DNA from: Methanosarcinales archaeon Methan_01
GTDB taxonomy: Archaea > Halobacteriota > Methanosarcinia > Methanotrichales > Methanotrichaceae
DNA: 32,429 nt
NCBI GenBank assembly: GCA_001602645.1
Contig: LUYE01000034.1
Span: forward strand, 1-32,429
Direction: 5' to 3'
The position numbers and the translations under genes are program-made. Shown in pieces: positions 1 to 32,429 of the stretch (positions are counted from its first letter, which is position 1; every line of letters starts with the position of its first letter). Below the pieces are notes generated by a model, which was not told where the DNA came from, made no database searches, and worked only from the letters and a program-made list of their open reading frames with translations.

Positions 1-5
1 CCCAT

Positions 6-1508
6 CTATCCGTCCTCCTCAAGTTGCATCAGCCTGTTGATCCCTTCCAAGACGGCCTCCACAGAGGCCATGATGATGTCAGCTCCCGCCCCCCGGGCAG
101 TTATGGATCGGTCGCCCATAGCCATCGTCACCCAGACCTCCACGAGGGCGTTCGTCCCGCCGGTGACGGCGTCGACGTGGTACTCTTCGAGCCTCACGTC
201 CCTCACCCCTGATATGGCTCGACGAATGGCGTTGATGGCCGCGTCTACGGGCCCGACCCCCGTCCCTGCCTCCAGGATCTCCGTCCCGTTGACGGCCATC
301 CTGACGCTGGCAGTTGGAGTGGCGTGGTTGCCGCTGACGATGGTGAACTCGTTGAGCTTCACCTTCGGCTCCTTCTGGATCGAGAGGACGATCTCTGCGA
401 TCGTCTGAAGGTCGGCGTCGGTGACCCGCTTCCCCTTGTCCCCCAGCTCCTTAACCCTGGAGAGGATCTCGGCGAGCTCGCCCTCGGTGCACTCGATCCC
501 CAGCTCCCTCAGGGCCAGCTCGACGGAGCTTCGGCCGGCATGCTTTCCGAGGACGATCCTCCTCTTCCTCCCCACGGTCTCGGGGTGGATCGGCTCGTAG
601 GTCGACGTATCGGCCAGGAGGCCGTGGACGTGGATCCCGGCCTCGTGGGTGAAGGCGTTCTCCCCGACGATCGCCTTGTTGGGGGCGACCGGTATACCCG
701 TCAGCCGGCTGACGAGCCGGGAGAGGGTGTAGAGCTCTTGACACTGGATCTCCGTCTTTATGCCGTAGAGGGACTCCAGGGTCATCACCACCTCTTCGAG
801 GCTGGTGTTCCCGCCCCGCTCACCTATCCCATTGACGGTGACGTGGGCCATGGATGCCCCGCCCCGCAGGGCGGCGACGGTGTTTGCCGTCGCTAGGCCG
901 AAGTCGTCGTGACAGTGAACGCTCAACGGTGCCGGAAGTTCGGATAGCCGAGAGAAGATCTCGAAGGCCTTCTCCGCCACCAGAACCCCCACGGTGTCGC
1001 AAAAGCATAGCCTGTCTGCTCCGGCGTCGATCCCCGCCCGATAGAGAAGGGTGAGGTACCCCTCATCGGCGCGGCTCGCGTCCTCGCCGGAGAGCTCCAC
1101 CAGGAGGCCGTGGTCCTTTGCGTACTCCGTCACCGTCACCGCCGACCTCAGAACCTTCTCCCGATCGGACCGGAGCTTGGACCGGATGTGAAGGTCCGAG
1201 ACCGGCACCACCAGGTGGATGGAGTCGACATCACAATCGAGGGCGAGATCCACGTCCCCGGTCCTCGCCCGGACGTAGCTGCAGATCTCGGCCCGCAGCC
1301 CCTCCTCGGCTACCGCCTTCATGGTCTTCCTTTCGCCTTCGGAGGTGACGGCCGAGCCCGCCTCGATGACGTCGAGGCCGAGGGCGTCCAGGTGCCGGGC
1401 GATGCTCACCTTCTCCTCCTGGGTCAGGGAGACCCCGGGGGTCTGTTCACCGTCGCGAAGCGTCGTGTCCAGCAGACGAACTTTACCGAATAAAGCGATC
1501 CCACGCAT
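6..1508 (-). CDS. cimA: (R)-citramalate synthase
   Basis: Condenses pyruvate with acetyl-CoA to (R)-citramalate, the first step of the threonine-independent isoleucine route, in the cytoplasm. The 500-residue protein has the full plan of the isopropylmalate/citramalate synthase family: an N-terminal TIM barrel starting with the LLDTTLRDGEQTPG motif, the metal-binding HCHDDFG segment, the GIGERGGNTSLEE motif, the HEAGIHVHG linker motif, and a C-terminal LeuA allosteric dimer domain (GTGVGPVDAAINAIRRAI). The IEAGSAVTSEGE segment matches archaeal CimA such as MJ1392 better than LeuA, so I favour citramalate synthase; isopropylmalate synthase remains the alternative. The ATG start is preceded by GGTGATGG about 13 bases upstream, a weak ribosome site, but the ATG lies only ten codons before the catalytic motif. 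It diverges from the AAA ATPase gene across about 230 bases holding paired inverted repeats. Confidence 0.9.
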   Translation of the reverse strand: MRGIALFGKVRLLDTTLRDGEQTPGVSLTQEEKVSIARHLDALGLDVIEAGSAVTSEGERKTMKAVAEEGLRAEICSYVRARTGDVDLALDCDVDSIHLVVPVSDLHIRSKLRSDREKVLRSAVTVTEYAKDHGLLVELSGEDASRADEGYLTLLYRAGIDAGADRLCFCDTVGVLVAEKAFEIFSRLSELPAPLSVHCHDDFGLATANTVAALRGGASMAHVTVNGIGERGGNTSLEEVVMTLESLYGIKTEIQCQELYTLSRLVSRLTGIPVAPNKAIVGENAFTHEAGIHVHGLLADTSTYEPIHPETVGRKRRIVLGKHAGRSSVELALRELGIECTEGELAEILSRVKELGDKGKRVTDADLQTIAEIVLSIQKEPKVKLNEFTIVSGNHATPTASVRMAVNGTEILEAGTGVGPVDAAINAIRRAISGVRDVRLEEYHVDAVTGGTNALVEVWVTMAMGDRSITARGAGADIIMASVEAVLEGINRLMQLEEDG

Positions 1509-1530
1509 TCATCTTCCATCACCAAATAGA

Positions 1531-1579
1531 GACCATCCAAAATATGGTCGATCTCCAACCATGGGGTTTTTTATGGTTG
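1531..1579. promoter_or_regulatory. paired inverted repeats upstream of cimA (candidate operators)
   Basis: Two inverted repeats sit next to each other just before cimA. The first is GACCAT, 7 bases, ATGGTC (1531-1549). The second is CAACCAT, 10 bases, ATGGTTG (1556-1579). Both are built from the same ACCAT/ATGGT half-site, giving four half-sites in alternating orientation. The first begins 23 bases before the cimA ATG, and a TATA-like element for cimA overlaps the far edge of the second, so a bound protein would cover the likely start of transcription. An operator is inferred; hairpins in the leader are the alternative. Confidence 0.5.
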
Positions 1580-1585
1580 ATAAAG
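1578..1585 (-). promoter_or_regulatory. TATA-like element for cimA
   Basis: On the minus strand this reads CTTTATCA. With usual archaeal spacing (about 25 bases) transcription would start near 1557, inside the inverted repeats, leaving a leader of about 50 bases before the cimA ATG. Position and composition only. Confidence 0.35.
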
Positions 1586-1740
1586 TTGACGACGCAAGAC
1601 CGCCGACGGTTGCCGGGATCTGCCGGGGTCTGGCCCCTCTGAGGAAGGAAAGATTTATCACTCTCGGGGGCCCATTACTCGCCTTCAGCCAAAGGGCGGA
1701 TCGATAGATCGGGATTAAAAGGCTGAGGTCAGGTGCAAAA

Positions 1741-3060
1741 ATGGGGTCAAGCGCAAGGACGGGATCGGAGGCGGAGCTGGGCGGTGCGGGTACGTCGGGG
1801 GAGCTGGAGGTGGCAGAGCTCCTCCTCACGGCAGAGATATACAACCGGTCCGAGAACCTGACCGAGGACGATCTACCGCCGAAGATCAGGAAACACTACT
1901 TCGATCCCGTGACGAGGAGGGTGAAGCGGCCTGTCTATGTAACCGAGGGGGACGTCCAGGAGATATATGGCATTGCCAGCGTCCGGGAGGCGGCGAGGAG
2001 CCTTCCCTTCGTCGACCGGGAGGGGATCCGGGACCAGCTGAGGCTCACCGTCTTCGACCTGGGAGCGAAGTGGTTCATCAAGCGCGACTCCCTGGAGCGG
2101 ATCATGTCCAACCCCACCCTCGCCTACTTCTACGAGAACTACGACTCCCTCGACGTCAGCTACTCCGAGGCGAGGAAGAGAAACCAGCCGCTTCTAACTG
2201 ATCGGGAGTGGATCCAGTCGAAGATCCGGGATATGACGGCCAAGGTCGAGGAGGCGGACGAGATCCTCAAGCTCGTCAGGATCAAGGCCCCCGAAGACGT
2301 CCGGGACCGGATAGAGGACCTCGTCCTGACGAGGGAGCAGGTGACGGAGATCGAGAAGGCGGCTAAGGCCCTGGAGCACCGCGAGTACCTGAAAGAGGTC
2401 GGGCTCTACGACATCGGAAAGCTCCTCTTCGTAGGGCCGCCGGGGACGGGAAAGACCTCCACCGCCATGGCCCTCTCAGGGAAGTTCGGCCTCCCCCTCG
2501 TCGAGGTCCGGCTCTCGATGGTGACGAGCCAGTACCTCGGCGAGACCTCCAAGAACATCGACAAGGTCTTCGACCTGGCGAAGGCCCTCAGCCCCTGCAT
2601 CCTATTCATCGACGAGTTCGACTTCGTCGCCAAGACCAGGACCTCTGACGAGCACGGCGCCATCAAGAGGGCCGTCAACACCCTCCTCAAGGCCATCGAC
2701 GACGTCAGCCTCGTGGAGGACGGCGTCCTCCTGATAGCCGCCACAAACCACCCCCAGCTCCTGGACTACGCCGCATGGAGGCGGTTTGACAAGGTGGTGA
2801 GCTTTCCCCTCCCGGACGAGGAGATGAGGCGGAAGATCTTCGAGAAGGTCCTGGGGAAGATGGACGCCAGGGTCGATCCCGGGGTTCTTGCCGAGAGGAC
2901 GGAGGGGTACTCCGGCTCTGACATCCGGCTGGTGGTGAGGGAGGCGGTCCTCAACGCCCTCCTGGTGGACAGGAGGTCCATCGACCAGGAGGATATGCTC
3001 CGGGCGATCACGGAGTTTGACCGGCGGATCGCTGACCACCGGGGGACCGCTGCCCCATGA
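1741..3060 (+). CDS. AAA family ATPase (methanogen type)
   Basis: Cytoplasmic ATPase of unknown substrate. The C-terminal half is a single AAA module: Walker A GPPGTGKT at residues 232-239, Walker B ILFIDEFD at 287-294, sensor-1 asparagine N336 in AATN, an arginine-finger region AAWRRFD, and sensor 2 in YSGSDIRLVVREA. The N-terminal 200 residues match no domain I know; residues about 145-210 are charged and probably helical. No membrane segment is seen. The chosen ATG has AGGTG 8 bases upstream; a TATA-like TTTATCA lies at 1654-1660. Its stop overlaps the next start by four bases (ATGA), so the ATPase and the metallohydrolase are probably translated together. The AAA module resembles FtsH/proteasomal-type ATPases, but no protease domain is present. 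Confidence 0.85.
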   Translation: MGSSARTGSEAELGGAGTSGELEVAELLLTAEIYNRSENLTEDDLPPKIRKHYFDPVTRRVKRPVYVTEGDVQEIYGIASVREAARSLPFVDREGIRDQLRLTVFDLGAKWFIKRDSLERIMSNPTLAYFYENYDSLDVSYSEARKRNQPLLTDREWIQSKIRDMTAKVEEADEILKLVRIKAPEDVRDRIEDLVLTREQVTEIEKAAKALEHREYLKEVGLYDIGKLLFVGPPGTGKTSTAMALSGKFGLPLVEVRLSMVTSQYLGETSKNIDKVFDLAKALSPCILFIDEFDFVAKTRTSDEHGAIKRAVNTLLKAIDDVSLVEDGVLLIAATNHPQLLDYAAWRRFDKVVSFPLPDEEMRRKIFEKVLGKMDARVDPGVLAERTEGYSGSDIRLVVREAVLNALLVDRRSIDQEDMLRAITEFDRRIADHRGTAAP

Positions 3061-3797
3061 GAGTGACCCTCCTCGGGACCGGAGACGCCATAGGCACCCC
3101 GAAGATAGGATGCAGGTGTCCCGCCTGCACCGACGCCCTCTGCGGCGGGAAGAGCAGGAGGCTCAGGTTCTCGATCCTGGTGGAGAACAGCCGCGGTAAG
3201 GTCCTGATCGACACGAGCCCCGACCTCCGATGGCAGCTGATCAGAACCGGGATCAGCCGGGTGGACGGCGTCATCTGGACCCATGCCCACTATGACCACT
3301 ACGCCGGCTTCGGCGACTTCCACCGGGTCCAGAACAGGGTTCCTGCCTTTGGCCTGAAGGAGACGATGGACTACATTTTGAACTACCTCTACTTCATGAG
3401 GCCGAAGAGGACTGTCGTCGAGATGGGGGTCCCCTTCGACGTCGCAGGGATGGAGTTCACCCTCTTCGAGGTGAACCACCCTCCCATCTGCGAGGCGGCC
3501 GGGGTCCTCGTCCGGGAGGGGAATAAGAAGCTGGTGGTGACGGGGGACACCAACCTCCAGATCCCCGAGGCGAGCCTGGAGCTGATGAGGGACGCCGATC
3601 TCCTGGTGGCCGACGCCATAACCCCTCCGGGATACACCCTCACAAAGCACATGAACTCGGAGGAGGCGGTGGGCCTTGGCCGGGACCTCGCGGCGAAAGA
3701 GGTGGTTTTGACCCACATCAGCCACCTCTTCCCTCCCCACGACCTCGCCGTCAAGAGGTGGCCCCTGGGTCACGACATGATGACGATCGATCTCTGA
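3057..3797 (+). CDS. MBL-fold metallohydrolase, PhnP-like
   Basis: Predicted metal-dependent phosphodiesterase of the metallo-beta-lactamase fold. The zinc motif HAHYDH is at residues 76-81, and further ligand regions are VTGDTN and a late THISH. The N-terminal GTGDAIGTPKIGCRCPAC segment, with a CxCxxC cluster, is typical of the PhnP subgroup (cyclic phosphate hydrolysis in phosphonate metabolism) and of related PqqB-like proteins. No phosphonate genes are nearby, so the substrate cannot be named. At 246 residues it has the usual family length. The ATG overlaps the stop of the AAA ATPase, implying co-translation and a possible joint role. Confidence 0.85.
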   Translation: MRVTLLGTGDAIGTPKIGCRCPACTDALCGGKSRRLRFSILVENSRGKVLIDTSPDLRWQLIRTGISRVDGVIWTHAHYDHYAGFGDFHRVQNRVPAFGLKETMDYILNYLYFMRPKRTVVEMGVPFDVAGMEFTLFEVNHPPICEAAGVLVREGNKKLVVTGDTNLQIPEASLELMRDADLLVADAITPPGYTLTKHMNSEEAVGLGRDLAAKEVVLTHISHLFPPHDLAVKRWPLGHDMMTIDL

Positions 3798-3836
3798 TCG
3801 AAAGTTGTTTATCTTTTGGGTCCCCGCGAAGCTTGT

Positions 3837-5480
3837 ATGGGGGCTCTCTCTCCTTCTCGGGTTTTATCGGTCCTCCTCGGAGGCTTATTCCTCTTATCGG
3901 CGCCGTCGGCGGCGGAGGGCCTCGTCTGGGATGACGCCACCTGGGATCTCTTTGAGATCCTCCCCGTCCGGCCCGTCGGGGCGGCAGATGGCGCCGATCC
4001 GGCTCCTGCAAGGGACATCTCCAACCGCTCCGCCGGGACTGAGGCGGAGCCTGCCCAAAATCGTTCCATGTTGCTGGAAGCGGTCATGGAGAGCCTCTCA
4101 AAAGGGATGGGGGGTCCTGAGATAACCGAAGACGGCGAAGGTCGGAGCCGAGGTTCTAACTTCTCCTTCGTCCTCCCCCGGGGGTGGAAGGCGGCTCCCC
4201 GCGGGGACCTGGATGGGGGGAACCTCACCCTGGAGGGCCCCTCCGCTCTGGCGACGATCGTATGGTTTGAGGACTCCGGGATCGACCCCGAGATCCTTCT
4301 CAGGCAGGTGGTCCGGGCCTATAGGAGCGGATCCCTCAGGTTCTCCGTCCTGGAGGTGGAGCCAGGGGAGGCGGTCACCATCGACGGCCAGAGGGCTTCG
4401 ACCCTCAACGTCTTCTACATATATGGAGGCCTGGAGTCGCAGAAGCGGATCGTAGCCTGGTCTACGCCGAGGTCCGGGCGTTTCTTTTTCGCCTCCTTCT
4501 GGTCCGTCTCGGAGGCGTGGGATGCGAACCTGGGGGCTTTCGAGGCGCTCCTGGCGAGCTTCAGGGACGAAGGAGCTGAGGGGTACGTGGAGCTGGAGCC
4601 CCGGACTGCCACCTTCGACCTCTGGGGCGCGGTCCTCCAGGAGACCCTCCGTTCGTACCACTTCGAGAGGGTGGCGATCCCCCCCAGCCCCGAGGTGGGG
4701 ATGAGGGTGGTTTTGACGGCCCATCGCGAGGCAGGCCGGGTCGACCAGCTAGCCTCCGAGGAGATTGTCTCATCGACCCCGGCGGCCATCCCGCCGAGGG
4801 AGGCGGCCCTCCAGGCCCTCCTCCTGGATCGGGGTTACGCTGCCGCCATCCTCCGGAGGGGTGGAGCCTTCTGGCTCGTGGTCCAGGGTCCTGAAGGGGG
4901 GTGGCAGGCGATCTCGTCCTCCGGAGCCGGTGGTCGCGGGATGGGGAGCCTAGTCGGACCCGACGACCTGGAATGGTACAGGGGTCTTGTGGCAGGATGG
5001 CCGGACGCCGTCGAGGGGCCGGCTCCGACCAGCGGGACGGTCCTCGTGGAGGACTGCAACCCGCCCCGGATCGTCCGCCTCGATCCGAGGTCTGAGGTGA
5101 ACCTCACCTGGATCCTGGGGATCGAAGAGCTTCTCCACAGGTACCGCTACTCTGGGAAGGGGAACGATTCGGATTCGTTCATGAAGGCCCAGGTCTGCTG
5201 GGCCCTCCTCGAAAGGGAGGGGCACGACGCTCTCCTGGTGACCGGCTACGAGGGCCATCCCCTCCACCCCCGGATGTGGGTGATCGTCCACCATCCCGGG
5301 TCGGGGCATGTGGCCGTGGACCCCGCGGCCTCCGGCGATAGGGGCCTCGGGGAGATCGTCTCCGGGGCCGAGTGGTTCGATGGGTTGGGCTACGAGACGA
5401 GCCTTCAGTACTCCTGCCTCCACCCGGATAAGGGACATGCCATCGATCCGGAGGCGGTCAGGACCCCTGATCCCGGCTAA
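3837..5480 (+). CDS. secreted protein with transglutaminase-like C-terminus
   Basis: A 547-residue protein starting with a signal peptide (residues about 1-24, hydrophobic VLSVLLGGLFLLSAPSAAEG), so it is probably exported. The centre is unrecognised and rich in acidic residues and tryptophan. Near the C-terminus, QVCWALLEREGHDALLVTGYEG followed by RMWVIVHH and VAVDPAA is laid out like a transglutaminase-like Cys-His-Asp core, but the usual histidine just before the aromatic residue is arginine (HPRMWV); the nearest histidine is two residues earlier. Activity is therefore doubtful. The ATG at 3837 is preferred over an upstream TTG because the signal peptide follows at once. A TATA-like TTTATC at 3808-3813 lies about 26 bases ahead, suggesting a leaderless mRNA. 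It converges on the DUF2207 gene. Confidence 0.7.
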   Translation: MGALSPSRVLSVLLGGLFLLSAPSAAEGLVWDDATWDLFEILPVRPVGAADGADPAPARDISNRSAGTEAEPAQNRSMLLEAVMESLSKGMGGPEITEDGEGRSRGSNFSFVLPRGWKAAPRGDLDGGNLTLEGPSALATIVWFEDSGIDPEILLRQVVRAYRSGSLRFSVLEVEPGEAVTIDGQRASTLNVFYIYGGLESQKRIVAWSTPRSGRFFFASFWSVSEAWDANLGAFEALLASFRDEGAEGYVELEPRTATFDLWGAVLQETLRSYHFERVAIPPSPEVGMRVVLTAHREAGRVDQLASEEIVSSTPAAIPPREAALQALLLDRGYAAAILRRGGAFWLVVQGPEGGWQAISSSGAGGRGMGSLVGPDDLEWYRGLVAGWPDAVEGPAPTSGTVLVEDCNPPRIVRLDPRSEVNLTWILGIEELLHRYRYSGKGNDSDSFMKAQVCWALLEREGHDALLVTGYEGHPLHPRMWVIVHHPGSGHVAVDPAASGDRGLGEIVSGAEWFDGLGYETSLQYSCLHPDKGHAIDPEAVRTPDPG

Positions 5481-5498
5481 ACCGCCTCCAGGAAGGCC

Positions 5499-7406
5499 TC
5501 ACCTGGCGCCGCCTCCGCCACCTCCAAAACCGCCTCCCCCACCAAATCCTCCGCCCCCTAATCCTCCGCCTCCGAAGCCGTCATTGGAGCTGCTGCTGGG
5601 CGGGATGGTCAGTCCGTAGCTGTGTCTGAATACTTCATGCATCTCGCCTGCGGGGCGCATCTCCGGGATCTGGACGTTCAACGCCTCCATCGCCTCGACG
5701 ACCTTATCTCCCACCCCCAGGGCGGCGCCGTAGACGAGCCACTCCTCCCACATCTTCAGGTCTTCAGGGGCGTACTTCTGGATCGAGGCGAAGTCCTTCA
5801 GGTGTCTTCGGAAGGCGTCCCACTCCAGCTTCTCTTTGTAGTACTCCTCCTTCCACCTTCCAAAGAGAGCAGATGGGGCGATCGCTGCCGGCACCAGCTG
5901 GAGGCCTAGGATGACGAGCATAGTCGCCACCGACGACTGGAGGATCCAGGAGACGATCGGACCAAGGAATGGCATTGAAAATATCAAGAAAAATATCAAT
6001 ATGAATAACACATTGAAATTAGGCCTCCTGATCCACCGCCTGGATTCGGCTACAAAGGCTCCCGAAGAAAGCCTCGGTCTCGCGACGAACCTCCCGCATA
6101 TCTCTCGGTTCGGAACGTACATCAGCCGTTTCATCCTTTCTCTGATAAAGTTCAGGCTTGATGGATCTATCTTGGCGTCCTTCCTCATCCTCTTGAGGGT
6201 GTCCTCAAAGGTTGCCGTGCTGAAAACGCCCCCCGATGAATAGGCTTTGAGAAAGCTGAGAACATCCTTCTCGTAATCGTCGTCCAGATCCTCGGGGCCT
6301 TTAAGAAGCCTCATCTTCAAGTTGGCCTTATTGGAGCTTGTTAGGAGTCCATTGTCATCGATCATTTCGGACTCGATCTCTATTATGCCACGCCGCTGGA
6401 AGTCCAGGATGGTGGCGTAGAATCCGTTCTCGTTGAAGTCGAAGGAGTCGCCGTTGAAGACCAGGTTCACCAGCCACGGCTTTCTCTTCTCCGGGACGTA
6501 GCTCAGGGTCTCGGGAACGGTGTACTCCTTCTCCCTTCCGTACCGGCGGTGGATCAGAAATAGTCCCGCCGGCAGGAGGAGTATGAGGCCGGTGAGGCCG
6601 CGTTCCAAGATCGTATACCAGTCGACACCGCCGTGGCCGTCATCGTTCGCGGCGAAGGTCTTATTGCCGACTTCGGCGACGTTTCGCGAAAAGCCGTCAA
6701 GGGTCTCAGCGACCTCCGGGGCGAAGAGTATCTCCACCTCGACAAGCTCATCTTTGGGGATTGATCCCCTGATCAGCCATACATCTCCCGTCTGGACTAC
6801 GTCCATGGGCGGATGGGGGAATATACGGCGAAGGGAGCCGTTTTCGTCGTGGATGGCTATGGTGGCCGATCGGTAGGGGAGGTGCTCGTCGGCGAGCTTC
6901 AGGTTGAGGTGGCAGTATTGGTTGTCGCACTCCAGGGGCGGGTGAACCTTGAAACGGTAGCCAATCTCGTACCGCCCCCGAGAAAACCTCTCCGGCCGGT
7001 AGCATCCGACCTCGTTGATCAATGCCAGGGACTGGATATCATATACCATCGAGGGGTCGCCGGAGAGGACCTCCACCCTCCCTGAGTAGTCCCTTATGTA
7101 AGTGGTGGTCCCGAGGGGAGGCCGGAGCTCCAAGAGCTCAAAGTAGGGCTTATTCAGCTCTCCGCGGGCTAGGGGGTCCTTGAAGCTCCGATAGAGCATC
7201 CTGTACTTTCCTGAAGTCGATATCTGATAGACGAAGAGCTCTTCGAGGGTCCCGTTCGGGTAGAAGTCCGCCCTGTACTCATAGACGTAGACGTCTTCGC
7301 CATATACTGCCGAGTCTCCTCCCAGCCCCCCCGTCAAGATGAGCCCAACGGCTCCGATCAGAAAGACCGAGGCGATCACCAGGGCCAGAGATCTCTCCTC
7401 CGTCAT
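5499..7406 (-). CDS. DUF2207 membrane protein
   Basis: A 635-residue membrane protein of the DUF2207 family. Residues 8-28 form a signal-anchor helix, followed by an external beta-rich DUF2207 region (about 40-260), a membrane helix (LTGLILLLPAGLFLI, about 268-284), a cytoplasmic stretch, two more helices (NVLFILIFFLIFSMPFLG and SVATMLVILGLQLVPAAIA), and a tail of almost pure glycine and phenylalanine ending in GGGGAR. The glycine-rich tail is typical of this family. Function is unknown, but DUF2207 proteins are commonly paired with LemA, as here. Its ATG overlaps the lemA stop by four bases, so the two are an operon with lemA first. It contains an AT-rich, lower-GC stretch near 5,950-6,150 that is still in frame. 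Confidence 0.85.
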   Translation of the reverse strand: MTEERSLALVIASVFLIGAVGLILTGGLGGDSAVYGEDVYVYEYRADFYPNGTLEELFVYQISTSGKYRMLYRSFKDPLARGELNKPYFELLELRPPLGTTTYIRDYSGRVEVLSGDPSMVYDIQSLALINEVGCYRPERFSRGRYEIGYRFKVHPPLECDNQYCHLNLKLADEHLPYRSATIAIHDENGSLRRIFPHPPMDVVQTGDVWLIRGSIPKDELVEVEILFAPEVAETLDGFSRNVAEVGNKTFAANDDGHGGVDWYTILERGLTGLILLLPAGLFLIHRRYGREKEYTVPETLSYVPEKRKPWLVNLVFNGDSFDFNENGFYATILDFQRRGIIEIESEMIDDNGLLTSSNKANLKMRLLKGPEDLDDDYEKDVLSFLKAYSSGGVFSTATFEDTLKRMRKDAKIDPSSLNFIRERMKRLMYVPNREICGRFVARPRLSSGAFVAESRRWIRRPNFNVLFILIFFLIFSMPFLGPIVSWILQSSVATMLVILGLQLVPAAIAPSALFGRWKEEYYKEKLEWDAFRRHLKDFASIQKYAPEDLKMWEEWLVYGAALGVGDKVVEAMEALNVQIPEMRPAGEMHEVFRHSYGLTIPPSSSSNDGFGGGGLGGGGFGGGGGFGGGGGGAR

Positions 7407-8023
7407 CTCCAGATCACCTCCGGCAGGCCTGGCTCCTCACCTTGGCTGGTCAGATAACCCCGCCGCCTCAGCTCGTCCTCCTCGAAGTTGAGGTAATCCC
7501 TCTTCTTCATCCCCGCCGAAGAGGCTACGTAGCTGCTGGGGACGGTGTCCAGCATGGTGTTGAAGTTCTGGATTATGTTGTTGTAGGTGTACCTGTGCCT
7601 GGCAATCTCGTCCTCCACCTCTCGGATCGCCTCCATGGTGACCATCACCGTCTCTTGGGTCTTGAGATCCGGATAGCTCTCCGCCACGGCGATGAGGCTC
7701 CCGAATAAGCCCCTGGACTCGCCCTCTATCCTCGTCAGCTCCTCCGGCCCTGCCGTCACCACCGAGGATCGCATCATGGTGATCTTCTCCAGAGCTTCCC
7801 TCTCGAACTGGGCGTAGCTCTTCACCGAGCCGACGAGGGCTTCGATCATCTCCAGCCTCTTCTTCATCGCCACTCTGATCTGGTAGATGGTGGCTTCAGC
7901 GCCGTTGGAGAGCTTTTGGAGCCTGTTGTAGACGGCCGCGAAGTAGATCAGGACGGAGATCAAGACCGCCAGGATGAGACCCAATCCTGCCCACGGAATT
8001 CCCATGCGAGAGATTAAGGCCAT
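7403..8023 (-). CDS. lemA: LemA family protein
   Basis: A 206-residue LemA protein: one N-terminal membrane helix (residues about 10-32), then VYNRLQKLSNGAEATIYQIRVAMKKRLEMI, the classic LemA start, and a long helical bundle with LTRIEGESRGLFGSLIAVAESYPDLK and YNNIIQNFNTML near the end. LemA proteins are membrane-anchored helical bundles of unsettled function. The C-terminal tail beyond residue 180 is charged. It is the first gene of the pair with DUF2207. Two starts are possible: the ATG at 8023, or MGIPW at 8005. TATA-like elements around 8034-8052 would fit leaderless transcription from one or the other; I cannot decide. Confidence 0.88.
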   Translation of the reverse strand: MALISRMGIPWAGLGLILAVLISVLIYFAAVYNRLQKLSNGAEATIYQIRVAMKKRLEMIEALVGSVKSYAQFEREALEKITMMRSSVVTAGPEELTRIEGESRGLFGSLIAVAESYPDLKTQETVMVTMEAIREVEDEIARHRYTYNNIIQNFNTMLDTVPSSYVASSAGMKKRDYLNFEEDELRRRGYLTSQGEEPGLPEVIWR

Positions 8024-8239
8024 TACATCATTAAGTATTTTCCTATTAAGTGTGAGGCTAAATTCGCCCTACCCCACATCAGAGAACCTGAAGGCGAGTG
8101 GATGGAGCCCCGACCAGGAGCCTACGACCTTCGGGAGGAAGGCTCGCCGTCTCTATTCGAAGGGGATGAAATCTCCCCCCTCCAGCCGAGGCGGGTCAAA
8201 TGAACAACTTTAACCTTCGACCGGGATCTAGGAGAGATC

Positions 8240-8680
8240 GTGAAATCCGGCGGAATCACTGACAGCCGTCGTCTGACCCCCGAGGAGCGAGATCGGCTCC
8301 TCTCTGCCCTCGGGGCCGAGGGGGATAGGATCATGCTCCGGCTGCTGCTGGAGGCGGGCCTGCCCCGGGGCCGGGGGAGCCCTCCGGCTCGGGAGGGGCG
8401 GGAGGAGGGATCTTCGGGGAAGGTCGGGCGAGGTAGCCGAAGGAGGGACGGCAGGACCTCTGGGGGCGGTCTTCGATCCGGCGTTCGAGGAGGTCCCCCT
8501 ATCACCGGAGCTTCTGGAGGCGATCACCGATTATGGCGAGAAGAATCCGGGAAAAAAGTACATCTTCGAGGGAAGGTGCGGAAAGCCCGTCGGCCCCAAG
8601 GGGGTCCGTTGCGCCATCGAGCCAGCCGCCGAGAGGCTGGGGCTCGGCGAGCTCTTCCCCGGGAGGGGCCGAAGATCAGC
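8240..8680 (+). pseudogene. frameshifted, truncated tyrosine recombinase-like remnant
   Basis: A GTG at 8240 has GGAGA seven bases upstream and opens a frame reading ITDSRRLTPEERDRLLSALG then DRIMLRLLLEAGL, the style of the start of a tyrosine recombinase (XerC/D, phage integrase) catalytic domain. Frame is lost in the homopolymer-rich stretch around 8360-8385. One base fewer there would restore a frame in which the next 300 bases read ALRLGRGGRRDLRGR, then VPLSPELLEAITDYGEK, KKYIFEGRCGKPVGPKGVR and IEPAAERLGLGELFPG, again integrase-like. The HxxR and tyrosine motifs never appear and the frame runs on into antisense of the permease gene, so the 3' end is missing. No N-terminal core-binding domain is seen. 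A sequencing slip could explain the shift but not the missing end. Confidence 0.55.
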
Positions 8681-8696
8681 CCGGCGGGATGGGGGG

Positions 8697-9983
8697 TCAG
8701 CCGGATCTTTGCCATCTCACCAGGACGATGAGCCCTCCGACGACGGCGATCCCCAAACCGAGGAGGATCGCCGCCCCGTCCAGGTGGACGATCAGGAAGA
8801 GGCAGGTCAGAATCCCCAGGACCGGCAGGACGGGAACCCAGCCGAAGGCGAAGGGAACCCGGAAGGGCCTGGGGAGCTCCGGCTCCTTCCGCCTCAAGGT
8901 TATAAGGCTGGCGTTGATGACGACGAAGGTCGCAAAGAGGATGAAGTCGTTGGCGCTGGCGACGAAGGCTATGTCGCCGGAGAAGAGGAAGGCGATCGAG
9001 AGGAGCATGACGGCGACGATCGCCACCATAGGGGTCCTCCTCCCCGGATGGACCCGGCCGAGGACGGTCGGCAACGACGCGGACTCAGCCATGCCGTAGG
9101 CGATCCTGGATGCGGCGAGGAGCATCAGAAGGACGGTGTTGGCGGTGGCGAATAAGGCGATCGCCGATACGACGACGAAGGCCTCCGGACCGAGGGCCTC
9201 GGCCGCCACCTCGGCGAAGGGGGCGGCTGAGGCGGCCAAAACCTCCGGAGGCACGACGGAGACGACGCTCAGGGCCACCAGGATGTAGAGGAGGATGGTG
9301 ATCGCCAGGGCCGCCATAAGGGCTAGGGGCATGTTCCTCTCGGGGTCCCTCGTCTCCTCCGATAGCTTCACCATCTCCTCAAATCCCATGTAGGCGAAGA
9401 AGATGAGGGCAGCCGCCTCGAATACTCCCCTGAGACCGTTGGGCATATCGAGGTAGTCGACGCTCCCAAGATGGGGGACCCCTATACAAATGACGATCAA
9501 CAGGCCCACCGTCTCGATGAGGGTGAATACGATGGCAAACCAGGCCGAGATCTTGATCCCCCAGAGGAGGATGATGGAGAGAGCGAGGATCAGGAGGACC
9601 GCCGAGGGGAGGGCGGAGGCGCCGGTCAGGGCCTCGAAGTAGCCGCCGAAGCCGAGGGCGACGGTCGAGGCTCCGATGACCCCGCTGAAGATGATCAGCC
9701 ATCCTATGACGAAGGCGAGCCTTTTGCCGAAGGCGCGATTTGTATACTCGTACTCGGCGCTGGCCCTCGGAAAGATCGAAGAGAGCTCGGCGTAGCTTAG
9801 GCCGGTGAAGACGGCTATCAGCGCCGCCAGGGCGAAGGCGATCCATACGGAGTTTCCGGCAAGCTCCGCCGCCTTCCCTATCAGGGCGTATATCCCGGCC
9901 CCGAGGATGATCCCGACGCCGGAAAGGGTCACCTCGAAGAGCCCCAGATCCCTTTTAAGCCCCGTCCTATCCGATCTTGTCAT
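8697..9983 (-). CDS. APC family amino acid permease
   Basis: Integral membrane transporter, probably taking up an amino acid or amine by proton symport. The 428-residue protein opens with the family signature region LTLSG/VTLSGVGIILGAGIYALIGKAAELAG and shows about 12 hydrophobic helices, with SYAELSSIFPRASAEYEYTNRAFG after helix 2 and FFAYMGFEEMVKLSEETRDPERNMP in the middle, both typical of the APC superfamily. The substrate cannot be read. It is transcribed away from the K+ channel gene across about 120 bases, and its 3' end abuts the recombinase remnant. Confidence 0.88.
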   Translation of the reverse strand: MTRSDRTGLKRDLGLFEVTLSGVGIILGAGIYALIGKAAELAGNSVWIAFALAALIAVFTGLSYAELSSIFPRASAEYEYTNRAFGKRLAFVIGWLIIFSGVIGASTVALGFGGYFEALTGASALPSAVLLILALSIILLWGIKISAWFAIVFTLIETVGLLIVICIGVPHLGSVDYLDMPNGLRGVFEAAALIFFAYMGFEEMVKLSEETRDPERNMPLALMAALAITILLYILVALSVVSVVPPEVLAASAAPFAEVAAEALGPEAFVVVSAIALFATANTVLLMLLAASRIAYGMAESASLPTVLGRVHPGRRTPMVAIVAVMLLSIAFLFSGDIAFVASANDFILFATFVVINASLITLRRKEPELPRPFRVPFAFGWVPVLPVLGILTCLFLIVHLDGAAILLGLGIAVVGGLIVLVRWQRSG

Positions 9984-10106
9984 GCCGCTTCATGGCCCCC
10001 CTCTAAGGTCCAGCCCAGGACCCGTATATGAACGTTGCCCAACTCTGAAAGGGGATTGGAGGTCGAAGGGCCTTTATCCTCGAAGGATGATAAGAAACTC
10101 CAAGAG

Positions 10107-10973
10107 ATGACCGATCACGGCCCCGATCCCCCCAGGACCTTCCGAGAGACCGTCGAGTTCTACCTGATAGACTATAGGACTCCCGTCGGCAAGGGGATCG
10201 ACATCGCCATCATCTTCATGAACCTCCTAGTCTGCGCCATCTTCGTCGTCGAAACCTACGACATATCCGAAGCGACGAGGGACTTCCTATGGAGGCTGGA
10301 GGTCGCGGTCGTCGGCCTCTTCGTCCTCGAATACATCGCCCGCCTCTACGCCGCCCCTGATCGGCGAAGGCAGATCTCGGAGGTCTACAGCGTCATCGAC
10401 CTTCTGGCGATCCTTCCTACGCTCCTCCAGATCGTCCTCCCGATCTTCGGCCTCTCCCTCAACATCGCCTTCGTCAAGACGATCCGGGTCTTCAAGGTCT
10501 TCAGGATCTTCAGGTTCCTCCGGTTCCTCGCCGCACCCCACCTATTCTTCGGGAGCATCTCCCTGGAGATCTTGAAGCTGGTCCGGCTGGTGACGACGAT
10601 TTTGATCCTCTTCTTCATCGGCTCGGGGCTCTTCTTCCACGTCGAAAGCCCCGCAAACCCGGAGGTCTCGAACTTCGGGGACGCCTTCTACTTCACGGTG
10701 GTGGCCCTGACGACGGTAGGCTTCGGCGACGTCACTCCCGTCACCGATGCCGGAAGACTGGTGACGATCCTGATGATCCTCTCGGGGATCGTCCTCATCC
10801 CCTGGGAGGCGAGCAAGATCGTAAAGGAGTGGGTTCTGATCACCAGGAAGACGAGCACCCTCTGCCCGCGGTGCCGCCTTGAGGAGCACGAGGTCGACGC
10901 ATCTTACTGCAAGCGGTGCGGCCATCGCCTCTACCATCAGGAGGTTTTGGAGGATGGGCTGGGGAGGGATTAG
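10107..10973 (+). CDS. voltage-gated potassium channel with C-terminal zinc ribbon
   Basis: Six-helix cation channel of the KvAP kind in the cytoplasmic membrane. S1 to S3 cover about residues 22-125. S4 is KTIRVFKVFRIFRFLRFL, with a basic residue at every third position, the voltage sensor. S5 is followed by a pore loop with the potassium filter TVGFGD at 203-208, then S6. After S6 comes a short cytoplasmic tail with C253, C256, C268 and C271 in a CPRC...CKRCG zinc-ribbon pattern, in place of the RCK domain found in many prokaryotic channels. I chose the ATG at 10107; an in-frame start at 10035 would add 24 poor-looking residues and lies before a TATA-like CTTTATCC near 10070. Confidence 0.85.
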   Translation: MTDHGPDPPRTFRETVEFYLIDYRTPVGKGIDIAIIFMNLLVCAIFVVETYDISEATRDFLWRLEVAVVGLFVLEYIARLYAAPDRRRQISEVYSVIDLLAILPTLLQIVLPIFGLSLNIAFVKTIRVFKVFRIFRFLRFLAAPHLFFGSISLEILKLVRLVTTILILFFIGSGLFFHVESPANPEVSNFGDAFYFTVVALTTVGFGDVTPVTDAGRLVTILMILSGIVLIPWEASKIVKEWVLITRKTSTLCPRCRLEEHEVDASYCKRCGHRLYHQEVLEDGLGRD

Positions 10974-11334
10974 GGGCCCGACCCCCTCGCGAATCGAGGA
11001 CTCGGGGCCGCCGAAGAGATGGAAAGAGGATGGGGGAAGGAGGGATCGCTGGCGGATCTCCCCAGCGATCCGGGTTGATCTTCGCAGCCTACCGATCATG
11101 GCGGTTATTTCGCGAATGTCTCCTCCACCTTGGGAAGAAGCTGCCCCGGGGCCGGGGGACGGATCATCCTATTTAAGAGAATATCTGAGATTTTATTCCC
11201 ATAGAAGGGGCGTTAGATCCATCAAATGCCCCTTTGCAGCGTCACAGGACAGGGAGACCTCTTTTTCGGGATAATTTCCCCATCAGCCAGATAAAAAGAT
11301 TAATTCGGATTTTGATAAGATAACTGATGATAAT
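10974..11334. other. non-coding gap after the K+ channel gene
   Basis: About 360 bases without a convincing gene. The first half is GC-rich and holds a 10-bp perfect inverted repeat (listed separately). From about 11160 the sequence turns AT-rich, with TATA-like stretches (GATAAAAAGATTAA near 11291, TTTTGATAAG near 11310), likely the promoter of the small ORF and lysine aminomutase cluster. No tRNA or other RNA gene recognised. Confidence 0.5.
11043..11071. repeat. 10-bp perfect inverted repeat (hairpin)
   Basis: GGATCGCTGG and its exact complement CCAGCGATCC are separated by 9 bases, 70 bases after the channel stop codon. No T-run follows, so it is not a typical terminator. It could be an RNA hairpin in the 3' untranslated region or a protein site. 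Confidence 0.45.
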
Positions 11335-11601
11335 ATGGCTCTTTCGGAGGCTCTAACCCTCGGATCAACAGGTTTATTTACCTGGTATAGATATCAGCGG
11401 GTTGATAAAGACATGACCGCGATTGACTTCGCAAACCACCTTGATGGTTATGTTTCAAGGGTTTTATCTGGGTTCAAACTATATATGCAGGAATTATCCT
11501 GCTTAAGCCAGATATCAGACGAATTCGGAGCATTAGAGACGATGGGACCGGTCATATCTAGGATAACACCTCTCTTTAGGAGAGGTGAGGCAAATGTTTG
11601 A
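11335..11601 (+). CDS. possible small protein upstream of lysine aminomutase
   Basis: An 88-codon ATG frame, AT-richer than its neighbours, that overlaps the first eight bases of the aminomutase gene so that the aminomutase ribosome site lies inside it. The predicted protein is unrecognised; residues about 35-65 could form amphipathic helices and the end (PLFRRGEANV) is basic. There is no clear ribosome site before its ATG, but AT-rich promoter-like sequence lies 20-45 bases upstream. The overlap suggests translational coupling if it is real. The alternative is that this is simply leader DNA of the aminomutase operon. Confidence 0.35.
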   Translation: MALSEALTLGSTGLFTWYRYQRVDKDMTAIDFANHLDGYVSRVLSGFKLYMQELSCLSQISDEFGALETMGPVISRITPLFRRGEANV

Positions 11602-12682
11602 TTCGACCTGCGCATCCAGCGGAAAATCCGATTTTATAGCCGAATCCTCCGACGATAAGCCTCCACAACGGGCCGAAACCGTCCACGAGCTCTTGGCCCG
11701 CCTCGGCGGCGACATGGAGGAGATCGAGCGGGTAAAACGGGTCTACCCCATGAAGATCAGCAGCCACTTCCTCGCCCTCATCCAGGAGAAGGATGACCCC
11801 ATCTGGAGGCAGGCGGTTCCTGCCGCCGAGGAGCTCTCCGACTTCCTGAACGTGGCAGACCCGCTCTCCGAGGGGAGGGACACCAAGGTCCCCGGCCTCA
11901 TCCATAGATACCCCGACCGGGTCCTCCTGATGGTCAGCTCCAAGTGCGCCATGTACTGCAGGTTCTGTACAAGAAAACGGTCCGTCGGGAGGGTCGAGCA
12001 GATCCCCATGCAGCAGATCTTCAAAGGCATCGATTACATCCGGGGCCACCCCGAGGTGAGGGACGTCCTCCTCAGCGGCGGCGATCCGCTCCTCCGGTCC
12101 AACAGGGAGCTGGACGTGATCCTCCGGGAGCTGAGATCGATACCCCACGTCGAGATCATCAGAATTGGGACCCGGGTCCCGTCGGTGATGCCGGAGCGGG
12201 TCACTCCGAGGCTCGTCAAGGTCCTCAAGAAGTATCATCCCCTCTACATGAACCTCCACTTCGAGCACCCGAGGGAGATCAACCCTGATAGCGAGCGGGC
12301 CCTCAAGCTCCTGGCGGACGCCGGCATCCCCCTGGGGAGCCAGACCGTCCTCCTCCGGGGGATCAACGACGACCCCGAGGTGATGAAAGAGCTGATGCAG
12401 AAGCTCGTCAAGAACCGGGTCAGGCCCTATTACATCTACCTCTGCGATCTGGTGAAGGGCGTCGAGCACTTCAGGACCACCCTTCAGGCGGGCTTCGACG
12501 TCATCCATCACCTCCAGGGCCACACCTCCGGCCTCTGCGTCCCCCACCTGATCATCGATTCGCCGGGCGGCGGCAAGATCCCGATCCTCCCCCCCGATTA
12601 CCTCCTCACCTCGGATGAGGAGAAGGCGGTCATATCCAACTACAAGGGCGAGGTCTACGAGTACCCCAACCCGAGGATCTGA
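11594..12682 (+). CDS. ablA: L-lysine 2,3-aminomutase (radical SAM)
   Basis: Converts L-lysine to L-beta-lysine using an iron-sulfur cluster, S-adenosylmethionine and PLP. The radical SAM motif is C118, C122, C125 (CAMYCRFC), followed by TRKRSVG. The PLP lysine should be K328 in PGGGKIPI. D285 (CDLVKGVEHFRT) and D322 (IIDSPGGG) align with the two aspartates that hold the lysine side-chain amine in the clostridial enzyme, with the same 37-residue spacing; glutamate aminomutases differ there, so lysine is the likely substrate. The ATG at 11594 is chosen over a GTG nine bases earlier because AGAGGTGA sits at ideal spacing. The next gene begins one base after the stop. In methanogens the usual partner is the acetyltransferase AblB, making the osmolyte N-epsilon-acetyl-beta-lysine; here ATP-grasp genes follow instead. 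Confidence 0.87.
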   Translation: MFDSTCASSGKSDFIAESSDDKPPQRAETVHELLARLGGDMEEIERVKRVYPMKISSHFLALIQEKDDPIWRQAVPAAEELSDFLNVADPLSEGRDTKVPGLIHRYPDRVLLMVSSKCAMYCRFCTRKRSVGRVEQIPMQQIFKGIDYIRGHPEVRDVLLSGGDPLLRSNRELDVILRELRSIPHVEIIRIGTRVPSVMPERVTPRLVKVLKKYHPLYMNLHFEHPREINPDSERALKLLADAGIPLGSQTVLLRGINDDPEVMKELMQKLVKNRVRPYYIYLCDLVKGVEHFRTTLQAGFDVIHHLQGHTSGLCVPHLIIDSPGGGKIPILPPDYLLTSDEEKAVISNYKGEVYEYPNPRI

Positions 12683-12683
12683 G

Positions 12684-13691
12684 ATGAAGGTCGCCCTGAC
12701 CTGCAACACCCTTCCCTCTGACTACAACCGGGAGTCGGGGGACGACACCTTCGCCGAGTTCGACGCCCCATCGACGATCTCAGCGATAAAAAAGGCGCTT
12801 CTGAAATATTGCGCCGCGGTCGAGGTCGTCGAAGCGGACGAGGGGGCCTATGAGAGGCTCCGCCGCGGGAACTTCGACTTCGCCTTCAACATCGCCGAGG
12901 GGATCCGGGGTGAGGCGAGGGAGGCCCAGATCCCGGCGATGCTGGAGATGCTGGGGATCCCTTACACCGGATCCGGGGTCACGACCCTCGCCATCACCCT
13001 CGACAAGAGGAGGACGAAGGAGGTCCTCTTGGCCAACGGGATCCCGACCCCTCGGTTCCAGCTCCTCGCCCGCCCCGAGGATCTGGGGCCAGATCTCCGG
13101 TTTCCCCTCTTTTTAAAGCCGAACGGCGAGGGGTCGAGCCGGGGCATCACCGCCAGGTCCCTGGTGAGTTCCGAGGAGGAGCTAGAGGCGGTGGCCACCG
13201 AGATGGTGGCAAAGTACCGCCAGCCTGTCCTGGCGGAGGAGTACCTGACGGGAAGGGAGTTCACCGTCGGCCTCCTCGGAAACCCTCCCGAGGTCCTCCC
13301 GATCGTCGAGGTGAGCTTTGAGTCCCTTCCCGAAGGCGCTCCCAGATTCGACTGCTACGAGGTGAAGTGGATCTATGACTCCCTGGACGCCGGCTACGAC
13401 ACCACCGTCTGCCCCGCCAGGGTAGACGACTACCTCCGATCCAGGATAGAGGAGGTGGCGACGAGGACCTTCGAGGCCCTGGAGGTGAGAGACCTCTGCA
13501 GGCTCGACCTCCGCCTTGACGGCGATGGCGTCCCGTCGGTCTTTGACGTCAACGCCCTCCCCGGCCTCATCCCCGACCCTGCGGAGAACTCCCGGTTCCC
13601 CAAGGCCGCCCGCGCCGCCGGCTATTCTTATGAGGGGCTTATAGGTGAGATATTCTCTTCCGCCCTGAGGCGCCAGGGGATCTCGAGATGA
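12684..13691 (+). CDS. D-Ala-D-Ala-ligase-like ATP-grasp enzyme
   Basis: A 335-residue ATP-grasp ligase that should join a carboxylate, through an acyl phosphate, to an amine. The N-terminal domain has FNIAEGIRGEAREAQIPAMLEMLGIPYTGS, close in layout to the Ddl substrate-binding region. The ATP-grasp core has KPNGEGSSRGI from residue 145 and the metal-binding DVNALPGL from residue 288. Archaea lack bacterial peptidoglycan and no peptidoglycan genes are nearby, so D-alanine is an unlikely substrate. The ATG lies one base after the aminomutase stop and its own stop overlaps the next ATG by four bases. I infer that it ligates an amino acid in a pathway using beta-lysine; substrate and product are unknown. 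Confidence 0.78.
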   Translation: MKVALTCNTLPSDYNRESGDDTFAEFDAPSTISAIKKALLKYCAAVEVVEADEGAYERLRRGNFDFAFNIAEGIRGEAREAQIPAMLEMLGIPYTGSGVTTLAITLDKRRTKEVLLANGIPTPRFQLLARPEDLGPDLRFPLFLKPNGEGSSRGITARSLVSSEEELEAVATEMVAKYRQPVLAEEYLTGREFTVGLLGNPPEVLPIVEVSFESLPEGAPRFDCYEVKWIYDSLDAGYDTTVCPARVDDYLRSRIEEVATRTFEALEVRDLCRLDLRLDGDGVPSVFDVNALPGLIPDPAENSRFPKAARAAGYSYEGLIGEIFSSALRRQGISR

Positions 13692-15238
13692 AGGTGGCCA
13701 TCCTCTACAACGTCCCCGGGGAGGGCTCCTCCCGGAGCAAGACCGAGATGGCGGCGGAGGTGGAGGTCCTGGAGACGGTGGCGTCAGCGAGAGGGGCCTT
13801 GGAGAGGGCGGGGATTGAGGCCGTACCCCTCCGGTGCAGCCTGGAGGCGCTCTTCGCCCTCAAGAACTTCGACCTGGTCTTCAACCTCGCCGAAGGCTTT
13901 CTCGACGACCTCCGGGCGGAGCCGAAGGTCGCCGGGTTCATCGAGCTCCTGGGCGTCCCTTATACCGGATCGCCGGCTGGAGCTCTGGAGGTGGCGAGGG
14001 ACAAGGGGCTCTCGAAGCTCCTCCTCGCGAGGGAGGGGATACCGACCCCCAGGTTTGAGGTGCTCCGGACCGCTTCAGATCCCTTTGAACTCGATTATCC
14101 CGTCATCGCAAAACCGGCACTGGAGGATGCGTCCATAGGGATCGCCGCCGACTCCGTCGCCACCGACGAGGGAGAGCTGAGGGCCTTGGTCGCCCGGATC
14201 CTCGAGCGGTACCGCCAGCCCGCCCTGGCAGAGGAGTACATCGATGGGAGAGAGGTGAACGCCGCCCTCCTCACGGGGCCGGAGGGGTCGGAAGTCCTTC
14301 CCATATCGGAGATAGTCTTCAACCTCCCCGAGGGGACCCCGAGGATCCTCGGCTTCGAGGCGAAGTGGTTGGAGGATAGCCCCTTCTTCCAGAACACGGT
14401 CCCCATCTGCCCTGCTCCCCTGGAGCCCGAGCTGAGGGAGAGGATCGAAGATCTCGCAATACAGGCCTGCTCCGTCCTGGGGGTCGAGGGGTACGCTCGG
14501 GTCGACTTCCGGATCAGGGAAGAGGACGGCGAGCCCTTCGTCATCGAGGTGAACCCAAACCCCTGCATCAACCCCACGGGGAGCGGCTTTGCGCGGGCCG
14601 CGGCCGCCGCCGGGATGGAGTACCCGGACCTGATACTGAGGATCGCGAGATCTGCCCTCGACCGGTTTGGTAGGGGTCATCTCTGGCCGGGGAGAGGGGG
14701 GCCAAATCTCCAGGATAGCTTCTCGGCGGGGGAGCTTTTCTTCCGACGGGCGAGGGCAGAGGACGCCCCCCTCCTCTTCCGCTGGTTTGAGGACCAGGAT
14801 CTGACGAAGTATATGGAGCCCTCTTCCTCCCTGACGACAGATATGCTGACTGTAAGCATCCTCTGCTCCAAGGACGAGGACTTTGTCGTCTGCCTGGGGG
14901 ATGCTCCAATAGGCTTCGCCTCCATCTACGAGAGGACCCCCTGCACTGCTGAGATCTCGTACCTGATCGGCGATCCCGGAAGCAGGGGGAGGGGCCTGGG
15001 GAGGAAGATCGTCGACGCCCTCCTAGAATATGGCTTCTGTCAGCTGGGGCTTTTCTCCATATACGCCTCCGCCACCGAGGAGAACCGCTCCTCCGTCAGG
15101 GCCCTGGAGGGGGCGGGCTTTCGGAGGATAGGGACCCGTCGGGCCTGCTCCCTCCTCGGAGATCGCTGCCTCGACGACATCCTCTTCGACGTCACGAGGG
15201 GGGAGTACCTCTCCCGCAGGTCGGAATTGGGAGGATGA
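13688..15238 (+). CDS. ATP-grasp ligase fused to GNAT acetyltransferase
   Basis: A 516-residue two-domain protein. Residues 1-340 are a second Ddl-like ATP-grasp ligase, paralogous to the preceding gene, with [39 protein letters not shown] from residue 142, and a metal-binding [10 protein letters not shown] from 287. Residues about 350-505 are a GNAT domain of the RimI/RimJ type; its acetyl-CoA motif [18 protein letters not shown] is near 430, followed by [21 protein letters not shown]. The fusion suggests that the ligase product, or one of its substrates, is acetylated. It could thus do the AblB step of acetyl-beta-lysine synthesis and more. It overlaps the preceding gene by ATGA, so the three enzymes form one translational unit. 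Confidence 0.82.
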
Positions 15239-15320
15239 CCGATGGAAGGCAGCTTCTACCACCTCCACCTCAAAATCTGGATATAAGATATCCTGTCCTT
15301 ATATAGATAAGAGGTTGAAG

Positions 15321-15836
15321 ATGAACGATCGGATCGAGGTCGCCCTCGGCGACATCACGAAGCTTGCGGTCGACGCCATCGTCAACGCCGCAAGCCCCTC
15401 CCTCCTCGGCGGCGGGGGCGTCGACGGCGCCATCCATCGGGCGGCCGGCCCCTGCCTTATCGAGGAGTGCCGAGGCCTCGGAGGCTGCCCTCCCGGCGAG
15501 GCTAGGATCACTGGGGGCTACGGCCTCCCCGCCAAATTTGTGATCCACACCGTCGGGCCGATCTGGCATGGGGGACGCCATGGCGAGGACGAGCTTCTGG
15601 CGAAGGCCTACCGGAGCTCTCTATTGCTCGCCGAGGAGAACGGGATCAAGACGATCGCCTTTCCGGCCATAAGCGCCGGAGCGTACGGGTTTCCCATGGA
15701 GCGGGCCTCGAAGATCGCCGTCGGCGAGATCAGGAGCTTTCTGGAGAAGAACGCCACGATCGAGAAGGTCTTTTTGGTCTGCTTCAGCGAGGAGGCGAGA
15801 GGGTGCTACCGGGAGGCGCTGGAAGGGGCGATATAG
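15321..15836 (+). CDS. macro-domain ADP-ribose hydrolase-like protein
   Basis: A stand-alone macro domain of 171 residues. The ADP-ribose-binding signature [15 protein letters not shown], then [18 protein letters not shown], and the later [15 protein letters not shown] loop are all intact. Family members of the YmdB/MacroD type remove acetyl from O-acetyl-ADP-ribose or ADP-ribose from acidic residues. The ATG at 15321 has GAGGT at 15311-15315; the TTG six bases earlier lies within that ribosome site and is rejected. A TATA-like CTTATATAG at about 15299-15307 lies close before the start, so it probably has its own promoter rather than being part of the aminomutase operon. Confidence 0.88.
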
Positions 15837-15840
15837 CCCC

Positions 15841-15864
15841 GGGTCCGGCTGGATATTCGGACCC
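15841..15864 (+). terminator. hairpin after macro-domain gene
   Basis: GGGTCCG, 10 bases, CGGACCC forms a 7-bp perfect stem four bases after the stop codon. A T-run (CCTTTTTAGG) follows about 25 bases later. The two together could end transcription; the T-run also lies next to the likely promoter of the DUF169 gene. Confidence 0.4.
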
Positions 15865-16019
15865 CAGAGGAGGTGCGGGCATTAATATCCTTTTTAGGAC
15901 TGTTATCCTTATTCCGCCTCGAGGAGGAAATACCCAATTCGATCAGGCCCTCGAAGCGCAAGAGTGATGTAGGCAGGGCGCCAACCCGTCTCCAGGCTTA
16001 AACTAGCGAGGTATTCTCC

Positions 16020-16721
16020 ATGGAACTTGATGAGATGGCAAAGACCCTGGTGGAGACACTCCATCTGGAAACTAACCCTGTGGGCGTGAAACTGATCAGA
16101 AAGGAAGAAGACATTCCCAAGGAGATGAAGATGATCCCGGGGCCGCTGCGCTACTGCGAGATGGTCCAGGCGGCGAGGCTCAGGGGCGAGACGACCCTCG
16201 CCAACTCCGATCTCCACTCCTGCAAGGGCGGGGCTGCAGGCCTCGGCCTGATGGAGTTTCCCGAGAACATCTCCTCAGGGAACCTCTACTTCTCAAAGCT
16301 GAACAAGGTCGTTACAAAGGAGGCGGGCTCCAAGATAGTCTCCTCCTTCCCGGCTCAGAAGGGGGGGAGCACCGTCGCGACCCTCGTCGGACCCCTGGCG
16401 AAGATGAAGGTGAAGCCAGACGTCGTCATCTTCGTCGGAAAGCCCTTCCAGGCGAGGAGGGTCGTCCAGGCCGCCCTCTTTGCTGAGGGCGGCAGGGCAA
16501 ACTTCGACACCGCCGGGATCCAATCCTTCTGCGTCGACGCCACCTCCTCGCCGATCCTGAAGGGGGACGTCAACGTCTCCCTCGGCTGCGACGGAGCTGC
16601 GAAGAACGCGGGGCTCGAGGACGACTTCGTCGTGGTGGGGATCCCCTTCGATATGGCCGAGAAGATCGTCCCGATCCTGGACGCCAAGGGGAAGATCTGG
16701 GACGACTGGATGAGATCCTGA
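16020..16721 (+). CDS. DUF169 family protein
   Basis: A 233-residue cytoplasmic protein of the DUF169 family, common in methanogens and anaerobes, with no established function. The N-terminal NPVGVKLIRKEEDIP and later YCEMVQAAR and LHSCKGGAAGLGL are family features; the cysteines in YCEM, HSCKGG, FCVDATS and LGCDGAAKN could bind a metal or cluster, which is inference only. The ATG has GAGGT 8 bases upstream, and a TATA-like TTAATATCC lies near 15,880-15,890. Its stop is only four bases from the stop of the oppositely transcribed reductase gene. Confidence 0.82.
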   Translation: MELDEMAKTLVETLHLETNPVGVKLIRKEEDIPKEMKMIPGPLRYCEMVQAARLRGETTLANSDLHSCKGGAAGLGLMEFPENISSGNLYFSKLNKVVTKEAGSKIVSSFPAQKGGSTVATLVGPLAKMKVKPDVVIFVGKPFQARRVVQAALFAEGGRANFDTAGIQSFCVDATSSPILKGDVNVSLGCDGAAKNAGLEDDFVVVGIPFDMAEKIVPILDAKGKIWDDWMRS

Positions 16722-16725
16722 CGGC

Positions 16726-17391
16726 TCACCGGTGAAAGTGCCACCGGAGGAGGACGCCTCCTTCCAGAGGCTCTACGGATAGAAGTTCGAGCTTAGGATA
16801 ATCGTCGGAGAATCCGGACCCGTCGACCAGAGTCGGCGCCCCCGTCCCGCCGATGATCAGGGGGCCGATGTAAGTCGAGATCTCGTCGACGAGCCCCGCC
16901 TCGATGAGGGACCAGTTTAAGGTGGCGCCCCCCTCCACCATCACCCTTCTGACCCCTTTTTTCTTCAAGACCGACATCAGCTCCGAAAGGTCGACCTTCT
17001 CGTCTCCAGCGACTACGATCTCGCATTCATCCCTCAAGGGGGCGAGCCGCTCTTCAGGGGCGGCCCTCGATACGGCGATGATGCACCCCTCCCCCAGCAC
17101 CTCTGCCGATGGCGGGGTCCTGCCCCGGCTGTCGACTACGACCCGGAGGGGTTCTTCGGGAAGGCCCCGGTCCGACCTCCCCCTCCTGAGGTGAGGGGCC
17201 TTGACCCTCAGCCCAGGATCGTCGGCGAGGACCGTCCCAACCCCCACCATGACGGCATCGCTCTCGGCTCGGAGGAGGGCTACCCGGTCCCTATCCTCCC
17301 GCCCCGATATTCTCACCTGCTGATGAAGATAGGAGCTGATCTTCCCGTCGGCGCTCATGGCGCTGTTGATGAATACGAAGGGCCTCTCCAT
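16726..17391 (-). CDS. arfC: 2,5-diamino-6-ribosylamino-pyrimidinone 5'-phosphate reductase
   Basis: NADPH-dependent reductase of the RibD C-terminal family that, in archaea, reduces the ribosyl side chain early in riboflavin and F420 precursor synthesis. Recognised by FVFINSAMSADGKI at the start, the GVGTVLADDP loop, RVVVDSRGRTP, and the conserved VMVEGGATLNWSLIEAGLVDE motif. The frame stays open 45 codons upstream, but the ATG at 17391 begins right before the conserved core and gives 221 residues, the usual archaeal length. The promoter appears to be a symmetric TATA element shared with the divergent amidohydrolase gene. Confidence 0.88.
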   Translation of the reverse strand: MERPFVFINSAMSADGKISSYLHQQVRISGREDRDRVALLRAESDAVMVGVGTVLADDPGLRVKAPHLRRGRSDRGLPEEPLRVVVDSRGRTPPSAEVLGEGCIIAVSRAAPEERLAPLRDECEIVVAGDEKVDLSELMSVLKKKGVRRVMVEGGATLNWSLIEAGLVDEISTYIGPLIIGGTGAPTLVDGSGFSDDYPKLELLSVEPLEGGVLLRWHFHR

Positions 17392-17419
17392 GAGGGTCTT
17401 GACGACGGAGAGGAAAGCT

Positions 17420-17427
17420 AAATATTT
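17420..17427. promoter_or_regulatory. symmetric TATA element shared by two divergent genes
   Basis: The self-complementary AAATATTT is the only AT-rich element in the 57 bases between the two starts. Going right, 25 bases from its centre falls on the amidohydrolase ATG at 17449 (leaderless). Going left, the same distance falls about seven bases before the reductase ATG at 17391. Confidence 0.5.
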
Positions 17428-17448
17428 TCCCTCCCCAATCTCTCTCTC

Positions 17449-18507
17449 ATGATGAGGTCGTATGGCGAGGTCGTCCTTTCGGGGACGATCCTCCTCGGGG
17501 AGGATCTCGAGCCTTTCGAGGGGCACCTAACCTTCCGGAACGGGGTCGTCGCGGAGATCGGGACCGAGGAGGTCGCCTCGGACCTCCAGGGGATCATCGC
17601 TCCAGCCCTCGTCAACGCCCACGTCCACCTCGGCGACTCCTTCTTAAAAGACCCCCCCTACCTCCCCCTCAGGGACCTGGTGGGTCCGGGGGGTTTGAAG
17701 CACCGGGCCCTGGCCTCCACCCCCCGCCGAGAGGTGGTGGAGGGGATGAGGGGGTCCCTTCTTTACATGGCCCGGTCCGGAACCTCCGCCTTCGCCGACT
17801 TTCGGGAGGGTGGGGCCGACGGGGTCGAGATGCTTCTGGAGGCGATGGAGGGGACGGGGATCGTCGGAAGGATCATGGGCAGGCCCGATCCTGGCTCGGT
17901 TCATCTTCACAAGGATTGCTGGGGGATCGGGATCAGCAGCACAAAAGATCATCCCTGGTCCTGGGTAGAGGAGGTGGTCGAGGCCGCAAGGTCGGAGGGA
18001 AAGAAAGTCGCCCTTCACGCCGGAGAGTCGGATCGAGACGACATCGAGGAGGCTCTGAGTCTTTCGCCCGACCTCCTTGTCCACCTCACCAGGGCCGAGC
18101 CCCGGGACTTAAGGATGGTGGCGGAGGCGGGGATTCCAGTGGTCGTCTGTCCCCGGTCGAACCTCGTCACCGGCGTCGGCCTTCCAGATGTCGCCAAGAT
18201 GCTGGAGATGGGGATCACCGTGGGCCTGGGGACCGACAACGTCATGCTCAACTCGCCAAACCTCTTCTCCGAGATGGAGTTTTTATCCAAGGCGCTGGTG
18301 CATAACGATAGACAGGTATTTATGATGTGCACGCTAAACGGTGCCCAGATCCTGGGCGTGGAGGAAGTGGCAGGCGCCATCCGCGTCGGCAAGAAGGGCA
18401 GGATAATCGTCATCGACAGGCGGTCGGAGAACATGGCTGGGTCGAAGGACCCCCTGGCAAGCCTGGTCAGGAGGGCGGCCCCCTCCGATGTTCTGGCCGT
18501 CATCTAG
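17449..18507 (+). CDS. amidohydrolase superfamily protein (metal-dependent deaminase-like)
   Basis: A 352-residue TIM-barrel hydrolase. Metal ligands are readable: H58 and H60 in NAHVHLGDS, H190 in ALHAGES, H212 in LVHLTRA, and D263 in GLGTDNVML. This is the pattern of the cytosine deaminase/chlorohydrolase/5'-deoxyadenosine deaminase branch with one metal. The C-terminal part, GAIRVGKKGRIIVIDRRS, is the usual composite beta domain. The substrate is unknown; deamination of a nucleobase or nucleoside is a reasonable guess. Start is ATG 17449 (or the adjacent ATG 17452), probably leaderless. The UspA gene begins 10 bases after its stop, so these form an operon. Confidence 0.8.
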   Translation: MMRSYGEVVLSGTILLGEDLEPFEGHLTFRNGVVAEIGTEEVASDLQGIIAPALVNAHVHLGDSFLKDPPYLPLRDLVGPGGLKHRALASTPRREVVEGMRGSLLYMARSGTSAFADFREGGADGVEMLLEAMEGTGIVGRIMGRPDPGSVHLHKDCWGIGISSTKDHPWSWVEEVVEAARSEGKKVALHAGESDRDDIEEALSLSPDLLVHLTRAEPRDLRMVAEAGIPVVVCPRSNLVTGVGLPDVAKMLEMGITVGLGTDNVMLNSPNLFSEMEFLSKALVHNDRQVFMMCTLNGAQILGVEEVAGAIRVGKKGRIIVIDRRSENMAGSKDPLASLVRRAAPSDVLAVI

Positions 18508-18517
18508 GGGTTTTTCC

Positions 18518-18961
18518 ATGTTTGAGAGGATAATGATAGCAACCGACGGATCTAAGCATAGCGAGCGAGCGGCGGCGGTGGGCATAGAGCTCGCCAGGCT
18601 TTCTGGTGGCTCCGTCACCATCGTCTACGTCGCCGATACTGGACGGCTGAGCCACCTTCCCGAGGATATGGCTCTTGCCAGCATCAGGGATATTTTGATC
18701 AAGGAGGGGGAGAGCGCCACCGATTACGTCGGAGAGATGGCCGAGAGGTCGGGAGTCGCCTCCACCAAGATGGTGGTGGAGGGGAACCCCGGCGAGGAGC
18801 TGGTCAGGGTGGCGGAGGAGGCCGGGTTGAACGCCATCGTCATAGGAAGCTGCGGACGATCCGGCCTCGAAAAGTTCCTCCTCGGAAGCGTAGCCGAGAA
18901 GGTGGTCCGCACCTCAACAGTTCCCGTCATCACGGTTCCAGGGGAGAAGGTTTGTGAGTGA
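18518..18961 (+). CDS. universal stress protein (UspA family)
   Basis: A 148-residue single Usp domain. It begins with MFERIMIATDGSKHSERAA and carries the ATP-binding motif near the C-terminus (IGSCGRSGLEKFLLGSVAEKV, then VPVITV), so it probably binds ATP. An in-frame ATG ten codons upstream lies inside the amidohydrolase gene and is rejected. No good ribosome site precedes it. It overlaps the CBS gene by eight bases, implying coupled translation and a shared role in sensing adenine nucleotides. Confidence 0.88.
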   Translation: MFERIMIATDGSKHSERAAAVGIELARLSGGSVTIVYVADTGRLSHLPEDMALASIRDILIKEGESATDYVGEMAERSGVASTKMVVEGNPGEELVRVAEEAGLNAIVIGSCGRSGLEKFLLGSVAEKVVRTSTVPVITVPGEKVCE

Positions 18962-19817
18962 TGTTCTGGTGAAAGGGGTGATGGTTCGGGACGTCGCCTT
19001 CGTGACGGTCCCCGGTTCCAGAGACATGGTCTTGAAGACCCTCAAGGAGAGGCACGTCTCGGGGGTGCCGGTGGTCAAGGGCGGCGAGCTGGTGGGGATG
19101 GTGACCAGGACCGACCTTCTCCGGAACCCGGAGGAGGACCAGACCGCCCTCCTGATGACCCGGGACCCCCTGGTCGTCGGTCCCGATGACAGCGTGGTTG
19201 AGGCGGCGAGACATCTGGCGGAGAACGACATTAGACGTCTTCCCGTGGTGGAGGACGGCTCACTTGTAGGGATCGTCAGCGTCGCCGACGTCATCCGGGT
19301 GGTGGCGGAGCTGGAGATAAAGAGGCCGATAGATCGGTACTTTGAGAAGACGACCGTAGCCCTCTGGGACGAGATGCCCCTGCCGGTCGCCGGAGCCGTG
19401 ATGGAGTACGCCAACGTCCAGGCCTCGCCGGTGATAGACTCGGACCTCAATCTGGTGGGGATCGTCTCCGACCGGGACCTGATAAACGCCTCCGTCATCG
19501 AGGACTCCGTCGAGATGTCGGACATGTCCTCCGCAAACGACGAGGACGAGTGGACCTGGGAGAGCACCCGGGACACCTTGAACTTCTACTACGGGGTATC
19601 GAGGATCGCCCTCCGGAAGATCCCCGTAAAGCAGGCGATGGTCCCCGCCTTCACCGCCATCAAAACGAGCGAGGTCTCAGAGTGCGCGAGGGTTATGATG
19701 AGAAACAGGATCGATCAGCTGCCGGTGGTGACGGCTCATCAGAAGCTGGCGGGGATGGTGAAGGACTCGGACCTCCTCTGGGCCTTGATCGAGCACTCCC
19801 TCGAGGCTGGGGCCTGA
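18954..19817 (+). CDS. four-CBS-domain protein
   Basis: A 287-residue cytoplasmic protein made of two CBS pairs. CBS1 starts at VKGVMVRDVAFVTVPG, CBS2 at LMTRDPLVVGPDDSV, CBS3 covers PVAGAVMEYANVQASPV to RDLINASV, and CBS4 runs from IPVKQAMVPAFTAIKT to DLLWALIE. Each pair can bind adenine nucleotides or S-adenosylmethionine. An acidic linker (DSVEMSDMSSANDEDEW) sits between CBS3 and CBS4. The start is a GTG inside the end of the UspA gene, preceded by GGGGAGAAGG. With no catalytic domain attached, a regulatory role is inferred. Confidence 0.87.
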   Translation: MSDVLVKGVMVRDVAFVTVPGSRDMVLKTLKERHVSGVPVVKGGELVGMVTRTDLLRNPEEDQTALLMTRDPLVVGPDDSVVEAARHLAENDIRRLPVVEDGSLVGIVSVADVIRVVAELEIKRPIDRYFEKTTVALWDEMPLPVAGAVMEYANVQASPVIDSDLNLVGIVSDRDLINASVIEDSVEMSDMSSANDEDEWTWESTRDTLNFYYGVSRIALRKIPVKQAMVPAFTAIKTSEVSECARVMMRNRIDQLPVVTAHQKLAGMVKDSDLLWALIEHSLEAGA

Positions 19818-20188
19818 GGCTAGGGGCTCTGGACGAGGGGGAAGGCCCTCCCCGCACCCTCCTCTGACTAACGAATATTTTTTTGGACATCTATTCAGTC
19901 CTACTGATATTTTTATACAGTTTTATGAGGCCGAAGACCCTCTCCTCCTTCCCCGGCGACTTGGTGCTGGCCCGGCTGAACACGTGCCTCTTCTGCCTCG
20001 ATCACGCCGAAGCCAGCCGAAGGAGAAGGGGTTTGGGCCAAACGAGATTTGAGAAGAGATGGAGTAAGAACTATCTCAAAGAATGCCTCCGGCTTGAGCA
20101 ACCTATTTTAACTCAAGGGGCGTAAGTAAACCTCTGCCCCCGCCTCGATGGAGGTAGCGGGCAGGGTTGGTTTGTGGAGAGGAAGTGA
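19818..20188. other. non-coding gap with T-run and leader hairpin
   Basis: About 370 bases. An AT-rich block at 19,870-19,925 contains a run of eight T (likely terminator for the UspA/CBS operon) and a TATA-like TATTTTTATAC that could drive the next gene with a leader of some 240 bases. Near the end, 20128-20173 can fold into an imperfect hairpin: AAACC with GGTTT outside, CTGCCC with GGGCAG inside, and CCTC with GAGG at the tip. A TTG-started 80-codon frame here has no support. Confidence 0.45.
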
Positions 20189-21328
20189 TTGAAACAGATC
20201 GGAAAGGTCAGATCTGAGATCGTCCGCCCTCTGGCGGCGGTCTCCATCCTGCTCATCGCCGTTTCCTCGCTGGGGATGGGACAGACTATCTCTGCATCCC
20301 CCAGCGTGGCAAATCCCTGGGACGAGATAGCCGTAAGCTACTCGGGAGCACCGGGTTTTGATAGCGACTGGATGGCCATCTACAGGGTGGACTCGGCAAA
20401 CGAAGAGTACGGTGAATGGTATTTCCTGAACGGGAACAAGAGCGGGACGCTGACCTTCACCGCCCCAAACGAGGTGGGGAGCTACGAGTTCAGGATGTTT
20501 GAGAACTGGGCCGGAGGGGGCGGATATAGCGACATCGCAAAGAGCAACGTCGTCAGAGTCCAGCTAGAGCCAGTAAACCCCATCGCCATCACAGCGTCCC
20601 CCAGGCTGGTCGCCCCCGGAGATCTGATCGGTGTCACCTACTCGGGAGCGCCGGGTTTTGATAGCGACTGGATCGCCATCTACAGGGCGGGCGCGGCAAA
20701 CGACAGTTACGGCGAGTGGTACTGGCTGAACGGGAATATGAGCGGGAGTTTGACCTTCACCGCCCCCGACGAAGCGGGAAGCTACGAGTTCAGGATGTTC
20801 AGGAACTGGGCCGGTGGAGGCGGGTACAACGACATCGCCAGGTCCAACAGGATTCTGGTAAACACCTCGATGGCCCTGGGGTGCAGCTGGGAGTCCTTCA
20901 CGCCGGACCAGACCGCCTTTGCAGGCCAGCCGGGCGACGTCTTCCCTCTTCGCGAAAACGATTTTGTGGCGGGAAGCTACCTGGTCCTGGTGGGGCCGGC
21001 GGGCGATGACGGCCTCGACTTGCCTCCCGCGACCTGGATCGCCTTTGGACCCTACGATCTGAAGGGCGGACACAAGTACAAGGCGTCGATCGAATCCCCG
21101 GAAGGGAAGTTCTTGCGGTTTGAAGAGGACTCGGCCGATCTCCTCTCATACAGCAGCCCCCAGGCAGGCTTTGCCAGGGTCTACGCCAGAAACGATTGCG
21201 CCGGAGATACTTGGTACGCCATATGCCTCCAGCTTATCAAGGTCGCCGGAGGTGGTGGCTCCGTTGGAGGATACCCAGATCCGTGCGAGGAGGATCCTGC
21301 AAGCCTCGAATGTATCCTCTTCGGTTAG
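20189..21328 (+). CDS. secreted protein with two 100-residue Ig-like repeats
   Basis: A 379-residue exported protein. Residues 12-33 form a signal peptide (PLAAVSILLIAVSSLGMGQ). Two repeats follow, starting at ISASPS (residue 34) and ITASPR (134), each with YSGAPGFDSDW, AIYR, GEWY, LNGN, LTFTAP, GSYEFRMF, NWAGGGGY and a closing SN-V-V strand. They resemble extracellular beta-sandwich repeats. The C-terminal 150 residues (CSWESFTPDQTAFAGQ to the end) are unrecognised and contain several cysteines. The start is TTG, supported by GAGAGGAAGTGA directly upstream; no ATG fits the signal peptide. A surface or adhesion role is inferred. Confidence 0.75.
   Translation: MKQIGKVRSEIVRPLAAVSILLIAVSSLGMGQTISASPSVANPWDEIAVSYSGAPGFDSDWMAIYRVDSANEEYGEWYFLNGNKSGTLTFTAPNEVGSYEFRMFENWAGGGGYSDIAKSNVVRVQLEPVNPIAITASPRLVAPGDLIGVTYSGAPGFDSDWIAIYRAGAANDSYGEWYWLNGNMSGSLTFTAPDEAGSYEFRMFRNWAGGGGYNDIARSNRILVNTSMALGCSWESFTPDQTAFAGQPGDVFPLRENDFVAGSYLVLVGPAGDDGLDLPPATWIAFGPYDLKGGHKYKASIESPEGKFLRFEEDSADLLSYSSPQAGFARVYARNDCAGDTWYAICLQLIKVAGGGGSVGGYPDPCEEDPASLECILFG
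20283..20874 (+). repeat. two tandem 300-bp repeats inside the secreted protein gene
   Basis: The two protein repeats are also close at DNA level, with an exact 300-base offset. For example, the stretch from CTCGGGAGC at 20341 recurs at 20641 with only a few changes over the next 50 bases. The gene grew by duplication of a 100-codon unit. Confidence 0.8.
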
Positions 21329-21363
21329 ATGGGGGCTTACAGCGGAGCTGATTTGCCTCCGCA

Positions 21364-21395
21364 CGTCTCTCCTTTTTCTGAAACAAGAAGAGACG
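21364..21395. terminator. hairpin between convergent genes
   Basis: CGTCTCT and AGAGACG form a 7-bp stem around an 18-base loop that starts with a T-run. It lies between the stop of the secreted protein and the stop of the winged-helix gene, so it could serve both directions. Confidence 0.45.
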
Positions 21396-21412
21396 AAATG
21401 GGGCCAAAAACC

Positions 21413-21703
21413 TCATCCTGCGCTGCCCCTCTCCGCCTGGGCCTTGACGAGGGCGCCGTAGGCCTCTCCCGCCTCTGTCAGGGTTATCGCCCCGTCGGCA
21501 ACCTCGATCAGCCCCGCCAGCTCCAGCCGATGGAGGTGGTAGCCGAGCATATTCGGGCCGACGGCTTCGGAGATCCCCTCGACCGAGAGGCACCCCTCCA
21601 CCATCAGGATGATCATCCTCCTCCGGATCGGGCTCTCGAGGGCGTGATGGACGAGGGCCATCTCCTCGGGGGACTCGGGCTTCGGCTTTCGTCCGATCTT
21701 CAT
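21413..21703 (-). CDS. winged-helix transcriptional regulator
   Basis: A 96-residue DNA-binding protein of the ArsR-like kind. ALESPIRRRMIILMVEGCLSVEGISEAVG starts the wing-helix fold; GPNMLGYHLHRLELAGLIEVADGAITLTEAG is the recognition helix and wing. No ligand-binding cysteines are seen. The frame stays open 39 codons upstream, but that part would include the TATA-like element at 21784-21795, so I take ATG 21703, giving a short leader. Targets are unknown; hicAB immediately upstream or the gene itself are candidates. Confidence 0.78.
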   Translation of the reverse strand: MKIGRKPKPESPEEMALVHHALESPIRRRMIILMVEGCLSVEGISEAVGPNMLGYHLHRLELAGLIEVADGAITLTEAGEAYGALVKAQAERGSAG

Positions 21704-21783
21704 GGGGGATACGGTAGGGTTGAGCGAGTATCTGCGTTTCGGTTGGGAGCGAAGATGGACCGGACTTCTCTTTGGCGAGAAAG

Positions 21784-21795
21784 GATATTTTAAAA
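21784..21795 (-). promoter_or_regulatory. TATA element for winged-helix gene
   Basis: Minus strand reads CTTTTAAAATAT. It lies about 85 bases before ATG 21703, and just after the hicB stop codon at 21807-21809, predicting a leader of about 55-60 bases. Confidence 0.45.
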
Positions 21796-21806
21796 GGGCA
21801 ATCTCG

Positions 21807-22019
21807 CTAGGCGACCTCAATACATCTCGCTGATGTGGTCGGCTCTGGGATGGGAAGGTCGTCTTCCCTCAAGCCCTCAAGGTGAAACTCTATCGCTTCT
21901 TTCATCAGCAGAATAGTCTCCTCCTCGGTTTCACCGGCTGCAACCACTCCAGGTAGGTCGGGGCAGTATGCGGAGTAATTTCGTTCACCCCGCTCAATAA
22001 TAATTGTATAACTAGTCAT
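21807..22019 (-). CDS. hicB: HicB-like antitoxin
   Basis: A 70-residue HicB: SYTIIIERGERNYSAYCPDLPGVVAAGETEEETILLMKEAIEFHLEGL is the conserved partial RNase H-like fold. It neutralises the HicA toxin. The C-terminal DNA-binding domain found in longer HicB proteins is absent, so autoregulation would need another protein, perhaps the winged-helix regulator just downstream. ATG 22019 is chosen over an upstream TTG because AGGAG sits 7 bases before it. It overlaps the hicA stop by eight bases, in the classical hicA-then-hicB order. Confidence 0.85.
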   Translation of the reverse strand: MTSYTIIIERGERNYSAYCPDLPGVVAAGETEEETILLMKEAIEFHLEGLREDDLPIPEPTTSARCIEVA

Positions 22020-22212
22020 CTTCAATCTCCTTTAAGCCCGCCTGCTTTATTATGCTTTTCAAGGTATTTGGGTGAAGGTCCAAGTCTGGCTTGCCTGCGA
22101 CGGTAACTCGTCCCTTCTTAAATGGGTGCTTGAACTGCCGATGGCTCCCTTTGGTGCTCACCAGGCTCCAGCCGTCTGCTTCGATCAGCTTGATAACGTC
22201 TCTGACCTTCAA
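22012..22212 (-). CDS. hicA: HicA-like mRNA interferase toxin
   Basis: Small double-stranded-RNA-binding-fold toxin that cleaves mRNA. Readable family features: KVRDVIKLIEADGWSLV, the catalytic-histidine segment TKGSHRQFKHP, and PNTLKSIIKQAGL. The TTG at 22212 begins exactly where HicA proteins usually begin and has GGGGAGA a few bases upstream, giving 66 residues; a GTG at 22236 would add eight residues and is the alternative. The catalytic histidine is present, so the toxin may be active. Confidence 0.85.
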   Translation of the reverse strand: MKVRDVIKLIEADGWSLVSTKGSHRQFKHPFKKGRVTVAGKPDLDLHPNTLKSIIKQAGLKEIEDD

Positions 22213-22263
22213 TTTCTCTCCCCGTTTGATTGCCACGCTCCATACCGAAAGGGGCCAATTCTC

Positions 22264-22776
22264 TCAGCTCGAAAGAATTTTCTCGCGCTGTAGCTCCGTG
22301 GCCGGGACCGGCTCCAAATCCTCGTCGGGGCATCCGAAAGCGATCATCGACTCGACCCTGATATTCTCGGGAAGGCCCAATACGGACCGGACGTACTCCT
22401 CGCTGGTCACTGAATCGGCGTGCATCCGGAGCCTTATCTGGATCCAGCAGGAGCCGAGCCCCAGGCTCAGGCCCGCCAGCTGCAGGATGATCGAGGCTAT
22501 CGAGCAGTCCTCGATCCAGACGTCCGACTCCTCCTCGTCGGCGCAGACGACGACCCCAAGCCGCGCCCCCGCGAGAAACGACGATCCGCTCTCCTTCGCC
22601 CTGGAGAGGGCCGCAAGCTTCTCTCGATCTGTGACGAATACGAACCTCCAGGGCCTGAAGTTCCGAGAGGTGGGCGAGCGGAGGGCCGCCTCCTTCAGAA
22701 GCTCCACGACCTCGGGCTTGATCTCTTCATCCCTGTACCTCCTGACGCTCCTCCTCTTTCTCAGCAGATCCAGCAC
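22264..22776 (-). CDS. nitroreductase family protein
   Basis: A 170-residue FMN-dependent oxidoreductase of the small nitroreductase type. RKRRSVRRYRDEEIKPE is the FMN-phosphate-binding start, SPTSRNFRPWRFVFVTD the second FMN loop, and IEDCSIASIILQLAGLSLGLGSCWI the dimer helix; the end carries IAFGCPDEDLEP. The start is GTG with GGAGGAAG six bases upstream. It follows the DUF763 gene by 21 bases on the same strand. The natural substrate is unknown. Confidence 0.88.
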   Translation of the reverse strand: MLDLLRKRRSVRRYRDEEIKPEVVELLKEAALRSPTSRNFRPWRFVFVTDREKLAALSRAKESGSSFLAGARLGVVVCADEEESDVWIEDCSIASIILQLAGLSLGLGSCWIQIRLRMHADSVTSEEYVRSVLGLPENIRVESMIAFGCPDEDLEPVPATELQREKILSS

Positions 22777-22797
22777 GAATCTTCCTCCGGTTTTGGT

Positions 22798-23970
22798 TTA
22801 GCTCTCTTGACATAGATCGCATCTTTGGCCCTCAGGATCTTCGCCGATGTACCGACTCAGCCGCCTGATGGCGTCGTACTTCTCCCTCTTGTCGAGCTTC
22901 GCCTTCTCCACCGCCTCTTTGAGGGTCGATATCGAGCAGTCGAAGGTCTCCCGGTCGACGGGGTAAGGATGGCCGTCTTTCCCACCGTGGGCGAAGCTGT
23001 ACTTGGCCGGGTCTTTCCAGCTCGTCTCGGCGCCGTAGATCAGCTCGGAGATGAGGGCGAGGGCCCGGACCCTCTTCGGACCCATCCCCCGCAAGGAGAT
23101 CAGCTCCTCGTAGCTCTCGGGCTGGATCTCGTACGCCAGCTTCAGCGCCCTGATACCGTCCTCGCCGAGGTCGGCGGGCAGGACCTCGTGGCGGCGTGGC
23201 AGGGTCAGGTCCTTTTTCTGCGCCGACCGGAGCAGAGGGGCCGAGATGTCAGAGGGGCCGGAGAAGTCGAAGAGGGTCCTCTGGCCGGTGTACCTCAAAA
23301 GGTGAGATGGCCCGTCCCTCACCAGGTCGAGCGTGACGTCCCGGTTCTCTCTGCTGTATAGGCTTGTCAGGTCCAGAACGCTCTCTCCCCTCTCTTCGGC
23401 GCAGATGGCGGAGTGGGGCTCCTCGACGAAGCATTCCATCCGGTCGGAGAGCCAGTGGTACCGCCTTGCGTAGCTCTCGTTCATCCCCTGCTGGACTACC
23501 GCCCAGCTTCCTTTCTCGGTGAAGATGAGGACGTGGTGATAGAGGCTGTAGCCGTCCTGGACTAGGGAGGTATCGACCTTAGCCGCCATCCGGCTCGCCC
23601 GCTTCAGCTCGACGATCCTCTCCGGAGAGAGGTCGAGGAGCTCTCCGGCCGCCTCTATATCGGAGGGAGCTTTCCGACCCGCCCTCCCCTTCCCCCCGGC
23701 GACGGCGATGGGGTGGACCTCCGGCTTTATCGCGAGCTTCAACGCTCCCGTCGTCGTGGTCGTCGTCCCTGAGGAGTGCCAGTCGAAGCCGAGGACGCAG
23801 GCCAGGGCCTGAAACCAGAACGGATCAGATAGCCGCCGCAGGAGCTCCTCAGGGCCGCGCTCGAAGATCACGGCGTCCACCACCCCTTCCGCCAGGCTCA
23901 CCATCCTCTTGAAGAGCCAGGGGGGAGCTCTTCCGCCGTGGAGGGGGAGGTTTGCGGTGCCGGTTCTCAT
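22798..23970 (-). CDS. DUF763 family protein
   Basis: A 390-residue protein recognised by its start, RTGTANLPLHGGRAPPWLFKRM, and by the internal GFDWHSSGTTTTTTGALK and DGYSLYHHVLIFTEKGSW segments. Function of DUF763 is not established. Residues near 295-325 (ELISLRGMGPKRVRALALI) form a helix-hairpin-helix motif, suggesting contact with DNA. The end carries CDLCQES, a possible metal pair. It is the upstream gene of a pair with the nitroreductase. Confidence 0.85.
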   Translation of the reverse strand: MRTGTANLPLHGGRAPPWLFKRMVSLAEGVVDAVIFERGPEELLRRLSDPFWFQALACVLGFDWHSSGTTTTTTGALKLAIKPEVHPIAVAGGKGRAGRKAPSDIEAAGELLDLSPERIVELKRASRMAAKVDTSLVQDGYSLYHHVLIFTEKGSWAVVQQGMNESYARRYHWLSDRMECFVEEPHSAICAEERGESVLDLTSLYSRENRDVTLDLVRDGPSHLLRYTGQRTLFDFSGPSDISAPLLRSAQKKDLTLPRRHEVLPADLGEDGIRALKLAYEIQPESYEELISLRGMGPKRVRALALISELIYGAETSWKDPAKYSFAHGGKDGHPYPVDRETFDCSISTLKEAVEKAKLDKREKYDAIRRLSRYIGEDPEGQRCDLCQES

Positions 23971-24053
23971 GGAAGACCACCATCGGAGGGCCTGAAGGGC
24001 TTCTTTCTGATCTATCCGCCATTTCCCTAGGTAGGGCTGGGTCTATAATCGCC

Positions 24054-24902
24054 TCAGCGCCGCGTCTCCCGCCGACCTGCTCCCCGGCTTCCGAAGGCGT
24101 AGTACCGGCTCTGGTCGATCAGATCCTGGAGCGCCTCCCCGGGGCCGGCCTCGCCCCCCCTACCGGAAGGCCCTAGGATCTGGGCGATCTCCTCCAGGGT
24201 AGGGGTCTCGGCCTCGCACCGGGATACGACCCGGGCGAGGAGGTCGATGATTGGGTCGACGGAGGGGGCCGAGGCGAGGAGGAGGAGAAGGACGTCCCCG
24301 TGGGTGAGGCGGTACTCCCTCGCCATCTTCGTGAGGGCGAGGAGGGCTGAGGTCGAGATCGTCCTGACCTGCCCCGATTCGTCCTCCTCCAGGATCGCCT
24401 CCTCGACCCGGAGGATCTCGGAGTCCTTGGCGACGAGGAGGACGAGGACGCTCAGCTCCTCCTCGTCCAACGCCCTTCCATCTTCGTCCACCTTCAGCCC
24501 TTCCTTTTCTGCGGCCTCCGCCTCTCCCGTCCCTTCCCCCGCCGTTGATGCGGCGGCGGAGGTTCGGGGAAGGCTTTCCCTCCTGCCGACGAGGGCGGCG
24601 ATGTCTAGGGGCTCGTCCCCGGCCACCGGCTTCAGAATAAAGATGGCTCCCGAAGGGGACTTCCAGTGACCCCCGAACGAGGGGCCCGGCTCAAAGCCGA
24701 GGGGGATCCCAAGGCTCAGGACGAGGTCCTGAACGGCGATCTCGTGCTCAAGGTCGGAGACCAATACGGCCGAGGCGAGGAGCTCCATGATGGCGTCGGG
24801 GTCCTTCGCTGAGGCGAGGAGGAAGCGGCGGAACCGGTCCCTGTTTCCCTCATCGGATAGGTCCCCGGCGAGGGCGAGGATCTGATCGAGGTCGACCTTC
24901 AT
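24054..24902 (-). CDS. unrecognised acidic protein
   Basis: A 282-residue protein I do not recognise. It has a helical, acidic N-terminus (DQILALAGDLSDEGNRDRF), then EIAVQDLVLSLGIPLGFEPG with GGHWKSPSGAIFILKPVAGD, a low-complexity Ala/Glu linker near 118-140, and a helical half with LTKMAREYRLTHGDVLLLLLAS and TPTLEEIAQILG. The layout of the 55-95 region recalls archaeal restriction-endonuclease-fold domains (helix, then a WK strand, then an EVxT strand), but the catalytic residues are not visible, so this is only an impression. The start is ATG 24902. It may be lineage-specific. Confidence 0.6.
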   Translation of the reverse strand: MKVDLDQILALAGDLSDEGNRDRFRRFLLASAKDPDAIMELLASAVLVSDLEHEIAVQDLVLSLGIPLGFEPGPSFGGHWKSPSGAIFILKPVAGDEPLDIAALVGRRESLPRTSAAASTAGEGTGEAEAAEKEGLKVDEDGRALDEEELSVLVLLVAKDSEILRVEEAILEEDESGQVRTISTSALLALTKMAREYRLTHGDVLLLLLASAPSVDPIIDLLARVVSRCEAETPTLEEIAQILGPSGRGGEAGPGEALQDLIDQSRYYAFGSRGAGRRETRR

Positions 24903-25233
24903 CTATCGAATATAATCAGGGCCGCTTTAGATAAGCCTATCTCAGAGCCGCCGCAAGACGGACCTTCTGCGGATATCGAGGAGCGGCCGTACCCTGGCCT
25001 GGGATCGGTCTTGTAGGAGACCCCACCTGGAAATAAACAATCTGCGGAAAAATAAAAAGATTCCCTCTTCATGCCGTCGATTTCGTCTTTTATTTAATAC
25101 GCATATCAGCCTGATCTAGGAGACGAGGTGGGGCGATGGCTGAGATTGGACCCGCGAAATCGGCATAATTGAAAGTAGCGGACTAATTAAATATATGATC
25201 TAATCCTCATTACTACGAGAAAGTGGTGCTTAC
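24903..25233. other. non-coding gap with promoter elements and a 10-codon ORF
   Basis: About 330 bases between divergent genes. The middle and right parts are AT-rich. TTTTATTTAATACG (about 25088-25101) is TATA-like, followed by GAGGTG and an ATG at 25136 that opens only ten codons (stop 25166-25168). A second TATA-like AATTAAATATATGA (about 25182-25195) is placed properly for the secreted protein gene at 25234. No RNA gene recognised. Confidence 0.45.
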
Positions 25234-26412
25234 ATGAATTCCAAATCTATAGCAATTCTGGCGTTCCTTCTCCTCACGGGAGGGATCGTCATCGCCGAGG
25301 AGGCAGATCAGGGCTCCGTCGCCACCATCAGCGGATCGACGGACCTCGGGACGATCGGGGCAGAGGATGGGATGATCTCTTACAAGGCCGACCTCGCATA
25401 CCCCGGCGAGATCGACTGGTTCAAGTTCGCCATCGACAGCCAGACCGCCGATTTGGTCCTATCGTCGGATATGACCAAGACCCTCCGTTTCGTCCTCTAC
25501 GACGAGAACTTTGAGTACATCGACTACGCGGAGGACCTCCTCAAGATGACGGCCGGGGAAGGGACCTACTTCGTCCGGGTCGACTCGATCCTCTCCGAGA
25601 CCGGAAACTACACCGTCTCCATCAGCAACCTCCTCTCCGAGGCCGAGCCCAACGACTGTCTCACCGAAGGAACGATCCTGGGGACCATCGCCAATGCAAC
25701 CATCATCTCCGGATCGCTCGATCCCCTCGCCGACACCGACTTCTTCCTCTTCGATATCGGCCCGGATTCGGAGGGGTATCTTGAGATAACCAGCGAGACC
25801 TACGAAGACGATGCCGATGAGGAGGAAGAACTCGACCTATGGTCCATCACGGAGTACGCCTCCATCGTCCTCTACGGATACAACGAGAGCGAAGGCCGCT
25901 ATCTTCCGATAGAAAGCGGCGACGGAGATATCGCCGCCGACCTCTCTGCAGGAAGGTACGCCCTCCGAGTCCAGTCGGGGAGCACAGAACCGATCTCGTG
26001 CTACGTCTTAACCCTCTCCATCCTCGACCTACTGTGTGACGATGAGCCGAACGACGCCTCCGGAGAGGCCTTGGACCTCGGCGTCCTCACCCCGGGGGCC
26101 TCCCTGACGGCGGACGGCTGCATAATTCCGGCTGAAGACGTCGACTACTACGTCTTGGTAGTCGAAGAGGCGATGGAGGTCGCGATCGAGACCTTTGGGA
26201 ATTCAAGCGGCGATTCTTACCTCTACCTCTACGACGAGGAGGTGGAAGAGATCGACTACGACGACGACAGCGGCGAAGGCTCCTGGTCCAGGATCGAAGA
26301 GGAGCTCCTCCCCGGGACCTACTACATCAAGGTCGAGTCCTTCTGGGGCGGCGAATCGCTCCAGTACACCCTGAAGGTCGAAGGAGTAGGAGGGGAAGAG
26401 AAGTCCGAATGA
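25234..26412 (+). CDS. secreted protein with PPC-like beta-sandwich repeats
   Basis: A 392-residue exported protein. Residues 1-22 are a signal peptide (SIAILAFLLLTGGIVIAEE). Three repeats of about 110 residues follow the pattern of bacterial pre-peptidase C-terminal (PPC) domains: EIDWFKFAI to GTYFVRVDS and ETGNYTVSI; AEPNDCLTEGTILGTI to GRYALRVQSG; and DEPNDASGEALDLG to GTYYIKVESFWGG and LQYTLKVEG. Strongly acidic, with DEEEELD and DYDDDSGEG stretches that may bind calcium. PPC domains usually sit on secreted proteases, but no protease domain is present; a surface role is inferred. The second repeat is the most diverged. Confidence 0.8.
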   Translation: MNSKSIAILAFLLLTGGIVIAEEADQGSVATISGSTDLGTIGAEDGMISYKADLAYPGEIDWFKFAIDSQTADLVLSSDMTKTLRFVLYDENFEYIDYAEDLLKMTAGEGTYFVRVDSILSETGNYTVSISNLLSEAEPNDCLTEGTILGTIANATIISGSLDPLADTDFFLFDIGPDSEGYLEITSETYEDDADEEEELDLWSITEYASIVLYGYNESEGRYLPIESGDGDIAADLSAGRYALRVQSGSTEPISCYVLTLSILDLLCDDEPNDASGEALDLGVLTPGASLTADGCIIPAEDVDYYVLVVEEAMEVAIETFGNSSGDSYLYLYDEEVEEIDYDDDSGEGSWSRIEEELLPGTYYIKVESFWGGESLQYTLKVEGVGGEEKSE

Positions 26413-26674
26413 TCCCAGGCTTCATTTATAAGGCCGAATAGGCCGAGGTTGAAGGCGCTTTCGCATCCAGAAGACGGCGGCTCGCGGGCGGGATCGCTCC
26501 CTCCCCGCCGGCTTCTTCGGATCTATTATTTTTCCACCTACCTTTCAGCGACCCCGCCCTCAAGCCCCTTTATGGCTCGTTTCAGCCCGTTCAGACCCTT
26601 CCTGGACCGCAAGCCGACGGCCCGACGGTCCTCCTCTTACGACCCTTGCTGAAATGGTTAGCTGATCGCTCGCC

Positions 26675-27667
26675 TCACCATAAGACCATCACTCCGAGGG
26701 CTACGAGGATCATGAGAACGTTCCGCAGCCCCGTCGAGCAGATCACCAGCTCCGTTCCGATCCGCGGGCCGAAGATCCCGGCGTGGGAGGGGATAAGCCA
26801 ACGAACAGCCCAGCCGGCGCTGGTGATGACGTTTCCTATCATGAGGGTGACGACCACCTCCTTTCCCGTGACCTCTCCCGCCGCCAAAAGGCCGCCGGCC
26901 ACGGTGTAGGCGGCGATGTAGCCGGCGAACTGGGCGGCGATGATGCTGATCCCCGCCGCTGGCAGGGGTAGGAGGCCACCGATCCCGCTCAACTGTTGGG
27001 ATAAGAGGTCGAAGGCCCCCACCTGGATCAGGACCGATACCAGGAACATGATCGCCGTCGTCATCTTCACCACCCTCACCACCTTGGGGCGGGCAGCTCT
27101 GGCGCTGATCTTCAAGGCATCCCCGAGGTGTGGCCGATCCTTGCTTACGCTGCCGATTCCGACCCTGAGATCTTCGAAGATGATCTCGGCGGCTTTGGCT
27201 CCGGGTCTCCCTGGCAGGAGGAGGCGGCCCGCAGCCATCACCAGGGCGGTCTTCAAGAGCCCCACCAGCATCAGAAGGCCGAAGTAGGCGAGGCCCGTGA
27301 ACCCCAGGAGGGGTATCAGCACCGGGAGGAGGGACCTCCAGTGCATGGTGGTGGCGGGGAAGGAGTTGACGAGGGAGGCGACGAAGAGCTCCCTCTTCTC
27401 GATGACCCCGTCATGGTAGTAGCCGGCGAGCATCGAGTTTGCGCTCGCCGCCGAGAAGAAGGCCATCATGAAGCTTGCTCCGGTGGCGTCGCTGAGGTGG
27501 GAGAACCTTGTTATCGGTCGCGCCACGAAGGCGATCCTCTCCGCCGCGTCATAGACCACGATCAGCTCCGCCAGAATGAGGCCCAGGACCATCGGCGGCA
27601 GGGACCTGGAGAGGAGGCCGAAGGAGGTGGACGCCGATTCGATCAGGATCTGGACCATATCCGTCAT
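26675..27667 (-). CDS. nucleoside-recognition (Gate) domain membrane protein
   Basis: A 330-residue integral membrane protein with about eight hydrophobic helices and two Gate-type halves. ATGASFMMAFFSAASANSMLAGYY and NSFPATTMHWRSLLPVL belong to the first half; GNVITSAGWAVRWLIPSHAGIFGP to the second. The family is related to spore maturation SpmA/SpmB and nucleoside transporters, and occurs in methanogens such as MJ0871; the transported molecule is unknown. ATG 27667 has GGAGGTAG four bases upstream. It diverges from the shikimate genes. Confidence 0.78.
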   Translation of the reverse strand: MTDMVQILIESASTSFGLLSRSLPPMVLGLILAELIVVYDAAERIAFVARPITRFSHLSDATGASFMMAFFSAASANSMLAGYYHDGVIEKRELFVASLVNSFPATTMHWRSLLPVLIPLLGFTGLAYFGLLMLVGLLKTALVMAAGRLLLPGRPGAKAAEIIFEDLRVGIGSVSKDRPHLGDALKISARAARPKVVRVVKMTTAIMFLVSVLIQVGAFDLLSQQLSGIGGLLPLPAAGISIIAAQFAGYIAAYTVAGGLLAAGEVTGKEVVVTLMIGNVITSAGWAVRWLIPSHAGIFGPRIGTELVICSTGLRNVLMILVALGVMVLW

Positions 27668-27849
27668 CGGGCTACCTCCAGTCTTGGTCTATCTCTATCA
27701 TTTGGCCTATCTCCGGCAATCGGATATCATTTCGTCTGAACTCCTTATTAAGTAGCACGGACGAGCGGGTGCGTCGTATCCCATCACCGCGGTCCGGATT
27801 CCTAAGGTGTCCAAAAGAAATTAGTAACCTTAGCCCCCACCCCTGGCCC

Positions 27850-28974
27850 ATGAAAGAGAAGTGGATGATGGCCAGCGACGGCCCCTGGGAGGAGATGAAG
27901 CCCCGAATCACCACCGCCCTCGAGTCCGGGTTCGACTGCGTGGTGGCGAGGCAGGGGGACGTCGAGAGGATAAGAAAGCTCGGAGACATCAGGGTCGCCT
28001 CCTTCGGTACCGAGAGGGGAGGCGAGGATATCCTCATCATAGGCCGGGGCGGCGAGGGGGACGGGTCGGTCCCCCTCCCCGAGGATTTCGGCGCCTCGCT
28101 GGACATAAGTCTCGCCAGGGCCGCCGAGGGGATGGTGGCGGGCTACGTCGAGATCCGGGGGAAGAGGTACGAGGAGTTCGCGGTGGAGCTGGGCAAGAGC
28201 GTCGACTACCTGGTCGTCGTCGGCACCGACTGGAAGGTTATCCCCCTTGAGAACATGATTGCGGGCCTCCAGGGCGCGAAGGTGAAGATAATCAGCGGCG
28301 TCAAGACCGCCGAGGAGGCGGAGGTCGACTTTGCCACCCTGGAGAAGGGGGCCGACGGGATCCTCCTCGACACGGCGGACCTATCGGAGATCAAGAGGGT
28401 TCAGAAGCTGGCGGAGAAGGCGGGGATGGCGAGGCTTGCCCTCGTCCCCGCAAAGGTCACCGCCGTCAGGCCCGTCGGTATGGGGGACCGGGTCTGCGTC
28501 GACACCTGCACCATGATGCGCCCTGGTGAGGGGATGCTCGTCGGCTCCCAGTCGAAGGCCGCCTTCCTCGTCCAGAGCGAGTCCGAGGAGAGCTCTTACG
28601 TAGCTGCCCGCCCCTTCCGGGTCAACGCCGGAGCCGTCCACGCCTACGTCAAGGTCGGAGAGAAGACCCGGTATCTATCGGAGCTGAAGGCCGGCGACGA
28701 GGTGACGATCGTCGACTCTGAGGGGGGGACGAAGACTGCCGTCGTCGGCAGGGTCAAGATCGAGAAGAGGCCCCTCATGCTGATCGAGGCGGATGTGGAC
28801 GGGGAGAAGATCAGCACCCTCCTCCAGAACGCCGAGACTATCAAGCTTGTCGGCAAAGGCGGCGCGCCCAAGTCGGTGACGGACCTCCAGCCGGGGGACG
28901 AGGTCCTGGTTCACTTCGAGGGGAAGGCCCGCCACTTTGGGATGACCATCGAGGAGAGCATCCTCGAGAGGTGA
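27850..28974 (+). CDS. aroB': 3-dehydroquinate synthase II
   Basis: Archaeal NAD-dependent enzyme that turns 2-amino-3,7-dideoxy-D-threo-hept-6-ulosonate into 3-dehydroquinate, replacing bacterial AroB, in aromatic amino acid synthesis. The 374-residue protein matches the MJ1249 family: a helical start WEEMKPRITTALESGFDCVV, central GTDWKVIPLENMIAGLQ, ALVPAKVTAVRPVGMGDRVCVDTCTMMRPGEGMLVGSQS, and EPFRVNAGAVHAYV-like ARPFRVNAGAVHAYV. The frame is open 27 codons upstream, but ATG 27850 gives the usual length. The aroD gene starts 50 bases after its stop, forming an operon. Confidence 0.92.
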   Translation: MKEKWMMASDGPWEEMKPRITTALESGFDCVVARQGDVERIRKLGDIRVASFGTERGGEDILIIGRGGEGDGSVPLPEDFGASLDISLARAAEGMVAGYVEIRGKRYEEFAVELGKSVDYLVVVGTDWKVIPLENMIAGLQGAKVKIISGVKTAEEAEVDFATLEKGADGILLDTADLSEIKRVQKLAEKAGMARLALVPAKVTAVRPVGMGDRVCVDTCTMMRPGEGMLVGSQSKAAFLVQSESEESSYVAARPFRVNAGAVHAYVKVGEKTRYLSELKAGDEVTIVDSEGGTKTAVVGRVKIEKRPLMLIEADVDGEKISTLLQNAETIKLVGKGGAPKSVTDLQPGDEVLVHFEGKARHFGMTIEESILER

Positions 28975-29024
28975 GGTCGGCCGAACCTCGATGATGTGGT
29001 GTTAAATTGAACGGAGGCGGGAAG

Positions 29025-29828
29025 GTGGTATCGAGGAAGGATGAGGCGAAGATCAGCGATGGCGGACCCGAAGGGGGGGATCGAATCGAATATAGGCACC
29101 ATCGGCGGAGGCTCATCATCGGGAAGCTGGAGATCGAGGTCCCGGCGGTCGTAGCCGTCCTCAGCGGCGAAGGCGCCCTGGGGGAGGCGTCCTCAGCGGA
29201 GGAGTTCGGGGCTGACCTGGTGGAGGTGAGGCTCGACCTTCTTCCTGGGGACGGTATGAAGATCCTCCGGGAGGTCCGAGAGGTTACGCCCCTACCCATA
29301 ATCGCCACCAACAGATGGGCGGCGGAGGGTGGCGCCTTCCGAGGTGAGGAGGACAAGAGGATCGAGATCCTGGCGGAGGCCTCGGCCTGGGCGGACCTCG
29401 TCGACGTGGAGCTTTTAGCCGAGGGGCGCGACCGCCTCCTGGAGATGGTGGAGAGGCCGACGATAATCTCTTACCACAACTTCCGGGGCATGCCGGGGAT
29501 CGAGGCGACGGGGTCGATCCTCAGAGAGGCCTTCGAGGCCGGGGCCGGGATCTCCAAGCTCGCCCTCACCCCCGCCTCCCTGGAGGATTGTCTCGACCTT
29601 CTGAAGCTCCTCCTCGACGCGCCGGGCCCCACATCCCTCCTGGGGATGGGCGATGTCGGGAGGCATCTGCGGGCCCTGGCACCGATATACGGCTCAGTCC
29701 TCACCTACGGCTACATCGGAACCCCAACCGCCCCTGGCCAGATCCCCGTTAAAGCGCTGAGGGCGGTCCTCGACGTGCTGATGGTCCAAAAGGGTCGAAA
29801 TTTGGCCAGAACTGCCATCCTGCAATGA
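29025..29828 (+). CDS. aroD: type I 3-dehydroquinate dehydratase
   Basis: Dehydrates 3-dehydroquinate to 3-dehydroshikimate, directly following the upstream enzyme's step. Schiff-base lysine K178 (GISKLALTP) and catalytic H151 (SYHNF) are present, with VEVRLDLL and the TYGYIGTPTAPGQIP loop. The GTG at 29025 is chosen because GGAGG lies seven bases before it; a TTG six codons earlier is the alternative. The N-terminal 30 residues (charged, about 6 histidine/arginine) are longer than usual; the barrel starts at LEIEVPAVVAVLS. Confidence 0.9.
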   Translation: MVSRKDEAKISDGGPEGGDRIEYRHHRRRLIIGKLEIEVPAVVAVLSGEGALGEASSAEEFGADLVEVRLDLLPGDGMKILREVREVTPLPIIATNRWAAEGGAFRGEEDKRIEILAEASAWADLVDVELLAEGRDRLLEMVERPTIISYHNFRGMPGIEATGSILREAFEAGAGISKLALTPASLEDCLDLLKLLLDAPGPTSLLGMGDVGRHLRALAPIYGSVLTYGYIGTPTAPGQIPVKALRAVLDVLMVQKGRNLARTAILQ

Positions 29829-30074
29829 GCTTTCTCCCGTTTGAACCTGAAGGCGGGCAGGATGGTCCATCCCGAGCGCTCCGGACCACTTATCCATTTA
29901 TGTAAAATATTTGCTCTAATTCTTCTCTAATTTCTCACCAGATAATGGGATTATATGGACGGAATTTTGTCAAATATTAGTTTTATATCCTATCTTCTAT
30001 CCGGGGTGTAAGGGAAAAAAATGTTTCATTTCTTTGTAAAATGATTACTTTAAATTTGGTCTTTCAACCATTTG

Positions 30075-30096
30075 TAAATCCGATATATCGGATTTA
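30075..30096. promoter_or_regulatory. perfect 22-bp palindrome (candidate operator)
   Basis: The half-site TAAATCCGATA is followed directly by its exact complement TATCGGATTTA. It lies 44 bases upstream of the nearest TATA element and about 100 bases before cdhA. The length and perfection suggest a dimeric regulator site or, in a longer transcript, a stable hairpin. Confidence 0.6.
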
Positions 30097-30139
30097 AATG
30101 TCAATCCATATCGACTTTAGATGACACGATCCCATAAGG

Positions 30140-30147
30140 TTTATATC
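30140..30147 (+). promoter_or_regulatory. TATA element for cdhA
   Basis: TTTATATC, preceded by the purine-rich CCATAAGG. At normal spacing transcription would start near 30,168, leaving a leader of about 30 bases with the ribosome site AGGTGA at 30190-30195. Confidence 0.5.
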
Positions 30148-30199
30148 AAGCAATTAACCCACTATAGCGCGCGGATATTTATCAGAGAGAGGTGAGAAG

Positions 30200-32429
30200 A
30201 TGGATAAGATGGAAGGCAGTTTTTCTGTCGAGGACATGCAGAATGTCCAGATTAACATCGGCGCGGTAGTGAAGGAGGTGGAGGAGTGGGACCAGCCCAT
30301 GGGCCCGTTCCCTTACCCGAGCATCGCCACGCTGAGAGACTGGGACTTCAAGTTGATAAACAGGTATAAGGTCTTCTACTCCCCGATCTGCGATCGGTGC
30401 ACCCTCTGTACCTACGGTCCCTGCGACCTGACCGGGAACAAGAGAGGGGCCTGCGGCCTGGACCAGGCCGCCCAGCAGGGGAGGATCGTCCTCCTCGCGG
30501 TCCTCATGGGCTGCACCGCCCACTGCGCTCACGGCCGACACCTCTACCACTGGTGCCTGGAGAAGTTCGGAGACCTCCCCTTCAAGATGGGCGACGAGAT
30601 CCTGGTGGACGCGCCACTCACCAGGACGATAGCCGGGATCAAGCCCAAGACCCTCAAGGAGTTTGGTCCAGTTCTGAGTTACGTCGAGGAGCAGGTGGCC
30701 CAGCTGCTGGCATGCACCCACACCGGCCAGGAGGGGAGCTACCTCGACTTCGAGTCTAAGGCCCTCCACGCCGGGATGCTCGACTCCCTCGGCAAAGAGG
30801 TCTCGGATCTGATCCAGATCGTCGCCTACGACATGCCTCGGGGCGACGAGGACGCTCCCCTGGTCGAGTGCGGGATGGGGACCCTCGACAAGAACAAGGC
30901 GATCCTTATCACCTACGGCCACAACCTGGCGGGCTCCGCCGAGGCGATGTTCTACGCCGAGGACAACAAGCTCTGGGACAAGGTCGACATCGGCGGCGTC
31001 TGCTGCACTGCCATCGACAACACCAGAATCGGCGAGGGTCTCGGATATCCCGAGGAGATCAACACCAAATACAGAATGGTCGGTACGAAGGCCAAGATCG
31101 CAGGGGCCATGGGCTGGTGGAGGAAGATGGTCCGGGGCGGCGTCATGGACTGCGTCATGGTCGACGAGCAGTGCGTATGTACCGATGCCATCGAAGAGTG
31201 CTCCGCAAGGAAGGTGCCCCTGATCGCCACCAACGAGAAGATCATGCTGGGCCTGCCCGACAGGACGAACGATCCCGTCGACGAGATCGTCGACGACCTC
31301 GTCAACTTCAGGATGCCCGGCGTTGCCATCATCGACCCGATCAAGGCCGGAGAGGTCGGCGTCAGGACCGCCATCGCCGTCAAGCCGAAGCGGGCCGAGG
31401 AGGCGAAGAAGACCTTCCTCACCGAGGAGGAGTTCAAGAAGTACGCTGAGTCCTGTACCTACTGCCACTCCTGCCAGTTCGTCTGTCCCCCCCACATCAA
31501 GATCGGCGACGTCGTCCAGGCGGCGGCGAAGGGCAACCTCGAGCCCTTCAGCTCTACCTACGAGATCTGCGTCGGCTGCCGGAGGTGCGAGCAGGCCTGT
31601 CCCCAGGATATACCTATCCTCAGCCTCTTCGCCTACGCGAACCAGGAGTTCATAAGGGACCACAAGTTCAAGATGAGGGCCGGCAGAGGTCCCGTCAAGG
31701 ACACGGAGATCCGCCGGGTCGGAGCACCTCTGGTCCTCGGGACGATCCCCGGGGTCATCGCCATCATCGGCTGTGCGAACTACCCGAACGGCACAAAGGA
31801 GTGCTACGACATCGCCCGGGAGTTCGTTGACAGAGGCTTCATCGTCACCACCACCGGCTGCATGGCGATGGACATGTCCCTTTATACTGACGAGGATGGC
31901 AAGACGATCTGGGAGCAGTTCCCCGGCGGCTTCGACGGCAGAAACATCTGCAACATAGGTAGCTGCGTCGCCAACGCCCACATCCACGGGGCTGGGATCA
32001 AGGTTGCTACGATCTTCGCCGGGAGGAACGAGCGTGCCAACTACGACGACATCGCCGACTACATCCTCTCCAAGGTGGGCGCCTGCGGCGTCGCCTGGGG
32101 TGCCATGTCTCAGAAGGCGGCCTCCATCGCCACCGGTTTCAACAGGCTTGGGGTACCGGCCGTCGTCCAGCCCCACAGCGTCATGTACAGGAGGGCTTTC
32201 CTGGGCAGGACCGACAAGAAGGAGGACTGGGAGATCATCGACGCGAGGGACGGCTCGAAGGTATACTGCGAGCCAGCGCCCGAGCACCTCCTCTACGTCG
32301 CCGAGTCGGTCGAAGAGGCGATGCTGATGATGGCGAAGCTCTGCTTCAGGCCGAGCGACAACAGCCAGGGCAGGATGATCAAGCTGACCCACTACTGCGA
32401 CATCAGCATGAAGTACTTTGGCTGCCTGC
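30200..32429 (+). CDS. cdhA: CO dehydrogenase/acetyl-CoA synthase alpha subunit (partial, 3' end missing)
   Basis: Nickel-iron CO dehydrogenase subunit of the acetyl-CoA decarbonylase/synthase complex, which in acetate-using methanogens splits acetyl-CoA and oxidises the carbonyl to CO2. The open frame runs 743 codons to the window edge; known archaeal CdhA proteins are about 800 residues, so roughly 60 are missing. N-terminal cysteines C64, C67, C70, C75 and C85 (CDRCTLCTYGPC...GACG) match the B/D-cluster region. Two ferredoxin-type clusters follow: C419-C422-C425-C429 (CTYCHSCQFVCP) and C457-C460-C463-C467. C-cluster ligand regions GGVCCTAIDN, IIGCANYPN, TTGCMAMD and NIGSCVANAHIHG are present. 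The ATG has AGGTGA five bases upstream. cdhB and later subunits probably follow outside. Confidence 0.95.
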   Translation, partial: MDKMEGSFSVEDMQNVQINIGAVVKEVEEWDQPMGPFPYPSIATLRDWDFKLINRYKVFYSPICDRCTLCTYGPCDLTGNKRGACGLDQAAQQGRIVLLAVLMGCTAHCAHGRHLYHWCLEKFGDLPFKMGDEILVDAPLTRTIAGIKPKTLKEFGPVLSYVEEQVAQLLACTHTGQEGSYLDFESKALHAGMLDSLGKEVSDLIQIVAYDMPRGDEDAPLVECGMGTLDKNKAILITYGHNLAGSAEAMFYAEDNKLWDKVDIGGVCCTAIDNTRIGEGLGYPEEINTKYRMVGTKAKIAGAMGWWRKMVRGGVMDCVMVDEQCVCTDAIEECSARKVPLIATNEKIMLGLPDRTNDPVDEIVDDLVNFRMPGVAIIDPIKAGEVGVRTAIAVKPKRAEEAKKTFLTEEEFKKYAESCTYCHSCQFVCPPHIKIGDVVQAAAKGNLEPFSSTYEICVGCRRCEQACPQDIPILSLFAYANQEFIRDHKFKMRAGRGPVKDTEIRRVGAPLVLGTIPGVIAIIGCANYPNGTKECYDIAREFVDRGFIVTTTGCMAMDMSLYTDEDGKTIWEQFPGGFDGRNICNIGSCVANAHIHGAGIKVATIFAGRNERANYDDIADYILSKVGACGVAWGAMSQKAASIATGFNRLGVPAVVQPHSVMYRRAFLGRTDKKEDWEIIDARDGSKVYCEPAPEHLLYVAESVEEAMLMMAKLCFRPSDNSQGRMIKLTHYCDISMKYFGCL

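Follow-up and report, generated by a model that had tools for sequence, protein, structure and literature searches.

The region upstream of cdhA in this archaeon carries an array of three direct repeats at a regular pitch, which is the strongest signal of the region and was overlooked in the preliminary description of this DNA. On the evidence of genome comparison, the array appears better supported as a functional feature than a perfect 22-bp palindrome that lies closer to the gene. The enzyme concerned, CO dehydrogenase/acetyl-CoA synthase (CODH/ACS), cleaves acetate in Methanothrix-type methanogens, which are major producers of methane, and three precise sites held in common by a whole genus represent a ready bait for a putative regulator of one cdhA copy.

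The region upstream of cdhA

The window, by which we mean the whole stretch of 32,429 nucleotides that was analysed, ends within one of the two cdhA genes of the genome (copy A). Between the upstream gene aroD and this cdhA lies an intergenic region of 371 nt (63% AT). That a control region precedes cdhA was borne out, and the 371 nt contain the promoter and regulatory sequences of copy A. We compared it across nine genomes of the genus, including the genome analysed here (G000), Methanosaeta harundinacea 6Ac (G005) and Methanocrinis natronophilus (G006); a plasmid collection was also searched and returned no match. The features discussed below are as follows.

29007-29828, + strand: aroD, type I 3-dehydroquinase (PF01487); upstream gene on the same strand as cdhA
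29897-29920, + strand: repeat R1, TTTATGTAAAATATTTGCTCTAAT, with core TGTAAAAT at 29901-29908; core conserved in 9/9 congeners
29964-29987, + strand: repeat R2, ATTTTGTCAAATATTAGTTTTATA, with core TGTCAAAT at 29968-29975; 67 bp after R1
30031-30054, + strand: repeat R3, TCTTTGTAAAATGATTACTTTAAA, with core TGTAAAAT at 30035-30042; 67 bp after R2
30075-30096, no strand: perfect 22-bp palindrome TAAATCCGATATATCGGATTTA; conserved in part at its outer arms, TAAATC/GATTTA, with ten central bases peculiar to this species
30136-30155, + strand: core promoter AAGGTTTATATCAAGCAATT, comprising AAGG (BRE-like), TATA TTTATATC (30140-30147) and flank; invariant in 8 orthologous promoters
30167-30173, + strand: predicted transcription start zone, placed by archaeal promoter geometry about 25-27 bp from the TATA centre
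30189-30195, + strand: ribosome-binding site GAGGTGA, from sequence; conserved in relatives
30200-32428, + strand: cdhA copy A, CO dehydrogenase/acetyl-CoA synthase alpha subunit, running off the window; its M. harundinacea orthologue matches TIGR00314

Three direct repeats at a 67-bp pitch

The repeats share the consensus TTTTGTAAAATRWTTG, lie in the same orientation with cores at 29901, 29968 and 30035, and are present in all nine genomes of the genus. A repeat search of the sequence itself recovered three 31-nt copies at 67-bp spacing. Across the genus the distance from R1 to R2 is 67 bp in every congener, and that from R2 to R3 is 66 bp in seven congeners and 67 bp here and in M. harundinacea; the cores are thereby held at -299, -232 and -165/-166 from the ATG in nearly every genome, to within 2 bp. 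When eight cdhA promoters were scanned with a PWM, R1 to R3 scored 16-32 bits and the next best site scored at most 9. The triplet TGT is invariant in 24/24 repeat copies of these promoters, and the core columns are markedly more conserved than the DNA between repeats. In two genomes, G001 and G008, an identical 10-mer appears as an evenly spaced triple; even for an 8-mer, such a triple arose in no more than 0.03% of random sequences matched to these two species. A fourth repeat 67 bp after R3 had been suspected by eye and was not supported by the PWM scan. The attributes of an upstream array, namely similar sites, fixed spacing and orientation, and conservation across species, are thus all found here.

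The array is also confined to this position. Exact paired cores occur in 4/50 genomes of the family, all belonging to this genus and all at this locus, and a genome-wide search for the repeat core revealed no excess away from cdhA, only matches at the level of chance. The repeats are absent from the promoters of the second cdhA copy (copy B) and from Methanothrix cdhA promoters. This absence of sites elsewhere leaves no regulon as support for a regulatory reading of the array.

It is unlikely, though worth weighing, that the array plays an architectural or chromatin role, as an A/T-rich block that positions nucleoid proteins or histones and keeps a strong promoter open. Such a role would suit a step of 67 bp, which accommodates approximately one archaeal nucleosome, as well as the AT-rich setting, the regular spacing of about 60-70 bp out of helical phase, and the lack of a known regulator or of other genomic sites. 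However, an invariant TGT within a fixed core in 24/24 copies points to base-specific recognition rather than composition, and the array is absent from copy B and from other genes.

One genome departs from the common arrangement. In G002, a MAG (UBA1), gene order is unchanged as far as aroD, the three repeats are still present along with a dyad at the place of the palindrome, and cdhA copy A is missing; a thioredoxin-like gene follows the array and dyad in its place (G002:C38:4300-5080; L119/L120). Homology stops where the palindrome ends on its right-hand side (window position 30097), and the nearest M. harundinacea relative of the thioredoxin-like gene lies elsewhere with its own upstream region. 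Either the MAG is rearranged, or another gene has captured a still working array, which in that case is perhaps not tied exclusively to cdhA. Should the arrangement be real, array and dyad would be separable from the cdhA core promoter.

The persistence of the array beside aroD in G002 also bears on a reading in which the repeats have no role in cdhA control, being either relics of a tandem triplication of 67 bp or part of the 3' end of the aroD transcript. Equal spacing and some similarity over about 31 nt are likewise what such an origin would leave behind. We nevertheless regard it as very unlikely, given that conservation across nine genomes focuses on the cores and does not extend evenly along 67-bp units, and that a terminator scan found no terminator-like site.

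Core promoter and predicted leader

Downstream of the repeats and the palindrome, the orthologous promoters share an invariant core block followed by a conserved leader and ribosome-binding site. Within it, AAGGTTTATATC is invariant in 8/8 orthologues, 53-64 bp before the ATG, and fits the archaeal BRE/TATA pattern, in which a TATA some 25 bp ahead of the start directly follows a purine-rich BRE and is conserved at orthologous genes. When both cdhA copies are aligned, AAGGTTTATATCAAGCAATT occupies the same columns as the copy-B BRE/TATA, CCGAAAGGGTTTTAT. The stacked TATA elements that had been proposed for this region did not withstand comparison: only the TATA at 30140-30147 is conserved, in 8/8 orthologous promoters, and other candidates, for example TTTTATATC near 29981, are lost even in the sister species. 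Archaeal TATA elements lie 20-30 nt upstream of the transcription start (PMC2838876). For the one TATA that is conserved, the likeliest transcription start is near 30170, with a predicted leader of about 30 nt.

This placement of the start has consequences for the palindrome, which had been considered as a possible hairpin in a long leader. In Methanosarcina thermophila, cdhA is reportedly regulated through a long transcribed 5' leader, and the region there precedes the same gene and is AT-rich and of similar length. Unlike that system, the conserved core promoter here lies about 60 bp before the ATG and the leader is predicted to be short; in silico, neither a long leader holding the element nor a conserved RNA structure was found. 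A start far upstream, with the palindrome tuning elongation from within a long 5' leader as in Methanosarcina cdh, would be compatible with an intergenic length of 371 nt and with the 9-bp hairpin that the single-stranded palindrome can form (z -4.3, DNA parameters). Such a hairpin is, however, not kept in relatives, and the invariant TATA and ribosome-binding site lie downstream of the palindrome, whose centre would be some 85 bp upstream of the predicted start. RNA folding was no better than that of shuffled sequences for the whole region (z -0.76) or the leader (z -0.40), and an Rfam search of the region gave no match. The leader-hairpin idea is thus contradicted on several counts, and we consider it highly improbable.

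A palindrome largely private to one species

The perfect 22-base palindrome was confirmed at 30075-30096, exact in sequence. A perfect palindrome of at least 22 bases appeared in 0.02% (about 2e-4) of 371-nt order-1 Markov sequences of matched composition, and approximately 1.1 are expected per 2.6-Mb genome; one further 22-bp palindrome and one of 20 bp turned up, at other places, in 237 kb of related DNA. Hence TAAATCCGATATATCGGATTTA is locally unusual in the 371-nt region, yet about one is expected per genome. It is single-copy in its own genome even when 3 mismatches are allowed, and it is intact in none of the congeners in the nine-genome set.

What the genus retains is looser. Exact TAAATC/GATTTA arms stand at the same place in 4/9 genomes (G000, G005, G004 and G002), and G008 has the outer arms there with one mismatch. 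Elsewhere in the genus the position is occupied by TAAAGC...CTTTTG (three species) or TCATCC...GATTTA (one), and the inner positions differ in all congeners. Dyad cells were paired in 66% of cases against 18-51% in slid controls, a figure that is overstated in that the structure was taken from one input sequence. The pairing is carried by the outer six pairs, which are kept in most species, the inner five occurring only in this one. The perfect palindrome thus presents itself, by sequence comparison, as a loosely conserved dyad that became sharper in this one lineage; the perfect 22-mer appears largely private to this species, the genus keeping the repeats and one start signal.

The palindrome had been suggested as a possible operator for a dimeric regulator. 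The recurrence of the outer arms in congeners keeps that suggestion alive, and the perfect 22-mer, being species-specific and attached to no credible regulon, does not advance it. Genome-wide searches with the palindrome, its half-site, its spaced arms and an 18-position consensus defined no regulon; the half-site, which had been proposed as a probe for related genes, gave matches without a coherent gene set. The consensus matched 19 sites in its own genome against 2 in controls, and these were scattered through coding and AT-rich DNA with no common function, leading us to reject the excess as a regulon. In the other congeners, matches were at control level.

Outside the cdhA region, the genome contains one other exact arm site, on contig C23, before a Peripla_BP_2 substrate-binding-protein gene adjoining cobN. 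We rejected it as a second operator: its centre is TATA-like and overlaps the TATA of the gene, and a near-duplicate locus lacks the left arm. The contig segment (G000:C23:13900-34300; L101, L077) carries duplicated Peripla_BP_2 clusters with dockerin-like N-termini, adjoining cobN genes; one Peripla_BP_2 promoter there carries a 22-bp near-palindrome, TAAATCATATTTATATGATTTA.

It is doubtful that the palindrome is the chief operator of a dimeric regulator and the repeats secondary. Among nine genomes, four of the six exact arm pairs sit at the cdhA locus, a clustering that speaks for such a role together with the shared position of the arms and the retention of six outer pairs in most species. 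The divergent arms of four species, perfection in one species only, the TATA overlap at the sole other exact genomic site and the control-level consensus matches in congeners speak against it. The preliminary description had held that a start downstream of the palindrome, coupled with lack of conservation, would tell against its importance; in silico, this combination applies to the perfect palindrome and only partly to the outer arms.

A model for regulation from the upstream array

We consider the chances about even that a sequence-specific regulator bound at the upstream array sets the output of the acetate operon. Under this model, a DNA-binding protein would occupy the array of three TTTTGTAAAATRWTTG repeats, which follow one another every 67 bp and lie some 135 to 270 bp ahead of the predicted start, with one oligomer per repeat. 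The dyad TGTAAATC...GATTTA, about 38 bp beyond the repeats, may serve as a weaker accessory site whose arms would have become a perfect palindrome in this species. From its upstream position the bound protein would set the output of the acetate-catabolic operon, with transcription predicted to start near 30170 from the TATA at 30140-30147 and to yield a leader of about 30 nt. Activation is favored over repression because the sites keep a good distance from the BRE/TATA and the predicted start.

Several features sit uneasily with the model, the arrangement in G002 and the lack of sites elsewhere among them. A spacing of 66-67 bp corresponds to 6.3-6.4 helical turns, such that the three sites would point to different sides of the double helix, an odd arrangement if binding were simply cooperative. 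Furthermore, archaeal activators seldom bind more than 130 bp ahead of the start.

In M. harundinacea 6Ac, copy A precedes cdhC and two HdrE/HdrD-like genes, a gene order that fits the locus tags Mhar_0789 (CdhA), Mhar_0792 (HdrE) and Mhar_0793 (HdrD); the Mhar_0789 transcript on acetate is approximately as abundant as those of acs and mtr (PMC3349665). The output of the array would there feed a cdhABC-hdrED cluster. The FilI/FilR1 two-component system, which belongs to the same genus and pathway as the array, regulates methanogenesis in M. harundinacea, acting on the acs and mtr promoters; EMSA showed no binding of FilR1 to the cdhCD and cdhBEA promoters, and neither promoter responded to it in reporter assays (PMC3991700). 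FilR1 is thus not an evident reader of the array, although the probes may differ from the copy-A promoter. Our literature search returned no study of Methanothrix cdh transcription starts, and no cdh regulator for the group.

Two cdhA copies with distinct promoters

Copy B of cdhA lies at G000:C34:181222-183304 (L041). Its coding sequence and that of copy A are mosaics, 80-100% identical to each other: in the 3' part the two copies of this genome are 94-100% identical, as against 89-95% between copy A and its M. harundinacea orthologue over a comparable stretch. In trees, the A and B copies of different species intermingle, and for the first 480 nt the copy A of the window groups with the copy B of the same genome. 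Mosaic identity and mixed trees together look like repeated gene conversion that has left the promoters distinct; upstream of the ATG, the two copies share no array. An apparent deletion of 51 residues in copy B was dismissed as a scaffold gap (NN), and the contigs of both copies break off at an identical base of cdhA.

We tentatively suggest, at somewhat less than even confidence, that in this genus a far-upstream triple-site array of 67-bp pitch, read by a putative regulator, serves just one of the two cdhA copies and is kept despite continuing gene conversion of the coding sequences, leaving the promoters alone to distinguish the copies. Through the array, the reason for which two near-identical cdhA copies persist in the genus can be tested directly.

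The promoter of copy B is of a Methanothrix type, CCGAAAG[T/G]GTTTTAT, which likewise drives a near-identical cdhA and places its BRE/TATA similarly far from the ATG. It differs in lacking R1-R3 and the dyad, in the wording of its BRE/TATA and in its upstream neighbour. Fourteen of 21 non-Methanocrinis loci carry a further Methanothrix motif, ATTAAC[GAT]ATCGTGA, at about -175 from the ATG and about 104 bp before CCGAAAG[T/G]GTTTTAT. This motif, near-identical in L013, L014, L016-L018, L020-L026, L030 and L035, looks like a separate conserved element between cdhA and an apparently divergent neighbour gene.
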